Source of the DNA: Methanoculleus formosensis
GTDB taxonomy: Archaea; Halobacteriota; Methanomicrobia; Methanomicrobiales; Methanoculleaceae
Direction of reading: 5' to 3'
Length of the DNA: 64,000 nucleotides
Assembly: GCF_025384765.1 (NCBI RefSeq)
Contig: NZ_VHLL01000006.1
Coordinates: 62,001-126,000 of the forward strand
The notes under the pieces are model-generated. The model was not told the origin of the DNA and searched no databases. It saw only the letters and a program-made list of their open reading frames with translations. Shown here one piece after another: positions 1 to 64,000 of this stretch (positions are counted from its first letter, which is position 1; every line of letters begins with the position of its first letter). The translations under genes were made by a program, and so were the position numbers.

Positions 1-766
1 GCTGGAGGTGACCGAGGACGACGACCCTTGAATCGAAGTTGAGGCGCTCGCCGACCTCCCGGGCGATCTCAAACGAGACGCCCGGCGTCTTCCCCTCCGC
101 CACTACCACGATCGCGCTCTTCTTCCCCGTGATGAACCCCGCCCGTATGCGCTCGCTGATCCGGGCGATCGAGACCTCTTCTTCCGGGATGACCAGTTCC
201 TCGGCGCCGCCGGCGATACCGCTCTCGAGCGCCAGGAACCCGGCCGTCCGCCCCATCACCTCGATGAAGAAGAGTCGTTCGTGAGAGCGGGCGGTGTCGC
301 GGATCCGGTCGATCGCCTCGACCGCGCAGTTTGCGGCCGTATCGAACCCGATGCAGTAGTCGGTCCCGTAGACGTCGTTGTCGATGCTCCCCGGCACCCC
401 CACGAGCGGTGCCGTATCTGCATCGGCGGCGAGCAGGCTCGCGCCATGAAACGTCCCCTCACCCCCGATCAGGATGATACCGTCAAGCCCCAACCGTTCG
501 ATGGCCTCCGCCGCTTTGAGCCGCCCCTCCCGGGTGTAAAAGTCCGGGCTCCGCGAAGTTTCCAGGATGGTGCCGCCCATGTGGATCGTGTTCCGGATAG
601 CCCTCCGGTCGAGCGGCACCCCATCACCGGCGATGAGCCCGGTATATCCCCGGCGTATCCCGACGACGGCAAGGTCGTTCGCGAGCCCGGTCCGCACCGC
701 CGCCCGGATGCAGGCGTTCATTCCGGGCGCGTCGCCCCCGCTCGTCAGGATGCCGATCCGCTTCAC
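1..766 (-). CDS. pfkA: ATP-dependent 6-phosphofructokinase, PfkA type (3' end cut by window)
   Basis: This gene phosphorylates fructose 6-phosphate to fructose 1,6-bisphosphate in glycolysis. 255 codons are visible; the C-terminus lies beyond base 1. Reading from GTG at 766, the N-terminus is KRIGILTSGGDAPGMNA, the usual PfkA nucleotide loop. GGEGT near residue 100 and PGSIDND near residue 122 keep Gly at the two positions that are Asp and Lys in PPi-dependent enzymes, so ATP is the expected donor. FIEVMGRTAG is also present. The start codon overlaps the pgk stop as GTGA, so the two are translationally coupled. Many archaea use ADP-dependent PFK instead, so this bacterial-type gene may have been acquired. 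Confidence 0.9.
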   Translation of the reverse strand, partial: MKRIGILTSGGDAPGMNACIRAAVRTGLANDLAVVGIRRGYTGLIAGDGVPLDRRAIRNTIHMGGTILETSRSPDFYTREGRLKAAEAIERLGLDGIILIGGEGTFHGASLLAADADTAPLVGVPGSIDNDVYGTDYCIGFDTAANCAVEAIDRIRDTARSHERLFFIEVMGRTAGFLALESGIAGGAEELVIPEEEVSIARISERIRAGFITGKKSAIVVVAEGKTPGVSFEIAREVGERLNFDSRVVVLGHLQ

Positions 767-1974
767 GGCCCCTCCGCATCGTCGAGCGCCTCAACGCCCG
801 GGAGCGGCTTTCCCGCGAGCATGGCGAGGGCTGCACCGCCGCCCGTCGAGACATGGGTCATCTCGTCGGCAAGCCCGAACCGTTGTACCGCATCCGTGGT
901 CGAACCCCCGCCGATGACCGTTGTGCCGTCGAGATTGGCAAGGGTCGCGGCGATCCGGCGCGTCCCTTCTGCGAACTCCGGGATCTCGAAGACCCCCACC
1001 GGGCCGTTCCAGGCGACGGTCCGCACCGCCCGAAGCTCCCGGGAGAACTCATCGACGGCCGCAGGCCCGATGTCGGCGATGATCTGGCCGTCCGGGACCT
1101 CCGTCGCGGGCACAACCCGGTTCGGGACGCCCGCTTCCAGCCTCTCCGCGACGATGACGTCTGAGGGCAGAAGGAGACGGACGCCGCGTCGTTCCGCATT
1201 CTTCTCGACCCTCCTGACTTCGTCCAGGCGGTCGGTCTCGACCTGCGACGCACCGGTCCGGTAGCCCCGGCTCGCAAAGAACGTCGCCGCCATGCCGCCC
1301 CCGATGAGGAGGAGGTCCACCCGGGAGATGACGTTATCGAGGAGTTCCAGTTTGTCGCTCACCTTGGCGCCACCGATCACCACGGCAAACGGCCTCTCGG
1401 GGTTCTGCAGGATGCGCGTAAACGCGTTGACCTCTCTCTCCAGGAGGAGCCCGGCCACCGCCGGCAGGTAGTTCGGGACGCCCACGATCGAGGCGTGGGC
1501 CCGGTGGGAGGCCCCGAAGGCGTCGTTGACGTAGATCTCGGCGAGACTGGCGAGTCCCTCTGCAAAGGCAGGATCGTCCTTTTTCTCTTCCGGGTGGAAC
1601 CGGAGGTTCTCGAGGAGAACGATATCACCGTCGTTCATCGCCGCGACCGCGCTCTCCACCTCCGGCCCGATGCAGTCATGGAGTGCGGCGACCGGCCGGT
1701 CGAGGAGGAGAGAGAGCCGGTTCGCCACGAGGGCGAGGCGCAGCCGTCCCTCGACCCTGCCCTGCGGCCGGCCCAGGTGAGAGCAGAGGATCACCCGCGC
1801 CCCCCGCTCGCAGAGATACTGTATCGTCGGCAGGCTGGCCCGAATACGGGTGTCGTCGGTGATGGCGCCGGCTTCGTCGAGCGGTACGTTGAAGTCGGTG
1901 CGAACGAGCACCCTTTTGCTCGTCACGTCGATCTCCCGGACAGTCTTCTTCCGTCTTGGTATCACGTTCTGCAT
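763..1974 (-). CDS. pgk: phosphoglycerate kinase
   Basis: Converts 1,3-bisphosphoglycerate and ADP to 3-phosphoglycerate and ATP, used in either direction in a methanogen. The protein is 403 aa, the normal length. Visible landmarks are VRTDFNVPL near the N-terminus, SHLGRPQG, the substrate loop LLENLRFHPEE, VNDAFGASHRAHAS, the IGGAKVSDK hinge strand, and the C-terminal nucleotide loop GGGSTTDAV followed by STGGGAALAML. The start is ATG at 1974. It is the first gene of a two-gene unit with pfkA, overlapping it by four bases. Confidence 0.96.
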   Translation of the reverse strand: MQNVIPRRKKTVREIDVTSKRVLVRTDFNVPLDEAGAITDDTRIRASLPTIQYLCERGARVILCSHLGRPQGRVEGRLRLALVANRLSLLLDRPVAALHDCIGPEVESAVAAMNDGDIVLLENLRFHPEEKKDDPAFAEGLASLAEIYVNDAFGASHRAHASIVGVPNYLPAVAGLLLEREVNAFTRILQNPERPFAVVIGGAKVSDKLELLDNVISRVDLLLIGGGMAATFFASRGYRTGASQVETDRLDEVRRVEKNAERRGVRLLLPSDVIVAERLEAGVPNRVVPATEVPDGQIIADIGPAAVDEFSRELRAVRTVAWNGPVGVFEIPEFAEGTRRIAATLANLDGTTVIGGGSTTDAVQRFGLADEMTHVSTGGGAALAMLAGKPLPGVEALDDAEGP

Positions 1975-2109
1975 ACCGATGTACCCCCGGAGCAGCGGAG
2001 AACTAGGGGGGTTCCTTGCCGCATATCCGGGCGCTGGATCCCCTTATCCGGCTGCCTCCCGTCTTTCAGCCGTTCTCCGCCGGATTACGGTCTCGCAGTG
2101 CATGCGTGC

Positions 2110-2124
2110 CCCGGCATATATAGT
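2110..2124 (-). promoter_or_regulatory. candidate box A promoter for pgk-pfkA
   Basis: Read on the minus strand the sequence is CACTATATATGCC, a box A-like element in a gap between pgk and the convergent-side neighbour. It would place a start site roughly 110 bases before the pgk ATG. Placement is inferred from sequence only. Confidence 0.35.
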
Positions 2125-2222
2125 GTTCGGAGATGTAACTCCCCGGAGATCCCAGAAGTGCCGCCGGCCCCGGTCACCGGAAGGGGCCGGCGGTGGTCGA
2201 ATTCCGGTTCACTTCAGCAGGT

Positions 2223-2612
2223 TCACCGCTCCATGCGGCGCTCCCAGTAGGGCGTGTAGCCGTAGTGGCTGTACATCCCGGTGAGCCATCCGCGTTCGGC
2301 GGTCGTCGGCCAGTTATCCTTGTCGAAGCCCGGTGCGTTCTCCAGCCGCTCTTTTGGGACATCAAGGACGAAGGTGTCGTCGGTCGCGTTGTACCGCAGG
2401 GCCTCCCAGGGAACGGCGAAGAGTTTGTCGCCGAATCCCAGGACTCCTCCAAACGAGAGGACGGCATAGGCGACGCGGCCTTCGTTCGTATCGATCACGA
2501 CGTCCTTAATCGTCCCGAGATCTTCACCCTGCGGGTTCCTGACCGAGTAATCCGCGATATCCTTTCCCCGGATGATACTCCGTGTCTGCATCTCTGTAGC
2601 AGTTCCTCTCAT
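2223..2612 (-). CDS. PRC-barrel domain protein
   Basis: Small soluble protein of 129 aa with a PRC-barrel fold. The segment SIIRGKDIADYSVRNPQG, then LGTIKDVVIDTNEGRVAYAVLSF, is typical of the family, followed by GDKLFAVPWEALRY. PRC barrels bind proteins or RNA; the specific role here is unknown. I start it at ATG 2612, preceded by GGAG, and not at upstream in-frame codons whose translation looks non-coding. The C-terminus is rich in Tyr, Trp and Arg. It is followed upstream by an AT-rich promoter region and the ChaB-like gene. Confidence 0.85.
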   Translation of the reverse strand: MRGTATEMQTRSIIRGKDIADYSVRNPQGEDLGTIKDVVIDTNEGRVAYAVLSFGGVLGFGDKLFAVPWEALRYNATDDTFVLDVPKERLENAPGFDKDNWPTTAERGWLTGMYSHYGYTPYWERRMER

Positions 2613-2675
2613 GTGGATCACGTCTCCATCTTCGTGGAACGTCCTGTCCCACGGTAAGAGGGTGAATACAGGCCG

Positions 2676-2700
2676 GGAATATTTAATCCTTATTGAAATA
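2676..2700 (-). promoter_or_regulatory. box A promoter for the PRC-barrel gene
   Basis: The minus strand reads GGATTAAATATTCCC inside an AT-rich island in otherwise GC-rich DNA, about 70 bases before the ATG at 2612. This fits an archaeal TATA element with a leader of roughly 40-45 bases. Confidence 0.5.
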
Positions 2701-2764
2701 TTCTTGCGGTCGGATATATTTCTCCCAGGGCGTGTTCTCCCGGTCGGGAGCCAGGAGCACGAAT

Positions 2765-3010
2765 CTACTGCTTCGCCTCCTTCCGTTGCCACTCTCCCCC
2801 AGACCCTTTCCCATAGACCTGCTCCACCGCCGCCCAGGCGACTTTGTGGGCAACCTCCTCACGTGAGTCTTGTGGGTTTCTTCGCTCCGAGGGGTCGGCG
2901 TACTGCTCCCAGGCGCTGTTGAACGCTTCACGGTAGATATCCTGGCCGTGCCCGGGAAGCGCCTTTCTCACCGGTAGCGGCAGGTCTTTGTTCAGTCCGT
3001 ACTTCGGCAT
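2765..3010 (-). CDS. chaB: ChaB family protein
   Basis: An 81 aa protein with the ChaB signature: N-terminal MPKYGLNKDLPLPVRKALPG, then IYREAFNSAWEQYADPSERR and a hydrophilic end with AHKVAWAAVEQVYGK. ChaB was named a cation transport regulator in E. coli, but the biochemical role of the family is not settled. The start is ATG at 3010. It may be cotranscribed with the PRC-barrel gene, although that gene seems to have its own promoter. Confidence 0.85.
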   Translation of the reverse strand: MPKYGLNKDLPLPVRKALPGHGQDIYREAFNSAWEQYADPSERRNPQDSREEVAHKVAWAAVEQVYGKGSGGEWQRKEAKQ

Positions 3011-3126
3011 TGCCCCTCACAGCCGATCTGCGCCGTCTCTCCCATCCTCACAATGAACGTATCGGTTCGGCGAAAGGCCCGGCAGGTCGTCACTTTAATC
3101 GCCTGTCAGGAGAGATAGGTGGATAC

Positions 3127-4302
3127 ATGCCGTGCAGGCAGAACCGCCGGGATCCCGGTGAGCGCACGCTGCACGGCCGGAACACCGCAGAGATGAAGGT
3201 ATACTGGCGACAGATCTCCCAGGCGAGCAACTCCTTCGCCGCGCTTGCCGCAGCGTGCGAGGTACACGGATACGATATCGAGACGGCGGACGGGCCGCGC
3301 TCCGACGTCACCCTCTACAGCCTGAACTCGATCAATGAGCGCCTCTACCGCGACGAGATCGCGGGAGCCGACTGCGTGACGATCGTCGGCGGCCCCCACG
3401 CCTCCGCCTGTTACCAGGAGGTGGCGGGGTACGCCGACTACGTCGTCGTCGGGGAGGGGGAGTACACCCTCCCGGCCCTTCTTGCCGCCATCGAGGAGGG
3501 GAGGGCGCCTCCTCCCGGGGTCGCGACCGCGGCCGGCTACACGCCCGCCCGCCATACCGTCCTCCTCGACGGCTACCCCCCCTTCTCGCGGGTCAAGGGT
3601 TTCGTCGAGATCACCCGGGGCTGCCCGTTCTCCTGCGGCTACTGTCAGACGCCGCGCCTCTTCGGAAGGTGCATGCGCCACCGTTCTATCGATGAGATCG
3701 TCCGTTACGCCTCGCGCTTCCGGGATATCCGGTTCGTCACCCCGAACGCGTTCGCCTACGGTTCGGACGGCGTTCATCTCCGTCTCGACAAAGTCGAGCG
3801 TCTCCTCCGGCGCCTCGACGGCCGGGTCTACTTCGGCACCTTCCCCGGTGAGGTGCGCCCGGAGTGCGTCTCGCAGCAGTCGGTCGAACTCGTCCTCGAG
3901 ACCTGCGCCAACACGCGCCTGCACTTCGGGGCGCAGTCGGGGAGCGACCGTGTGCTGCGCCACCTGCGCCGCGGACACACCGTCGAGGACGTTGTCAGGG
4001 CGATCGACCTCTGCCGGGAGAACGGTCTCGTCCCGGTCGTCGATTTCATCCTCGGGCTGCCGTTCGAGAGCGACGACGACCAGCGCGCGACGCTCGATCT
4101 CGTAAAGATGGTCACCCGGGAAGGAAAGGCGCACATCCACTACCTTATGCCGCTTCCCGGGACTCCTCTTCAGAACGCCCGCCCCCGGCCGCTCCTTCCC
4201 GAGACGGAGAAGGTCCTTGGGAAACTGGCGCTCGGCGGCAGAATAACCGGCTCGTGGATGGATCATGAGATAAGGTTTTTTAGACGCACTCCTCACCTAT
4301 AG
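3127..4302 (+). CDS. B12-binding/radical SAM protein (MJ1487-like)
   Basis: An iron-sulfur enzyme of about 391 aa. The N-terminal part has a B12-binding-like Rossmann domain with VTIVGGPHASA and VVVGEGE. The radical SAM domain follows, with the cluster motif CPFSCGYC near the middle, then GAQSGSDRVL and a VVDFILGLPFE strand. The architecture matches archaeal proteins of the MJ1487 type, whose substrate is unknown. ATG 3127 is preceded by AGGTGG; ATG 3193, starting MKVYWRQISQ, begins right at the conserved domain and is the main alternative. The metallophosphoesterase gene starts 2 bases after its stop, which suggests cotranscription. Confidence 0.85.
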   Translation: MPCRQNRRDPGERTLHGRNTAEMKVYWRQISQASNSFAALAAACEVHGYDIETADGPRSDVTLYSLNSINERLYRDEIAGADCVTIVGGPHASACYQEVAGYADYVVVGEGEYTLPALLAAIEEGRAPPPGVATAAGYTPARHTVLLDGYPPFSRVKGFVEITRGCPFSCGYCQTPRLFGRCMRHRSIDEIVRYASRFRDIRFVTPNAFAYGSDGVHLRLDKVERLLRRLDGRVYFGTFPGEVRPECVSQQSVELVLETCANTRLHFGAQSGSDRVLRHLRRGHTVEDVVRAIDLCRENGLVPVVDFILGLPFESDDDQRATLDLVKMVTREGKAHIHYLMPLPGTPLQNARPRPLLPETEKVLGKLALGGRITGSWMDHEIRFFRRTPHL

Positions 4303-4304
4303 GC

Positions 4305-4946
4305 ATGACGGATGTGCTACTCCTAGCAGATCTGCACGGTAACTACGGAAAGCTTGACGCTTTTCTCAGCTACGACTACGATGCAGTCATCATTGCAGGC
4401 GACATCACCAACTTCGGTCCACTTGAGCCTGTAGATTCGGTACTCTCCAACTTTGAGGTGCCGTGTTTCGCAATCCCCGGAAACTGCGACCCCCGCGAGA
4501 TCGTCGACGTGCTCGAGCGCTCGGATGCGGTCTGCCTGCACGATTCATGGATCGCGCTCGGCAAGATCACGCTCGCGGGCCTTGGCGGTTCGAACAAGAC
4601 CCCGTTCGACACGCCGTTCGAGTTGACGGAGGAAGAGATCGACAGAGACCTCACCCGGATCACCAAGAACATGGACAAGAACATCCACAACGTTCTGCTC
4701 TGTCACGCCCCGCCTTACGAGGCGCTGGACGTCGTCGACGATAACCACGTCGGCAGCCAGAGCATCCGCAAGCACATGACCCGGTTCGATCTGGTCTGCT
4801 GTGCCCACATCCACGAGGCACGGGGCGTCACCGAGGTCGACGGCGTCAAGATCGTCAACCCCGGCCCCGCTTCAGAAGGCTACGGCGCTATCATCCGTTT
4901 CGGGAAGGAGCCAAAAGATATCAATATCGACCTTATTGCTGTTTAG
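4305..4946 (+). CDS. calcineurin-like metallophosphoesterase
   Basis: A 213 aa phosphoesterase with the full set of metal-binding motifs: LADLHGN at the N-terminus, IAGDITNFG, PGNCDP, LLCHAPP and CAHIHEARG near the C-terminus, ending with IVNPGPAS. These supply the two-metal site of the family. The substrate cannot be told from the sequence. It follows the radical SAM gene almost without gap and its 3' end overlaps the convergent CYTH gene by 14 bases. Confidence 0.92.
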   Translation: MTDVLLLADLHGNYGKLDAFLSYDYDAVIIAGDITNFGPLEPVDSVLSNFEVPCFAIPGNCDPREIVDVLERSDAVCLHDSWIALGKITLAGLGGSNKTPFDTPFELTEEEIDRDLTRITKNMDKNIHNVLLCHAPPYEALDVVDDNHVGSQSIRKHMTRFDLVCCAHIHEARGVTEVDGVKIVNPGPASEGYGAIIRFGKEPKDINIDLIAV

Positions 4947-5463
4947 AGAGCAGCATCTCCAGATACGAGGTGTAGACCGGTGGACCATCTACACCCAATT
5001 CTTTTGCAATAGCCCCAATCCGGTCGGCGGCATCTTCTTTGTTCTCTTCGGTCAGGATCTCGATCTCGGCGAACGTCCCGAGCCCCTCAACGTCGTCAAG
5101 CGTGACCGTCACGTCTCCCATCTCGTAGAACTCCCGGACCTTCGAGACCGTGGCGGTCCGCCGGAACCCGAGGCGGGAGAGGATCGCTTCAAGCGTCTCG
5201 CCGTCGGCAACCGCGAGGTTGAACTCTTCGCGGGCCTTCGCGCTCCCGACCCGGATCTTCGGGCCCTTGTAGGTCATGGCGACCCCGGTGTCGTCGTACC
5301 TGACCCGTAACGCCTCGTCCGTCTCCCCGAAATCGCGGTGCGGGGCGTTGTAGTAGACGTCGCGCTCCTGCTGTCTTCTTTCCATCCGCATTCCCTGCCG
5401 GCCGAGCTCGGTCCTGACGCTTTCTAGGTCTTCGACCGCAAATTTTGCTTCTATCTCGAGCAT
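4933..5463 (-). CDS. cyaB: CYTH-domain protein, class IV adenylate cyclase (CyaB) / thiamine-triphosphatase-like
   Basis: A 176 aa protein starting with EIEAKF, the ExExK signature of the CYTH superfamily, and carrying LRVRY, MTYKGPK, REEF, TVTLDDVEGLGTFAEIE and YLEML in the expected order. These line a triphosphate tunnel. Archaeal members are annotated as class IV adenylate cyclases, but many CYTH proteins hydrolyse inorganic or organic triphosphates, so cAMP production should not be assumed. The gene is convergent with the phosphoesterase and overlaps its end. Confidence 0.85.
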   Translation of the reverse strand: MLEIEAKFAVEDLESVRTELGRQGMRMERRQQERDVYYNAPHRDFGETDEALRVRYDDTGVAMTYKGPKIRVGSAKAREEFNLAVADGETLEAILSRLGFRRTATVSKVREFYEMGDVTVTLDDVEGLGTFAEIEILTEENKEDAADRIGAIAKELGVDGPPVYTSYLEMLLSKQQ

Positions 5464-5499
5464 GTCGTCAGATCGTCTCCCGGGAACGCTGATAAACCC

Positions 5500-6996
5500 T
5501 TACTCTCCGACCGTGAGCGGGCCGGAGGCCTTCTGCCGGATGAGGTCTCTCTGCCGCTCTGCGGCGGCGAGGAGCGCGTCGTCCCCGAGACGCTCCGCGG
5601 AGACGACCGCCCGCTCCGTGAGGATCAGGGCGGTGTCGTGGTCGTCGCGGTGGTGGAACCGGAGCCCGATCTCCAGGTTCAGGTCGGCGGCCTTCCCGTA
5701 CTCGTGCGCATCAAAGAGGTGACCGGCAAGCGAGAGGAGGACGTACAGCCTCCCCGGGAGGCGATGTATGGAGCGCTCGAAGCAGTCTGCTGCGCGGGCG
5801 TTGAGCGCAACCCCCCTCTCTTCAGCGAGGTCGCGCCTGCAGTGCTCCTGCAGGAGAGGGTGCGCAAAGGCATATTCACCGTCCGGAAGCCTGCGGAAGA
5901 TGCCGCTCGCCAGCAGCAGGCCGGTCGCCGGCGTCACGTCCGTCTCCGAGAGATCGAGCATGCAGGCCATGACCGGCACGGGGAACGGGGGGTTTAAGAC
6001 GCAGAGGTCCTCCGTCCACGCCCTCACGGGCCCGGGGAGCGCGGCGAAGGCAAGCCCCGCCGGACCGTCTGCCCCGGCGATGACATCCGCGACGTTCTCC
6101 CGGGATGGTGCGAGCCCCCGGCCATACAGGGCGTTAAAGCATGCCATAAGGCTGAACGGGTCGGCCGAGGCCTCTTCGAGGAGGGCGGCGGCCGGATCGT
6201 CGATAGCGAGGCCGAACCGCCTCTCTCCGAGTTCATGGATCTCGTGCCTCCGCATCTCGGAGAGCTGCACTTCTACGATACCGAGTTCCCGGATCTCCTC
6301 CTGCATCGCCGCATACCCGGAACCGGCGCCATCTTCCGTCCGACAGGTGAAGGCGAAGAGGATGCCGGGCGGGAGGTTGCGCACGACGTCCTGGAGGAGG
6401 CGCCGGTCATGGCTCGAGGCGAGGTGGACGTCGTCTACGAGGACCGCCGCGACACGGCCGGTCATGCTCACCTCTCTCCCGAGTTCCCTGAGCAGTTCCT
6501 CGAACGCCTGGTACACGTGGTTGTATCCGACCTCGGGCGACCGGGCGAAGACGCCGACGATCTTCTCGCCGTCCTTCGGGAGCAGGCCGATCGGCTCGAC
6601 CGGAGCGGCGTATTTCTCGAAGACGTCATCGGCATACCGGAGAGCCTCCCTTATGCTCTCGGCATCAGGGACCCTTCCGGATGCCGAAGACCGCCGGAGA
6701 TCGTTCAACAACTCCCGGAACGCAGAGAAGATCATCCCCGGGAGGTCGAAGACCTCCGCCCTGAGGACGGGTGACTGCCGCCCGCCGGGGCGTGCCCGGA
6801 CCTCGTATGCGAGCCGGTTCAGGAACGAACTCTTTCCGATTCCCGGTGGGCCGGATATCATCATCGCCTGCCCGTGCTCTCCCGCCCGCGAGAGGACGGC
6901 CGGGAGTTGCTCAAGTTCCTCCTGCCTGCCGCAGAACTCCTCTGGAGGCGAGGGGGCGTACGAGACCCCGCTGGCCTGCTGCTGTATCTCGTCCAT
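5500..6996 (-). CDS. AAA/STAND-type ATPase, unknown function
   Basis: A 498 aa protein. After a short N-terminal stretch comes FCGRQEELEQL, typical of AAA_16/ORC-like ATPases, then Walker A SGPPGIGKSSF near residue 50 and Walker B AVLVDDVHLASS. The second half is alpha-helical, with winged-helix-like and TPR-like stretches (AGHLFDAHEYGKAADLNLEIG). This is the STAND architecture of signal-sensing ATPases with no recognisable effector domain. I start it at ATG 6996, preceded by GAGGATC, not at the further-upstream codon whose translation runs through the promoter. No functional partner is adjacent. Confidence 0.75.
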   Translation of the reverse strand: MDEIQQQASGVSYAPSPPEEFCGRQEELEQLPAVLSRAGEHGQAMMISGPPGIGKSSFLNRLAYEVRARPGGRQSPVLRAEVFDLPGMIFSAFRELLNDLRRSSASGRVPDAESIREALRYADDVFEKYAAPVEPIGLLPKDGEKIVGVFARSPEVGYNHVYQAFEELLRELGREVSMTGRVAAVLVDDVHLASSHDRRLLQDVVRNLPPGILFAFTCRTEDGAGSGYAAMQEEIRELGIVEVQLSEMRRHEIHELGERRFGLAIDDPAAALLEEASADPFSLMACFNALYGRGLAPSRENVADVIAGADGPAGLAFAALPGPVRAWTEDLCVLNPPFPVPVMACMLDLSETDVTPATGLLLASGIFRRLPDGEYAFAHPLLQEHCRRDLAEERGVALNARAADCFERSIHRLPGRLYVLLSLAGHLFDAHEYGKAADLNLEIGLRFHHRDDHDTALILTERAVVSAERLGDDALLAAAERQRDLIRQKASGPLTVGE

Positions 6997-7021
6997 GATC
7001 CTCGGGGGGTGTTCCGGTAGA

Positions 7022-7036
7022 CAGTATAAATACCAT
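7022..7036 (-). promoter_or_regulatory. box A promoter for the AAA ATPase
   Basis: The minus strand reads GGTATTTATACTG, a good box A, about 30 bases upstream of the ATG at 6996. The divergent slyD gene probably uses an AT-rich stretch around 7045-7055. Confidence 0.5.
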
Positions 7037-7136
7037 TCCATCCAAATAAATTGGAACAACAAGACGCAGGCATGCGGCGGACCGGTGCGGAAGGTGTTCC
7101 GGGCTCGCAGTGCATCTGCTATTCAAGGTGAATGGA

Positions 7137-7868
7137 ATGGCACTTCAGGAAGGAGATTTTATCAGGCTCAGGTACACCGGCCGCGCCGGTGAGAATATCT
7201 TCGATACCACGGATGAGGAGAACGCAAAGGAAGAGGGGATCTACAACCCGCAGGCGGAGTACGGTCCCGTCACCGTCCGTCTGGGGAGCCACCATATCAT
7301 CCTCGGTCTTGAGGACGAGCTGATAGGGAAAGAGGTCGGCGCCGAGGGCGAGGTCGAGATCCCGCCAGAGAAGGCGTTCGGGGCGCACGAGGATGACGCT
7401 GTAAAGTCCGTCCCGGTCTCGCAGTTCCGCGAGAAGCCCCAGAGGGGGACGCGGATCGAGGCCGAGGGCCGCGAGGGCGTCGTCGTCGACGTCATCGGGA
7501 GGCGCGCAGTCGTCGACTTCAACCACCCGCTTGCCGGCAAGACCCTGAACTACTCCTACGCGATCCTCGAGAAAGTCGAGGAGCCGGTGGAGCAGATCAA
7601 GGGCCTCATCAAGCTCTTCTCGGGCAGAACCGATATCGGGATCACCATCGCCGACGGCACGGCCGAACTGGAGCTCCCAGCGGCGATCACCTACGACCGG
7701 CGCTGGATGGTCTGGCGGGGTACCCTCGTCCGCGAAATATTCGAGAACTACGCCGATGTCAACGATGTCGTCATGAAGGAGACGATCTCCCGCCCGAAGA
7801 AACCGGAGGCGGCGCCCGAGATCATCGAGACCGCCGAACCCGAAGAGACGAACGAGACTGAGGAGTAA
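7137..7868 (+). CDS. slyD: FKBP-type peptidyl-prolyl isomerase, SlyD-like
   Basis: A 243 aa prolyl isomerase and chaperone. It begins ALQEGDFIRLRYTGR, continues with the FKBP core GLEDELIGKEVGAEGEVEIP and PEKAFGAHED, then an insert-in-flap domain, and returns with VVDFNHPLAGKTL. A further domain of about 90 aa and an acidic Glu/Thr-rich tail extend it beyond the bacterial SlyD length, as in long archaeal FKBPs. The start at 7137 has AGGTGA five bases upstream; the codon at 7110 has none. Confidence 0.93.
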   Translation: MALQEGDFIRLRYTGRAGENIFDTTDEENAKEEGIYNPQAEYGPVTVRLGSHHIILGLEDELIGKEVGAEGEVEIPPEKAFGAHEDDAVKSVPVSQFREKPQRGTRIEAEGREGVVVDVIGRRAVVDFNHPLAGKTLNYSYAILEKVEEPVEQIKGLIKLFSGRTDIGITIADGTAELELPAAITYDRRWMVWRGTLVREIFENYADVNDVVMKETISRPKKPEAAPEIIETAEPEETNETEE

Positions 7869-7881
7869 TTCTCCTCTGCTC

Positions 7882-7912
7882 TTGTGATTTGTTTTTTCTT
7901 TTGACTTTGTTG
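7882..7912 (+). terminator. T-rich terminator after slyD
   Basis: The run TTGTTTTTTCTTTTG lies within 45 bases of the slyD stop, which is how archaeal RNA polymerase terminators usually look. Confidence 0.55.
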
Positions 7913-8035
7913 AATCCCTCCTCTAAAGGCCGAATTGCCTCCAGAGTTATCCGCACATCATCGACTCACGGGAAGTGCGACTGCCATCCGGCAGGAGTTT
8001 GAGCATTCGGAAGCGAGGGCAAAACCCCGTACGCT

Positions 8036-8180
8036 GAACCGTGGGGATATCGCGGCTGGGGGGAGTGCGACTGGTCGAAGGGCAGGAACACGAGAAGGAC
8101 AAAGTTCTTTGAGAGGGCAGGGGAGGGGGGATGCTCCCCCCTCCCCGCCGGCCCCACCCCCGCGTGGCGATATCCACCTG
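8036..8180. repeat. dispersed GC-rich element, copy 1, both terminal repeats present
   Basis: Bounded by GAACCGTGGGGATATCGC on the left and GTGGCGATATCCACCTG on the right, which are inverted repeats of each other. The right part carries the family's G-rich/C-rich hairpin (AGGGGAGGGGGG, short loop, CCCCCCTCCCC). It lies in a gap of about 900 bases (7869-8774) in which I see no credible gene; open frames here follow the repeat and have low-complexity products. Confidence 0.7.
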
Positions 8181-8466
8181 AAATCCGAAGACGGTGACAT
8201 GTGAACCGAAGAGAGCAGCGTAATTCAATTAAGATTCTCAAAAAGTTTCGAGTCACAATTTCCTCAACGGCCACCTCCTTCAGATTCCCATCCCCCGGCT
8301 CCTGCTCCCCGCCTCATCTGTCGCGCCTCCGGGCCATCGCATCCTATGGACAGTTGTTTCCAACAAACCGTCGCTTCCTAGGGGATTTTCATCCTCCGAT
8401 GCTTTGGTTTGTGCCCTCCGGTCAGTCACAACTCATGCACGGCTTTTCCTGGGGTATACGCCTGAG

Positions 8467-8660
8467 CACTACCCCCGCCCTGAGGGCGGGGGAGGAGCGC
8501 GAAGCGCGGGCGGGGTGGGGGTTACAGGTGTCCGAGTGTAAGGTAGAGGCAGGGGAGGGGGATGCTCCCCTTCGAAGAGCTTCGTTCTTCTCGTGCTCCG
8601 TTCCTGTGGAAGGTCGCACCTTGCATCTTGCGGTGCTCACGCTCTGGTTCTCCGAACCGT
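8467..8660 (-). repeat. dispersed GC-rich element, copy 2, partial, with a second shared module
   Basis: 8467-8525 on the minus strand reads CCCCCACCCCGCCCGCGCTT and onward through CGCGCTCCTCCCCC, the A module seen also near 11765, 12001, 46891 and 60334. 8549-8574 is a short B-module hairpin. 8576-8660 (CTTCTCGTGC ... CGGTGCTCACGCTC) resembles 46806-46865. The order of modules is as at 46.8-47.0 kb. Confidence 0.6.
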
Positions 8661-8774
8661 CGCATTCCCTGCCATTCCCACCCTCATACCTCCGCCCGAT
8701 TCCCACCAGATCAAGAACCTGCGTCACTCGCCCGTACCCTTCTTTAGGTACCGGGCCGAATGTATTCTGAATCA

Positions 8775-10673
8775 ATGGCGACACTACAGGGAATGAGCGG
8801 GGTCGATCTTCGGGCGCTGGTAGCGGAGGCTGCCGATCGCCTCCCGCTCTGGGTCGGCAAGATCTACCAGTTCGACGCGAAGACCCTCGGCATCAGGCTG
8901 AACGGCGAAGACCGGGCAAAATACTTACTTCTCGTCGAGACGGGGCGGCGCGCCCACTTCACCGCGGAGTTTCCCGTCCCCCCGAAGAACCCGCCGAGTT
9001 TCGCGATGCTGCTCAGGAAGCACCTCGAAGGCGGAAAGGTGCTCGGTATCCGCCAGCTCGGGCTCGAGCGCACGATAAGCCTCGATATCGGGAAACGGGA
9101 CACGACCTATCACCTCATCTTCGAACTCTTCGACGAGGGGAACGCCGTCCTCTGCGGCGAAGACTACACAATCATAAAACCCCTCTGGCATCACCGGTTC
9201 AAGACCCGGGAGGTCGTTCCGGGTGCGGTCTACGCCTTCGAGGGATCCGACTGCCTGTCTCAATCATCGGAGGCGTTCCAGACGATGCTCGTAGAGTCCG
9301 ACCGCGACATCGTCCGGACGCTCGCCGTCGGGTGCATGCTCGGCGGCGCGTATGCCGAAGAGGTCTGCCTGGCGGCGGGCGTCGAGAAGAGCGCCGCCGC
9401 CGCGGAAGTGGACGCGGAGGCTGTCCGGGGAGCGTTCGAACGGTTGATGGCGGATGTCGGGGGGCGCCGTGAGCCGGTGATAACGGCGTCCGGGTGCTGG
9501 CCGGTGGTGCTTGCCGGAGAGGAGGTTCGCGAGCGGTTCTCGACCTTCAGCGAGGCGCTGGATGCGTTCTACCCGAAGACGGCGTCCGGGAAGGAGGAGG
9601 CCGCGGCCGAGAAACCCCGCCTCTCCCAGACGGAGGTGATCCGCCGGCGGCAGGCGGAGGCGATCAAGGGGTTCGAGAAGAAGATCGAGCGCAACCAGCG
9701 GATCGTGGAGGTGATCTACGAGAACTACACGGCCGTTGCCGGGATCATAGCGACGCTCGACGACGCGAGCAAGAGCCGGTCGTGGCAGGAGATCGAGCAG
9801 ATCCTGAAGGCGAACGGCGATAACCCCGCGGCAAAGACAGTCCGGGCGATCCACCCTTCGGAAGCGGCTGTGGACCTTGACCTCTCGGGGGAGCGGGTGA
9901 AGACGTTCGTCCACGAGACGATCGAGCAGAACCTCGGCCGCTACTACGACCAGATCAAGAAGTTCAAGAAGAAGAAGGCAGGCGCTCTCGCGGCCATGGA
10001 GCGCACAGTTCCCGAGAAGGCCCGGACGAAAAAGAACCTTGTCCTCCGGAAGAAGCGGTGGTATCACCGCTTCCGCTGGTTCACCACCTCCGACGGCATC
10101 CTCGTCATCGGCGGACGGGACGCCTCCCAGAACGAGGAACTCGTCAAGAAATACATGGAAGGGGGCGACCTCTTCGTCCACGCCGACGTCCACGGCGGGA
10201 GCGTCGTCATCGTGAAGGGCACGACCGAACACCTCGATGAGGCCGTGCTGTTCGCCGCCTCCTACTCCAACGCCTGGAAGGCCGGGCACTTCACGGCAGA
10301 CGTCTATGCCGCCCGGCCCGACCAGGTGAGCAAGACGGCCGAGTCGGGCGAGTACGTGGCCCGGGGAGCCTTCATCGTCCGTGGGGAGCGGCAGTACTTC
10401 AGGAACGTCTCGCTCGGGGCGGCGATCGGCCTTGCGATGGCGCCCGAGGTCGCCGTCATCGGCGGCCCGCCCGGTGCCGTCACGGAGCGGGCGAAGGTGT
10501 GGGTGGAACTCCGTCCCGGGCAGTTCGAACCGAACGACACCGCAAAGAAGGTAGTCCGGGCACTCAGGGAGAAACTCTCGGAGGACGAGTGGAAAGGGCT
10601 CAAGAACGCCCTGAACACCGAAGCGGTCGCCGCATTCGTCCCGCCGGGAGGCTCCGATATCGTGGAACCATGA
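8775..10673 (+). CDS. rqcH: ribosome rescue factor RqcH (NFACT family)
   Basis: A 632 aa NFACT protein that binds the obstructed 50S subunit with peptidyl-tRNA and adds C-terminal tails to stalled nascent chains. The NFACT-N domain starts MSGVDLRALVAEAADRLPLW; a charged coiled-coil middle runs from about residue 285 to 415 (IKGFEKKIERNQRIVEVIYE); the NFACT-R domain includes RWYHRFRWF, LVIGGRDASQNE and DLFVHADVHGGS. The start at 8775 seems leaderless, and ATG 8760 is an alternative. The stop overlaps the pelA start as ATGA, tying two ribosome-rescue genes into one unit. Confidence 0.93.
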   Translation: MATLQGMSGVDLRALVAEAADRLPLWVGKIYQFDAKTLGIRLNGEDRAKYLLLVETGRRAHFTAEFPVPPKNPPSFAMLLRKHLEGGKVLGIRQLGLERTISLDIGKRDTTYHLIFELFDEGNAVLCGEDYTIIKPLWHHRFKTREVVPGAVYAFEGSDCLSQSSEAFQTMLVESDRDIVRTLAVGCMLGGAYAEEVCLAAGVEKSAAAAEVDAEAVRGAFERLMADVGGRREPVITASGCWPVVLAGEEVRERFSTFSEALDAFYPKTASGKEEAAAEKPRLSQTEVIRRRQAEAIKGFEKKIERNQRIVEVIYENYTAVAGIIATLDDASKSRSWQEIEQILKANGDNPAAKTVRAIHPSEAAVDLDLSGERVKTFVHETIEQNLGRYYDQIKKFKKKKAGALAAMERTVPEKARTKKNLVLRKKRWYHRFRWFTTSDGILVIGGRDASQNEELVKKYMEGGDLFVHADVHGGSVVIVKGTTEHLDEAVLFAASYSNAWKAGHFTADVYAARPDQVSKTAESGEYVARGAFIVRGERQYFRNVSLGAAIGLAMAPEVAVIGGPPGAVTERAKVWVELRPGQFEPNDTAKKVVRALREKLSEDEWKGLKNALNTEAVAAFVPPGGSDIVEP

Positions 10674-11695
10674 AGGCCGAAGTCCGGGAGATAAAGAAGC
10701 AGTTCGGCGAGATACGCCTCTTTCCGGAGACGCTCGACGACCTCTGGCACCTCTCCCACCTGGTCGGGCCGGGGGATCTCGTCTTTGCGACGACGTTCCG
10801 GAGCGTGGAGGCGGCGACCGATAAACTCCGGCCGGAGAAGGTCGAGAAACGGCCGGTGCGGCTCGGTATCCGGGTCGAGAAGGTGGAGTTCCACCAGCAC
10901 ACGAACCGTCTCCGGATCGCCGGCGTCATCGAGAGCGGGGTGGACCTCGCCGCGCACCACACCCTGAACGTCGAGGCCGGGTTCGAGATCTCGGTCATCA
11001 AACGCTGGCGGTCTGTGGACTGCGAGCGGCTCCGGCGGGCCGTCGATGCCTCTGCATACGGCGTGGTTCACGTCGTGAGCGTCGAGGAGGGGGAGACGCA
11101 GGTCTACCGGCTGCGCCAGTTCGGCCCGGAGTGGGTGACGACCATCACGGCCGGGAGCAGCAAGGGTGCCGAGACCGGCACCCGGTCGGTGCTCTTCGAG
11201 AGGACGTTTGATACCGTCTCCACGGTCACCGGCCCTCTCGTCGTCGCGGGCCCGGGGTTCGTGAAGGACGAGTTTGCGGATTACGTGAAGGCCCGCGCCC
11301 CCGACCTCGCCGGGCGGATGGTCGCTATCGAGACCCGGAGGATCGGGCGGGGCGCCGTGCAGGAGGTGATCGGGCAGGGGATCCTTGACCGGCTGCTCGG
11401 CGACCTGCACCTTGCCCGGGAGGTCGGGCTGATGGACGAGGTCCTGCTCCGGATCGCGACCGAGGGCGCCGTTGCCTACGGGATCGACGAAGTCCGGAGA
11501 GCGGTCGCCTACGGTGCGGCGGAGACGGTGCTGGTCGCCGACACCCTGCTCCGGGACGATGAGGCTACGGGCGTCATCGAGCAGGCCGAGCGCGTCAACG
11601 CAACGGTCGTGGTGCTGAGCACCGAGTTCGAGCCCGGGGAGCGCCTTGATGCCATCGGCGGCGCTGCGGCGCTCCTGCGGTATAAGATCGAGTGA
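10670..11695 (+). CDS. pelA: mRNA surveillance protein Pelota
   Basis: A 341 aa Pelota (Dom34) protein that enters the A site of stalled ribosomes and with aEF1A and ABCE1 splits them. It has the Sm-like N-terminal domain (VGPGDLVFATTFR), a middle domain with VVAGPGFVKDEF, and a C-terminal eRF1-like domain with ALLRYKIE at the end. As expected for Pelota there is no GGQ peptidyl-hydrolase motif. The ATG lies inside the rqcH stop (ATGA), which implies coupled translation. A T run (GGGTTTTTTG) follows the stop at about 11698. Confidence 0.95.
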   Translation: MKAEVREIKKQFGEIRLFPETLDDLWHLSHLVGPGDLVFATTFRSVEAATDKLRPEKVEKRPVRLGIRVEKVEFHQHTNRLRIAGVIESGVDLAAHHTLNVEAGFEISVIKRWRSVDCERLRRAVDASAYGVVHVVSVEEGETQVYRLRQFGPEWVTTITAGSSKGAETGTRSVLFERTFDTVSTVTGPLVVAGPGFVKDEFADYVKARAPDLAGRMVAIETRRIGRGAVQEVIGQGILDRLLGDLHLAREVGLMDEVLLRIATEGAVAYGIDEVRRAVAYGAAETVLVADTLLRDDEATGVIEQAERVNATVVVLSTEFEPGERLDAIGGAAALLRYKIE

Positions 11696-11696
11696 A

Positions 11697-11710
11697 TCGG
11701 GTTTTTTGTG
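11697..11710 (+). terminator. T-run terminator after pelA
   Basis: CGGGTTTTTTGTG directly follows the pelA stop codon. Confidence 0.5.
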
Positions 11711-11764
11711 AGGGGGTGTGCTCGCCTCCCTCACCTGTCTCTATCGTGTAAGGTTCTATCAATA

Positions 11765-11833
11765 GCCCCCACCCTTCCCGCGCTTCGCGCTCCTCCCCCT
11801 TCCTGCGGGGCGGGGGCAGTCATGGCGATATCC
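11765..11833 (+). repeat. dispersed GC-rich element, A module
   Basis: Reads CCCCCACCCTTCCCGCGCTT, then CGCGCTCCTCCCCC, a loop, GGGGCGGGGGCAGT and GGCGATATCC at the right edge. It is followed 43 bases later by a B module, so this gap holds a tandem array of modules. Confidence 0.65.
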
Positions 11834-11876
11834 GATGAACAGCCGTGCATGGTTCTTCTCCAGAGTCTTCCCATAC

Positions 11877-12070
11877 ACTGGACCGTGGTGGATATCGCCC
11901 CTGGGGGAGGGGCCGACGGGGAGGGGGAACGAGTTCCCCCTCCCCTGTCTCTAACCTGTAAGACTTTTCCAGCAGCCCCCGCCAATTCGGTATATCTGTC
12001 ACCCCCACCCCGCCCGGCCTTCGGCCTCCTCCCCCGCCCCTCGGGGGCGGGGGCAGTGCGTGGCGATACC
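11877..12070 (+). repeat. dispersed GC-rich element, full-length B+A copy
   Basis: Begins CACTGGACCGTGGTGGATAT followed by CGCC, has the hairpin GGGGAGGGGG ... CCCCCTCCCCTGTCTC, a spacer of about 50 bases, then the A module CCCCCACCCCGCCC ... GGGGGCGGGGGCAGTGCG ending with TGGCGATACC. The same B-spacer-A layout and length recur at 60217-60410. Confidence 0.7.
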
Positions 12071-12121
12071 CTCTGGAAAGCCGTATCCCCGGGGCAGCAC
12101 CACATTTTCCCGCATCTCTCC

Positions 12122-12200
12122 GTTCAATGGGGATATCGGCCTTGGGAGAGGGGGCGGCTGGGAGGCGGGACGGCCCCCTCCTCTGCCCCTCCTGTATAGG
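12122..12200 (+). repeat. dispersed GC-rich element, diverged B module
   Basis: Starts GTTCAATGGGGATATCGGCC and continues with a degenerate G-rich/C-rich hairpin and CCCCTCCTGT. It is the most diverged copy in the 11.7-12.4 kb gap. The remaining 12200-12420 holds the EMC6 gene promoter region (CCTTTTATTACC near 12283). Confidence 0.45.
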
Positions 12201-12420
12201 TTCCTTCTGTGACCTCTCACCCATATCCCGCGTGAAAAGCGGTCGGGATCACCCTGCCCCGCCGTTCCACCCGGTGGGACCTACCTTTTATTACCGGAGA
12301 ACGCTCTATAATGTAGTAATTCCGTCAATCCCGGGAAGTGGCCCGAAGCCGGTTTGCTCCCGGCGGGCCGCCGCCCCGAAGGGACTTCCCTTTCAGGACT
12401 GGCGCAACACTGGTGTCACG

Positions 12421-12783
12421 ATGAGCGAGAATGCGGTAGCAGCAGAGTCTGAAAAGACACGGCCACGGACGCGTGCCGAGAAACGGGCTGAGCACAGGGA
12501 TCGGATAACACGGACGCTTGTAGCCTGCTTCATGGGCATTCTGGCCGGAGGACTCTCGTTCTACCTCTCCGGCACGCCTGACCCGACAAGCGGTCTTCAG
12601 GAGAACGCCATCATCGGGATCCTTCTTCTCATGGCGGGCGTCGTCTTCCAGAAACACCTATTCATGCTCATCCGGGTCGACTACATGGCGCTGACCGGAA
12701 AGGACTGGTTCTACCAGAGCTTCATGACGTTCGCGCTCTGGTTCATGACCTGGACGATCCTCCTGACCACCACCGTTCTGTGA
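12421..12783 (+). CDS. EMC6-like membrane protein
   Basis: A 120 aa protein with a charged cytoplasmic N-terminus (TRPRTRAEKRAEHRDRITRT) and three predicted membrane segments: residues about 34-52, 60-78 and 98-118. This is the layout of archaeal EMC6 homologues, which resemble subunit 6 of the eukaryotic ER membrane complex, an insertase for tail-anchored and multi-pass proteins. It lies 6 bases upstream of the ABCE1 gene and is probably cotranscribed with it. Identification rests on topology, size and neighbourhood. Confidence 0.7.
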   Translation: MSENAVAAESEKTRPRTRAEKRAEHRDRITRTLVACFMGILAGGLSFYLSGTPDPTSGLQENAIIGILLLMAGVVFQKHLFMLIRVDYMALTGKDWFYQSFMTFALWFMTWTILLTTTVL

Positions 12784-12789
12784 TCTCCC

Positions 12790-14559
12790 ATGCGTATTGC
12801 TGTTGTACACCGTGACCGGTGTCACCCCGTAAAGTGTGGCACCGAGTGCATCCTCTACTGTCCCCGCGTCCGGACCGGTGACGAGACCGTCGTCATCGGC
12901 GAAGACCAGAAGGCCGTCATATCCGAAGAGCTCTGTGTCGGGTGCGGCATCTGCGTGAAGAAGTGCCCCTTCCAGGCACTCGACATCATCAACCTCCCCG
13001 AAGAACTCGACCAGCCGACCCATCGCTACGGTCAGAACGGTTTTGTCCTCTATGGCCTCCCGATCCCCGTCGAGGGGAAGGTCACCGGCCTCCTCGGGCC
13101 GAACGGTATCGGGAAGAGCACGTCGGTGAAGATCCTCTCGGGCTCGCTCGTCCCGAACCTGGGGAGGACCGACGCCCCGGTTGCCTGGAAAGAAGTCCTC
13201 GACCTCTACCAGGGAACCGAGCTCTTCGACTACCTCCTGGTACTCTCGCAGAAGAACGTGAAGGTCGCGGTAAAACCGCAGTACATCGACCAGATCCCGA
13301 AGGTCTTCTCCGGTTCGGTGCGCGACCTCCTCGCGACCACCGACGAGCGCGGCAAACTTGACTACTACATCGACCGATTGGCACTCACGGCGGTCATCGA
13401 CCGGCCGATAACGACCCTCTCCGGCGGCGAACTCCAGCGGGTGGCGCTCGCCGCCTGCTTTGCGCGTGACGCCGACTTCTACTTCTTCGACGAGATCACG
13501 CCCTACCTCGACGTCTACCAGCGGATGGCCGCCGCGAACCTGATCCGGGAACTCGCCCTGGAACGGCCGGTCGTGATCGTCGAGCACGATCTTGCCATCC
13601 TCGACATGCTTGCCGATACCGTGCATATCGCCTACGGTGAACCGGCGGTCTTCGGCGTCATCACCCACCCGAAGGGCGTCCGGGTGGGAATCAACCAGTA
13701 TCTGGAGGGTTTCCTCCCTGAGGAGAACGTCAGGTTCAGGACGTATGCGGTGACGTTCGATGCCCGGGCGCATGCCGCCGACTCGGACCGGGAGGTGCTG
13801 CTCGAGTTCCCGGCGATGACGAAACGGTTCCCGCAGTTCTCGCTCACCGTCGACGGTGGGGAGATCCGGAGCGGCGAGGTTCTCGGGGTGCTCGGGGCGA
13901 ACGGTATCGGGAAGAGTACGTTCGCCCAGCTCCTCGCCGGGGTGCTCGAACCCGATACGGGCGCGATGGATACCCGGGTTCGGATATCCTACAAGCCCCA
14001 GTATCTCAAGGGCGATACGGAAGCGACCGTCGAGGAGCTCCTCCGGCAGACGACGACGAAGTTCGACACGTCATACTACCAGCACGAGATCCTGGAACCC
14101 CTCTCCCTTGCTCAGCTCCTCCAGGCGCCGGTGAATACCCTCTCCGGCGGCGAACTCCAGCGGGTGGCGATTGCGATCTGCCTCTCGCGTGACGCCGACC
14201 TCTACATCCTGGACGAGCCGAGCGCCCACCTCGACGTGGAGCAGCGGGTGAAGATCTCAAGGATGATCAGGAAGCATGCCGAGGGGCGGGCCGCGAGCAC
14301 GCTCGTGATCGACCACGACATCTACGTCATCGACATGATCAGCGACCGTATCCTGGTCTTCGAGGGCGAACCTGGCATCAACGGCAAAGCAGCCGGGCCG
14401 TTCTCGATGGCGCCGGGGATGAACCGGTTCCTCGAGGCGCTCGGGATCACCTTCCGGCGGGATAAGAGCGGACGGCCGCGGATCAACAAACCCGGCTCGT
14501 TCCTTGACCGGGAGCAGATGGCCGCCGGAGAATATTACTATACGGAGATCTCGAAGTAG
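12790..14559 (+). CDS. rli1: ribosome recycling ATPase ABCE1 (RNase L inhibitor homologue)
   Basis: Splits ribosomes after termination or rescue, working with aRF1 or Pelota. The 589 aa protein has the N-terminal two-cluster iron-sulfur domain (CHPVKCGTECILYCP and CVGCGICVKKCPF), then NBD1 with Walker A GPNGIGKST and signature LSGGELQRVALA, and NBD2 with GANGIGKST, LSGGELQRVAIA and Walker B LYILDEPSAHLD. All catalytic elements are intact. It sits less than 1.2 kb from pelA, which encodes its rescue partner. Confidence 0.97.
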   Translation: MRIAVVHRDRCHPVKCGTECILYCPRVRTGDETVVIGEDQKAVISEELCVGCGICVKKCPFQALDIINLPEELDQPTHRYGQNGFVLYGLPIPVEGKVTGLLGPNGIGKSTSVKILSGSLVPNLGRTDAPVAWKEVLDLYQGTELFDYLLVLSQKNVKVAVKPQYIDQIPKVFSGSVRDLLATTDERGKLDYYIDRLALTAVIDRPITTLSGGELQRVALAACFARDADFYFFDEITPYLDVYQRMAAANLIRELALERPVVIVEHDLAILDMLADTVHIAYGEPAVFGVITHPKGVRVGINQYLEGFLPEENVRFRTYAVTFDARAHAADSDREVLLEFPAMTKRFPQFSLTVDGGEIRSGEVLGVLGANGIGKSTFAQLLAGVLEPDTGAMDTRVRISYKPQYLKGDTEATVEELLRQTTTKFDTSYYQHEILEPLSLAQLLQAPVNTLSGGELQRVAIAICLSRDADLYILDEPSAHLDVEQRVKISRMIRKHAEGRAASTLVIDHDIYVIDMISDRILVFEGEPGINGKAAGPFSMAPGMNRFLEALGITFRRDKSGRPRINKPGSFLDREQMAAGEYYYTEISK

Positions 14560-14567
14560 TGGGCGGC

Positions 14568-14590
14568 GGGAAGTTTTTTTTCTTTTCGGC
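14568..14590 (+). terminator. T-run terminator after ABCE1
   Basis: GGGAAGTTTTTTTTCTTTTC follows the stop codon within 25 bases. Confidence 0.6.
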
Positions 14591-14693
14591 TCTGTTGAAA
14601 CCCTGTTCCGATCTTCATCCATTCCCTGATGAGGGTGGTGCCATACCTGGCCTGTCCCTGGGACGACCTTTTTTCTTGGACATGTCCTCATGC

Positions 14694-14793
14694 AGTGGAC
14701 CGTGGGAATATCGCCATTGGGGGAGGCGGCTCGCGGGGAGGGGGGGCGCGCCCCCCTCCCCTGTCCCCACCCCCCTTCGGCGATGTCCACTGG
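14694..14793. repeat. dispersed GC-rich element, short copy with both ends
   Basis: Starts AGTGGACCGTGGGAATATCG and ends TTCGGCGATGTCCACTGG, a roughly 100-base version with both inverted ends and the central G-run/C-run hairpin but no A module between them. It fills most of the 14560-14917 gap, where no gene is seen. Confidence 0.7.
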
Positions 14794-14917
14794 AAATCCG
14801 TGTCCGGGAGCGTTGATGAACTGCACTCAGTTTTTCAAAAAATGCTCGCAGACACGGGGGACAGTGGGATCAAGAAAGCCGGCGGTCCCTCCTCAGTTCC
14901 CCGCACTCAAGTCCCGC

Positions 14918-16081
14918 TCACCCGGGGATCACCGCGCCGACCAACCCCTCAAAAAATGCCCGGACTCCCTCAAACAGCCCGGCACTCTCCTCGGGTGTCA
15001 CCACCGGCGCCGGAGTCGCGGGCAGGGGCGTCTCGGTCACCACCGGGGTCGGCACCGGAGCGGCGGAGAGGCTGAGGGCGGCGTGACCCGCCATCGGCGG
15101 GATGTAGCCCACGCTTCCGGGAACGACGAACCAGCACCGGCCGTAGGCATCGACGAAGAGCTTCTTGACGAAGTTCGAGCGGATGCCGTCTCTGGACGTG
15201 ATATGCAGGGCAACGCCGGATCCGTTCCATCCGTATATCCCGTTGTCGGATGCGATGTAGAGCATCCCTTCGCGCGTTGCCGCGATATCGTTGATCGTGA
15301 CCGGGAACGTGCTCAGGTCATCGGCGTCAAGGACCGGGGTAACCCCTGCATCGGGAGCATAATGGAGAACCGTTGTGCGATTGAAGAGGTACACCCCCCC
15401 GAACGGATCGACCCGCACTTCGGAGACCCGGCGGAAGGTGTCGCTGCCGCAGGTGACCTGCTCGAAGCGGGCGTTGCCCTCCCGATCCCTGAGCACCCGG
15501 ACTCCGTCGCTCTCCGACCCGACGACGAGCGCATCGCTCGCGGCATCGACCGCCATGCTCACGATGGTATAACTCCCGAGGCCTTCGGGCCCGGCAGGCT
15601 TGTACCACGTCCACTCTCCGTCCTGGTAGCGGTGGAGGCCCGCCCGGCCGGTGGCAACCCACATCTCATCCCCCCACCGTGCGATGCAGTTGATGTTGAG
15701 GTTCTTGAGGAACTGCAGGTTCTGGATGTCACGGTATCCCGTCCCGTCGCCGATCTGCAGTCCGTTCGGGTACCCTATCCAGAGGTGCCCGCTCGCGTCG
15801 AGGGCGACCGTGGTGACCATGGTTTCGAGGGGTGCGATCATCCCATAGGGCGTCTCGTCCGGGTGCCGCGCGTTGACCGAATACCAGGTGCCGTTCTGTG
15901 TGTATACGGAGATCCCGCCGTCGGTAGCAAAGATGACGTCCCCGTACCGGCCATTGATCACGTCTTTTACCCCGGCGGACGCGATGCCTGAGTTGTAATC
16001 GGGCACTTCGACATACAGGGCTGATGCAAAAGGGGTGAAGAGGGCTGTCGCGGCTAAAATGAGTATCAAAGCGCGGCGCAT
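14918..16081 (-). CDS. secreted beta-propeller protein, last gene of the che operon
   Basis: A 387 aa protein with a signal peptide (MRRALILILAATALFTPFAS, cleavage near ALYVE) and repeated propeller blades such as GRYGDVIFATDGGISVYT, ASGHLWIGYPNGLQIG, WGDEMWVATGRAGLHRY and EGMLYIASDNGIYGW. These resemble the sensor propellers of hybrid two-component systems. The C-terminus has a Pro/Thr-rich stretch and then a hydrophobic helix, so it may be surface-anchored. Its start overlaps the cheD end by 16 bases. An extracellular sensory or archaellum-associated role is inference from context. Confidence 0.75.
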   Translation of the reverse strand: MRRALILILAATALFTPFASALYVEVPDYNSGIASAGVKDVINGRYGDVIFATDGGISVYTQNGTWYSVNARHPDETPYGMIAPLETMVTTVALDASGHLWIGYPNGLQIGDGTGYRDIQNLQFLKNLNINCIARWGDEMWVATGRAGLHRYQDGEWTWYKPAGPEGLGSYTIVSMAVDAASDALVVGSESDGVRVLRDREGNARFEQVTCGSDTFRRVSEVRVDPFGGVYLFNRTTVLHYAPDAGVTPVLDADDLSTFPVTINDIAATREGMLYIASDNGIYGWNGSGVALHITSRDGIRSNFVKKLFVDAYGRCWFVVPGSVGYIPPMAGHAALSLSAAPVPTPVVTETPLPATPAPVVTPEESAGLFEGVRAFFEGLVGAVIPG

Positions 16082-16557
16082 GTCCCGTCCGCCCTCTTGA
16101 TGATGAGGCGGCCCTTTTCTTCCGGCCAGTAATACACGGACCGCCCGACCTTGCCGCCGGTCTCCTCATGCTCGATCCTGATGCCCTGCTCCTGGAGCAG
16201 TCCCTTCACCGCAACGGCGTTTCGCTCGCCGATGTTCAGGGAGTTGGCCGAAAACTCAAACATACTTGCGCCGCCGACCACAATTGCGGTGATCGAGGAT
16301 TTTGTGCTCCCGGCTCTCCCCATCTCTCCGAGGAGAGCATCTATGGCCGTATCTGCGAACTTACCCGGGCGATCCACCTCTCCCCGGCTTTCGGGGAGCA
16401 TGATGTGAGCGAGTCCCGCAAGGGACCTCCGCTGGTCGTGCAGGATGAGCGCGATACAGGACCCGAGCCCAATCGTCCCCATGGGACATTTCCCGACCCG
16501 GAGCTCGCCGAGGCCCAGAATTATCGCTGTCTCTTCGCCGAAAAAATTGTTCTCCAT
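16066..16557 (-). CDS. cheD: chemoreceptor glutamine deamidase CheD
   Basis: Deamidates specific glutamines of methyl-accepting receptors and, in CheC/CheD systems, stimulates the CheC phosphatase. The protein is 163 aa. The catalytic Cys lies in TIGLGSCIALIL and the His in GLAHIMLPES; VVGGASMF, with IGERNAVAV further on, is also conserved. It is encoded between cheC and the propeller gene, overlapping the latter. No receptor gene is present in this window. Confidence 0.95.
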   Translation of the reverse strand: MENNFFGEETAIILGLGELRVGKCPMGTIGLGSCIALILHDQRRSLAGLAHIMLPESRGEVDRPGKFADTAIDALLGEMGRAGSTKSSITAIVVGGASMFEFSANSLNIGERNAVAVKGLLQEQGIRIEHEETGGKVGRSVYYWPEEKGRLIIKRADGTCAAL

Positions 16558-16573
16558 GGTATCCCGGAGGTAG

Positions 16574-17194
16574 TTATGAGAGCGGTTCCATCATCCGTTC
16601 CAGCATGAGGAACAGCTGCTGCGTAAGTTCGGTGTTCGGAAGCATGTAGATGCTCCCATAGACCGGCGGCGCCTCGCTCGTGAGTTCGGTGTTGAAGATC
16701 AGGACATCGTTCACGTCGCTCGCCACCTGCGCGACGACCGACTCGAAAGCGGCATGCGCCATATCGATGGCCAGCGCCGGAGGAGACGGCAGCATGACGA
16801 TACCCAGCAGTTCGGCCGTCGCATCAAGGAATGCCGATATCATGATGTTCCCGATCTCGATCGCAGCGCTCTGGTCCATCTCGTTGATCTCGCGATCGAG
16901 ATCGGCATCGACGGTGCCGAGCATCTGGTTCGTCAACTGGATGACGGTCTCCCGGGGCATGCTGACGACGACGTACCCGCCGTCTGCGATCTCTCCCTGA
17001 ATCTGGAAGACGACCATGGCGGTTATCTCATTGCTGATGTATTTGTGGAGATCGGCGATATCGATGGCCTGCACCTCCGGCACCGTCATCTCAATCGGGC
17101 TCATCAGCATCTGCGATAATGACGTTGCCGCGTGAGCGGCACCGATGTTCCCAAGTTCTGCCAGCGCGTCCTTCTGAAATGGATCCAGTTCCAT
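16574..17194 (-). CDS. cheC: CheY-P phosphatase CheC
   Basis: A 206 aa protein of the CheC/CheX/FliY family. Two copies of the active-site pattern [DS]xxxExxN are visible: DALAELGN at residues 9-16 and SAAIEIGN in the second half, so both catalytic sites look intact. It removes phosphate from CheY and partners with CheD, encoded directly downstream. The start is ATG 17194, 13 bases after the cheA stop. Confidence 0.93.
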   Translation of the reverse strand: MELDPFQKDALAELGNIGAAHAATSLSQMLMSPIEMTVPEVQAIDIADLHKYISNEITAMVVFQIQGEIADGGYVVVSMPRETVIQLTNQMLGTVDADLDREINEMDQSAAIEIGNIMISAFLDATAELLGIVMLPSPPALAIDMAHAAFESVVAQVASDVNDVLIFNTELTSEAPPVYGSIYMLPNTELTQQLFLMLERMMEPLS

Positions 17195-17207
17195 GAACTA
17201 TTCTCTC

Positions 17208-19163
17208 CTAAATCATTGTATTTACATCGAGTACCGGCACGACATCCCCATCTCCGGGGATGGTGATCCCGCTGATCCCCCGGCAGTTGCCTGCAATGCT
17301 GGAGAGCGGTTTCACCACTACTTCCTGTTGGCCGTCGACGGTATCGACGACGATGCAGCATCTCCTGCCGTCGTTCTGCAACACAACGAGCGTGTTGCTC
17401 TTCTCTGCCCGGCCGAACATATCCTCAAGGCGATGCATGGGAAGGGTCTGGTCCCGGAGCAGGATCGCCTCGCTGTTGCCGATCCGGTGAATCGCCTCCG
17501 GTCTTGTCTGCGCCACCTCGACGACGTTGCTGATCGGGATGGCGCATCGCATGCCGTTGATGTGCACCATCATGACATCGATGATCGCCATCGTCGGGGG
17601 GAGGACCAGCTCGAACCTTGTTCCTCTGCCGACCTCGGTCTCGACCTTGATCGTCCCTTTGAGCGATTCGATCGTCTTCTTGACTACGTCGAGTCCGACG
17701 CCCCTGCCGCTGATGTCGGTGATCGTCTCGGCCGTGCTGAACCCGGGCTCGAAGAGCAGGCCGACAAGTTCCTCTTTCGTTGCGTTTGCTGCCGCCTCAG
17801 GCGCCATGAGGCCCTTTTCAACGCCTTTCCTCCGGAGTCTCTCATGATCGATGCCGGCACCGTCGTCCTCGATCTCGATCACGACGTTGTCCTTGTCCCG
17901 CCGCGCCGTCAGCCGCAGAGATCCCTTCGGGGGTTTACCGCTGGCTTTTCGGATCTCCGGTGTCTCGATACCGTGGTTCACACCGTTCCTGATGAGGTGC
18001 AGGAGCGGGTCGGAGAGTCCGTCCATCATGCTCCGATCGAGTTCGGTCTCGCCGCCCTCGATGGTGAGCTCGACTTCCTTCCCGTCGTGGTTTGCAACGT
18101 CCCGCACGACGCGGGGAAGGCGGTTGAAGATACGCTCGAGCGGCATCATCCGGATCCCCATCATGAGGTTCTGGAGGTCGGAGACTGAGCGGCCGACCAT
18201 GGAGAGCGCCTCATCGAACTCCTTGATACCGTGCTTCTTCGCGATCTGCTCGAGCCGCCCGCGATTGATAACAAGATCCTCCACCAGGTTCATCATCCGG
18301 TCGAGCCGCTGGATGTCAACGCGGATGTTCTTGATCTCCCGGCTCTTCTCGGCCTTCGCTGCTCGTTGCACCTGCTGTGGTGACGGTTCGGGCGTTTGAG
18401 CCTCCTTGCTTTCCGCAGGGGGGGTGATGGGTAAAGCAGCCGGCAGCGAACCTCCCGCAGAGAGGGCAATGAGCGAGAGTTCCGTGCCGGAAGCGATCGT
18501 CCTGAGCGCATCCTCCCCCGCCTCGCTCTCGATAAGAACCTCGAACGGCCCGTCGAACATCCCGTCCTCGAGGAGTTCCCGCGCAGGGACCGTCGAGAGG
18601 ATCGTCCCGAGTTCTTCCAGATTCTGCAGGAGCAGCATCGCCCGGACATCTTTCATCGTGCTGGATGGGTCGACGGCAACCGTCAGTGTATACAGCGGGC
18701 GATCATCGGCGTCTTCCACCGGTTCGGGAGTGGTCTCGGCCGGGGGTGCTGCACCGGGAGATGGCCCCTCCTCACCCTCTTCTTCGGCAAACGCCTGAAG
18801 TTCCTGAACCAGGCTTGCGGACTGCTCGTCGGACGGGGCTCCTCCCGACTCGATAGCATCCAGCATCTCCTCAATCGTGTCGGTGCAGGTGAGCAGGAGA
18901 TCGGTGAGCGACGCGTCAACCTCGCGCCGTCCGCTGCGGATGAGGGAGAATACATCTTCCATCGAGTGACAGAGATGTTCCATCGCATCAAATCCCATCG
19001 ATGCAGACATGCCCTTGAGCGTGTGCGCGGACCGGAAGATCTCGTCAATGGCGGTCTGCTGGTCATCCCCGGTCTCGAGAGCAAGGAGGTTGTTCACGAT
19101 GTTCTCGTGATTCTCCCGTGACTCCTCAACAAACAGCTTCCGATATCCCTCTTCATCAAACAT
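17208..19163 (-). CDS. cheA: chemotaxis histidine kinase CheA
   Basis: A 651 aa kinase that phosphorylates CheY and CheB in response to receptors. Domains in order: Hpt/P1 with the phospho-acceptor His in SAHTLKGMSASMGF near residue 47; a Pro/Glu-rich linker; a P2-like domain around residues 150-230; P3 dimerisation (MMNLVEDLVINRGRLEQIA); P4 ATPase with LLHLIRNGVNHGIE, DDGAGID and GRGVGLDVV; and the CheW-like P5 from about residue 510. The start overlaps the cheB end by 8 bases. No separate cheW gene is present in the window. Confidence 0.97.
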   Translation of the reverse strand: MFDEEGYRKLFVEESRENHENIVNNLLALETGDDQQTAIDEIFRSAHTLKGMSASMGFDAMEHLCHSMEDVFSLIRSGRREVDASLTDLLLTCTDTIEEMLDAIESGGAPSDEQSASLVQELQAFAEEEGEEGPSPGAAPPAETTPEPVEDADDRPLYTLTVAVDPSSTMKDVRAMLLLQNLEELGTILSTVPARELLEDGMFDGPFEVLIESEAGEDALRTIASGTELSLIALSAGGSLPAALPITPPAESKEAQTPEPSPQQVQRAAKAEKSREIKNIRVDIQRLDRMMNLVEDLVINRGRLEQIAKKHGIKEFDEALSMVGRSVSDLQNLMMGIRMMPLERIFNRLPRVVRDVANHDGKEVELTIEGGETELDRSMMDGLSDPLLHLIRNGVNHGIETPEIRKASGKPPKGSLRLTARRDKDNVVIEIEDDGAGIDHERLRRKGVEKGLMAPEAAANATKEELVGLLFEPGFSTAETITDISGRGVGLDVVKKTIESLKGTIKVETEVGRGTRFELVLPPTMAIIDVMMVHINGMRCAIPISNVVEVAQTRPEAIHRIGNSEAILLRDQTLPMHRLEDMFGRAEKSNTLVVLQNDGRRCCIVVDTVDGQQEVVVKPLSSIAGNCRGISGITIPGDGDVVPVLDVNTMI

Positions 19164-20190
19164 GATTCACCTCGAGTTGCTTGACTGCTCTCGCGATCTC
19201 GTGCGCGAGACCCTTGAGCGGAACCACCTTATCGACGCAGTTCCTGGAGAGGGCGGAGCGCGCCATCCCGTATACGAGGCAGTCCTCTTCGGCGCATACC
19301 ATCGTCCTGCCGCCCGCTGTCTTCACCGCGAGCATCCCCTCGCCGCTGTCGTTCCCCATCCCCGAGAGGATCACGGCGACGGTGCGCGGGCCGAATACGT
19401 GTGCTGCAGAGGTGAAGGTCGTGTCGACAGCAGGCCGGACCGCGTGCAGGCGGGGAGCGGTCGAGTGGATGATTCGCCCGTGTTTTTCTCCGCTCTTTGC
19501 TGCGACTCCCGAGATGACGGTATGAAACCCGGCCTTTGAGATCAGGACTGTTCCGGTCTGCAGTCCGTCTCCGTTCTCCGTCTCTTTCACGGGGAGAGCA
19601 GAGACCCTGTTCAGACGTTCGGCGAGCGATGCGGTGAACCCCTCGGGCATGTGCTGGGTGACGACGACCGCGGCAGGCAGGTCCGGCGGAAGTGCAGAGA
19701 GGAGCGTATCGAGCATCGGTGGACCCCCGGCGGAAGAGCCTATCACAACGACCGCATCTGCCTCACTCCGGCTGGCTGCAGCAGGTCTTACGATCGTCGG
19801 GAGCGCGACAAGGTTTCTGATCTTCTGGATGAGTTCGCTCTCGATGCCCCTGACGTTCGGAACATCCCTCGGTTTGAGCATGAAATCGTCTGCCCCGAGC
19901 CGCAGCGCCCGGTGGGTCATATCGGCCTGGCGGGACGTCAGGGTGCTCAGGACGATCACTTTCGGTTTCGCGCGAACTTTCGAGAGTGCTTCAAGCGTCT
20001 CAAGGCCGTTCATTCGGGGCATCTCGATGTCGAGCGTGATGACATCGGGTTTCAGATCGGATATCTTTTCGAGGGCATCGATGCCGTTGACCGCCGTTCC
20101 GACTACTTGGATATCGGGGGCGTCTTTGAGCAGATCCCGTAGTATCGTGCGTATAAAGAGCGAATCGTCGACGATCAGAACCCGTATCAT
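19156..20190 (-). CDS. cheB: chemotaxis methylesterase/deamidase CheB
   Basis: A 344 aa response regulator that demethylates receptors. The N-terminal receiver has VDDSLFIR, phospho-acceptor Asp in ITLDIEMP and Lys in FMLKPRD. The C-terminal esterase has the catalytic triad context GSSAGGPPML (Ser), TQHMPEGF (His) and LSGMGNDSGEG (Asp). ATG 20190 follows the cheY stop by two bases. The upstream in-frame codons translate cheY sequence out of frame and are not used. Confidence 0.96.
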   Translation of the reverse strand: MIRVLIVDDSLFIRTILRDLLKDAPDIQVVGTAVNGIDALEKISDLKPDVITLDIEMPRMNGLETLEALSKVRAKPKVIVLSTLTSRQADMTHRALRLGADDFMLKPRDVPNVRGIESELIQKIRNLVALPTIVRPAAASRSEADAVVVIGSSAGGPPMLDTLLSALPPDLPAAVVVTQHMPEGFTASLAERLNRVSALPVKETENGDGLQTGTVLISKAGFHTVISGVAAKSGEKHGRIIHSTAPRLHAVRPAVDTTFTSAAHVFGPRTVAVILSGMGNDSGEGMLAVKTAGGRTMVCAEEDCLVYGMARSALSRNCVDKVVPLKGLAHEIARAVKQLEVNHV

Positions 20191-20192
20191 GG

Positions 20193-20555
20193 TTATGCAC
20201 TGAGGACGTTCTTGACTTCTTCGAGGACTTTCGGAGCCTGGAACGGTTTGACGATGTAGCCTCTCGCACCGCTCTTGACGGCAAGTTTGACCATCTGCTC
20301 CTGGCCGACCGCCGTGCACATGATGACTTTTGCTGCAGGATCGGCCGCTTTGATGGCCTTGAGCGCCTCGATCCCGTTCATCTTCGGCATGACCACGTCC
20401 ATCGTGACGAGGTCCGGTTTGAGCTCCTGATACCTGGCGAGGGCCTCTGCGCCGTCCGCTGCCTCACCGACGATGTCGTGCCCGCCGGAGAAGAGGATGT
20501 TCTTCAGCAGCGTTCTCATGAACATTGTATCATCGACGATTAGGATTCTCCCCAT
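20193..20555 (-). CDS. cheY: chemotaxis response regulator CheY
   Basis: A 120 aa single-domain receiver. Visible residues are the acidic pair in LIVDDTMF, phospho-acceptor Asp in VTMDVVMP, Thr in MCTAVGQ and Lys in YIVKPF. Phosphorylated archaeal CheY acts on the archaellum motor through CheF and the ArlC/D/E ring. ATG 20555 is the better start; the TTG just upstream is the only alternative. It is the first gene of the che operon with its own promoter. Confidence 0.96.
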   Translation of the reverse strand: MGRILIVDDTMFMRTLLKNILFSGGHDIVGEAADGAEALARYQELKPDLVTMDVVMPKMNGIEALKAIKAADPAAKVIMCTAVGQEQMVKLAVKSGARGYIVKPFQAPKVLEEVKNVLSA

Positions 20556-20583
20556 CAAACACCACTCGTTGAATATTTGATAA

Positions 20584-20602
20584 AAAAATTATATATATCT
20601 TC
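20584..20602 (-). promoter_or_regulatory. box A promoter of the cheYBACD-propeller operon
   Basis: The minus strand reads GATATATATAATTTTTTTAT about 30-45 bases before the cheY ATG, in the only strongly AT-rich stretch between cheF and cheY. It indicates that the che genes can be transcribed apart from the arl operon upstream. Confidence 0.65.
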
Positions 20603-20624
20603 TCATTTTGGAGAAATAAGGTTT

Positions 20625-21431
20625 TTAATCTAATGGAGATTTTACAGACTCTGAGATGTATCTTACGCCTTTCGGGGTCAACTGCACTTCCTTCCTGACG
20701 TAGAGTACTTCAGCGAGGCCCGAGCCGAGAAGTTTCTCGTAGATGGCCTCGAGTTCTTTATGCGAGAGTTTCAGCATGTTCTCGATGGAACTCGAGTCCA
20801 TCCCGCTGTAGACCAGCATGGCCACCTGTCCGGTCAGGGGATCGATCTCTTCGCGGGTCTCGGTGTCGTGTGTCGCCTCTTTGAGGAAGTTGTAGAGAAC
20901 CTGGAGCGTCGTCAGCGGGCAGAGAACGAAACTCGTCACGAGTTCGTTCTCGCTGAGGTGGTCGATCTTCACGACGTCGAGGTTCTTCTCCTGGATCTCC
21001 CGGGACGTAAGTTCGATGCCGGTCACCTCGTCGAGCGGGATGCAGACCTGCTTCTCCTGGCTGACGAACCAGATGCCGGTCTTCATGACGGCGATCGCGC
21101 CCTTCTCCCACTGGGCGTTCTGGACGAGTACCCCCCCGCGGATTGCGGGCGACATGAAGAACGCGTTCAGCCGGTAGGCGCTGGCCTGGGTGATGATGAA
21201 CTTCTTCAAGATCACGAGAACCTTCTCGACCGACGCGATGCGGTAGACGGCCTCTCCATCCACCCCGGCGGTGATGATAACCTGGTTCTTCTTCTCCTCG
21301 AGGTCGACCACGGATTTGTAAGGAACTTCCTGCTTGAGAGGAACATCGATGCGGAAACGGTCCTCAGCGATGCCCATCGTTGTCGGAACCCACTTGCCTT
21401 CGTGCTCGATCTTTACCGGAACCGATTTCAT
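20625..21431 (-). CDS. cheF: archaeal taxis adaptor CheF
   Basis: A 268 aa protein of the archaeal CheF family, which links phosphorylated CheY to the archaellum motor. Recognised from the N-terminal MKSVPVKIEHEGKW, FRIDVPLKQEVPYKSVVDLE, and the C-terminal winged-helix-like part with KLSHKELEAIYEKLLGSGLA and LTPKGVRYI. It is the last gene of the arl operon and precedes the cheY promoter. Identification is from family resemblance and position. Confidence 0.85.
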   Translation of the reverse strand: MKSVPVKIEHEGKWVPTTMGIAEDRFRIDVPLKQEVPYKSVVDLEEKKNQVIITAGVDGEAVYRIASVEKVLVILKKFIITQASAYRLNAFFMSPAIRGGVLVQNAQWEKGAIAVMKTGIWFVSQEKQVCIPLDEVTGIELTSREIQEKNLDVVKIDHLSENELVTSFVLCPLTTLQVLYNFLKEATHDTETREEIDPLTGQVAMLVYSGMDSSSIENMLKLSHKELEAIYEKLLGSGLAEVLYVRKEVQLTPKGVRYISESVKSPLD

Positions 21432-21467
21432 CTTTTCTTCCCCTGTATTATCTCCTGCGTGGCACCA

Positions 21468-22601
21468 TCACTGTGATCTCATTGTCGCGAGGATATCCTC
21501 GAGTTCCGACGCAAGATCTTCTGCATGGAACTTCTCCCCTTTCAGTTCGCGGACCAGGCTGATATCCTCCACGTACTTCTTCTTCTTGGAGTCGGCTTTG
21601 AGCGCGGTGATCAGGTCGTCCTCGACCGCGCCGCCGGCCGCAAAGGAGACCATGTCGAAGTCTTCTTTCGGTTCCTCCCCTAACTCCTCGAGAATCTCTT
21701 CTTCCGGGACAGGCTCCTCCGCATCGATCTCATCCTCTTCTTCGCCCCCGATCTCGATCTCGTCGAGGTCCAGTTCATCGAGCGCGGAGAGTTCCTCACT
21801 CAGCGCGCTCATATCCGGCATACTGTCGTCTCCAGGCAGTTCGGGGACATCCATCGCTACCGGCGGGAGGGCGGCGGCGGGCTCATCGGCACCCCCGGCA
21901 AGATCGATCTCGGCCGTGAGGTCGAACCCATCGAGTTCGTCCTGGTGCGACTTGAGGATATCCGATATGGCATCGGCATCCTCCGCTGAGAGAAGGGAGA
22001 TCTGGTCGGGATCAAAGACCGTCCCCTGACCGGACGCTTCACCGTCGAGATCGAGCCCCTCCAGCGAGTCGATGTCGAGGTCTGCAAGTGAAGCGAGAGG
22101 ATCGAGAGAATTCCCGCCGGCCTTCGGGGGTGCCGGGGTTATGGGCTGATCGGGAACCGTACCCTCGACCGCCTGGTCGAGCATGACATCGATCTTCTCA
22201 ATATTGCTCTTTTTCTCCTCTTCAGGAGCGCGGGCGTGCGCGATCGCTTCTGTGATCGATGCCTTGAAGGTCCCGAGCATACCCCGGATGCTAGAAAGAT
22301 CGATCCCGGAGGACGGGCGCTTCGAGGTAGATGCCGGGCTCTCTGCCGGCGTATCCGGTTTTGTGGTCTCCGGTACGTCGGGCTTCTTCTTCTCTCCGCG
22401 CTCTCGAAGTGCGGCACGCAGCCTCGACGGTTTCAGTTCGGCGAGGTCGAGCGCCCCGGTGACGACGAGCGCGAGAAACCCTGCGAGCACGGTGCCTGCG
22501 ACGATGATCTCGGTGGTGGCGTCGAAGATGACGAACACGGAACCTGTACTGACGGTGATCAGGAACAGAAGCGGACGACGTAGACTCTCTCTCACTTTCA
22601 C
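21468..22601 (-). CDS. unrecognised acidic membrane protein of the arl operon
   Basis: A 377 aa protein not matched to a named family. Two adjacent hydrophobic segments (about residues 9-27 and 31-52) are followed by a basic stretch and then more than 300 residues of very acidic, low-complexity cytoplasmic sequence (LSALDELDLDEIEIGGEEED). The end is ordered and charged: KKKKYVEDISLVRELKGEKF, then LASELEDILATM. It overlaps the arlJ stop by 4 bases and precedes cheF, so it is likely made with the motor. It could be a scaffold between the ArlJ platform and the cytoplasmic ArlC/D/E ring; this is speculation. Confidence 0.7.
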   Translation of the reverse strand: MKVRESLRRPLLFLITVSTGSVFVIFDATTEIIVAGTVLAGFLALVVTGALDLAELKPSRLRAALRERGEKKKPDVPETTKPDTPAESPASTSKRPSSGIDLSSIRGMLGTFKASITEAIAHARAPEEEKKSNIEKIDVMLDQAVEGTVPDQPITPAPPKAGGNSLDPLASLADLDIDSLEGLDLDGEASGQGTVFDPDQISLLSAEDADAISDILKSHQDELDGFDLTAEIDLAGGADEPAAALPPVAMDVPELPGDDSMPDMSALSEELSALDELDLDEIEIGGEEEDEIDAEEPVPEEEILEELGEEPKEDFDMVSFAAGGAVEDDLITALKADSKKKKYVEDISLVRELKGEKFHAEDLASELEDILATMRSQ

Positions 22602-24196
22602 ACCCCCGTGAATGTCGGAATGACAAAGAATGCGCTCACGACGATCGGTGCAATGATGTAGATGATACCCGTTACCACGCAGAGGAGGCTTGTGAAGAAG
22701 TAGTAGAGGTATCGGTCGCCGCCCATGACAATCTTTCCTGCCAGTACATTTGCAATGGTCAGCATTAAGAGGATCGTTACCACGTAGGTTCGCATTGTAT
22801 CTTCGGGAAAGTTGGCGAAGATGTTCAGCGATGATCCCATGCTGCTGCCGATCGAGGCCGACCCTCCCGAGAGCGCGGCTGAGGTCTCTGTGAAGTGGTT
22901 CATCACCTCCGTCACGGCGCGGGACATCGCGAGGAGGATCTCGAAGAGGAAGACGAAGATGGCGATCATCGCTCCGTGCATCGGCACGAGCAGGACGACG
23001 AACCCTTTCACCATCATGTCGCGCTTCCTCCGAAGCAGCACCTGTTCGAGCATCGACGAACTGACGATCTTTCCGATCGCGTCCGGCGACCCGCCGAGAG
23101 CCACCGCGTCGCGAAAGATGTTCATGTACTTGTAGATCAGGTAACTGCCGGTCTCCCCGATGAACTTCTTCCAGCTCAGGGCTTCATCGAGTCCGAGGTT
23201 CAGTTTCGTCGAGACCGAGTTGATGAACGGTTCGAGGTGAAAGAGCGACTTCCTGTCGACCTCCCGGAGCGCGTCGCCGGTGGTGATGCCCTTGCCCCCC
23301 ATAATCGACCCGAGGCCCCGGATGAACGTGGCGAAGTCGTTGTCCCGGTTGACGACGTTTGCGTCGTCGATGTAGCCGATGACTCCGAGCGGCATCAGGA
23401 GCAGGCCGACAAGCAGGAAGATGATGCCCGCGTTCGCGCCGACGAGGATGAGCATCAGTGCAATTGCAACGGTTACCGGCAGGATAAGGCGTTCCAGCCG
23501 CCGGATGAAGGCCTGCTCTCGAGAACAGGGTTCGACAAGGCCGTGCGTGCGGGGGTCGTCGGGGACGGCCCGGTACATGATCGTGAGGCCGAAGATCGAT
23601 ATGGCGAGAATGATGAAGTAGGATGTGTTCAGCGTCGATTCAATCCCGTCGGGTGCGTAGATGGCGACCGAGATCATCATGATGATCGCAACGAGCGATC
23701 CGGAGAGGAGCATCGCGATGTATGCGTCGCCCCATTTCTTCAGGAGTTCGATCCCCTGCTCGAACGAGTTCCGGTAGATGCTCCTGATACTCGAGAGTTC
23801 CGTCCCGATAAAGTCGTCGTCCGGAACACCGGAGTCGATGGAGTTGGCGTAGCGGTTGAGCATGCTCTTGAGGGTTGCATTCTTGCAACGCTCGGCGATC
23901 GCCCGGAGAGCGCTGGAATAGTTCTGGCCCCATTTGGCGACCAGGCGCTGCACCTTTGCTATGTAGCGCGACGGGATGTACTCGAACCGCTCGGAGGTGT
24001 ACTGGAAGATCTCGGGCCTGGTCACGGACGATGTGGTGATCGCGGCCATGTAGGTGTACATGAGGAGCAGATCCTGCTCCATCTTCTTGTTCTCGAGGAT
24101 GGTGGAACGAAGACCGCCGAGAGATTCAATCTGCTCCTCGAACGGGATCTTTCCCTGGTTTGCCGCTCGCAGCCGTTCGGTCACATCCTCAAACAC
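22598..24196 (-). CDS. arlJ: archaellum membrane platform protein ArlJ
   Basis: The polytopic platform (formerly FlaJ) on which the ArlI motor acts. The 532 aa protein has two large cytoplasmic regions and grouped membrane helices: IAMLLSGSLVAIIMMISVAI, then YFIILAISIFGLTIMY, then ILPVTVAIALMLILVGANAG, and several near the C-terminus. It is related to TadC/GspF. It starts with GTG 24196, four bases after the arlI stop. Confidence 0.95.
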   Translation of the reverse strand: MFEDVTERLRAANQGKIPFEEQIESLGGLRSTILENKKMEQDLLLMYTYMAAITTSSVTRPEIFQYTSERFEYIPSRYIAKVQRLVAKWGQNYSSALRAIAERCKNATLKSMLNRYANSIDSGVPDDDFIGTELSSIRSIYRNSFEQGIELLKKWGDAYIAMLLSGSLVAIIMMISVAIYAPDGIESTLNTSYFIILAISIFGLTIMYRAVPDDPRTHGLVEPCSREQAFIRRLERLILPVTVAIALMLILVGANAGIIFLLVGLLLMPLGVIGYIDDANVVNRDNDFATFIRGLGSIMGGKGITTGDALREVDRKSLFHLEPFINSVSTKLNLGLDEALSWKKFIGETGSYLIYKYMNIFRDAVALGGSPDAIGKIVSSSMLEQVLLRRKRDMMVKGFVVLLVPMHGAMIAIFVFLFEILLAMSRAVTEVMNHFTETSAALSGGSASIGSSMGSSLNIFANFPEDTMRTYVVTILLMLTIANVLAGKIVMGGDRYLYYFFTSLLCVVTGIIYIIAPIVVSAFFVIPTFTGV

Positions 24197-24200
24197 CGTC

Positions 24201-26054
24201 TTACACCTCGATGTTGAGCAGCCCCTGCTTCTTGATCTTCGTGGTCATATGGAAGAGGTCCCAGAACTGGGTGTAGCCTGCCTTGTGGAGCCGTTCAAGG
24301 ATTTTAGCGCGTTTGTCGACCTCGTCGTAGATCTCGGCCCGCCGGTTCTCGGGGATGCCGAGCATCGTTGCGATCTTGTTCTCGAGGAGGAAACTGCTCC
24401 CTCTCCCGGTGAAGGTGAAGGAGTCGGTGGCGGGGTCCCAGACGAACGTCGCCATGAAGGAGAACCCCTGCGTCTCGGGGTCGTAACCCACGAGTTCGTT
24501 GACGCTGAGCATCCGCCGCACGGTTCCGCCCCGGGGGAGTTTTACCGCGCTCTGGATGATGACCAGGTTGAGGTTGTCGACGTAGGTCTTCGGGATGTTG
24601 ATCGGGTCGCCGCAGAGACGCTGGATCAGTTTCTCGACCGATGCTGCGTGAAAGGTGCTCATCACCGGGTGGCCGGTCTGCATCGCGGAGAATGCGACGG
24701 ATCCTTCCACACCACGGATCTCACCGACCAGGATCTGGTTCGGGCGCTGACGCAGAGCCGCTTTGAGGAGATCGAACATCGTGACCTCCGAGCCTTCTCC
24801 TTCGCCCTTTCCTTTGGCTTTCGCGACCTCGCGTGTCCAGTTCCTGTGGGGGACGGTCAGTTCCGGGGTATCCTCGATGGTGACGATCTTGTTCTCGGGC
24901 GGGAGGAAGGTCGTAAGGGCGTTCAGGGTGGTCGTCTTGCCACTCGCCGTCTCGCCGGAGACGAACATCGACATCCCGTACTCGAGGCAGATCCAGAGGT
25001 AGGCGGCCATCATGTAGTCGCACGCCCCGCTCTCGATCACCTGCAGGATGCTCAGGGGCACCTCGTTCACCTTACGGATGGTGAAGTTGCTGCCGTGCTT
25101 GCTGATCTCGGTTCCGTAGACGATGTTGATACGCGAACCGTCGGGGAGGGTCGAGTCGACGATGGGGTTTCTGTAGGTCAGCGGCTGCTTGATCCGCTCG
25201 GCTAGTTTGATGACGAAGGCATCGAGTTCCTTTGAGTCCTGGAACCCGACGACCGACTTTAAGCCCTTGAAGATCTTGTGTTCGATGAAGATCGGCCCGA
25301 CGCCGTCGCAGGTGATATCCTCGATGTACTGGTCGGAGAGGAATGGTTTGAGCGTCCCCATCTCGATCTTGTCGCGGACGATCAGGTACTCGAGCGCCCT
25401 GTACTCCTGTTGCGCGAGGATGATCCGCCCGTCGGCGAGATGGGGATGCTCCGATACCTGCGGTTTTGCTGGTGCGCCGATCTCCGAGGTGAGGAAGGTC
25501 CTTATCCGGCTCTTCAGATCCTTTGCTGTCCCGCCGGCAAGCAGGGACTCGTCGATCTCCTCTCCCGGCTGCTTCACGTAGACGAGTTGCTGGATGAAGC
25601 CCTTCAGCACCTCGATACGTGCCTGCTCGGTCACCGGCTCCTCGTCGAGGGCGTCGATAAGGTCGATCAACTTCTCCTCGATCACCGGGAGGATCTCTTT
25701 AACGGAGTGGAGAAACGACGGTTCGATCGGGATATACCAGTTCCGGACGTCGTTTGGGTCGGGGAAGATGTGGATGAACGTCGTCTCGTTCACCGGGTAG
25801 ATGATGTTCGGGTTCTCCATCGATTTCAGGTCTTTCTTCAGTTCGGAGAGGAAGAGCGGGATGCCGACGGTGTTGACCGGCAGGATGTGGAGGTACTCGA
25901 GGAGGTGAGGACTTGCCTTGACGTAGTCGCGTGCGTTTGCCGGGAGCATCCGGTAGAGCGCGCAGGACTCCACGTTGTTGTAGCAGTCGTTCCCCTCGTC
26001 GATGAACTCCGGTTCGAAGGGGAGGGTCACCGTTGCTTCCAGCGCCGATGCCAT
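24201..26054 (-). CDS. arlI: archaellum motor ATPase ArlI
   Basis: The hexameric ATPase (formerly FlaI) that drives assembly and rotation. The 617 aa protein belongs to the type II/IV secretion ATPase superfamily: Walker A GETASGKTTTLNAL around residue 370, Asp box and Walker B NQILVGEIRGVEGSVAF, and His box GHPVMSTFHAASVEKL. The N-terminal region of about 200 residues is longer than in crenarchaeal homologues. ATG 26054 follows arlH by 4 bases. Confidence 0.97.
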   Translation of the reverse strand: MASALEATVTLPFEPEFIDEGNDCYNNVESCALYRMLPANARDYVKASPHLLEYLHILPVNTVGIPLFLSELKKDLKSMENPNIIYPVNETTFIHIFPDPNDVRNWYIPIEPSFLHSVKEILPVIEEKLIDLIDALDEEPVTEQARIEVLKGFIQQLVYVKQPGEEIDESLLAGGTAKDLKSRIRTFLTSEIGAPAKPQVSEHPHLADGRIILAQQEYRALEYLIVRDKIEMGTLKPFLSDQYIEDITCDGVGPIFIEHKIFKGLKSVVGFQDSKELDAFVIKLAERIKQPLTYRNPIVDSTLPDGSRINIVYGTEISKHGSNFTIRKVNEVPLSILQVIESGACDYMMAAYLWICLEYGMSMFVSGETASGKTTTLNALTTFLPPENKIVTIEDTPELTVPHRNWTREVAKAKGKGEGEGSEVTMFDLLKAALRQRPNQILVGEIRGVEGSVAFSAMQTGHPVMSTFHAASVEKLIQRLCGDPINIPKTYVDNLNLVIIQSAVKLPRGGTVRRMLSVNELVGYDPETQGFSFMATFVWDPATDSFTFTGRGSSFLLENKIATMLGIPENRRAEIYDEVDKRAKILERLHKAGYTQFWDLFHMTTKIKKQGLLNIEV

Positions 26055-26058
26055 TCCT

Positions 26059-26802
26059 TTACACCTTCGCGACCGATACGGGGATGATCTTGATGCCGTA
26101 CCCGGGGTGAACCTCGAAACTGATGATGTTCCCTGTAGTCTTTCGTGCGCCGCGGACCTTGACGACTTCGAGCATCATGACGTACTTGCCCCCGACGAGC
26201 GCCTTCTTCATGAAGAGGTGAGCGTCGCAGATCGAACGAATACGGACGAGGGAGTCCTCCACGAAGGCGTAGGTGTGCAGGGTCACGAGGATGGTCTTAC
26301 CGTGGTCGACGAGGTTCTTGCAGTTGGTGAAGAACGTGAGGACGGTGTCCTGCTTGGCGTACTCGGTGAAGAGGGTGAGCGAGTCGATGACGATCACCTG
26401 CGCCTTGCTCTGCTCCATGTAGGCGATCATCCGCTCGAGCGTCCCCTGCATCTTCTCCTTCGTCCACTCGAATCCGACGACGTGCATGGGGAAGACCCGG
26501 AGGTAGCCCCAGGCGAAGTAGTCGGATATATCGAGGCTCATCGACTCCATCTGGGAGAGGAAACTCTTGCTCGTGTTCTCGGTCGAGAAGAGGTCGACGT
26601 TGAACCCCTGTTTCAGGGCGCCCCAGATGATCTGCTGGGTGAGTACGCTCTTTCCGGTGTCGTTCTCCCCCTCGATGAGGGTGAGCGACTGGAGCGGGAG
26701 GCCGTCGGCGATCTTCTTGTCGAGTTCGGAGTTGCCGGTCGAGAGGATCGTCTGGTCGGGTAACTCTGGATTGGTGCTGTCTCTCGTCTCACTCGTGGCC
26801 AT
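26059..26802 (-). CDS. arlH: archaellum regulatory ATPase-fold protein ArlH
   Basis: A 247 aa RecA/KaiC-like protein (formerly FlaH) that binds ATP and associates with ArlI. Walker A is EGENDTGKSVLTQQ and Walker B is QVIVIDSLTLF. ArlH forms a ring beneath the ArlJ/ArlI motor. The gene lies 12 bases after arlF and immediately before arlI. Confidence 0.96.
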   Translation of the reverse strand: MATSETRDSTNPELPDQTILSTGNSELDKKIADGLPLQSLTLIEGENDTGKSVLTQQIIWGALKQGFNVDLFSTENTSKSFLSQMESMSLDISDYFAWGYLRVFPMHVVGFEWTKEKMQGTLERMIAYMEQSKAQVIVIDSLTLFTEYAKQDTVLTFFTNCKNLVDHGKTILVTLHTYAFVEDSLVRIRSICDAHLFMKKALVGGKYVMMLEVVKVRGARKTTGNIISFEVHPGYGIKIIPVSVAKV

Positions 26803-26814
26803 CTCTCTTCGACC

Positions 26815-27267
26815 TCATAGATATGTTGAACTGGAGACCCCGTTTGGGGTGACGACCTGGACCCATGTGGGGTCCGGGGCCGCGAACTCGACGGCGAGGG
26901 TGAGGGTCTCGCCGGGGTCGAGCCCGCCGGGATGGATCTCGTCCGGGGTTATGCCCTCGTTGCTCCAGTTCCCGTAGGGGATGTAGACCGGGACCCCCCC
27001 GCTCTGGAGGTAGACGTCGACTGACGGGATATCGAAGATAGGCTCGCTCCCGGTGTTCTTGACCTCGACCCTGAGGGTCTGGTCGGCGATCGTCGTGTTC
27101 TGGATTGCGATCGCCGTCCGCATGCGGGTCTCCTGGTTGGCGGCGAGGTTGCTCTGCGCTTCGACCATCACCTCGGTGGTGGCGAGGGTGCCGCCGATCA
27201 GGACGTAGGCGGTGGCGACCAGGAGGAGGATGCCGACTCCGGATGCAATGAGGGGTCCCGCGCTCAT
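26815..27267 (-). CDS. arlF: archaellum stator protein ArlF
   Basis: A 150 aa protein with an N-terminal membrane helix (SGVGILLLVATAYVLIG) and a beta-sandwich outer domain with LRVEVKNTGSEPI and GGLDPGETLTLAVEF, related to the archaellin fold. ArlF binds the S-layer and with ArlG forms the periplasmic stator. It overlaps arlG by four bases (ATGA). The assignment between F and G follows the resemblance of the neighbour to ArlG. Confidence 0.85.
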   Translation of the reverse strand: MSAGPLIASGVGILLLVATAYVLIGGTLATTEVMVEAQSNLAANQETRMRTAIAIQNTTIADQTLRVEVKNTGSEPIFDIPSVDVYLQSGGVPVYIPYGNWSNEGITPDEIHPGGLDPGETLTLAVEFAAPDPTWVQVVTPNGVSSSTYL

Positions 27268-27788
27268 GGTTGACCACTCGCGGTGAAGGTGGTCGACCGG
27301 GTAAGGCCCGAGGGGAGGACGAACTGGAAGTAGACGACTTCTCCTCGCGCCGGAATTTTATTGGTCATTGCTTCGATATAGAGGGTCTCGCCGGGGTCCC
27401 AGTAGTTATTGTCGTTGTCATCCAGGATGCTGTAGGCCCATTCTCCGCTCTGGAGCTTTCCACCCAGGAGTACCTCCGCCCGGTTCAATCGGATGAAGTC
27501 GCCCTGGCCGCCGAGGAAGACGTCTGCGCCCCGTACGCTGGCGCCGGGTATCCGGGATGTACCGATGTTCTTTAACCAGATGTGGGCGATACCGTTCCCT
27601 TCCTTATGGCCTGCATACGTCGTGATGATCTTCACATCGGTGCTCAGCCGTTCGTCCACACTATGGGAGGATGACGAGATCGTGCCCGACAGGGTGTAGA
27701 TGATAGGGAATACTGCGTTAATGAGGACGCCGGCCGATATGATGGCGGCGATAAGGAACATCGCTGTGGTGAAGGTTTCGCTTGACAT
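27264..27788 (-). CDS. arlG: archaellum stator filament protein ArlG
   Basis: A 174 aa protein starting MSSETFTTAMFLIAAIISAG, a membrane helix, followed by SVDERLSTDVKIITTYAGHK, typical of ArlG, and a beta-sandwich domain with IAHIWLKNIGTSRIP. ArlG assembles under ArlF to connect the motor with the S-layer. It starts three bases after the arlD/CE gene. Confidence 0.87.
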   Translation of the reverse strand: MSSETFTTAMFLIAAIISAGVLINAVFPIIYTLSGTISSSSHSVDERLSTDVKIITTYAGHKEGNGIAHIWLKNIGTSRIPGASVRGADVFLGGQGDFIRLNRAEVLLGGKLQSGEWAYSILDDNDNNYWDPGETLYIEAMTNKIPARGEVVYFQFVLPSGLTRSTTFTASGQP

Positions 27789-27791
27789 CCA

Positions 27792-28616
27792 TTATATCCT
27801 GTCCAGCAACTCTATCCAGGCATCACCGGTTTTCCGTTCCTGTGGGGAGGTCTTTTCGCCGTCCAGCCCCCCGTCCCGCCGGGAGAGCATCAGCACCTCG
27901 ATCATGTCCCGGTCGAGCGTGGAGTCGTCGGGGTCGAGGATCCGGTTTAAGATGTAGAGTTCCGAGACGAACTCGTTCGGGCCGATCTCCTGGACGTCTC
28001 GCCGGGTCTCGGGCGCCATCCGCATGATCTCCCCGATCTGGTCGGAGATTTCTTCGGAGATGTAGTCCATCGATCGGTAGGCGTCGATCATGATCGCCAT
28101 GTGCTCGTGCCCGTATCGGGAGCATCCCCGGTGCACCCACTCAAAGAGCCGATGCACTTTCTGGAGTTTGAGTTTTCCCGCGGGTTTTGCCTGCGGGAGA
28201 GCCGCAGTGCGGGTCTCCTGGGGGCGGGCCTCGCCGAGGGAGGGCGAAAAGAGGTCGCCGCCAAGTCCTTCGATCCCGACGGCCGCCGGAGCGCCGAGGT
28301 CGGCAGGTATGCCGTCCAGTTTCGGCACAGCGTCCAGCTTCGGCATGGCGTCCAGTGTCGGCGTCTCATCGTCCGGCTGCTCATCGTCCGCGGCATCATA
28401 GGACGGCATGATCCGGTTTCCGGCGTAAGATACGCCGACGCTGGTGAACGGGTTGTCCAGTTCGTTCATCCGCTCGCGGAGATCGATGAGCAGCCGCTTG
28501 ATCGAGGTCTTGACGAAGTCCAGCTCCTTCTCGAGGGTGTCGAGACGGGCCTCCGGGTCCTCCGAGGACGCACCGGAGAGTATTTTATCGATTTGAGCCT
28601 GGTCTACCCCCACCAT
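27792..28616 (-). CDS. archaellum motor-complex protein, ArlD/ArlCE family
   Basis: A 274 aa cytosolic protein of the FlaC/D/E family, which forms the sheath-like ring that receives CheF-CheY signals in Euryarchaeota. The N-terminus has a coiled coil (ARLDTLEKELDFVKTSIKRL), then a Pro/Lys/Leu linker with repeated PKLDAVPKLDG units, then the conserved FlaD/E domain (FEWVHRGCSRYGHEHMAIMI and FVSELYILNRILD). Only one such gene is present, so the fused form probably covers the C, D and E roles. It is the first gene of the arl operon and its ATG is nearly leaderless. Confidence 0.85.
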   Translation of the reverse strand: MVGVDQAQIDKILSGASSEDPEARLDTLEKELDFVKTSIKRLLIDLRERMNELDNPFTSVGVSYAGNRIMPSYDAADDEQPDDETPTLDAMPKLDAVPKLDGIPADLGAPAAVGIEGLGGDLFSPSLGEARPQETRTAALPQAKPAGKLKLQKVHRLFEWVHRGCSRYGHEHMAIMIDAYRSMDYISEEISDQIGEIMRMAPETRRDVQEIGPNEFVSELYILNRILDPDDSTLDRDMIEVLMLSRRDGGLDGEKTSPQERKTGDAWIELLDRI

Positions 28617-28639
28617 AATATTGAATTATATTTGTGTCA

Positions 28640-28655
28640 TAGTTAATAAAAGTTG
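28640..28655 (-). promoter_or_regulatory. box A promoter of the arl operon
   Basis: The minus strand reads AACTTTTATTAACTATG. The box A centre is about 32 bases before ATG 28616, so the transcript would have a leader of under 10 bases and no ribosome binding site, unlike the archaellin genes upstream. Confidence 0.6.
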
Positions 28656-28659
28656 CTCA

Positions 28660-29084
28660 TGTTGATATTTGTTTTCCGGTCGCCTTAGTGCCTTCTAGGC
28701 ATAATGGGGGATTTTTTTTGGGATACGGTTCGTTGAGGCATCTGATCGCGGCCGGTGGGTGTGGTACCCGGGGCGGCAGCAGCGTCTTGCACCGCGCTCT
28801 GATCGGTTGTAACCGGTGATTCCCCTTTCAACGATGGGCCCGCAGGCGATCGTCCCGCCCCTCGGGTATGAGTATATGGCTGCTTGCAAGTGACCTCGTA
28901 TAAATCAGAGTGCGACACCCGGCAGGCTCGGTTGGAGAGCGAGGTTGTGTTGATAGTCAGTAGAGTTCGATTTGCAGCAGGCTGTATCTGGTGCGCCATC
29001 TGAAACCCCTTTTATCGGAGGGGTATTACCTGTCTCCGATGGAAACGAGCAATTGCACTGGTTTGGTCGACCTCAAACGGCTCG
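28660..29084. other. gap between archaellins and arl operon; no gene seen
   Basis: About 425 bases without a convincing gene. A 104-codon frame on the minus strand (28685-28999) has a composition unlike the neighbouring proteins and no ribosome binding site. An eight-T run with a small TGCC/GGCA hairpin lies at 28691-28720 on the plus strand, and a TATA-like CGTATAAATCAG lies near 28890, so a short RNA gene cannot be excluded. Confidence 0.4.
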
Positions 29085-29085
29085 A

Positions 29086-29100
29086 CGCTAAAAAAAAAGG
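29086..29100 (-). terminator. T-run terminator after the archaellin genes
   Basis: On the minus strand CCTTTTTTTTTAGCG follows immediately after the stop of the second archaellin, separating the abundant archaellin message from the arl operon. Confidence 0.65.
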
Positions 29101-29682
29101 TTAGAGGAGTATGTTAATCTTGTTGATTGCAGGGGGGACCGTCCTCTTGATCGGGTAAACGGCACCGGCAGCCGGCTGCAGGTTTACAGAGAACTGCTGG
29201 TTCGGGGCGGGGTCCTCGACATGTATACCCAGCACAAACTGCTCGCCCGGCTCAAGGAGCGTGTTGGCGGTCACGTTGTTGTAGAACTCAAGAATAGTCC
29301 AATTGTCTTTAATCTTGAGGTTTTCCTCGGTTTCACCTGCTGTATACGTCATCTCCTGGCGGTGGTTCTCATCGATGTAGACGACCACCATCTGGGTCAC
29401 ATCGATGGGAGTACCTCCGGCCGTGTTTGCGACTGCAAACTTGATGAACCCAAGGCCACCATCGGTTGTGGTGTTGTTCACGCCATAGACATTGCCGACG
29501 ATCTCGATGCTGGAACTTGCCTGGCTCACGCCGGTGTGGACGACCTCCTGGCTCTTCTGGGTGGTGAAGAAGCCGGCGCCGAGTATAACGTACGAGAAGA
29601 CCGCGGCCACGACGATGAACGCGATCAGGACGATCGCCGCCTCAAGACCGGTGAATGCGTTTTCGTTAAAGTTCTTTCTCAT
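29101..29682 (-). CDS. arlB2: archaellin, second copy
   Basis: Major filament protein precursor of 193 aa. It has a short basic leader (MRKNFNENA), then FTGLEAAIVLIAFIVVAAVF, the helix that packs in the filament core, and a Thr/Asn-rich beta-sandwich. NxS/T sequons such as NNTT and NVT are candidate glycosylation sites. ATG 29682 is preceded by GAGGTGAC; the longer frame upstream overlaps the first archaellin gene and is not used. The N-terminal 55 residues are almost identical to the first copy, the remainder diverged. Confidence 0.93.
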   Translation of the reverse strand: MRKNFNENAFTGLEAAIVLIAFIVVAAVFSYVILGAGFFTTQKSQEVVHTGVSQASSSIEIVGNVYGVNNTTTDGGLGFIKFAVANTAGGTPIDVTQMVVVYIDENHRQEMTYTAGETEENLKIKDNWTILEFYNNVTANTLLEPGEQFVLGIHVEDPAPNQQFSVNLQPAAGAVYPIKRTVPPAINKINILL

Positions 29683-29692
29683 TCTCGTCACC

Positions 29693-30265
29693 TCAGTAGA
29701 CCTCATAGAACTTAGTCGCTGCCAGATCCGGAGGAGCCACACGAGATACCGGGTAGGAAGCACCGATATCCGGCTTCACTTCGACGGTGAACCTCTCGTT
29801 CGCGCTGATGGCTATGTAGTCTCCAACGGGCACATCAACACGCACCGTTTCAAACTTCTCCAGAAGTTGGTTTGCTGGTGTCGCGCTGTTGAACCAGGTC
29901 AGTGTGACGTTGTTATCTGCAGTGCCATAGTCATACGTTTTCAGGTTGTCTTTCGTCGAGACGGTATACGTGACCTTCTTCATGTCGACCGGAGCTCCAC
30001 CCGCTGCAAGCTGCAGGTAGAACGACACGTTATACACCTTGCCTGCAGTGTCGTTCGTCTCGAGTATCACCGGTCCTGATACTTCCATGTTCGAGCTCGC
30101 CTGCGCCACACCGGTGTGCACAACCTCCTGGCTCTTCTGTGTCGTGAAGAAACCGGCGCCGAGCACCACGTACGAGAAGACCGCGGCCACGACGATGAAG
30201 GCGATCAGCACGATCGCGGCCTCAAGGCCGGTGAATGCGTCTTCGTTTCTCATCAATTTGCTCAT
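29693..30265 (-). CDS. arlB1: archaellin, first copy
   Basis: Archaellin precursor of 190 aa with leader MSKLMRNEDA and FTGLEAAIVLIAFIVVAAVF. It carries sequons NDT, NVS and NVT. ATG 30265 follows a strong AGGAGG site. It is the promoter-proximal gene of a two-gene archaellin unit, ten bases before the second copy. It is likely processed by the archaellin peptidase, which is not encoded here. Confidence 0.94.
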   Translation of the reverse strand: MSKLMRNEDAFTGLEAAIVLIAFIVVAAVFSYVVLGAGFFTTQKSQEVVHTGVAQASSNMEVSGPVILETNDTAGKVYNVSFYLQLAAGGAPVDMKKVTYTVSTKDNLKTYDYGTADNNVTLTWFNSATPANQLLEKFETVRVDVPVGDYIAISANERFTVEVKPDIGASYPVSRVAPPDLAATKFYEVY

Positions 30266-30345
30266 GTATCGTTTCCTCCTGTTACCGGAGTCCGAATGAG
30301 CGCCTCATCCGGATCAATGCGGTTCTTTTGAGTATATGCGCAAAC

Positions 30346-30362
30346 CTGTATAAAAAGTTATT
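30346..30362 (-). promoter_or_regulatory. box A promoter of the archaellin genes
   Basis: The minus strand reads TAACTTTTTATACAGG, a strong box A about 85 bases before the arlB1 ATG, leaving a leader of roughly 60 bases with AGGAGG. Strong promoter and ribosome site fit the high demand for filament subunit. Confidence 0.6.
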
Positions 30363-30624
30363 CAAAACGCCGGGGATTTGAAAATAGCCGGTTTTGATAA
30401 CGAATACGGATAAAATCCCTTTTATCGCCCAGCGCCGGCCTCAGGCAAGTATTTGTAGCAGGCGGTACAACGATACCTGTACTGAAAAACCTCGTGATCG
30501 GGCGACCCATTCAGGAAACAACGTTTCATTACGGGAAATAATCAGCATCTTTCCCGGTGCCGGGGACGGATGGGGGTTCGGCCGCACAGGTTCGTCTCAA
30601 CCGAAGGGGAGGAATGAACGGGAT

Positions 30625-31296
30625 ATGACGAAGAAACAGGATTTCATCTACGTCGTTCTGGGAATCGCGGTCGTCCTCGTGATAGCCCTCGTCGTCAAGC
30701 CGGCGGCGACCGGCGAGCTGCCGGGGTTATGGGGGGCCGGGGAGCCGGAGCCGACGATAACCCCGGCATGGACGCCCACGATCCCCCCTGCGACCGCGGC
30801 GCCGACGCCGACCCCGGTGCCCACCTGGGATGGGAAGCCCAGGCCGCTCGGGTTCGTCGACCCGGGTACCTACCAGATCCCGGCAGGGGAGAGCAGCCCG
30901 AACATGACCGCCTTTCCTCCGGAGACCGCGTCAGGCGTCGCCCGATGGGTGACCTACGCGACGATCGACGGCCAGTGGTCGGGGACGACCGGGATCGTCC
31001 GGGTCCCGTTCCCGATCTGGCGGCTCGACTACTCGGATATCGCGACCTCAAACGACGAGATCCCGCTCTTCAACTGCCAGGTCATGGACGCCGAAGACCC
31101 GAACCGGTTCGTCCGGGTCTTCACCCTCAACTTCCGCGACTTCGTCGCCATGAAGGACAAGTCCGATCTCAAGAAGGAGCAGTGGGTGAGCACCTTCTAC
31201 GAGGGCTACCACGACTATTACTTCGTCATCAACGCCCGGTGCATCGACTCCTACAGCCTGAAGATCCAGGTGCCGGAGACGTATGTAGGTGCATGA
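30625..31296 (+). CDS. membrane-anchored extracellular protein, unknown function
   Basis: A 223 aa protein with an N-terminal membrane helix (DFIYVVLGIAVVLVIALVV), then a Pro/Thr linker typical of methanogen surface proteins (ATAAPTPTPVPTW), and a globular domain of about 150 residues with several Trp, Tyr and Phe residues (WRLDYSDIATSND, FYEGYHDYYFVINA). I do not recognise the domain. GGAGG lies 12 bases upstream of ATG 30625. It is divergent from the archaellins; upstream codons in the same frame run through promoter sequence and are rejected. Confidence 0.75.
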   Translation: MTKKQDFIYVVLGIAVVLVIALVVKPAATGELPGLWGAGEPEPTITPAWTPTIPPATAAPTPTPVPTWDGKPRPLGFVDPGTYQIPAGESSPNMTAFPPETASGVARWVTYATIDGQWSGTTGIVRVPFPIWRLDYSDIATSNDEIPLFNCQVMDAEDPNRFVRVFTLNFRDFVAMKDKSDLKKEQWVSTFYEGYHDYYFVINARCIDSYSLKIQVPETYVGA

Positions 31297-31432
31297 TGAG
31301 GTTGATGCACATCTCTCTTCATGACAGGGACGGTGCAACCGGCGGCGGCCATCAGGCAGAAACCTTCTGGTATGAACCGGGCTGAGCGTCTCCTCCTGAA
31401 CCGGATCCGGTTCCTCACGAACTGTACCTATC

Positions 31433-33220
31433 CTACCCGATCAGAAAGAGGACGGCAAAGTAGATGATGAGGAAGAGCGTGACGAGCAGGAGCCCGTATC
31501 CGGTACCCCACATCCGTGCGGGGTTCCCGGGATACTCGTCTCTCGTCCGCATGAGGTCCTCCTCAAGGGAGGCCGCCCGGGCGCGAGGGAGGGCGGCCCG
31601 CGCCACCGGCAGCAGGGCGGTCCCCGCGAGGATCGTTGTTGCCATGACCGGGTCCTGAACGAACCAGCCGAGTCTCGCGATCACGCTCCGCCGGGCGGCG
31701 GCGAGCGCATCGGAGACCCGGTTCACCGCCGTCGTGGAGAACCCGAGGAGCCCCCTGCCGCCCAGCCGGTAGACCTCCATCAGGTCCGGGACGGACTTCT
31801 CCTTCGGTTTGAAGAGATTCCACCCGAGCAGGAGGATCACGGCCGCGACGACGACGATCCCGCCGGTCTCGATGAGGTGGCCTGCGGTGAACGGATGGTA
31901 GTCGACGGGGATGGGGAGGATCGCAAAGAGCAGGCCCGGATACACCCCGAAGAGGATGCAGCAGAACGCGGTCGCGACCATCGCGATCAGCATGGGAAGC
32001 GGCGCCTCTCTGGCCTCGATCTCGTTGTTCTTCTTGAAGAAGACGTAATACGTCAGTTTGACAAACGAAAGAAGCGTTCCTACCGCACCCAGGGTCAGGA
32101 GAAGCCCAAGGCCGGTCATCTGCATCGACGCGGCCGCATCGATCACCATGCCTTTACTGATGTAGCCGTTGAACCCGGGGATTCCCGAGATGGACGCCGC
32201 GGCGATGACACAGGCGATCATGGTCACCGGCATCCTGCGTGCGAGCCCCCCGAGCTCGGTGAGGTTGTGCCTGCCGGTCGTGTAGATGACCGCGCCCATG
32301 CACATGAAGAGGAGCCCTTTGTAGAGGATATGGTTGAAGAGGTGGGCGATGCCGCCGCTGACCCCGAGCGCCGTCCCGATACCGATGCCCACGACCATGT
32401 AGCCGACCTGGCTGACGATGTGGTAGGAGAGGAGCTTCCGGACATCGTTCTGCAGGAGCGCAAGGGAGACGCCGTAGATGACCATCAGCCCGCCCATGTA
32501 CGCGACCGCCTCCGCGCCCGGGAAGGTCCGCGCAAGGAGGTAGATGGCGGCCTTCGTCGTGAAGACACAGAGGATCACGCCTCCTGCGACCGACGACCGG
32601 GGGTATGCATCAGGAAGCCAGACGTGGAGCGGGATGAACGCTGCGTTCACGCCGATCCCGATCAGGAGGAGGATCGAGCTGATGCCGGGTGCGACCTCTC
32701 CGACGGCCATGCTCCCGGTCGCTGCCACCTGCAGCGCGATGCCGCCGAGGAGGCAGCCTCCACCGAAGATATGGAGCAGGATGTAGCGCATGCCGGCGCC
32801 CCGGGAATCCTCCCGCCCCCCATACCAGATGAGCGCGACCGAGGTGACAGCAAGCGCCTCCCAAAAGATATAGAGCGAGAGGAAATCCCCTGCAAAGACG
32901 ATCCCGAGTCCGCTCCCGATCTGGATGAGTGCGGCGATATGGTGGCCCGTCCGCTCTTCACGCATCCCATAGACGATGGCGATGACCCCGATGAAGGCGA
33001 AGATGTAGCCGACGATGAGGCTCAAGGAGTCGACGTGCAGGAGCGCAAGGTCATACCCGAGGAAGGGGACGGTGAACGTGGACCCGGGGGTCAGCACGAG
33101 CGTCGCGGCCAGTGTGGCGACGCTGACCGCGAGCAGGTACGCCTTCCGGACCTTCCCCGAGAGGAGGGGCACCAGGAGGGCGCCCACGATCGGTATGAGC
33201 GCCGGCGGGATCTCGATCAT
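31433..33220 (-). CDS. proton-conducting membrane transporter, MrpD/NuoL-like (third antiporter subunit)
   Basis: A 595 aa polytopic protein of the Mrp/complex I antiporter family with about 15 membrane segments. The family core is seen in FLSLYIFWEALAVTS, PLHVWLPDAYPRSSVAG, LLSYHIVSQVGYMVVG and HLFNHILYKGLLFM. A longer C-terminal part follows, with a further membrane helix at the very end (YGLLLVTLFLIIYFAVLFL). It ends the Mrp operon and its ATG overlaps the preceding stop (ATGA). Confidence 0.85.
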   Translation of the reverse strand: MIEIPPALIPIVGALLVPLLSGKVRKAYLLAVSVATLAATLVLTPGSTFTVPFLGYDLALLHVDSLSLIVGYIFAFIGVIAIVYGMREERTGHHIAALIQIGSGLGIVFAGDFLSLYIFWEALAVTSVALIWYGGREDSRGAGMRYILLHIFGGGCLLGGIALQVAATGSMAVGEVAPGISSILLLIGIGVNAAFIPLHVWLPDAYPRSSVAGGVILCVFTTKAAIYLLARTFPGAEAVAYMGGLMVIYGVSLALLQNDVRKLLSYHIVSQVGYMVVGIGIGTALGVSGGIAHLFNHILYKGLLFMCMGAVIYTTGRHNLTELGGLARRMPVTMIACVIAAASISGIPGFNGYISKGMVIDAAASMQMTGLGLLLTLGAVGTLLSFVKLTYYVFFKKNNEIEAREAPLPMLIAMVATAFCCILFGVYPGLLFAILPIPVDYHPFTAGHLIETGGIVVVAAVILLLGWNLFKPKEKSVPDLMEVYRLGGRGLLGFSTTAVNRVSDALAAARRSVIARLGWFVQDPVMATTILAGTALLPVARAALPRARAASLEEDLMRTRDEYPGNPARMWGTGYGLLLVTLFLIIYFAVLFLIG

Positions 33221-34698
33221 GGCAGGACCCCCGTAAGTTCCCCGATCGCGACCTCGACGAGCCGCAGGAACGCCACGTCGGGGGCGAGGAAGAGGAGGAC
33301 CGAGCCGACAGCGGTGATCGCGAGCGGGACGAGCATGGAGAGCGGGGCCTCCCGCACGCCCTCTCTCCCGCTCTCCGGCTCTTCAAAGAACGCGGTGTGG
33401 ATGATCGGGAAGAAGTAGAGAATGTTGAGGACGGAGCTCGTGATGAGCACCAGGAAGGCGGCCAGGTTGTGGGCCTGCATGGCGCCGAGGACGAGGTACC
33501 ATTTGCTGATGATCCCGCAGACCGGGGGAAGACTGCAGATCCCGATCGCTCCGATCGAGAACATCAACATCGTCACCGGCATCCGTCTTCCGATCCCTTT
33601 CATATCGCTGACATACTCCACTCCCGCGGCGACGATCAGCGCTCCCGCACAGAAGAAGAGCGTAATCTTCATGAACGCATGGAACGGGACATGGAGCATC
33701 GCTCCGGTGATGCCCATCGGGGTCAGGAGCGCGACGCCGAGCAGAATGTAGGAGAGCTGGCTCACCGTCGAGTAGGCGAGACGCTGTTTCAGGTTGTCCT
33801 GCTGGAGCGCAAGGAGCGATCCGGTGATGATGGTTGCCCCGGCGATGACGGCAAGGAGCGTGCCCATCCCGATCTCCGCCGTCAGTTCAATGCCGTAGAC
33901 GTAGCAGACCACCCGGACGATCCCGAAGACCCCCGCCTTCACCACGGCGACGGCGTGCAGCAGGGCGCTGACCGGCGCCGGCGCCACCATCGCGGAAGGG
34001 AGCCAGCCGTGCAGCGGCATCCACGCCGCTTTTGCAAACCCTATGAGGAAGGTGACGAAGAGGATCTGCTGCAGGATCACCGGCCCGGTGCCGGCGAGGA
34101 TCCCGCCGGGCTGAAAGTCGGTCGTGCCGGTGAGGAAGTAGGTCAGTATCACCGAGAAGAGGAAGAAGACCCCGGCGGTGATGAGGTACGCCAGGTACTT
34201 CCTTCCCGCCTTTCTCGCTTCCTCCGTCTCCGTATGGGCGACGAGGGGGTAGGTGGAGATCGTCAGGATCTCGTAGAAGATGAACATCGTCACGAGGTTC
34301 GCCGAGAACGCGATCCCGAGCGCCGCTGCAATCGCGACGGCGAAGCTGAAGAAGTAGCGCGTCAACGCGTGCTCTCGAAGTGCTCGCATGTAGCCGATGG
34401 AGTAGATCGACGTGACGATCCAGAGCCCCGAGGCCACCAGGGCAAATATCATGCCGAACGCGTCCACCCGGAAGGCCATATCGAGCCCGGGCAGGAGCTC
34501 GATGAGCGTGCACGCCACCCGGTCTCCGGCAAGGACCTGCGGGAGGAGGGAGAGGACAATGAGGAAGTTGGCGGCGGCCGCGAGGATGGTCCAGCCTTCC
34601 CGGATCTTCTCGTGCCGGCGGGAGAGCAGGATCAGGACTGCGGCGGCGAGCGGCACCAGCACGGCGCAGGCCGGGACGATGGAGTGGATGGTAGCCAC
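33217..34698 (-). CDS. Mrp antiporter large subunit, MrpA N-terminal-like
   Basis: A 493 aa polytopic subunit. The motif HGWLPSAMVAPAPVSALLH, then AVVKAGVFGIVR, is closer to MrpA than to MrpD proteins, but the MrpA C-terminal extension is absent and appears as separate small genes upstream in the operon. Other core motifs are LAYSTVSQLSYILLG and FHAFMKITLFFCAGAL. GTG 34698 is preceded by GGAGGTG and lies just after the preceding stop. Confidence 0.85.
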   Translation of the reverse strand: MATIHSIVPACAVLVPLAAAVLILLSRRHEKIREGWTILAAAANFLIVLSLLPQVLAGDRVACTLIELLPGLDMAFRVDAFGMIFALVASGLWIVTSIYSIGYMRALREHALTRYFFSFAVAIAAALGIAFSANLVTMFIFYEILTISTYPLVAHTETEEARKAGRKYLAYLITAGVFFLFSVILTYFLTGTTDFQPGGILAGTGPVILQQILFVTFLIGFAKAAWMPLHGWLPSAMVAPAPVSALLHAVAVVKAGVFGIVRVVCYVYGIELTAEIGMGTLLAVIAGATIITGSLLALQQDNLKQRLAYSTVSQLSYILLGVALLTPMGITGAMLHVPFHAFMKITLFFCAGALIVAAGVEYVSDMKGIGRRMPVTMLMFSIGAIGICSLPPVCGIISKWYLVLGAMQAHNLAAFLVLITSSVLNILYFFPIIHTAFFEEPESGREGVREAPLSMLVPLAITAVGSVLLFLAPDVAFLRLVEVAIGELTGVLP

Positions 34699-34699
34699 G

Positions 34700-36187
34700 C
34701 TACGCACCTCCGAGCAGGTCGGCGACGGCCGCATCGATGATGCCGAGCGGGATCGAGACGGCGAAGAAGAAAACGACGCAGCCTGCGGCGAGCACGAGCA
34801 TCGGGAGGAGCATGCTTACAGGGACGCGGCTCTCGAGTTCGGGCGTCTCCGCATCGGCATGCCTGAAGTAGGCGTACTCGAGGACCCGCCAGAAGTAGAT
34901 CGCGTTGAGCAGGGTGCTTGCCAGGATGACCACGACGAAGAACCATTCTCCCGCCTCGATCGCCCCGAGGGTGAGGTACCATTTGCTCATGAACCCGACC
35001 GTCGGGGGCAGGCCGATCATCGAGATGGCCGCGATGAAGAACGCCGCGCAGGTGTAGGGCATCCTCCCTGCAAGCCCCTTGAAGTCGTCGATCTTCCGGA
35101 GCCCGACCCGGTAGATGATCGCCCCGGCCACCATGAAGAGGCAGCCCTTGATCAGGGCGTGGTTCAGGATATGGAGGACTCCTCCGGTCATGGCAACGCT
35201 GTTTGCGATCCCTATCCCTAGCATGATGTAGCCCATCTGGCTGACGCTCGAGTACGCAAGCATCCGTTTCAGGTCGGTCTGCGCGATCGCGATCACGGAC
35301 CCCGCGATGACGGCGATTGCGGCGACCCAGGCAAAGAACTCCAGGATCGGGAGATGGTCGACGATGAACCCGACGGTGAAGACACTGAAGAGGATCCGTA
35401 TGGTCGCATAGATGCCCATCTTCGAGATGACGGTCGAGATGAGGACGCTGATCGCGGACGGGGCGTGGGAATAGGCGTCCGGCAGCCAGGTGTGCAGGGG
35501 GAAGAGCGCCGTCTTGATGCTCAGCCCGACGATGAAGAAGATGAAGGCGACATGGATGATCGTCGAATCGTACAGCGGCGGCAGCAGTCGTGCGAGGTCT
35601 GCCATATTGAGCGTACCGGTGACGACGTAGAGATGGCCGATCCCGATAAGGATGAAGCAGGCGGATATGGTGCCCATGATCAGGTAGTTGAACCCTGCAA
35701 GCAGGCCCTTCTTCTCCCGTCCGGATGCGACGAGGGTATAGGCGGCGATCGACGAGATCTCGAGGAAGACATAGAGGTTGAAGATGTCGCCGGTGACGGT
35801 GATCCCGCATACACCCACAACGAGCAGGAGAAACATCACGTAAAACGCGACGGTCTTTTGGGGGTCGATCTCCCCGCCTATGCTCCGCTTCGCGTAGATG
35901 CAGGAGAGCAGGCTGAGAAAGACGAGGATGACGAGGACGTAGGCGCTCAGGTGATCGACGACGAGCTCGATCCCCCACGGGGGCGCCCAGTCGCCGAGGT
36001 AGTAATGAATTGTGCCGCCTCTGAGGACCTCCCGGAGGATTGCAAGCGAGAGGCCGAACTGGATCGTAAGGACGGCAACGGCGACCGGATAGCAGTATCT
36101 CCTCTCCGCCCATCCGGCGAGGAGGACGGTGAGGGCACCTACCAGCGGTAGGATGACGGCCAGGATGGGAAGGTGCTCGGAGATCAC
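34700..36187 (-). CDS. mrpD: Mrp antiporter subunit D
   Basis: A 495 aa polytopic proton/cation antiporter subunit. Typical motifs are FNLYVFLEISSIAAYTLVAS, LHTWLPDAYSHAPSAISV, MLAYSSVSQMGYIMLG and LNHALIKGCLFMVAGA. It starts with GTG 36187, overlapping the MrpC stop as GTGA. MrpD normally pairs with MrpA to move Na+ or other cations against H+. Confidence 0.9.
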   Translation of the reverse strand: MISEHLPILAVILPLVGALTVLLAGWAERRYCYPVAVAVLTIQFGLSLAILREVLRGGTIHYYLGDWAPPWGIELVVDHLSAYVLVILVFLSLLSCIYAKRSIGGEIDPQKTVAFYVMFLLLVVGVCGITVTGDIFNLYVFLEISSIAAYTLVASGREKKGLLAGFNYLIMGTISACFILIGIGHLYVVTGTLNMADLARLLPPLYDSTIIHVAFIFFIVGLSIKTALFPLHTWLPDAYSHAPSAISVLISTVISKMGIYATIRILFSVFTVGFIVDHLPILEFFAWVAAIAVIAGSVIAIAQTDLKRMLAYSSVSQMGYIMLGIGIANSVAMTGGVLHILNHALIKGCLFMVAGAIIYRVGLRKIDDFKGLAGRMPYTCAAFFIAAISMIGLPPTVGFMSKWYLTLGAIEAGEWFFVVVILASTLLNAIYFWRVLEYAYFRHADAETPELESRVPVSMLLPMLVLAAGCVVFFFAVSIPLGIIDAAVADLLGGA

Positions 36188-36561
36188 CGCCGTTCGCTCC
36201 CGAGTTCCAGCAGTTCGTCCTCTTCGATTGTACCGTAGGACTGGTAGATCCGTATCGCCAGCGCATAGGCGACTGCCGTTATGCTCACCCCCACGACGAT
36301 CGCGGTCAGGATGAGCACGTGCGGGAGAGGGTTGACGTAAACGACGTCCGTTCCCGGTACGAGAATCGGTGCGGTGCCCCCCTCCACATCGGCGATCGAT
36401 ATGTAGAAAAGGTAGATGGCGGTCTGGAAGATGTTGAGTCCAATGACCTTCTTTATCAGGTTGCTCTTTGCAATCATCGCGTAGAGCCCGATGAGCATGA
36501 TGATGACCGCCATGTAGTAGTTGTAGCGCGTGAGGAATGCCACAACGAGGTCTTCGATCAT
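36184..36561 (-). CDS. mrpC: Mrp antiporter subunit C (NuoK-like)
   Basis: A 125 aa protein with three membrane segments, including YMAVIIMLIGLYAMIAKSN, GLNIFQTAIYLFYISI and VLILTAIVVGVSITAVAYAL. The conserved NuoK/MrpC pattern of short helices with buried acidic positions is seen. ATG 36561 overlaps the MrpB stop by four bases. Confidence 0.92.
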   Translation of the reverse strand: MIEDLVVAFLTRYNYYMAVIIMLIGLYAMIAKSNLIKKVIGLNIFQTAIYLFYISIADVEGGTAPILVPGTDVVYVNPLPHVLILTAIVVGVSITAVAYALAIRIYQSYGTIEEDELLELGSERR

Positions 36562-36986
36562 TCTCCCTCCTCCTTTGTGGCGACGTCGTAGAAGATGGAG
36601 GTCATCACCGCCATCACCGTGATGCCGATCCCGATCTCGACTGCTTCCATCATCAGCCCCCGCACCCAGGGCGTATCGAGGGGGAGCGGGATGGCGGCGT
36701 ACCCGAGAAAGTTGGCGCCGAAGAGGATGCAGAGGAGCCCGATCCCGATGAAGATCGATATCCCGAGGATGCTCGCTATCGTCCGGACTTTTTCTCGGAT
36801 TCTCCGCTGCGTTTCATCGAGCCCGAAGGCGATGCCGATAAGGATGAACGCAGATGCAACGATCACCCCGCCCTGGAATCCCCCGCCGGCCCGGGAACTG
36901 CCGTGCAGGATGATATACAGGCCAAAGACCAGGATGAACGGTACCGCCAGTCGAGTGACGGTCCTGATCACCACGTTCTCTCTCAC
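36558..36986 (-). CDS. mrpB: Mrp antiporter subunit B
   Basis: A 142 aa MrpB/MnhB protein with four membrane helices and the family signature ILHGSSRAGGGFQGGVIVAS near the N-terminus. GTG 36986 overlaps the preceding stop by four bases. Confidence 0.92.
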   Translation of the reverse strand: MRENVVIRTVTRLAVPFILVFGLYIILHGSSRAGGGFQGGVIVASAFILIGIAFGLDETQRRIREKVRTIASILGISIFIGIGLLCILFGANFLGYAAIPLPLDTPWVRGLMMEAVEIGIGITVMAVMTSIFYDVATKEEGE

Positions 36987-37261
36987 AGCCGCTCACCTCG
37001 CCTGAGCAGCAGGATTACCGATACGCCGGCGGTGAAGATCACGGTTATCTCGCCGAGCGTATCGAAACTCCGGAAGTCTGCAAGGATTGCGGAGACCAGA
37101 TTGGCGGCCCCGGTCTCCTCGGCGCCTTCTTCAATGTAGCGCGGGGCGACATGGGCGTGCGCAGGCGCATCCGGGTCTCCGAACGCCGGCATATCTCCTT
37201 CCGCCCAGAGGAGGAGGGCGCCGACGACGATCACCGTAAGAAGGGCGGCCCATCTCTTCAA
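36983..37261 (-). CDS. MbhE-like small subunit (MrpA C-terminal domain as a separate gene)
   Basis: A 92 aa protein with two membrane segments (AALLTVIVVGALLLW and TLGEITVIFTAGVSVILLL) flanking a short loop with SAILADFRSFDTLGE, the hallmark of the MbhE segment of MrpA. Its start is TTG 37261, which overlaps the preceding stop as TTGA; this rare start is supported by coupling and by the conserved N-terminus. Confidence 0.85.
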   Translation of the reverse strand: MKRWAALLTVIVVGALLLWAEGDMPAFGDPDAPAHAHVAPRYIEEGAEETGAANLVSAILADFRSFDTLGEITVIFTAGVSVILLLRRGERL

Positions 37262-37503
37262 TCTCTCGACCTCCTTGTCGTCCGTGATACCGCTGCGATG
37301 GAGAGGACGGTGGTGATGCCCGCACCGATCGCCGCCTCGGTCAGACCCACGTCGACGGCGTTCATCTCCACCCAGAGCACCGTCATGATCAGGGAGTACG
37401 CCGCAAGGATGACCACCGCGGAGAGGAGGTCGCGCACGGTGATCGCGGCGATAGCGCAGATGATCAGGAGGATGAAGAGCGCGAAGTTGAACTCCCAGAT
37501 CAT
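37258..37503 (-). CDS. MbhD-like DUF4040 subunit (MrpA C-terminal domain as a separate gene)
   Basis: An 81 aa protein with three short membrane segments and the pattern AVVILAAYSLIMTVLWVEMN then DVGLTEAAIGAG, typical of the MbhD domain. I start at ATG 37503 with GGAGCGGG upstream; a longer frame reaching 37857 is only the antisense of frame of MrpG. It overlaps MrpG by four bases. Confidence 0.85.
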   Translation of the reverse strand: MIWEFNFALFILLIICAIAAITVRDLLSAVVILAAYSLIMTVLWVEMNAVDVGLTEAAIGAGITTVLSIAAVSRTTRRSRD

Positions 37504-37817
37504 TCCCGCTCCTCCCCGCGCTTCCAGGGCTTCTTCCCGTGGATGTAGGCCGCCCGGACGATCGCGTGCGTGGCGGTCGGGGTCAGGATATAGAGCATGA
37601 CTATGATGAGGACGAGTTTCACGGTTTCGGGGCCGAAGTCTGCATAGAGGACGAATCCGAAGAGCATCAGGGCTTGACCGAGTGCATCGCATTTTCCCGA
37701 TGCATGCGCCCGGGTATAGATATCCGGGAGGCGGATCAGGCCGAGTGCGCTCGCGATCATGAAGAACAGCCCGAGAAGGATCAGGGCCACGCCGAGTATG
37801 CGGAGGAGTTCGATCAT
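37500..37817 (-). CDS. mrpG: Mrp antiporter subunit G
   Basis: A 105 aa protein with three membrane helices and the family signature GLIRLPDIYTRAHASGKCDA. ATG 37817 forms TGATG with the MrpF stop and has GGGGTG eight bases upstream; GTG 37829 is the alternative start. Confidence 0.93.
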   Translation of the reverse strand: MIELLRILGVALILLGLFFMIASALGLIRLPDIYTRAHASGKCDALGQALMLFGFVLYADFGPETVKLVLIIVMLYILTPTATHAIVRAAYIHGKKPWKRGEERE

Positions 37818-38080
37818 CAGCAGATGCACCCCTGCTCGTAATATTTCGCCATGGCAAGCGTTGCTATGAAGTTGATCATCGCATAGGCGAGCGCGATATC
37901 GAGGAAGACCGGCCGCTCGTAGATGAACCCGATGATGACGAGCAGGACGATCGTCTTTGTCCCGATGACGTTGACCGCCAGCAGCCTGTTGGAGGCTCCG
38001 GGACCGACCACCACCCTGTAGAGGCAGAGAAATGTCGTGAAGATGAGGACGACGCCGGAGATCATGAAGATGCCAGTCAT
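37817..38080 (-). CDS. mrpF: Mrp antiporter subunit F
   Basis: An 87 aa protein with three membrane helices and LYRVVVGPGASNRLLAVNVI, then FLDIALAYAMINFIATLA, as in MrpF/MnhF. It ends with two cysteines (GCIC), unusual for the family. It overlaps MrpE by four bases. Confidence 0.92.
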   Translation of the reverse strand: MTGIFMISGVVLIFTTFLCLYRVVVGPGASNRLLAVNVIGTKTIVLLVIIGFIYERPVFLDIALAYAMINFIATLAMAKYYEQGCIC

Positions 38081-38577
38081 GCGTCCTCCTCGTAGATCGC
38101 TGCCACCCGCTCCTGTATCGTCACGTCATCCGTGGTGGTGAGGGCGCTCGCGAACTCAGGGGTGAGAGCATGCACCACGTATCGTCCTTCCTCGACGTCG
38201 ATCGTTGCCGTCCCGGGGGCCAGCATGATGGCATTGGCGAGCGTGGTCTGTGCGAGGTCGCTCTGGAGCGATGTCTCTACGATGACGATGGACGGGTCGA
38301 TGGGGAGAGCCGGGTGGAGGACCCGGTATGCGACGTCGAGGCCCCCAAGGAGTACCTCGAAGAGAAGCCAGGGGATAAATAAGATGAATCTGGCCGTCTT
38401 TCTGAGGACCTGGTGACCCTTCTTTGGGACAAACAGCTCGTGCGACATGATGGTGACGGCACCAGCGCAGATGATCCCCGCTATCAGATGGAAGGCATCA
38501 AAATATCCGGACAACAGCACCCAGAAAGCGAAAAGGGCCATGAACATCAATACTTTACTCAGTACTCTTCCCTTCAT
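38077..38577 (-). CDS. mrpE: Mrp antiporter subunit E
   Basis: A 166 aa protein with two N-terminal membrane segments, FILFIPWLLFEVLLGGLDVA, and a soluble C-terminus with NAIMLAPGTATIDVEEG, the conserved MrpE stretch. It is the first gene of the ten-gene operon, all joined by overlaps of 1-4 bases or very short gaps. The whole complex exchanges cations for protons and may balance the Na+ gradient set by the methyltransferase Mtr. Confidence 0.92.
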   Translation of the reverse strand: MKGRVLSKVLMFMALFAFWVLLSGYFDAFHLIAGIICAGAVTIMSHELFVPKKGHQVLRKTARFILFIPWLLFEVLLGGLDVAYRVLHPALPIDPSIVIVETSLQSDLAQTTLANAIMLAPGTATIDVEEGRYVVHALTPEFASALTTTDDVTIQERVAAIYEEDA

Positions 38578-38699
38578 GGTTCTCCCCCACTTCTGCGATT
38601 TTTCGTCCGGTCATACAGATACAAATTACGTTTTTTGGCTGGTAGGTAAAACATCGTTTTGGCTTCATCTATGAGCTGAAGGCCCATGGCGCGTTCTGT

Positions 38700-38992
38700 T
38701 GAGATGCTTCCGACAACCCTCTCAATATTGCCCGGTTACCAATGCAGGTAAGTTGGGTGACATCCCTTAAGAGGTTTTCAGCAGGCCCTGCTTTGACCGT
38801 CAATCCAGACGGTTGCGCAAGCGGTTCGGAGCTGGCCGGGTCAAGTTCAGGGATGAAGTCGGGCACCGGTTCGTTCGTAACGGTGATTGTGATCTCTTCT
38901 CCCTATCCGCTCTCGCCTTCGAGAGAGAGGTCGGGTCCGTGTAGAGCAACCTCTTCAACGCAATGCGTCTGATAGATTCCGCACAATACCTT
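38700..38992 (-). pseudogene. decayed hicB (and possible hicA start) remnant
   Basis: On the minus strand, 38815-38935 reads LEGESG, a TAG stop at 38903-38905, then GEEITITVTNEPVPDFIPEL, which matches the intact HicB at 39623-39919 (GQGEQITITVTTEPVPDFIL) almost residue for residue. The stop replaces the CAG codon of the intact gene. Upstream, similarity continues only with frame changes (RLKGIVRNLSDAL). Downstream, LPALVTG near 38740 resembles a HicA beginning followed by a frame change. The unit has probably decayed after duplication. Confidence 0.65.
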
Positions 38993-39318
38993 TCAAACGC
39001 TCTCGAATCCCGGCGGAAGGCAACGCTTTCCACCGGGGCTTCACACGATCACCAGATGATAGTAGAGGGCAAAGACCGAATGCGCCGACGTATTCGGGTC
39101 TTATTCCCCATATTGGGTGCTTGATAGTTGGGCACGCATGAAAAATATAGTTATCGGAGAGACGAAGGGGCTCTTGACCAGAACTGAACCGGGATTCCTC
39201 ACTACGTTTTCCTGAAAAAAGAAATCGTCCCCAAAAGATCTATTGAACGTTCCGTACCCCCGATCGGAACACTCACCTTCGGGATTTCTCCCCTCTGAAC
39301 AGGGTGAAACGGCTTTCC

Positions 39319-39376
39319 ATTGGACATCGCCACCCGGGGGAGGGTTCGGGAGGGGGCGTCCCCCTCCCGGCAAAGG
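39319..39376 (+). repeat. dispersed GC-rich element, short B module
   Basis: Contains TTGGACATCGCCACCCGGGG and the paired runs GGGAGGGGGCG / CCCCCTCCC. It lies just downstream of hicA and could act as its terminator hairpin. Confidence 0.5.
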
Positions 39377-39402
39377 GGTTTCAGGGCAACCTCAAGGGGG
39401 GA

Positions 39403-39645
39403 CTATCTGATCGCATCGATCAATTCATTCCGAGGGATCTCGGTTGCTTTTGAAACCTCGTCGAGTATCGAATATAGCGTTCCAACTCTTAATTCGTTGT
39501 GTAGGGGAACAACAACGTGAAATTCTTTATCCCCTTTTTGGGCAACCATCCGAACATGGCTTCCTGTTTGCCGAAGATATGTGTACCCGAGAGATTCGAG
39601 GAATTTGACGAGCTGAAATCCACTAACAACTGGTCGCCTTGACAT
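39403..39645 (-). CDS. hicA: HicA-type mRNA interferase toxin
   Basis: An 80 aa HicA protein: SRRPVVSGFQLVKFLESLGY, then RQTGSHVRM, where the His of SHVR is the catalytic residue of the double-stranded RNA-binding-like fold, then HVVVPLHNELRVGTL. ATG 39645 is chosen because the family begins at this point. It overlaps the end of hicB by 23 bases, so toxin follows antitoxin. Confidence 0.9.
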   Translation of the reverse strand: MSRRPVVSGFQLVKFLESLGYTYLRQTGSHVRMVAQKGDKEFHVVVPLHNELRVGTLYSILDEVSKATEIPRNELIDAIR

Positions 39646-39919
39646 TGCGATCGACTGTGAATTGACATTCAAACTGTTGACTGAGCGGTTCGGCGTCGGT
39701 CTCGTCGAGTTCGAGGATGAAGTCGGGCACGGGTTCGGTCGTAACGGTGATCGTGATCTGCTCTCCCTGTCCGATATCGCCTTCGAAATAGAGTTCTGTT
39801 GCTTCTATGATATTATCGACGAGTTCACCGATAGTCTCCCCCTCTGTGATGATGCCGTGATCTGTAGCACGAGCGGTCCATCCCCTATCGTAATAGAATA
39901 TTTTAAATTTGACTAACAT
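39623..39919 (-). CDS. hicB: HicB-type antitoxin
   Basis: A 98 aa protein with the partial RNase H-like HicB fold: VKFKIFYYDRGWTARATDHG, then TEGETIGELVDNIIEATELY. ATG 39919 has GAGGTGAGCGCC before it; a GTG three codons upstream is the alternative. There is no obvious C-terminal DNA-binding domain. The preceding gene order and overlap with hicA indicate a functional pair, next to a decayed copy. Confidence 0.88.
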   Translation of the reverse strand: MLVKFKIFYYDRGWTARATDHGIITEGETIGELVDNIIEATELYFEGDIGQGEQITITVTTEPVPDFILELDETDAEPLSQQFECQFTVDRNVKATSC

Positions 39920-39955
39920 GGCGCTCACCTCAAATCATTTGAGATGTGTGCGGTT

Positions 39956-39972
39956 CGGCATAATAAACGTAG
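39956..39972 (-). promoter_or_regulatory. box A promoter of hicBA
   Basis: The minus strand reads GACTACGTTTATTATGCC about 45 bases before the hicB ATG. The rest of the gap up to 40242 holds no gene that I can support; a 7-bp hairpin (CCCCGGG CTAAAC CCCGGGG) lies at 40028-40047. Confidence 0.5.
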
Positions 39973-40242
39973 TCCCGATACCGGGTCCGGCGTTTCGAGG
40001 GGTAGCATCTTTCTGCTCTGACACTCTCCCCGGGCTAAACCCCGGGGGCTATCCGCGTCGGCACCCCGCAACGGAGAAGGGGAGATCGGCCGGTGGGCGG
40101 CACCCGGGGATGAATGATACGCGATGGGGGGTGATATACGACAACATCGCTCCATCCCGCGATCGGGGAGGATACGGTATGAGAAGGGTGTGCTCTCCCT
40201 CTCGGGCACCGCCGGGAACCGGATGGGGCAGCCCGTGCCTCT

Positions 40243-41094
40243 TCACCGCCCGGCAATCCAGTGCCGGGCGATGAACTCCCGCACCATCTGCGCCGCCACC
40301 GCCGCCGTCTGCCCGGAATCGAACGGGGCGACTTCCACGTAGTCGAACCCGGCGACATGCGGGGCAAGGGTCCGCACGACCTCCCGGATATCGAGCGGCG
40401 TCATCCCGAACGGCTCGGGCGTCCCGAGGCCGGGGGTGAAGCAGCAGTCGATCGCGTCGGCGTCGATCGAGAGGTAGGCTCTTCTCTCAGCGATCTCACC
40501 GAGGACCTCGGCGAGGACGGCGGTGATCCCCCGTTCCCGCACTGCATCGGCGGTATACAGCCGTGTCTCCTCCGCCGCAACCTCGAACTGCTCCCGATCG
40601 CCGCTCCGCGCCCCGATGATGACGACGTCATCGACCGACTCAAGGATACGCCGGGTGACGCACCCGTGGCTGTAGGGCGTCCCGTCGAGTTCGTCCCGGA
40701 GATCCAGGTGCGCGTCGCAGACGACGTAGATATCCGGCCGGACGGCCCTGACCGCGCCGACCGTCGCGGTATGCTCGCCGCCGAGCATCACCGGCACCTT
40801 CCCGTCGCCGACGATATCGCCGACGACGTCCGCGACCTGACCCACGACCTCCTCCGGCAGCCGCGAGACCGCAAGGTCGCCGAGGTCCGTCACCGGCACC
40901 AGAGAGAAGTCTATCCCGGTCGCGGGGTCGTAGGACTCGAAGTTGAACGAAACCTCCCGGATAGCCCGGGGCCCGAACCGTGTCCCCGGCCGAAACGACG
41001 TCGTGCCGTCGTAGGGGACGCCGAAGACTGCGTAGCGGGCATCCTCATACGACGCATCCGCGTCCGCAAAATGGAGATGGGCAAGTTCATGCAT
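40243..41094 (-). CDS. speB: agmatinase
   Basis: A 283 aa ureohydrolase that converts agmatine to putrescine and urea. The two-manganese site is complete: GGEHTATVG, VCDAHLDLRDE and LSIDADAID. ATG 41094 starts MHELAHLHFADADASYEDA, close to the usual N-terminus. It follows the aIF5A gene by 25 bases on the same strand. In haloarchaea an agmatinase-like enzyme has been proposed to complete aIF5A modification from agmatine, which makes this pairing meaningful. Confidence 0.93.
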   Translation of the reverse strand: MHELAHLHFADADASYEDARYAVFGVPYDGTTSFRPGTRFGPRAIREVSFNFESYDPATGIDFSLVPVTDLGDLAVSRLPEEVVGQVADVVGDIVGDGKVPVMLGGEHTATVGAVRAVRPDIYVVCDAHLDLRDELDGTPYSHGCVTRRILESVDDVVIIGARSGDREQFEVAAEETRLYTADAVRERGITAVLAEVLGEIAERRAYLSIDADAIDCCFTPGLGTPEPFGMTPLDIREVVRTLAPHVAGFDYVEVAPFDSGQTAAVAAQMVREFIARHWIAGR

Positions 41095-41119
41095 GCCCGT
41101 CTTCGTAAGCCAGAAAAGG

Positions 41120-41497
41120 TCACTCAAGTTTCTTCTTGCCCAGGGATGAGATGTACGGGATCTCCTTACCCGGCTCAAGGCCGCTGACCTGCTCTTCGGT
41201 CAGATTGAGTTCGAACATCTCGAAGTCCTTGACGTCCATGAGCTGGACGTTCGTGTCGGCGATCGATATGACCTGCGCTGTCTTGCGCTCCACAATGGGA
41301 ACGTAGGTCTTTGCCGAGACCGGCTGAACGATCGAGCGCTTGACGCCGTCAAAGATGCCGATGCAGTCGATCCGGGACTTTGCTGCCCCGTGCTTCCCCG
41401 GCTTCGAGATAGCGATGGAGACAATCCTGCACGGCTCATCATCTACAACGACGTAGCGTCCCTCTTTCAGTTTCCCAACTTCTGTCTGTTCCTTCAT
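41120..41497 (-). CDS. eif5A: translation factor aIF5A
   Basis: A 125 aa elongation/initiation factor 5A that helps ribosomes through poor peptide-bond contexts. The hypusination loop is SISKPGKHGAAKSR-like (visible as KPGKHGAAKSR around residues 33-43), with the modified Lys in GKHG. The C-terminal OB fold contains TYVPIVERKTAQV. The upstream minus-strand sequence GTGTATTTATGTAATGC at about 41540-41556 is a good box A. Confidence 0.96.
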   Translation of the reverse strand: MKEQTEVGKLKEGRYVVVDDEPCRIVSIAISKPGKHGAAKSRIDCIGIFDGVKRSIVQPVSAKTYVPIVERKTAQVISIADTNVQLMDVKDFEMFELNLTEEQVSGLEPGKEIPYISSLGKKKLE

Positions 41498-41537
41498 ATT
41501 GTCTCACTCAACAAACGCGTGATTAATGTATCTGGAT

Positions 41538-41558
41538 TGCATTACATAAATACACCGT
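41538..41558 (-). promoter_or_regulatory. box A promoter of aIF5A-speB
   Basis: The minus strand reads GGTGTATTTATGTAATGC about 45-55 bases before the aIF5A ATG. The divergent phosphatase gene must use the same short AT-rich gap. Confidence 0.55.
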
Positions 41559-41587
41559 AGAATAAGGGGACGGGACGAGGAGAATTG

Positions 41588-42364
41588 ATGGAGTTCATCC
41601 GGGCGTGTGACGACCTGGCGGGGGCTGTCCGTGATGCCGTGGCCGGCATGGCCGGAACGCCGGAAGCAGGAGAGTTCGTGAGGATGGGCGCGGACGGCAC
41701 GCCCACCAAGAAGATCGATCAGGTCGCAGAGGATATCATCGTCGACTACTTCACGTGCCATCCTTTCTGCCGGTGCCTGATCAGCGAGGAACTCGGGTGC
41801 GCCGAGATGGGTGGAGAGAAGGGTACTATTTATCTCGACCCGGTCGACGGCACCCACAACGCCGTGGTCGGTATCCCGTTCTACGCCCTCTCCATCGCAT
41901 ACGCCGAGGACGGGATCACCCGGGCGGGCTACGTCCAGAACCTCGCCACCGGCGAGACGTTTTGCGCCGTCCGGGGCGGGGGAGCGTTCCTCGACGGGCG
42001 TCCTATCCGCGTCTCCGGGGTATCGCTCCTCGAAGAGAGCGCGATGAGCGTTTACGGCCGGAAGTTCGACCCGACCCGGATGTTCGGGATCGCCCGGAAG
42101 ATCCGGCGGTTGCGCCTTCTCGGGGCATCGGCACTCGAACTCTGTTACGTCGGGTGCGGCCGCCTCGACGGATTCGTCGACCTGCGGGGGACGCTCCGCG
42201 TCACCGACGCGGCGGCAGGGCTGCTGGTCTGCGAGGAGGCCGGCGGGACGGTCTCCGATCCCGAGGGGGGCGTACTTGCCTTCCCCGACGAGGTCGCCGC
42301 CGGGAGGAGCCTCGTCGTCACGAACGGCGTCATGCACAACAAGGTCGTGGAGTACCTGAGGTGA
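41588..42364 (+). CDS. IMPase-family phosphatase (fructose-1,6-bisphosphatase / inositol phosphatase / NADP phosphatase type)
   Basis: A 258 aa Mg-dependent phosphatase with the family motifs [23 protein letters not shown] and [17 protein letters not shown]. Archaeal members hydrolyse fructose 1,6-bisphosphate and inositol 1-phosphate, and in Methanocaldococcus a relative fused to NAD kinase hydrolyses NADP. Here the NAD kinase gene follows 7 bases later, so NADP phosphatase activity is a real option. Inositol phosphatase use also fits, as an inositol phosphate synthase gene lies at 49.3 kb. GAGGAG precedes ATG 41588. Confidence 0.88.
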
Positions 42365-42371
42365 ACTGCGT

Positions 42372-43184
42372 ATGAAGATCGTGCTGGTATCGCGTATCGA
42401 TAACGAGGACGCGCTCCGCTACACTGCGGAGCTTGCCCGGGATCTCGAAGGTATGGGTCACGACATCGTTCTCGAAGAGGGCACGGGACGGCACCTCGGC
42501 AGAGACGGTATCCCGTTTCAGGAGTTCGCCGGCGATCTCGTCGTGGTCGTCGGCGGCGACGGGTCGGTCCTCCTCACCGTCCACCAGATGAAGAAGCAGA
42601 TCCCGGTCCTCGGGATCAACTGGGGCGAGGTGGGTTTCCTCACAGACCTGGAACCCGAAGAGGCGCGCGCTTTCTTCGCCGCCCACCCGGGGGGATTCCA
42701 GGTCGAACAGCGGATGCGAATCAACCTCACCGTCGACGGGAAGTCGTTCGGCGACGCCCTCAACGAGGGGGTCATCGTCACTGATCGGCCGGCGAAGATG
42801 CTCCGGTTCGCTGTCTATGTCGACGGAACCCCCGCAGAACGGGTCAGGGCCGACGGTCTGATCATCTCGACCCCGACCGGATCGACCGCCTACGCCATGA
42901 GCGCCGGAGGGCCGATCATCGACCCACAGATCGAGGGAATCCTTCTCATCCCCCTTGCACCCTACATGCTCTCGTCCCGGCCTCACGTCATCAGCACCGG
43001 GAGGAATCTCGAGATCACCCTCGAGACCGAGAAACCGGCACACCTCGTCATCGACGGGCAGATCGCGTTCGAACTCGAACGAGAAGCCACGATCACGGTC
43101 AGAAGATCGGACGAACCGGCCCTCTTTGTCTCTACTGAAAAACCCTTCTTTGAGAAGGTGAACCACAAGTTGCGCAACCTCTGA
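42372..43184 (+). CDS. nadK: NAD kinase
   Basis: A 270 aa kinase that makes NADP from NAD. The nucleotide motif is [10 protein letters not shown] (GGDG), the NE-type second motif is ALNEGVIV, and [16 protein letters not shown] is the third conserved block. It is adjacent to and codirectional with the IMPase-family phosphatase, matching the order of the fused bifunctional protein of Methanocaldococcus. Confidence 0.95.
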
Positions 43185-43257
43185 CCCCGCTCTACCCCAA
43201 ACCGAGGGTATAAGAGTGACCGTGGGGACTATTCTCCACAGAGGAGTGAGCACGATC

Positions 43258-43974
43258 ATGGAAGACCAGATGCGCATGGAGATCCCCTACGCGGAGATCG
43301 CAGAGACGCTCAAGACCGCCCTCGACCTTCGGGGCTCGCCGGTCGCGGTGAAACTCGCAAAGACCCCCGACGGTATCCCCGAAGGGGTCGGGCCGATCGA
43401 GGAGACCGTCCGCCACTGCCAGATGATCAGCAGGGCGCGCCTGAACGGCGAGATCTTCTACGCGACCGCCGAGAAACACGTCTGTATGGGGGGCGGCTGG
43501 GCGCTCGGGCTGAAGGAACTCACCCCGAGCCTCCGTTCGGGTGAGTTCTACTACAAACTCGGCAAGTTCGAGAGTTGGGCCGCCTGCATGCGGACGATAC
43601 AGCAGGTGCCGCACGTCCCGGAGCTCGAGACCTACGCGACCGTCTATGCGCCGCTCGAGAAGACGCCGTTCGACCCGCACGTCGTCGTCATCGTGGCAAG
43701 CCCCCGGGCGATGCTGAAACTCGCGCAGACGACACTCTACCTGCTCGGAGGGCGGATCGAGTCCACGATGTCGGGGATCCAGTCGGTCTGCGCGGATGCG
43801 ACTGCGCTGCCCTACCTCTCCGGTAGGATCAACTACTCGCTCGGGTGCGACGGCTCGCGCCGGTTCTCCGGGATCGAGGACAACGAACTTGTCATGGGCA
43901 TCCCTGCCGAACTCCTTCCCGAGTTTGCCCGGGCGCTTCCGGTCATCACCGCCGCACCCGGGTCGGTGAAGTGA
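43258..43974 (+). CDS. DUF169 family protein
   Basis: A 238 aa DUF169 protein, recognised from LRGSPVAVKLAKTPDGIP, then RHCQMISRARLNGEIFYAT, HVCMGGGWALGL and SVCADATALPYLSGRINYSL. Several conserved Cys residues suggest metal or cluster binding, but no function is known. GAGGAGTGAG precedes ATG 43258; the GTG-type codon further upstream is not preferred. Confidence 0.85.
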   Translation: MEDQMRMEIPYAEIAETLKTALDLRGSPVAVKLAKTPDGIPEGVGPIEETVRHCQMISRARLNGEIFYATAEKHVCMGGGWALGLKELTPSLRSGEFYYKLGKFESWAACMRTIQQVPHVPELETYATVYAPLEKTPFDPHVVVIVASPRAMLKLAQTTLYLLGGRIESTMSGIQSVCADATALPYLSGRINYSLGCDGSRRFSGIEDNELVMGIPAELLPEFARALPVITAAPGSVK

Positions 43975-43987
43975 CCGGCCGCCCGGC

Positions 43988-44005
43988 TGCACCGTTTTTT
44001 TCGTA
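43988..44005 (+). terminator. T-run terminator after the DUF169 gene
   Basis: CACCGTTTTTTTCGTATAC follows the stop by about 20 bases, separating this gene from the ACT-hom unit. Confidence 0.5.
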
Positions 44006-44092
44006 TACCTCCCGCAGGTGAACCGGCCGGGGTACAAGGCTTATCTCCCCGGCAGGTCAACTAATCAACAGGTGGTTTTTTTGCAGGTATCC

Positions 44093-44581
44093 ATGAAGCT
44101 CGAGATGAAGGACCGGCCGGGACAGTTGGTCGCAGCCCTCCAGCCGATCTCGGCCGTCGGGGGAAACATCGTCGCGGTCATCCACCAGAGGGAGACCCCG
44201 GCAGTTACGGAGACGCTGGACGTCCAGATCGTGCTGAAACTCCCCGAAGGGCGCCTTTCGAGGCTCCTTGAGCTGCTCCGCGAGCAGGGCGTCAACGTCG
44301 TGCGCATCGACGAGGAACGGCTCCTCTACGAGTGCACGTTGATCATGATTGGCCACTTAATGCACACGGACCTCTCCGACACGGTCGACCGGATCGACAC
44401 GACCGGCTCGGCCGAGGTGACGGAACTCTCTCTCGTCATGCCGGCGATCGCCTCCCCATCCTCGGCCCGGATAACCATCCGTTCGACCACCCGGACGGAG
44501 ATGAAGAAAGCGATCCGGATCCTGCGCGGCGTCGCGGAGCAGAAGAGCCTCCTCATCATCGAGCCCCTGGAGGGTGCATGA
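44093..44581 (+). CDS. ACT-domain amino-acid-binding protein
   Basis: A 162 aa protein with an N-terminal ACT domain (MKLEMKDRPGQLVAALQPIS, then GGNIVAVIHQRE) and a second, less conserved half. The stop overlaps the homoserine dehydrogenase start as ATGATG. In archaea this pair is common, and the protein is likely to sense threonine or a related amino acid and regulate the enzyme. ATG 44093 has GCAGGT nearby; upstream codons translate a T-rich leader and are rejected. Confidence 0.85.
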   Translation: MKLEMKDRPGQLVAALQPISAVGGNIVAVIHQRETPAVTETLDVQIVLKLPEGRLSRLLELLREQGVNVVRIDEERLLYECTLIMIGHLMHTDLSDTVDRIDTTGSAEVTELSLVMPAIASPSSARITIRSTTRTEMKKAIRILRGVAEQKSLLIIEPLEGA

Positions 44582-45567
44582 TGCGGATCGCCATCCTCGG
44601 GTTCGGCTCCGTCGGCCGGGGCATCGCCCGGGCAATCCTTGCAAAAAACCTTGATATCACCGTCACCGGCCTTGCCGACTCAAGGAGCGGGATCATCGAT
44701 CCGGCCGGGATCGACCTTCAAACGGCGCTTGACCAGAAGGAGAACGGCGGCCCCTGCGGCAGCCCGGAGGTCAGCCCCGCCGACGTGGTGGCGAAGGCGG
44801 ATTATGACGTCCTCGTCGAGGTGACCCCGACGAACGTGGATGACGGCGAACCGGCGCTCGGCCATATCCGGGGAGCCCTCGGGCGGCAGAAACATGTCGT
44901 CACCTCGAACAAAGGCCCGATTGCCCTTGCCTACCCGGAACTCCGGGCGCTTGCAGCAGCAAACGGCGTCTTTTTGAAGTACGAAGCGACGGTCTGCGGG
45001 GCGATCCCGCTCATCCACGCGATGCAGGAGGGGCTTGCGGGCAACACCATCTCCCGGCTCTACGGGGTCTTCAACGGCACCTGCAACTATATCCTCACCC
45101 GCATGGCCGAGGACAGCCTCACCTACGAGCAGGCCCTTGCCGAGGCCCGGGAACTCGGGTATGCCGAGGCCGATCCCACCTACGACGTCGAGGGGATCGA
45201 CGCAGGCGTTAAACTGGTCATCCTCGCAAACACCATCCTCGATATGCAGACGACGCTCGACGACGTGGAGAGGACGGGGATCACCCTCCTGACGCCTGAG
45301 GCCCTGCAGCTTGCGGAAGACCAGGACTGCACCATCCGGCTCATCGGCGAGATCGTCCCGGAGGCCGGGGTGCTCCGCGTCTCGCCGCGGATCGTCGCAA
45401 AAGCGCACCCGCTCGTCGTTGAAGGGACGCTCAACGCGGTCACTGTGGAGACGGATCTCGCCGGAGACCTGACGTTCATCGGGAAGGGTGCGGGCTCCAC
45501 CGAGACCGCCAGCGCGGTGATCGGCGACCTTCTCTACATCCGTGATCGGCATGTCCAGGGTTCTTGA
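44581..45567 (+). CDS. hom: homoserine dehydrogenase
   Basis: A 328 aa NAD(P)-dependent enzyme that reduces aspartate semialdehyde to homoserine for threonine and methionine. It has the Rossmann loop GFGSVGRGIA, the substrate motif GVFNGTCNYIL, and the conserved AEADPTYDVEGIDAGVKL with the catalytic Asp and Lys. It lacks a C-terminal ACT domain, which is provided by the gene before it. ATG 44581 is 7 bases from GGAGG; ATG 44578 is the alternative. Confidence 0.95.
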   Translation: MRIAILGFGSVGRGIARAILAKNLDITVTGLADSRSGIIDPAGIDLQTALDQKENGGPCGSPEVSPADVVAKADYDVLVEVTPTNVDDGEPALGHIRGALGRQKHVVTSNKGPIALAYPELRALAAANGVFLKYEATVCGAIPLIHAMQEGLAGNTISRLYGVFNGTCNYILTRMAEDSLTYEQALAEARELGYAEADPTYDVEGIDAGVKLVILANTILDMQTTLDDVERTGITLLTPEALQLAEDQDCTIRLIGEIVPEAGVLRVSPRIVAKAHPLVVEGTLNAVTVETDLAGDLTFIGKGAGSTETASAVIGDLLYIRDRHVQGS

Positions 45568-46678
45568 GCGTAGAATTGAGTACCTGCGGCTGATGCGTCA
45601 GGCGACGCTTGAGAGAGGCTACTTCACGGTGGTCAATATCGCTGAGGCGACGAAGACCCCCCGGAGCACCGTCCAGGACTGGGTGAACCGCCTCATCGAG
45701 GAGGGGTGCGTCCTCGTCACGGAGGAGCAGCGGGGGCGGCACGCGGCGCGGTATGCGGCGAGCAGCGTGATGCCGGAGAGCGCCTGCCGCCGGGTCTTCA
45801 CCACGGTCGACGGCGATGAGGTCGAGATCTACCATGAGTGCATGAGCGGGGGGTGCGCGGCCTTCTGCGAGTTCCACCACGCCCGTGCCGGCGGCGCCCT
45901 GCAGTCCGTCCACCGGGACGGGACGCTGCTCCGGGAGCGGGCCGGCCTCGGGCGGCGGGAGGTCGCCGTCGGGCTCGACCCCGCGCCGGCGGTCGGGATC
46001 GTCGGCGTCTTTCACGAGGACGGCTGCATCCTCCAGCAGATCCGGTGTATCGGCGGCCCGGCCTACTCGCTCACCGATATGATGTCCTTTGCCGAAGGCG
46101 TCTGCGGCGTCACCGTTCGCCGCGAAGGAGCGGTGGTCGAGGGCGAGGTGGTTACCCGGGCGCTCGCCTACGTCGCCGTTGGGATCGACGACACCGATGT
46201 GGAGGGTGAGGGCGCGACGTTTGCCCTTGCCCTCGCCCTCCTTCAGCATCTCGCGAAACTCGACGGCGTCATGCCGATCGGCCACCGGGTCGCGATGCTC
46301 AACCCCCGGCTCGAAGGCGCGACCGCTGGAAACTCCTGCAGTTACATCGAACTCGCGGTGGAGCCCGAGAGGGTGCCGCAGATCGAGGAGGCGGCCGTGC
46401 GGTTCGTCGCCGGCGAGGCGGTCTCGGTGGAGTGGGGGATCGCCGTCCGGCAGGGGTTCCGGACGCCCGGAGCGCTCCGGGCCTACGGGAGGAGCGCGAG
46501 AGAGACGGTGCTCACCCGGGAAGCGGCGGAGGCGGCCGCTGAACGGTTTGGCATTCGCCTCCACGGCGGCCGGGGAATCATCGGGGCGCTCGCGGCCGTC
46601 GCGCTCATCGGGCTCCCGCACGACGTCCTCCTCGACCCCGGGCAGGACGTCTGCACCGGGTGGGAGCCGGGGGAGTGA
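45551..46678 (+). CDS. winged-helix protein fused to a GIDDTD (Mmp11/TiaS-like) domain
   Basis: A 375 aa protein. The first about 75 residues are a winged helix (FTVVNIAEATKTPRSTVQDW as recognition part). A Cys-rich region follows (HECMSGGCAAFCEFHHAR), then from about residue 215 VAVGIDDTDVEGEGATFALA and near the end HGGRGIIGALAAVALIG. GIDDTD with EGAT and the GxRGxIGAL block are features of methanogenesis marker 11 and, more distantly, of TiaS, the tRNA agmatinyl-cytidine synthase. I infer a DNA-binding relative of Mmp11 but cannot assign a reaction. It overlaps hom by 17 bases; GTG 45542 is an alternative start. Confidence 0.7.
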   Translation: MSRVLERRIEYLRLMRQATLERGYFTVVNIAEATKTPRSTVQDWVNRLIEEGCVLVTEEQRGRHAARYAASSVMPESACRRVFTTVDGDEVEIYHECMSGGCAAFCEFHHARAGGALQSVHRDGTLLRERAGLGRREVAVGLDPAPAVGIVGVFHEDGCILQQIRCIGGPAYSLTDMMSFAEGVCGVTVRREGAVVEGEVVTRALAYVAVGIDDTDVEGEGATFALALALLQHLAKLDGVMPIGHRVAMLNPRLEGATAGNSCSYIELAVEPERVPQIEEAAVRFVAGEAVSVEWGIAVRQGFRTPGALRAYGRSARETVLTREAAEAAAERFGIRLHGGRGIIGALAAVALIGLPHDVLLDPGQDVCTGWEPGE

Positions 46679-46805
46679 GCGGGGTCTGGGTGAGTTTTTC
46701 GCTTGCGGCGGTTGTCGCTCTGATTGGAGTGGGGTTCCTTTTTGAGATTCTGTGGCTTCTGGGTGTGCTCGCTTTTTAATCAGTTACACCAAGAGCAAGT
46801 TCAAG

Positions 46806-47050
46806 ACTTTCGGTCTTCTCGTGCACCAGTTCTTCGCACCTCACGGTGCTCACGCTCCCGCCCCCTCAGGTCAGTCGCGTAATGAACCATCGCAATCGCC
46901 ACGCACTGCCCGCCCCCATGGGGGCGGGAGGAGCGCGAAGCGCGGGTGGTGGGGGTTAAAGAGTTCCCCGATCGGTAGAGACAGGGGAGGGGGGCTGCAC
47001 CCCCTCCCCGTCGGCCCCTCCCCCAATGGCGATACCCCCACGGTCCAGCG
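46806..47050 (-). repeat. dispersed GC-rich element, near full-length A+B copy
   Basis: On the minus strand: B module at 46979-47050 (CGCTGGACCGTGGGGGTATC, hairpin GGGGAGGGGG ... CCCCCCTCCCC), then the A module at 46891-46957 (CCCCCACCACCCGCGCTTCG ... GGGGGCGGGCAGTGCGTGGCG). 46806-46865 matches 8576-8660. It fills most of the 46679-47324 gap, which has no credible gene. Confidence 0.7.
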
Positions 47051-47324
47051 TATGGGCATTTTTGATGATATCCACCGTTTCCGTAGTCCTCTACAGTCCA
47101 GTGCACTAGGCTATATCATCCTTTGATTGTTCTATTAGCCGCCAAAGTAATCCCAACGTCATCTCATGCCCATGCTCACTCACCTGTTGCACTCGTACCC
47201 TCCGGGACACCTCTCTCCCGAGTGCCTCTATATCTTCTCGCCCCCGCCACTGGAATCCCACGCTCCCTCGCGCTACCCATAAATACCCGGAGCCGGCAGA
47301 TACCCCTCATCGAGGTGAAGCGCG

Positions 47325-47735
47325 GTGAGAAGCGAACTTGAAGAGGAGATCGCGAAACTCTCCTCCCTCGCCCGGGAGCGCGGCGCGGAGGCACGGCGGA
47401 TAGCGGCCCGCGATGTCGTCGTTGCGGAATGGGTGCGGTTCAAGTGCCGGTTCGGGTGCAAGGGCTACGGAAAACACATGTCCTGCCCGCCCTACGCCCC
47501 CACCCCCGCCGAGACCGGGCGGCTGCTCACCGAGTACAGCACCGCCCTCCTCCTGCGGTTCGAGGGCGTTCCGGGGCATCCCGACCTCAAACCCGACGAG
47601 ATACCCCTCGACTTCCACCCGTTCCTTCGCGACCTCATCCTCTGGGTGAACTCGACGGTGCACCTCCTCGAGAAGACGGCTTTCTACGACGATTTCCCGA
47701 AGGCCTTCGGGTTCGGGGGATACCCCTGCATCTAC
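47325..47735 (+). pseudogene. DUF2284 metal-binding protein, 5' part, interrupted by a TnpB element
   Basis: The first 137 codons of a DUF2284 gene: SLARERGAEARRI, then the metal-binding CRFGCKGYGKHMSCPPYAPT, and at the break GGYPCIY. Reading on into the inserted DNA gives a stop at 47748. GTG 47325 has GAGGTGA upstream. The reading frame resumes exactly at 49080, so the gene was intact before insertion. Function of DUF2284 is unknown. Confidence 0.85.
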
Positions 47736-49079
47736 CCTCCGCGGGGTTGAAGGAGCGGAACTTGAGCACCGGAGGTGCGACTGGCAGAGCGGGAGGGCTC
47801 CCTCCGCACGGGGAGGTGAACGCGGCACCCCAACGTCTGTTCACTTTCGCCCCGTGCGGCTCTTCTTTATGCTGGAGGAGACTCCATACGACAGTATCGT
47901 ATGCTGCGGCGGTACCAGTACCGGCTCTATCCCACGAGGGATCAGGAAGTCCTGATCGCCAAGCATCTCGGATGCTGCCGGTATGTGTACAACTGGGCGC
48001 TCGACCGCAAGAATCTGGCATATCACGACGACGGGATCAGCCTGTCCGGGTACGACCTCATGAAGCAGCTTCCCGCCCTCAAAGCGGAGTTGCCCTGGTT
48101 GAAGGAAGTCAACGCCCAGTCGTTGCAGCAATCGATCCATCACCTTTCCCGTGCGTTCACGAGCTTTTTCGAGGGGCGCGCCGACGAGCCGACCTTCAAG
48201 AAGAAGCACGCCCCCGAACAGGCGTTCACGGTGCCGCAGTCGTATACCGTGGACTTCGAGCAGGGAACGGTAAAACTCCCGAAGATCGGTGCGATCAAAA
48301 CCGTCTTCCACCGCCGGTTCGAAGGCAGGATGAAGACTGCGACGATCATCTGCAGATCGACCGGGCGATACCTGATCAGCATCGTGGTCGAGGACGGCAG
48401 GAAGCCCCCGCACCCTGCCGATCCGATCCCGGACCAGACTGTTGGGATCGACCTGGGGCTCACGCACTACGCCGTTCTCTCGACCGGGGAGAAGGTGGCG
48501 AATCCGAACTATCTCAAGAACACGCAAACGCGGTTAGCCGTGCTCCAGCGCCGGCTCGACCGCAAGCAGAAGGGTTCCAAGAACCGTGGCAAGGCCCGGC
48601 TCAAGGTTGCCCGGTGTCACCAGAAGATTGCCGACCAACGGCGGGACTTCCAGCACCAGCTCTCTTCTCGACTGGTCCGCGAAAACCAAGCACTGGCCGT
48701 GGAGTCCTTGAACGTGGACGGCATGGTGAAGAACCATTCTCTCGCGGGAGCAATCAGCGACGCCGGGTGGGGTTCTTTTGTCTCGATGCTGGCATACAAG
48801 TGTCAGGAAGCCGGGAAAACCCTGCTGAAGATCGGGATGTTCGAGCCCTCATCAAAGACCTGTTCGGTCTGCGGATACTGGAAGACCGATCTGACACTGA
48901 AGGACCGGGAGTGGGCCTGCCCCGAATGCGGCACGCACCACGACCGGGACTTGAACGCCGCGATTAATATCAAACAGTTTGCACTTGCAGGCGCGGAACG
49001 CGCCGAAGAGCCTGTGGACTCGCTCCCAATAGGGAGGAGGATGAAGCAGGAAGCCCCCGCGCAAGCGGGGGTAGTTCAC
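47736..49079 (+). mobile_element. TnpB-only IS200/IS605-family element
   Basis: A 1344-base insertion defined by the split DUF2284 gene: codon TAC before it and codon TGC after it join in frame. There are no inverted terminal repeats or target duplication, as expected for this family. Subterminal hairpins are present: GCACC GGA GGTGC at 47766-47778 near the left end and CCCCCGC GCAA GCGGGGG at 49054-49071 near the right end, followed by TAGTTCAC. No tnpA is present, so movement would need a transposase from elsewhere. The left flank TCTAC is the likely target motif. Confidence 0.85.
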
Positions 49080-49316
49080 TGCGAGCACCTGCACTGTGTC
49101 GCCGAGGAGCACAAGGGGGTCGTCGACGAGAGCATCCGCAGGCTCTGCAGGCATATGGACCTCGTCCGCCCGACGATGGAGGGTGCCGGGATTGGCGTCT
49201 TCTCCACCGCCCGGAAGGCCGGGTGGGACCTGCACGTCGTCCCCTGCCGCGACTTCGAGTACGGGAAGATCGAGCACGGCAACATCACGTCGGTCGGCCT
49301 CGTCCTCATCGAGTAA
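47901..49316 (+). CDS. tnpB: TnpB RNA-guided nuclease, reading through into the DUF2284 3' part
   Basis: A TnpB (OrfB) protein starting MLRRYQYRLYPTRDQEVL. The RuvC catalytic residues are present: Asp in VGIDLGLTHYAVL, Glu in LAVESLNVDGMV and Asp in HDRDLNAAINI. The zinc ribbon is CSVCGYWKTD and CPECG. There is no stop codon before the element ends at 49079 (393 codons), so the open frame continues for 78 codons of DUF2284 to 49316, giving a 471 aa fusion. All nuclease elements look intact. The guide RNA would come from the overlapping 3' end of this gene and the right end. Confidence 0.88.
   Translation: MLRRYQYRLYPTRDQEVLIAKHLGCCRYVYNWALDRKNLAYHDDGISLSGYDLMKQLPALKAELPWLKEVNAQSLQQSIHHLSRAFTSFFEGRADEPTFKKKHAPEQAFTVPQSYTVDFEQGTVKLPKIGAIKTVFHRRFEGRMKTATIICRSTGRYLISIVVEDGRKPPHPADPIPDQTVGIDLGLTHYAVLSTGEKVANPNYLKNTQTRLAVLQRRLDRKQKGSKNRGKARLKVARCHQKIADQRRDFQHQLSSRLVRENQALAVESLNVDGMVKNHSLAGAISDAGWGSFVSMLAYKCQEAGKTLLKIGMFEPSSKTCSVCGYWKTDLTLKDREWACPECGTHHDRDLNAAINIKQFALAGAERAEEPVDSLPIGRRMKQEAPAQAGVVHCEHLHCVAEEHKGVVDESIRRLCRHMDLVRPTMEGAGIGVFSTARKAGWDLHVVPCRDFEYGKIEHGNITSVGLVLIE
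48930..49099 (+). ncRNA. predicted omega RNA of TnpB, with guide
   Basis: By analogy with characterised TnpB elements, the scaffold is transcribed from the 3' end of tnpB and the right end, and the guide is the flanking host sequence. Here the right-end GCAA-capped hairpin is at 49054-49071 and the guide would begin at 49080 (TGCGAGCACCTG). The 5' limit is only an estimate. This is inference from family knowledge; no transcript evidence exists here. Confidence 0.5.
49080..49316 (+). pseudogene. DUF2284 metal-binding protein, 3' part
   Basis: The C-terminal 78 residues of the split gene: CEHLHCVAEEHKGVVDESIR, then CRHMDLVRPTMEGAGIGVFS and a final TSVGLVLIE, all typical of the DUF2284 C-terminus including conserved Cys residues. 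It is in frame with the TnpB gene upstream. Confidence 0.82.
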
Positions 49317-49327
49317 CGCCCCGGCCT

Positions 49328-50431
49328 TCAATCGTCCCGTACGCCCTGAATGAACTCCTCGGTCATCCGGCAGGCATCGTCGTCCCTGACCTGCACCGGC
49401 GGGTGTTTCATGAAGTAGGCGGACGAAGACGTCAGCACACCGCCGATACCCCTATCAAGGGCGAGCCTGCAGCACCGGATTGCGTCGATGACGATCCCCG
49501 CGGAGTTGGGCGAGTCCTCGACGGAGAGGCGGAGGTCAAGGTACATGGGTACGTCCCCGAAGAGCCGCCCTTCCATCCGCAGGAAACAGACCTTGTTGTC
49601 CTTCTGCCAGCAGACGTAGTCGCTCGGGCCGATGTGGATCTCATCGTCGTCGAGAGGCACTTCGAGGATCGACTGCACCGCTTCGGTCTTCGACGTCCTC
49701 TTCGAGGCGAGGCGGTCCCGATTCAACATGTTCAGAAAATCCGTGTTGCCGCCGGTGTTGAGCTGGTAGGTCCGGTCCAGTTTCACCCCTCGCCGCTGGA
49801 AGAGGTCGGCGAGGACCCGGTGGGTGATCGTTGCGCCGAACTGGGCCTTGACGTCGTCGCCGATGACCGGAAGGTCGCGTTCGCGGAACCGCGCCGCCCA
49901 GGCAGGATCGCTCGCGATAAAGACCGGCATGTTGTTGATGAGGCCGACGCCCGCTTCCAGCGCGCAATCGGCATAGAACCGTGCGGCCTCCTCGGAACCC
50001 ACGGGGAGGTAGTTGAGCAGCATCTCGGCACCCGAGTCCTCGAGTTCCCGGACGATCTCCTCGCGTGAGGCCTCCTCCTCGTGGGCGAGGACGAACCGGT
50101 GCTCCTCCTTGTAGCCCTGCATGTGCCCGGGAAACCCGTCCAGCACCCGCCCCATCCGGACGGAAACACCGGTTCTCGGCATCCCGGGGCAGAATGTCGT
50201 CGTGCAGTTCGGGGGGGAGAAGATAGCCTCCGCGAGATCCTTCCCGACCTTCCTCGCATCGATGTCGAACGCCGCGGCCACCTCGATATCGGACGGTCGG
50301 TAGCCGCCGATCTCCCAGTGCATCAGCCCGGCTGCGTCCTTCTCGCTCTTCTCCCGGTAGTATTCGATCCCCTGAAGCAGCGAACTGGCACAGTTTCCGA
50401 CGCCCACGATTGCAATCCTGATCGAGTCCAC
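49328..50431 (-). CDS. ino1: myo-inositol-1-phosphate synthase
   Basis: A 367 aa NAD-dependent enzyme that cyclises glucose 6-phosphate to inositol phosphate for archaeal inositol lipids. Rossmann loop IAIVGVGNCASSLLQGIEYY; then IGGYRPSDIEVAAAFDID, NYLPVGSEEAARFYA, DDVKAQFGATITHR, NTGGNTDFLNM and SKTEAV, all typical of the short archaeal/actinobacterial form. GTG 50431 starts exactly at the conserved N-terminus; earlier codons in the frame give low-complexity sequence. A box A (CCCTTATATCTCCC, minus strand) lies near 50553. Confidence 0.93.
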   Translation of the reverse strand: MDSIRIAIVGVGNCASSLLQGIEYYREKSEKDAAGLMHWEIGGYRPSDIEVAAAFDIDARKVGKDLAEAIFSPPNCTTTFCPGMPRTGVSVRMGRVLDGFPGHMQGYKEEHRFVLAHEEEASREEIVRELEDSGAEMLLNYLPVGSEEAARFYADCALEAGVGLINNMPVFIASDPAWAARFRERDLPVIGDDVKAQFGATITHRVLADLFQRRGVKLDRTYQLNTGGNTDFLNMLNRDRLASKRTSKTEAVQSILEVPLDDDEIHIGPSDYVCWQKDNKVCFLRMEGRLFGDVPMYLDLRLSVEDSPNSAGIVIDAIRCCRLALDRGIGGVLTSSSAYFMKHPPVQVRDDDACRMTEEFIQGVRDD

Positions 50432-50669
50432 GACAGCCCCCCAATAGATCCAGTATGCCGGATAGCGCACCCATTTTCGAACGACGCGTCCGGCACCATG
50501 TAAGATGGCACAACCCTGAAGGCAGGTATGCGTTCGACATAATGCGAAGCGGGAGATATAAGGGTATGCTTCAGGGGCGCCGAGGGGCCATGCTCTAGAG
50601 AACGGGGCGGAGCGCCGGATCCCCGTCGCTGCTGCCGGTCTGGAGCGGTTGCCCGGAGGGGAATACCCG

Positions 50670-52094
50670 TCATCTTCCCCCGGGTTTACGGTTGTCCGGC
50701 CGCCGGATCCGTTGGAAGACCGTACGGACGATATCCAGGAGATTTGCGAGGTAGATCTCCCGCGCCTCGAGCCTCCGAACGAGTACGGCCTCTTCGGAGA
50801 GGAAGAGGGCCTTGAGATGGTGTATATCCTCTTTTGGGGAGTAGAAGAGGTAGATCGGGATACCTGCCAGGATGACCAGGCCTCCTGCGACCTTATCGAA
50901 GGTCGTGGTGGAGAAGAGGAGAAAGAGGCAGATGGCGATGCCGGCAAGGGGGAGGAGGTGCTGGCCGCGGAGGTTCGCCTTGTCGTCTTTTCGCAGGACA
51001 ATAAGGGCAAAGCAGGTGAGCAGAAACGAGAACGCAAGGTTGAGGACGGCGAAGGATATCAGTCCCGGGAGATTCCCTATACTGGAGAGGACGAACGCAA
51101 TGATTCCCTGGACGATGAGGACCACGTAGGGCGTGTTGTAGCGCGGGTGGAGCCGTGCGAAGGCGCGAGGGAAAAGCCCGTCAATCGCCATCGCATACGC
51201 GAGCCGTGCACTGCCGAGCATCCCTGACTCGTCCGACCCCGCCACCGAGAAGAGAGCGCCGACCGTCATGATGATCGCTCCTGCCGATCCGAAGAGAACG
51301 GTGCCGGCGACGACCAGCGGCACGGTGCTCTGGCTGAGTTCGGTCCAGTTGACGAGCCCGAAGAGGACGAAGTTCGTCGAGACGTAAAAGAAGGAGACGA
51401 TCAGCATCCCGGCGATGATGGCGCGGGGGATGGCCTTTCCCGGGTTCTCGACCTCGCCGGCCGGGAGCGTCCCCAGCTCGAACCCGGCGTAAGCCCAGAA
51501 GATCAGGATCAGGGCATGGGAGGCGTTATCGAGACCGAGGGGGAGCAGGGGGATGTAGTTCGCGACGACCGTCTCCGGCCGGATGATGAAGACGCCGAGC
51601 CCGGCAACGATGAGGAGGAGGAGCGGGAAGAGTTTTATGAGCGTGAGAGCATCGTTCAACCTCCCTGCGGCCCGGACGCCGACGATATTGACGAGCGTCA
51701 GGCCCGCGACAAAAAGCCCTCTCACGACGACCTCTGCTGTCGGGGTGAGGGGGATCAGTGCCTGGAGGTAGTTTGCGAACGCTATTGCAAAGACCGGGAG
51801 GGCGAGGAGTTCGGCGATCCACATGCTCCAACCGGTGAGAAATCCGTAGAAGTCGTCGAACGCCTCCGAGACGTATGCAAACGGACCGCCGACACGGGGG
51901 ACGTAGTAACTGCAGTAGGCAAAGACCAATGCTATCGCTATGGCGAAGAGTCCGGCCACCACCCAGAGGACGATCGAGAACGGGCCGACCAGGCCCGCGG
52001 TGAGGGCGGACGCGATGTAGATGTCGGCACCGACGATCGCCCCGATGATGATGTTCGTCAGGTCGAACTGCGAGAGTCCCCGTTGCAATCCCAT
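50670..52094 (-). CDS. APC-superfamily amino acid permease
   Basis: A 474 aa transporter with 12 predicted membrane helices. The first helix is unwound at GAIVGADIYIASALTAGL, as in the APC fold, and VGGPFAYVSEAF and FWAYAGFELGTLPAGEVENP are typical of helices 3 and 6. The substrate is not evident. The C-terminal 60 residues are soluble and basic. It has no operon partner. Confidence 0.9.
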   Translation of the reverse strand: MGLQRGLSQFDLTNIIIGAIVGADIYIASALTAGLVGPFSIVLWVVAGLFAIAIALVFAYCSYYVPRVGGPFAYVSEAFDDFYGFLTGWSMWIAELLALPVFAIAFANYLQALIPLTPTAEVVVRGLFVAGLTLVNIVGVRAAGRLNDALTLIKLFPLLLLIVAGLGVFIIRPETVVANYIPLLPLGLDNASHALILIFWAYAGFELGTLPAGEVENPGKAIPRAIIAGMLIVSFFYVSTNFVLFGLVNWTELSQSTVPLVVAGTVLFGSAGAIIMTVGALFSVAGSDESGMLGSARLAYAMAIDGLFPRAFARLHPRYNTPYVVLIVQGIIAFVLSSIGNLPGLISFAVLNLAFSFLLTCFALIVLRKDDKANLRGQHLLPLAGIAICLFLLFSTTTFDKVAGGLVILAGIPIYLFYSPKEDIHHLKALFLSEEAVLVRRLEAREIYLANLLDIVRTVFQRIRRPDNRKPGGR

Positions 52095-52194
52095 CGCAGC
52101 GGGAGAGGCCGTGACGGATATAATGGTTCCGCGCCGACGATCGACGCTTCGCTCTCTGAGTAACGTTCAAAGAAAGGCCGAACCCGTGTTCGGA

Positions 52195-52266
52195 TGCGCC
52201 GACCGGGACTCGAACCCGGGTTTAGGCGTTGGCAACGCCTAGTGATAACCACTACACTATCGGCGC
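52195..52266 (-). tRNA. tRNA-Gly (GCC)
   Basis: Read on the minus strand, the acceptor stem GCGCCGA pairs with TCGGCGC, with discriminator A at 52195. The D arm is GTGTAGTGGTTATCAC; the anticodon arm is AGGCG TTGCCAA CGCCT, giving anticodon GCC for glycine; the T arm is CCGGGTTCGAGTCCCGG. The CCA end is not encoded. No intron is seen. Confidence 0.95.
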
Positions 52267-52436
52267 ACGCCCGTGCTTTCGCACTGTGTGCCTTACAACA
52301 TGAGTTTTTCAGGCTAATAAGCCTATCGAAGCGCGGCCCGGATCGGGCGGTGCCGCCCCTGCAGGTTCGCATGAACGGGCGGTGGTTCCGGGCTGCCGGT
52401 TGCCCTGCGGAGCCCCAATTGTGCCGTCCCGCGCAC

Positions 52437-53144
52437 CTACCGGTCTCCGTGGTCGAGCGCCTTTCCGATGTTGCGGTTTGTGAGGATCCAGAGCCCCGGC
52501 GTCAGGACCAGGATGAAGACGGCCATGGCGTAGGCGACGAACTCGGCGGAGAAGAGCAGGAAGTTGAAGATGCCGTGAAGCGCCATCCCGAGGAGAAGTC
52601 CCTGGAGGATGATCGCCGGTCGCCGTTCAGCGGTCGTGAACTTTGCCCTGCCGAGGGCGTAGCCCCACACGGCGGCAAAGAGCGCGTGCCCGGGAACCGA
52701 GAAGATCGCGCGGACGGCTATCGTGCCGAGGGCGAGCGCCGGCGATGTCAGGTATGCCGTAAAGACATAGAGGACGTTCTCGAGCGTTGCGAGCCCGAGG
52801 GCGGCAGCGGCGGCGTAGACGATGCCGTCCATCGGCTCATTGAACTCGGGGTGTGGGTAGGCGAACCGGCGCACGACCCAGAACTTGCCGTACTCCTCGA
52901 CGATGGGCGCGATGACGGCGCCCATGATCAGCGGGGATACGATGAAGAGGCCGAAGAGTCCCTCGACGAAAGCGATGGGGAACGTGACGAGGACGCCGAG
53001 GAAGAAGATCTTCACGATCAGCGCCGCCGGTTCGGGCTCGTATTTGTCCCTGCGGTAGAAGTACCACGCCCAGAACACCCCCGGCGCCAGCGCCAGAGCA
53101 AGGATTACCAGCGGTTCGACGACCATTGCTTGATCGGGTTTCAT
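52437..53144 (-). CDS. prsW: PrsW-family intramembrane metalloprotease
   Basis: A 235 aa polytopic protein with the PrsW/CPBP-like motifs: APIVEEYGKFWVV (EExxK), TLENVLYVFTAY, SVPGHALFAAVWGYALG and ALHGIFNF with conserved His. In Bacillus PrsW cleaves an anti-sigma factor; the archaeal substrate is unknown. Eight membrane segments are predicted. It is followed upstream by another membrane protein gene on the same strand. Confidence 0.88.
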   Translation of the reverse strand: MKPDQAMVVEPLVILALALAPGVFWAWYFYRRDKYEPEPAALIVKIFFLGVLVTFPIAFVEGLFGLFIVSPLIMGAVIAPIVEEYGKFWVVRRFAYPHPEFNEPMDGIVYAAAAALGLATLENVLYVFTAYLTSPALALGTIAVRAIFSVPGHALFAAVWGYALGRAKFTTAERRPAIILQGLLLGMALHGIFNFLLFSAEFVAYAMAVFILVLTPGLWILTNRNIGKALDHGDR

Positions 53145-53302
53145 GGTTTACGAGAGGAAGAGTCTTTCCGTCACGATGACGCGGAGTGGTGCCTCCTTGC
53201 GAGGGGGCCACCACCGTATCGGGCATCATCGCGGATAGATCGTCCCACCTCTCGCATCCGGTCTGTCACCTGTGCCCGGCGACTATCCAGCCTGCCGGGC
53301 CC

Positions 53303-53318
53303 CGTTCAAAAAAAGAGG
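53303..53318 (-). terminator. T-run terminator after the DUF7544-like gene
   Basis: On the minus strand the sequence CTCTTTTTTTGAAC directly follows the stop codon. Confidence 0.5.
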
Positions 53319-54266
53319 TTATTCGGGGAGGAGATGGTATCCCGGGGCGAGCCCTTCGAGGACCAGCAGCCCATAGTACCGGAAGAACGTGACGAACGGC
53401 ACCGCGATCAGGAGCGCGACCGGGACGGCGATGATGAGGTAGGGGATGAGGAGCGCGAGGAGCAGCACGATGTTCGCCTGAAGTGCGGCGAGGAGGACGA
53501 TCCCGATGAGCACGAACGGTATCGCGATGATCAGCATCGCGAGGATGACCAGGACTGCCTGGACGATCCCGGCGACGAGGCCGAGCACGAACCTGGTGAC
53601 GATGTAGACGACGGTCTGCCAGACGTTCTCTGAGATCATCCCGAAAAGCCGGCGCCATCCCTCGATGACCCCGCAGTCCTCGTGGATCATGATCGGGACG
53701 ACGAAGTCGTGGGTCAGGAGGAAGATGATGCCGAAGAGGAGGGCTGTGACCAGGACGAACGGGATGAACAGGAGGATGAATGCAACACCAACACCAGCAC
53801 CACCGCCACTCGACCCCCCGAGCCCTACGAGCATGAGGATGAACGCTATCATAGCAAATACCAGGATCAGCGTGAGGCCGGCCTGGAAGAGGAAGAGCCG
53901 GAGACCTTTTCCGAGCCGTTCTCCAAAGAAGGGCCTGATATGGATATCACCCGTCCGGAGCATGTCGACGAAGACGAACTGCATCACCGTGCCGACGATC
54001 CACCAGACGAGAGCGATCGCAAGAACGATGAGGATGAGGGCCACGACGATCGTCGCGATCCCGGGGAGGGACTCCACGACGCCGGGCGAGAGGTCGCCTT
54101 CGTTGAAGTCGTATCCGGAGGTGTTCGGGAAACTCACGCCCCCTCCCACGAAGAGCGCAATCAGGGCCAGACGGAGCCAGACGCCCCACCTGATCGGCCA
54201 GAGCAGGCTTTTGGTGCGCTGAAAGGCACCGTCCAGTCTGTTGAATGCATACATATCTTCAGCCAT
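53319..54266 (-). CDS. multi-pass membrane protein, DUF7544/DUF4013-like
   Basis: A 315 aa protein with an N-terminal amphipathic segment (AEDMYAFNRLDGAFQRTKSL), then six to seven very hydrophobic helices, and a Gly-rich loop VGLGGSSGGGAGVGV. FVVPIMIHEDCGVIEGWRRL is a conserved loop of archaeal proteins of this type. The function is unknown. A second copy of a different family is not adjacent, and the gene has its own AT-rich upstream region (54270-54310). Confidence 0.7.
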   Translation of the reverse strand: MAEDMYAFNRLDGAFQRTKSLLWPIRWGVWLRLALIALFVGGGVSFPNTSGYDFNEGDLSPGVVESLPGIATIVVALILIVLAIALVWWIVGTVMQFVFVDMLRTGDIHIRPFFGERLGKGLRLFLFQAGLTLILVFAMIAFILMLVGLGGSSGGGAGVGVAFILLFIPFVLVTALLFGIIFLLTHDFVVPIMIHEDCGVIEGWRRLFGMISENVWQTVVYIVTRFVLGLVAGIVQAVLVILAMLIIAIPFVLIGIVLLAALQANIVLLLALLIPYLIIAVPVALLIAVPFVTFFRYYGLLVLEGLAPGYHLLPE

Positions 54267-54416
54267 ATCAATCAGATAGATGAACTCCGTCTCATTAATA
54301 CCTTGTTTTGGCAGGCGAATCCCGGTGATCCGGCCGCGCGTCGTATGCTCGCGGGTATCTGAGGGAACCTGTTTTTCAACACCTTAATCTAGTCCGTTCA
54401 CCACACTATAGAACGA

Positions 54417-55043
54417 ATGATCCCTCTCATGCTTGACCTGACGGGCCGGAGGGTGCTCATATTCGGCGGAGGCGACGTTGGTGCCCGGAAGGCTGCGCAT
54501 TTCTCGCATGAGGCAGAGGTGACGGTCTTCAGCCGTTCGTTCTCGCCGAACCTCGATGGTCTCACGATACGGCGGCAGGAGGGCGATCTCTCGGCGCTCT
54601 CGGATGAGGCACTCCGGGATCTCCTTTCGGGCGCGTTCCTCGCGGTGGCCGCAACGCCCGACCCGGAACTCAACGACCGTATCGGAAGATTGTGCGCTGA
54701 GGCCGGCGTCCTCTTCAACAACGCCGCAGGTGTTCCCGGGGACGTCATCATCCCGTCGGTCGTCAGGGGCAACCGCTTCCTCGTCGCGGTCAGCACCTAT
54801 GGGAGGAGCCCCGCCGTCTCACGGTACCTCCGCATGAGGCTTGAAGCGGATTACGCAGACCTTGACCGGATGATCAAACTGCAGGAAGAGATCCGTCCGA
54901 TGCTCCGGGAGACCGAACCGGTGCAGGCAGAGCGGTCCCGCATCCTCTGGGCGATCCTCTCCGACGGCGAGATCCGGGTAGCGCTCACCGCCGACTACGC
55001 CCGGGCACGTGCAATGGCCATCGAGAGGTACCTGCATGCCTGA
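54417..55043 (+). CDS. precorrin-2 dehydrogenase / sirohydrochlorin ferrochelatase
   Basis: A 208 aa Met8p/CysG N-terminal-type protein that oxidises precorrin-2 to sirohydrochlorin and may insert iron. The Rossmann loop is LIFGGGDVGARKAAHF; NNAAGVPGDVIIPSVV and RSPAVSRYLR are typical. It is the first gene of the tetrapyrrole operon and seems nearly leaderless, with CACCTTAATC as box A candidate near 54380. Its stop lies 8 bases inside hemA. Confidence 0.92.
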   Translation: MIPLMLDLTGRRVLIFGGGDVGARKAAHFSHEAEVTVFSRSFSPNLDGLTIRRQEGDLSALSDEALRDLLSGAFLAVAATPDPELNDRIGRLCAEAGVLFNNAAGVPGDVIIPSVVRGNRFLVAVSTYGRSPAVSRYLRMRLEADYADLDRMIKLQEEIRPMLRETEPVQAERSRILWAILSDGEIRVALTADYARARAMAIERYLHA

Positions 55044-56307
55044 GCCGCTCGCCATCCCCCTCGCGCTCGCGGGCGTCAGCCACCACACCGCGGATATCGC
55101 CACGCTCGAGGCGTTCCGGTTCCCCGACGAAGCGGCGTTCCTCCGCGAGGCACGGGAGCGGTTCCGGGGCGCGCTCCTCCTCCAGACCTGCAACCGTGTC
55201 GAGGTCCTGGTGCAGGGCGACGCGCGGAGCCTTGAAGCGTTCCTTCGGGAGATAGGCAGGCATGGGTTTACGGTCATCGAGGGAGAGGCCGTGCCCCGCC
55301 ACCTCCTGGAACTGGCCGCGGGCATCGACTCCCTGATCGTCGGCGAGGACCAGATCCTCGGCCAGCTCAAGCGGGCGCTCGAGACCGCAGAAGAAGCGGG
55401 GGCCGCGAGCAGCGTCGTCTCCCTCTGCGTCAACAAGGCGGTGCACGTGGGGGTCAGGGTCCGGCGCCAGACGCAGATCAACCGGGGCGCGGTCTCTGTC
55501 GGTTCTGCGGCAGTGACGCTTGCAGAGAACCTCCTCGGCACCCTGCACGACCGGCACATCTTGGTCGTCGGGAGCGGGGAGATGGGGATCCTGGTGACGC
55601 AGGCACTCGCCGCGAAAGGCCTCACGGCCATCTACGTCGCGAACAGGACCTACGAGCATGCAGTGATGCTTGCAGATAAGATCGGGGGGCGGGCGGTCAA
55701 CTTCAAGGACCTCTACCGCTACATCGCGCTCTCAGATGTCGTCATCTCCTGCACCGCTGCGCCGCACCCGGTCATCCGGGAGGAGGATATCCGGACGGTG
55801 ATGGAGGAGCGGCTCTGGCCGCTCGATCCGCACCCCCGCCACCTGATCCTCATCGACATCGCCCAGCCCCGCGACGTCGAGGAGGAGGTGCGATCGATCG
55901 AAGGCGTGCATCTCTTCACCATCGACGACCTCAGGCATGTCAACGACGCGGCCATGGACTCGCGGAGGGGCGAGGCCGACCGCGCACGGGGGATCATCGA
56001 CGAGGAAACAGACCATTTCGTCCGGCTCCTCCGCCGGACGGCGGCCGACGAGACGCTCGCTCTCCTCTACACCTGGGCTGAGTCGATCCGGGCGCGTGAG
56101 CGCGACCGGGCGCTCGCCCGCCTGGGGGGGACGGATGGCCGCACGAGGGAGGTCGTCGACGATCTGACGCGGGCGCTCACGAAGAAACTCCTCGCGGATG
56201 CGACCGCGTCCATCCGGGCGTGTGCGGAGTGCGGCGATATGACGAGAGCAGAGGCCCTGATCAGGGCGATTACCCGGGGAGAACCATGTTTCCAGACCGA
56301 AGAATGA
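55036..56307 (+). CDS. hemA: glutamyl-tRNA reductase
   Basis: A 423 aa NADPH enzyme that reduces glutamyl-tRNA to glutamate-1-semialdehyde, the first committed step to tetrapyrroles. N-terminal AGVSHHTADIATLEAF, catalytic Cys in LLQTCNRVEVL, SLIVGEDQILGQLKRALE, and NADPH loop VVGSGEMGILV, then the C-terminal dimerisation helices. ATG 55036 follows GAGAGGT and overlaps the precursor gene; it overlaps hemB by 22 bases. Confidence 0.96.
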   Translation: MPEPLAIPLALAGVSHHTADIATLEAFRFPDEAAFLREARERFRGALLLQTCNRVEVLVQGDARSLEAFLREIGRHGFTVIEGEAVPRHLLELAAGIDSLIVGEDQILGQLKRALETAEEAGAASSVVSLCVNKAVHVGVRVRRQTQINRGAVSVGSAAVTLAENLLGTLHDRHILVVGSGEMGILVTQALAAKGLTAIYVANRTYEHAVMLADKIGGRAVNFKDLYRYIALSDVVISCTAAPHPVIREEDIRTVMEERLWPLDPHPRHLILIDIAQPRDVEEEVRSIEGVHLFTIDDLRHVNDAAMDSRRGEADRARGIIDEETDHFVRLLRRTAADETLALLYTWAESIRARERDRALARLGGTDGRTREVVDDLTRALTKKLLADATASIRACAECGDMTRAEALIRAITRGEPCFQTEE

Positions 56308-57269
56308 GACGGATGCGGCGGCGGATCGTCCAGCCGCTCCTCCGCGAGACAGAACTTCGAAAGACCGACCTCATCGCGCCGGTCTTCGTGGATGAATCGA
56401 TCAGCGCACCGCTTCCGATAGCCTCGATGCCGGGGCAGTTCCGCCACCTGGTGGACGGTGTCGCCGACTACTGCGAGCGTCTCTCCGACGCCGGCGTCCG
56501 TGCGGTCCTCCTCTTCGGGGTCCCGGCCACAAAGGACGGCGAGGCGACCGAATCCTATGCGGCGGACGGCGTCGTCCAGCGGGCGGTTCAGAAGATCAAG
56601 GAGCGATTGCCGCAGATGGTGGTCGTGACCGACGTCTGCGCCTGTGAGTACACCGACCACGGCCACTGCGGGATCGTCGGAGAGACCGCCGACGGTCTCG
56701 ACCTCTTGAACGACCCCTCGCTCGAACTGATGGCGCAGATAGCCGTCTCCCATGCAGAGAGCGGCGCCGACATCGTTGCGCCGTCATGCATGCTCGACGG
56801 GATGGTGCGGGCGATCCGGCAGGCTCTCGACGCCGCCGGATACCAGGACGTTCTGATCATGTCCTACTCCTCGAAGTTCGCGAGCGCCCTCTACGGACCG
56901 TTCCGCGACGCGGCGGACTCGGGATTCTCGTTCGGGGACCGGACGACCTACCAGATCTGCCCGGGCAACGCCCGCGAGGCGGTGATGGAGTCGGAACTCG
57001 ATGCGGCCGAAGGGGCGGATATCCTGATGGTCAAACCGGCCGGGATCTACCTCGACATCCTCGCGGCCGTCGCGGCGCTCGGCCTGCCGGTCGCGGCCTA
57101 CCAGGTCAGCGGCGAGTACGCGATGATCAAGGCCGCCGCAGAACGCGGATGGCTCGACGAGCGGGCGGTCGCCATCGAGAGCCTCACCGCCATCAAACGG
57201 GCCGGGGCCGACCTGATCATCACCTACTTTGCAGAAGACGCGGCGAGGTGGCTCGATGAAGAGCAGTGA
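56286..57269 (+). CDS. hemB: porphobilinogen synthase
   Basis: A 327 aa enzyme that condenses two 5-aminolevulinates. The zinc site is [15 protein letters not shown], the first Schiff-base Lys is in [16 protein letters not shown] and the second in [20 protein letters not shown] precedes ATG 56286. The gene overlaps hemA and hemL at both ends. Confidence 0.97.
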
Positions 57270-58503
57270 CCTCTTCGCTCGCGCGAAAGCCCTGATGCCG
57301 GGCGGTGTCAGCAGCCCGGTGCGGGCGATCAAGCCCTACCCGTTCTACGTTGAGCGTGCCGCGGGTTCGCACCTTACGACCGTCGACGGCGCAGACCTGA
57401 TCGACTGCTGCCTCGGCTACGGCCCCCTCATCCTCGGCCACGCGCACCCGGACGTCCGTGAGGCGATCGAGCGCCAGCTCGAGAAGGGCTGGCTCTACGG
57501 GACGCCGACGCCGCTCGAACTCGACCTTGCGGGGATGATCACCGGCGACCACCCCGGGGTCGATATGGTGCGGTTCGTCTCGTCGGGCTCCGAGGCGACG
57601 ATGGCCGCGATCCGGCTCGCCCGCGGCTACACGGGTAAGCAGGACATCGTCAAGGTCGAGGGCGGGTTCCACGGCGCCCACGACGCGGTCCTGGTCAAGG
57701 CCGGGTCCGGGGCGACGACCCTCGGGGTTCCCGACTCCGCGGGCGTCCTCGCGGATCTGGTTGCGCACACCCGACAGGTCCCCTACAACGACCCGGAGGC
57801 GCTGGAAACCCTCCTCGCCGAGAACGACGACGTCGCCGCGTTCATCCTCGAACCGATCATGGGAAACATCGGCCCCATCCTCCCCGATGACGGCTACCTC
57901 GCCGATGTCCGGGAGATCACCGCCGCCCATGACGTTCTCCTCATCCTCGACGAGGTGATCACCGGCTACCGGGTCGGGATCGGCGGTGCGGAAGTGCTCT
58001 ACGGGATAAAGCCTGATCTCGCCACGTTCGGCAAGATCATCGGCGGCGGTCTCCCTATCGGGGCGTTCGGGGGCCGGCGCGAGATCATGGAACTTGTCGC
58101 CCCCGCAGGCCCGGTCTACCAGGCCGGAACCTTCAGCGGCAACCCGGCGAGCCTCGCGGCGGGGTACGCGGCGCTTCGCTACCTCCACGAGCACCCGGAG
58201 GTCTACCGGCGGCTCGACGAGGCCACGCGGGCGATCGGGGAGGTCGCCGCGGATGCGGGCAGGGGGACGTTCGTCAGGATGGGCTCGCTCTTCAAACACT
58301 TCTTCCGCAGCGAGCCGCCGCGGGACTACCGCGAGGTCAAGGAGTGCGACACGGAGGCGTTCTCGCGGTTCTGGAAGGCGATGCTTGAAGCCGGAGTCTT
58401 CCTCCCGCCGTCGCAGTTCGAGACGAACTTCCTCTCCGCCGCACACACGGAATCGGATATCAACCAGATAACAGACGCATACGGATCATGTCTCTTCGCA
58501 TAG
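57256..58503 (+). CDS. hemL: glutamate-1-semialdehyde 2,1-aminomutase
   Basis: A 415 aa PLP enzyme making 5-aminolevulinate. Signature stretches are [39 protein letters not shown], the PLP-binding Asp in [13 protein letters not shown] and the PLP Lys in [19 protein letters not shown] 57256 follows GAGGTGG and overlaps hemB by 14 bases. Confidence 0.97.
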
Positions 58504-59372
58504 GCACACGGGGAAGCGCTCTCGCGCTTGCACAGACAGATAAGGTGGTCGGCATCCTCGCCGACCGGGGGATCGAGGCGGAGGTCGTCACGATCGCGAC
58601 CGAGGGCGATACCGCGACCGGAGTCCCGCTCCACGCCATCGGTGGGCAGGGAGTCTTTGTCCGGGCGCTCGACGACGCCATCCTCCGCGGCGAGATTGAC
58701 GCTGCGGTGCACAGCATGAAGGACATCCCCGCAGCCCGCCCGGCAGGACTCACCTGCTCTGCGGTGCTCGAACGGGACTCGCCCGCCGACTTCCTCGCGC
58801 ACGAGTGCCCCCTCGAAGCGGTCTCTGTCATCGGGTCGTCGAGCACCCGGCGCCGGGCCCAGCTCCTCCGCGACGCCCCGGCGCTTGAGGTGAAGCAACT
58901 GCGCGGGAACGTCGATACCCGCATCCGGAAACTCCGCGAGGGGCAGTACGACGCCATCGTCCTCGCGGAGGCGGGCCTCGAGCGCCTCGGGATCACGCTC
59001 CCGGGAGAACCCCTCCCCACCGACCGGTTCGTCCCGTCCCCGAACCAGGGGACCGTCGCGGTGGTCTGCCGGGACGATCCGGCCGTCGCCGACGCCTTCG
59101 CGCCGCTCGACCATGCGCCGACCCGCTTCGACGTCGAGATCGAGCGTGCCGTCATGGAAGAGGTCGGCGGCGGGTGCTTCACCCCGCAGGGGATCTACTG
59201 CCGGAACGGGGACCTGATCGCCGAGGTGCTCGCGCTCGACGGTTCCCGGTGGGAGCGGATCGAGCGGCGCGTCACGACCGTCGGCGAAGCCCGGGAGTGG
59301 GGGCGGGCACTGCGCGTGCAGGCGGCCGGACTGATCCGGGAGGCGTATGCGACACTGGGGATAAAACCATGA
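58488..59372 (+). CDS. hemC: hydroxymethylbilane synthase
   Basis: A 294 aa porphobilinogen deaminase. It starts [16 protein letters not shown], has [26 protein letters not shown], and the cofactor-binding Cys in [12 protein letters not shown]. It overlaps hemL by 16 bases and the SUMT start as ATGA. Confidence 0.97.
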
Positions 59373-60106
59373 CTGGAAAAGCGTATCTTGTGGGCTCCGG
59401 CCCGGGGGGGCTCGGCCTCCTGACGATGAGGGCCCGCGAGGTGATCGACAGTGCGGACGTGGTCCTCTATGACCAGCTCCCGGGCGAGGAGATCCTCGCG
59501 ACCCTCCCGGAGAACGCCGAACGGATCGACTGCGGGAAGTACGGCGGGAGCCACACCATGGAGCAGGACGAGATCGAGGCGCTGATGGTCGAGCGGGTGA
59601 AGGCGGGGAAGATCGTCGTGCGCCTGAAAGGCGGTGACCCCTTCCTCTTCGGCCGCGGCGGGGAGGAGGTCGAGACGCTCCGGGAACACGGCATCAGGGT
59701 CGAGGTGGTGCCGGGCGTCACGAGCGCTATCGCCGTCCCGGAGATGGTCGGGATCCCGGTCACCCACCGGCGGTACGCGTCGCAGGCGACGTTCATCACC
59801 GGCCACGAAGACCCGACGAAGCCCGAGTCCGCCCTCGACTGGGAGGTCCTCGCGCGGCTGAAGGGAACCCTCGTCATCCTTATGGGCGTGAAGAACCTCC
59901 CGGCCATCGCGGCGGCCCTCACGGCAAACGGCAAAGACCCCGCAACCCCGGTCGCGATCATCGAGCGGGGGATGCGGCCCGACCAGCGCGTGACGGTCGG
60001 GACGCTTGCGGATATCGCCGATAAAGCCCGGGCCGCAGGTGTCCGGCCCCCGGCGGTGATCGTCATCGGCGGGGTGGTGGAGTTGTATGATGGGGGCGAG
60101 AGGTGA
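59369..60106 (+). CDS. cobA: uroporphyrinogen-III C-methyltransferase (SUMT)
   Basis: A 245 aa methylase giving precorrin-2, the branch to siroheme, cobalamin and F430. Typical are VGSGPGGLGLLTMRA, VVRLKGGDPFLFGRGGEE, VVPGVTSAIAVPEMVGIPVT and VILMGVKNL. It is the last gene of the operon; hemD, which makes the uroporphyrinogen-III needed by this enzyme, is not found after it, and the next DNA is a repeat element. Confidence 0.96.
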   Translation: MTGKAYLVGSGPGGLGLLTMRAREVIDSADVVLYDQLPGEEILATLPENAERIDCGKYGGSHTMEQDEIEALMVERVKAGKIVVRLKGGDPFLFGRGGEEVETLREHGIRVEVVPGVTSAIAVPEMVGIPVTHRRYASQATFITGHEDPTKPESALDWEVLARLKGTLVILMGVKNLPAIAAALTANGKDPATPVAIIERGMRPDQRVTVGTLADIADKARAAGVRPPAVIVIGGVVELYDGGER

Positions 60107-60216
60107 AGGGACGACGGTTTCCCTCACCTGTGTTGGTGCGGTTCCTTCCGCTCCCACTTTAGCACCGAATAGCCCCGTTACGACGAACTGACAATTGAAT
60201 GAGGAAAAGGCCGATA

Positions 60217-60410
60217 CACTGGACCGTGGGAGTATCGCCATGGGGGAGGGGCTGACGGGGAGGGGGTTCCCCCTCCCCTGTCTCAAAAGCAAATTTTTGT
60301 CGCTTCGGCTAACCATGCTCGCATTTTTGTTAGACCCCCACCCCGCCCGCGCTTCGCGCTCCTCCCCCGCCCTCTTGGGGGCGGGGGCAGTCATGGCGAT
60401 ACCCCCACGA
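60217..60410 (+). repeat. dispersed GC-rich element, full-length B+A copy
   Basis: Starts CACTGGACCGTGGGAGTATC, then hairpin GGGGAGGGGGTTCCCCCTCC, spacer, then the A module CCCCCACCCCGCCCGCGCTT with CGCGCTCCTCCCCC and GGGGGCGGGGGCAGTCATGG, ending GGCGATACC. Same layout and length as 11877-12070. It occupies the 60107-60594 gap; the rest of that gap (60410-60594) holds only the ilvD leader. Confidence 0.75.
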
Positions 60411-60594
60411 AAACCGCGTCTGGAGCCTGTTTGATCGAAAAATATGCGCATCTAAAGGGTGCGTAACGTAAGCGTTCGCACACGTGACGAACCACCTGCC
60501 TCACAATGCAGGTCAATCTCCCTGGCGCACCACCTCCCCGCCCAACCGGAATCCTCTTCTCCCCCTGCGCGTGTACTCTCCTACGAGGATTACC

Positions 60595-62238
60595 ATGCGG
60601 AGTGAGACGGTAAAGAAAGGCTACCAGCGTGCCCCGAACCGGGCGCTGCTCAGGTCGCTCGGCGTCACCGACCGGGAGATGGACCAGCCCTTCATCGGGA
60701 TAGCAAACGCGTACAACACGGTCGTTCCCGGCCACCTCCACCTCCGGTCAATCTCGCAGAAGGTGCAGGAGGGTGTCGCGGCTGCGGGCGGCGTGGCGTT
60801 CGAGTTCGGGACGATCGGGATCTGCGACGGGATCGCGATGGGCCACGAGGGGATGCGCTACTCCCTTCCATCGCGGGAGAACATCGCCGACGCCGTCGAA
60901 CTGATGGTCGAGGCACACCGGTTCGACGGCCTGGTCTGCGTCGGGACCTGCGACAAGATCGTCCCCGGGATGCTGATGGCGGCGGTGCGGTGCAACATAC
61001 CGACGATCGTCGTCACCGGCGGCCCGATGCTCCCCGGCTACGCGGCGGGCCGCGAACTCTCGCTCATTGACGTCTTCGAGGGCGTGGGCCGCGTCGCCGC
61101 CGGAACGATGAGCGAGGAGGAACTCGGGGCGCTCGAGTGCGCGGCGATGCCCGGCTGCGGGAGCTGCCAGGGGCTGTATACCGCAAACACCATGGCGTGC
61201 GTGACCGAGGCACTCGGCCTCTCCCTCCCGGGAACCGCCGCCATCCCCGCGGTCGACGCCGCAAAGCTCCGCATAGCCCGTGAGAGTGGGGAGCGGGCGG
61301 TCGGCCTCGTCCGGGAGGGTATCCGCCCGCGGGATATCGTCACCGAGACAGGCCTCAAAAACGCCGTCCGGGTGGACATGGCGCTCGGCGGGTCGTCGAA
61401 CACGGTGCTTCACCTGATGGCCGTCGCACGGGAGGCGGGCGTCCCCCTCGACCTTGAGACGTTCAACACCGTCGCCGAGGCGACCCCCCACATCTGCCAC
61501 ATGCAGCCCGGGGGGCCGCACTCGATGCTCGCCCTCCACCGGGCGGGAGGGATCCCCGCGGTCCTCGCGATGCTCGAACGCTACCTCGACGACGCCCCGA
61601 CGGTCTCGGGCCGCTCGATCCTTGAGATCGCGAAAAGCGCCCGGGTCGCTGACCCGGAGGTGATCCGGACGGCCGACGCCCCGGTCAGCCCGGGTGGCGG
61701 CCTCAAGATTCTCCGGGGAACGCTTGCCCCCGACGGCGCCGTCGTCAAGTGCGCCGCCGTCCCGGAGGCGATGTGGCGGCACCGGGGCCCGGCACGGGTC
61801 TTCGACGGAGAAGCGGCCGCGATGGAGGCGATCATTCACCGCGAGATCAAGGAAGGCGACGTCGTCGTGATCCGCTACGAGGGGCCGCGGGGAGGACCCG
61901 GGATGCCCGAGATGCTCTCGCCGACCTCGGCGCTGATGGGGCTCGGCTACGCCCGGGTCGCCCTGGTGACCGACGGCCGGTTCTCGGGCGGCACCCGGGG
62001 CCCCTGCATCGGACACATCGCGCCCGAGGCCGCGGTCGGCGGGCCGATCGCCCTCGTGGAGGACGGCGACGAGATCGCGATCGATCTCTACGAAAAGCGC
62101 CTCGACCTCGCTGTAGAGAGAGCGATCCTCGAAGAGCGGCGGAAGGCCTGGAAGCCGCCGCAAAAACGGCTTACCGGCGTGCTCGCCCGCTACGCGCAGA
62201 CCGTTGAGCAGGCGAACCTCGGCGCCGTCCAGAGGTGA
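60595..62238 (+). CDS. ilvD: dihydroxy-acid dehydratase
   Basis: A 547 aa iron-sulfur enzyme of valine/isoleucine synthesis. Cluster and active-site motifs are [31 protein letters not shown] and [20 protein letters not shown] 60595 follows GAGGATTACC and gives the usual length; the longer frame upstream has no coding character. Confidence 0.97.
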
Positions 62239-62482
62239 CCTCGTCTCCGGGAGAGGGAGCGCATACTCTCCGCCGGGATCGCGGCGCCCGCTGGAGGGCA
62301 CCTTTTTAACAAACCTGTTCGGTTAAACGGATTTACCCGGACATGATGGCGCACTCGCTGCTCCGCGCCTCGCTCCTTGCACCGGCGCCCGGGGCTGCTC
62401 CGGTTCCCCTGCCCCCATCCAGGGGCTGGATGGCCGTTTTTCTCCCGCTTTGCTGCTGCAATTTTTCCAGAGATTCCAAAGA

Positions 62483-62497
62483 ACTATATTTTTTAAA
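62483..62497 (+). promoter_or_regulatory. box A promoter of the carbonic anhydrase gene
   Basis: AACTATATTTTTTAAACCCC lies about 80 bases before ATG 62573, giving a leader of roughly 55 bases. The gap 62239-62482 otherwise holds the ilvD 3' flank and no gene that I can support. Confidence 0.6.
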
Positions 62498-62572
62498 CCC
62501 CTGGACATAACTCTCCTTTCGGGCGTACCCATCCGGGCGCCCATATCATCACATTATTCACGGAGCACACGA

Positions 62573-63154
62573 ATGATTGACAGATTTCTTGAGGGTAACA
62601 AAAACTTCCTGGAAGATGATTTTAAAAAGAATCCCGATCATTATGGCCCGCTTGCCTCAGATCAACACCCGGTGGTCCTCTGGATCGGGTGCTCAGACTC
62701 ACGAGTAGACCCTGAACGCATCACGGGTTCCAGGGCCGGCGAGATCTTCGTCCAGCGCAACATCGGCAACATTGTCCCGGTTCACGACTGGAACTTCGCG
62801 ACCGTGCTCGAGTACGCGGTCAACCACCTCAGAGTCGGGGATATCGTCATCTGCGGGCACTCCGACTGCGGCGCCATAAAGGGGCTCGGCAAGGAGAGTG
62901 AGGATGCGTACATTCCGCTCTGGCTCAACAACGCAAAAGGGGCGAAGCGCCGCGTTGAGTGCCGGATGCAGGTGCCGCAAACCCCTGAAGAAGAGAAGAT
63001 CTGGCAGAGGCTCGTCGAGATCGAGAACGTTGGCCTGCAACTCGAGCACCTCCGCACCTACCCGCCGGTCATGGCCGCAGAAAAAGAGGGACGGGTCCGG
63101 CTTCACGGCCTTTACTTCGACCTTGCGACTGGCGAACTGAAGAAGATATTTTAA
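62573..63154 (+). CDS. can: beta-class carbonic anhydrase
   Basis: A 193 aa zinc enzyme that interconverts CO2 and bicarbonate, useful to a CO2-reducing methanogen. The zinc ligands and Asp-Arg dyad are in WIGCSDSRVDPE and ICGHSDCGAIKG. ATG 62573 has GGAG eight to ten bases upstream. Its stop overlaps the convergent gene by four bases. Confidence 0.96.
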   Translation: MIDRFLEGNKNFLEDDFKKNPDHYGPLASDQHPVVLWIGCSDSRVDPERITGSRAGEIFVQRNIGNIVPVHDWNFATVLEYAVNHLRVGDIVICGHSDCGAIKGLGKESEDAYIPLWLNNAKGAKRRVECRMQVPQTPEEEKIWQRLVEIENVGLQLEHLRTYPPVMAAEKEGRVRLHGLYFDLATGELKKIF

Positions 63155-63495
63155 AACTCTTCCAGTGCATAATCAATCTCTTCTTTTATCAGGTCGAGCG
63201 AGACCCTCCCGATCGACGTAAGCCGCCCGTTGACCAGGATGATCGGGATAGGGGGATGGCGCTCCTCGACGATCTCTCGCACGTAGTCGGGCATCCCTTC
63301 GTCGATCAGCGTCAGCTTCACCTCGACGGTATCCCCGTACAGGTCGAGGAGCTCGTCGCGCAGCGCGCTGATGGCATCTATCAGGTTGTTCGACGGGTAG
63401 CAGGTCTCAAGGCCGCAGGATCTCGTCTCGTCGCAGGGAAACGGGCCGCACTCGGACTCCTCGAGCCCGACAATCTCAACTGTCACTTCAGCCAT
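63151..63495 (-). CDS. small cysteine-containing protein, thioredoxin-like fold suspected
   Basis: A 114 aa protein with four or five Cys near the N-terminus (ECGPFPCDETRSCGLETCYP), followed by alternating helices and strands, including TVEVKLTLIDEG and PIPIILVNGRLTSIG, the pattern of a thioredoxin-like fold whose GRLTSIG loop resembles the cis-Pro region. I do not recognise a named family. It could bind a metal or act as a thiol carrier. It is the last gene before the incomplete flavoprotein, on the same strand. Confidence 0.7.
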   Translation of the reverse strand: MAEVTVEIVGLEESECGPFPCDETRSCGLETCYPSNNLIDAISALRDELLDLYGDTVEVKLTLIDEGMPDYVREIVEERHPPIPIILVNGRLTSIGRVSLDLIKEEIDYALEEF

Positions 63496-63523
63496 GTATC
63501 ATCGGTGGGGGACGGATGCTATA

Positions 63524-64000
63524 TTACCCTTCGTTTCGGGGCTCGAGGAGCGCGGAGAGCGCCGCCCGGACGCTATATTCAACCCCGGCGATCGTCTCCA
63601 CGTCTCTCGCCCGGTCGAGATCGCCGATCAGCACCGGGTCGGCGGGGCGAATGCCCAGGTTCTCCATGAACATCCCCACCACCCTTGTTGTGCAGACAAA
63701 CGGATCGGCCCCGCGCCGTCCCGCGACGGCGACGAGCAGGCCCCGGGCGTGCAGTTCCTTCCCCAGGATCTTCTCCCGGGCATGAAGCCACTGGCAGCGA
63801 TCTATCGCCGCCTTGAGGGGTGCCGGGACGGTGCCGGTGTAGACGGGGGTGCAGACGACGACTATGGAAGCGGCCTCAAGCGCCCGGATGATCGGGGGCA
63901 TATCGTCCTCGACCGGGCAGTAGCCCTGGTCGTAGCAGACGTAGCAGCCGATGCACGGCCGGATATCCATCTCCTGCAGGGAGAAGATCCGGGACGTGAG
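63524..64000 (-). CDS. iron-sulfur flavoprotein (5' end cut by window)
   Basis: The C-terminal about 158 residues of an NADPH-dependent FMN reductase-family protein. The compact cluster motif CIGCYVCYDQGYC (C-x2-C-x2-C-x5-C) is the mark of archaeal iron-sulfur flavoproteins, followed by VVCTPVYTGTVPAPLKAAID, the flavodoxin-like FMN strand and helix. The frame is open to the right edge of the window (LTSRIFSLQEMDIRP), so ATG 63970 is probably not the start. Confidence 0.82.
   Translation of the reverse strand, partial: LTSRIFSLQEMDIRPCIGCYVCYDQGYCPVEDDMPPIIRALEAASIVVVCTPVYTGTVPAPLKAAIDRCQWLHAREKILGKELHARGLLVAVAGRRGADPFVCTTRVVGMFMENLGIRPADPVLIGDLDRARDVETIAGVEYSVRAALSALLEPRNEG

What the first reader, a model, noticed from the sequence alone, without database searches (positions are those of the whole stretch)
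47325..49316. TnpB-only element precisely splits a DUF2284 gene; target motif and guide can be read off
The flanking half-genes join in frame at TAC|TGC, so the element is 47736-49079. All three RuvC acidic residues and the zinc ribbon of TnpB are intact. In characterised TnpB elements the motif 5' of the left end (here TCTAC) acts as the target-adjacent motif, and the flank 3' of the right end (here TGCGAGCACCTG from 49080) is the guide. The predicted RNA would then recognise exactly the empty DUF2284 allele, which fits homing of an element that has no transposase of its own.
Basis: partly seen in the sequence, partly recalled or inferred. Interest (0 to 1): 0.75.

Follow-up and report, generated by a model that had tools for sequence, protein, structure and literature searches.

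The report
TnpB-only element homing between archaea
A small selfish DNA element that carries only an RNA-guided DNA cutter (TnpB) sits inside a metal-binding-protein gene of a methane-producing archaeon, and comparison with relatives suggests that it reached exactly that spot independently in two species, as an RNA-guided homing element would.

Summary
Confirmed: 47736-49079 is a TnpB-only IS200/IS605-type element precisely inserted in a DUF2284 gene of a Methanoculleus-like genome. The uninterrupted site occurs in about 27 relatives. About 20 sister copies carry a T(C/T)TA(C/T)-like motif at the left border and end in GTAGTTCAC; empty sites of four of them confirm precise borders. RuvC residues D184, E268, D350 and the zinc ribbon are present, and the 3' terminal hairpin covaries, so the right flank is the expected guide.
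New here: a second species (UBA430) has the element at the same nucleotide. The elements are 98.5% identical, the flanks 82-91%, with identity jumping at the borders. The two species are not sisters, and many species between them have the empty site. Two further TnpB sites in the genus show the same signature; two others look vertically inherited. Three of the four cross-species tnpB pairs at 98% identity or more share a site. No Y1 transposase was found in the genome. This is comparative, not experimental, evidence for RNA-guided homing between species. The tnpB frame has lost its stop and runs into the DUF2284 3' half. TnpB homing is a known mechanism; the element is a new member of a known kind.

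The parts
47325..47735 (+). 5' part of the split DUF2284 gene (137 codons)
   Evidence: Pfam PF10050 positions 2-103; joins in frame with 49080-49316
47731..47735 (+). Target-adjacent motif TCTAC at the left border
   Evidence: Same kind of motif at about 20 other copies and in empty alleles
47736..49079 (+). The whole TnpB-only element (1344 bp)
   Evidence: Ends shared with other copies; empty site in about 27 relatives
47736..47900 (+). Left end, non-coding; 165/165 identical in UBA430
47754..47782 (+). REP-like stretch within the left end, absent from the other family copies except that of UBA430
   Evidence: Similar sequences scattered and in a 45-bp tandem array in other Methanoculleus genomes; left-end comparison
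47901..49079 (+). tnpB coding part inside the element (393 codons, no stop); D184, E268, D350
48861..48932 (+). Zinc ribbon of TnpB (CSVCG ... CPECG)
   Evidence: Pfam PF07282
48975..49079 (+). Predicted guide-RNA (reRNA) scaffold; its 5' end is not determined
   Evidence: Conserved right end with covariation in 76 copies; fold z-score -4.08 for 48960-49099
49054..49071 (+). Terminal hairpin CCCCCGC-GCAA-GCGGGGG, one pair shorter than in relatives, which moves the stop out of frame
49072..49079 (+). Invariant right tip TAGTTCAC
49080..49099 (+). Predicted guide TGCGAGCACCTGCACTGTGT (length inferred from characterised TnpBs)
   Evidence: First 17 nt identical in many empty alleles
49080..49316 (+). 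3' part of the split DUF2284 gene; also the C-terminal 78 codons of the open tnpB frame
   Evidence: Pfam PF10050 positions 105-161 in the run-on frame

Best explanation
This is a TnpB-only (IS1341-type, IS200/IS605 superfamily) element. Its tnpB transcript probably ends in an RNA whose 3' tail is copied from the flank, so TnpB should cut any DUF2284 allele that still reads TCTAC followed by TGCGAGCACCTGCACTG. Repair of the cut from an element-bearing copy would install the element. Shown here: exact insertion, shared motif and ends, conserved hairpin, intact active-site residues, no Y1 transposase found in the genome, and a nearly identical element at the same nucleotide in a non-sister species with far more divergent flanks. 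Inferred: that the guide RNA is made, that TnpB cuts, and that at least one of the two arrivals was cut-and-repair homing after DNA passed between species.
For: Empty site in about 27 relatives. Motif and ends in about 20 copies and empty sites at four more loci. Element 98.5% identical (left non-coding 165/165; tnpB dS 0.044) against flanks of 82-91% (DUF2284 dS 0.36, upstream gene dS 0.25), the change falling at the element borders over 16 kb. G000 and G018 are not sisters in DUF2284 or rpoA1 trees (0% of bootstrap trees; AU p 0.036 and 0.037), with empty-site species between them. dN/dS 0.14 between the two joined DUF2284 genes suggests that both were intact for most of their history. The same signature at two more sites: L215/L218 (99.9% against 91-92%, with G004, the sister of G005, empty) and L212/L214 (99.4% against about 94-95%). 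Sites where element and flanks diverge alike (L012/L064, L194/L203) show that these elements are not slow-evolving in general. Three of four cross-species tnpB pairs at 98% or more share a site. No Y1_Tnp hit in G000.
Against: No RNA, cleavage or mobility data. The tnpB frame lacks its normal stop in both genomes, and the UBA430 hairpin loop is inverted, so present activity is uncertain. The AU tests are only moderately strong. G018 is a metagenome assembly. Only three sites, found after looking. One near-identical pair lies at different sites, so transposition or other transfer also happens.
Confidence: 0.7

Rival explanations
1. Passive homologous recombination: a donor fragment carrying the element recombined into the second species through the flanks, with no nuclease action.
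For: Needs only ordinary gene transfer and repair; flanks are about 89% identical.
Against: Exchange would have to end within 21 bp on the left and 33 bp on the right of the element; no other window in 16 kb reaches element-like identity over comparable length; the pattern recurs at other TnpB sites.
Confidence: 0.14
2. Independent transposition: a Y1 TnpA acting in trans inserted near-identical copies at the same motif in two species, with no role for the guide.
For: The family has clearly moved among many sites; G018 carries two Y1 transposases.
Against: About 5,300 TCTAC sites per genome, scaled from the window, make one coincidence improbable and three more so; no Y1 transposase found in G000.
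Confidence: 0.07
3. Single old insertion inherited vertically, with the element strongly constrained and the flanks evolving faster.
For: tnpB dN/dS is low (0.005/0.044).
Against: Synonymous and non-coding sites are also nearly unchanged; related elements at L012/L064 and L194/L203 diverge like their flanks; many intervening species would each need an exact loss; the interrupted gene shows no decay.
Confidence: 0.04
4. Assembly chimera in UBA430: the element of a co-occurring strain was joined to UBA430 flanks.
For: UBA430 is a metagenome-assembled genome; the identical stretches at the junctions are only 21 and 33 bp.
Against: The UBA430 element has its own differences, including in the hairpin; there is no second, intact DUF2284 in G018; the signature recurs in other genome pairs, one with the single-contig genome G004.
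Confidence: 0.05

Closest known systems
ISDra2 TnpB and its reRNA (Karvelis 2021, PMC8612924; PDB 8bf8, 8exa, 8h1j)
   Same: Nearest natural protein with a solved structure (E 3.5e-69); same RuvC triad and zinc ribbon; motif at the left end and guide after the right end
   Different: ISDra2 carries TnpA; here there is none. Motif TCTAC instead of TTGAT (the latter from own knowledge). The tnpB frame lacks a stop inside the element
Sulfolobus islandicus TnpBs, including solo tnpB elements (PMC10640517)
   Same: Archaeal; solo tnpB; predicted motif TTTAT, close to T(C/T)TA(C/T); hairpins at the right end
   Different: The tested SisTnpB1 uses TTTAA; no cross-species same-site comparison in the text read
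TnpB as homing or gene-drive agent (Mears 2025, PMC11870625; transposon retention by Meers 2023, own knowledge)
   Same: Cut of the empty site, then repair copies the element
   Different: Those are engineered bacterial or plasmid assays; here the evidence is natural, chromosomal, archaeal and between species, but only comparative
Homing endonuclease introns and inteins (for example PMC3229294)
   Same: Same-site occupancy in non-sister species, element younger than its flanks, conserved coding target
   Different: RNA-guided cutter; no splicing, so the host gene is broken

Membership tests
TnpB RNA-guided nuclease family | TnpB domains and score | tested here: met
   Pfam domains over cut-off; NCBIfam guided_TnpB 352.9 bits against cut-off 100
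TnpB RNA-guided nuclease family | RuvC catalytic triad D-E-D and zinc ribbon | tested here: met
   D184, E268, D350, CSVCG, CPECG
TnpB RNA-guided nuclease family | RNA-guided DNA cleavage | not testable with these tools
   Needs biochemistry
IS200/IS605-type TnpB-only element (IS1341-like) | tnpB without tnpA inside the element | tested here: met
   Only tnpB between the borders; no Y1_Tnp found in the genome
IS200/IS605-type TnpB-only element (IS1341-like) | Precise insertion without target duplication, 3' of a short fixed motif | tested here: met
IS200/IS605-type TnpB-only element (IS1341-like) | NCBIfam IS200_TnpB exception cut-off | tested here: inconclusive
   422.4 bits against cut-off 425
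TnpB guide RNA (reRNA / omega RNA) | Conserved structured right end followed by a variable guide | tested here: met
   Hairpin with compensatory changes in 76 copies, variable sequence after TTCAC
TnpB guide RNA (reRNA / omega RNA) | Transcript detected | not testable with these tools
   No RNA data
RAGATH-18 RNA (IS607 TnpB guide RNA) | Rfam gathering score | tested here: not met
   25.4 bits against 44.9
Homing element (mechanistic class) | Near-identical element at the same site in lineages whose flanks are far more divergent | tested here: met
Homing element (mechanistic class) | Nuclease-dependent conversion of the empty allele | not testable with these tools
   Needs a mobility assay

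The most novel reading that the evidence does not exclude
TnpB-only elements in Methanoculleus behave as free-standing RNA-guided homing elements: without a transposase in the same genome they pass between species into the exact site recorded in their guide, which would help to explain why solo tnpB genes are so common.
Probability: 0.6. Interest if true: 0.75.

Novelty: new member of a known kind. Interest (0 to 1): 0.6.

Why it matters
TnpB homing rests mainly on engineered assays. Here nature appears to have run the experiment: same site, near-identical element, divergent flanks and empty relatives, at up to three loci in one archaeal genus, with vertically inherited sites as controls. If confirmed, it explains how tnpB genes persist without a transposase and supplies matched sets of element, guide, target and motif for testing archaeal TnpB.

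Tried and rejected
That the true left end is 47783 (most copies align only from there): rejected, because the left tip C(T/C)CTGCGGGG-like sequence and motif are present in the other copies and 47754-47782 is an extra REP-like stretch. Rfam: only a sub-threshold RAGATH-18 match on the plus strand; Sernc389 on the minus strand is also below its threshold. Viral contigs: only 35-48% identical TnpBs, so no viral carrier was identified. A functional TnpB-DUF2284 fusion: considered, but G018 reads on in another frame, so the fusion looks accidental. A recombined patch at 48365-48580 holding 13 of the 16 tnpB substitutions upstream of the hairpin: no single donor copy emerged. Literature searches returned no report of natural cross-species TnpB homing, but the library lacks most subscription papers.

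Full report
The window lies in a Methanoculleus-like genome (G000, 99.17% complete; named relatives). The two DUF2284 halves join in frame into an intact 215-aa protein, and the uninterrupted sequence is found in about 27 relatives. G000 and G018 have no other DUF2284 copy. The element is the only full copy of its kind in its genome, although more distant TnpBs are present.

Ends and motif. About 20 related copies (79-86% identical, in other Methanoculleus genomes) share the left tip (CTCTGCGGGG-like) and the right end GTAGTTCAC. The motif at the left border is TCTAC in most, and TCTAT, TTTAC, TTTAT or GTTAC in others, with CCTAT in one divergent copy. The joined flanks of four of these copies match uninterrupted sites in other species, so borders and motif are real. 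All five coding insertions examined (DUF2284 and these four) fall after an in-phase TAC codon in the sense direction; codon bias in a GC-rich genome can account for the phase.

Protein and RNA. D184, E268, D350 and the zinc ribbon are present, and the nearest natural protein of solved structure is ISDra2 TnpB. The right end forms a conserved terminal hairpin with compensatory changes among 76 copies, and the 140-nt region around the right end folds better than its shuffles (z -4.08). Expression and processing are inferred from characterised TnpBs (PMC8612924, PMC10278001, PMC10640517).

Stop codon. In relatives the tnpB frame ends at the TAG inside GGTAGTTCAC. Here the hairpin stem is one pair shorter, which shifts the frame, so tnpB continues in frame through the DUF2284 3' half (471 aa). 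In UBA430 an extra T and a loop TTGC (the reverse complement of GCAA) lead to another frame and a 408-aa product. Whether either protein is active is unknown.

Homing signature. UBA430 (G018) has the element at the same nucleotide. Over 16 kb the two genomes are about 85-91% identical, but 98.5% across the element, with the change at its borders. tnpB dS is 0.044, against 0.36 for DUF2284 and 0.25 for the upstream gene. DUF2284 and rpoA1 trees separate the two species (AU p 0.036 and 0.037), and many species between them have the empty site. The low dN/dS (0.14) of the joined DUF2284 genes argues that the disruption is recent in both. Both disrupted alleles carry T at guide position 18, where most empty relatives have C; this is compatible with a short co-converted tract, but it is one base.

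Genus-wide look. Among 108 tnpB loci in 28 genomes, five sites are shared between species by both flanks. Three show elements more alike than their flanks: DUF2284; L215/L218 (99.9% against 91-92%, with G004, the sister of G005, empty); and L212/L214 (99.4% against about 94-95%), whereas G005 at that same site is as diverged as its flanks. Two look vertical: L012/L064 (86% against 86-87%) and L194/L203 (95.2% against 95-98%). Of the cross-species tnpB pairs at 98% or more, three of four share a site. These cases were found after looking; they are a lead for a designed survey, not a significance test.

No Y1 transposase family hit was found in G000, so the element is not only without its own transposase but, as far as this assembly shows, without any of that family to move it. 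Passive recombination is the rival hardest to exclude without an experiment; independent transposition, constraint and assembly chimera are weighed above.

Compared with what is known: by sequence this is a member of the TnpB family and of the TnpB-only IS200/IS605-type elements. RNA-guided homing by TnpB is an established idea (PMC11870625 and work cited there). What is added is natural, comparative evidence for its action between archaeal species.

Noticed in passing
47754-47782; G007:C1:1923569-1923965: A REP-like sequence within the left end recurs in many Methanoculleus genomes, including a 45-bp-period tandem array in G007.
   Followed up: partly
49050-49079 and L004 right end: The loop of the terminal hairpin is inverted between G000 (GCAA) and UBA430 (TTGC); TTCA and TGAA loops also alternate among other copies, as if hairpin flips recur.
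   Followed up: no
L026 (G032), L027 (G010): At the L012/L064 site two species keep only the element ends, with tnpB deleted but the hairpin and guide junction retained.
   Followed up: partly
L181 (G001) and L182 (G018): A 98.9% identical tnpB pair in different genera at different sites, the one near-identical cross-species pair that does not share a site.
   Followed up: no
48365-48580: 13 of the 16 tnpB substitutions upstream of the hairpin between G000 and UBA430 cluster in 216 bp.
   Followed up: partly
L006, L063, L011, L066 insertion sites: These copies interrupt a P-type ATPase-like, a radical-SAM-like, a regulator-like and a peroxiredoxin-like gene (names judged from the translations), all in sense orientation after an in-phase TAC codon.
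   Followed up: partly
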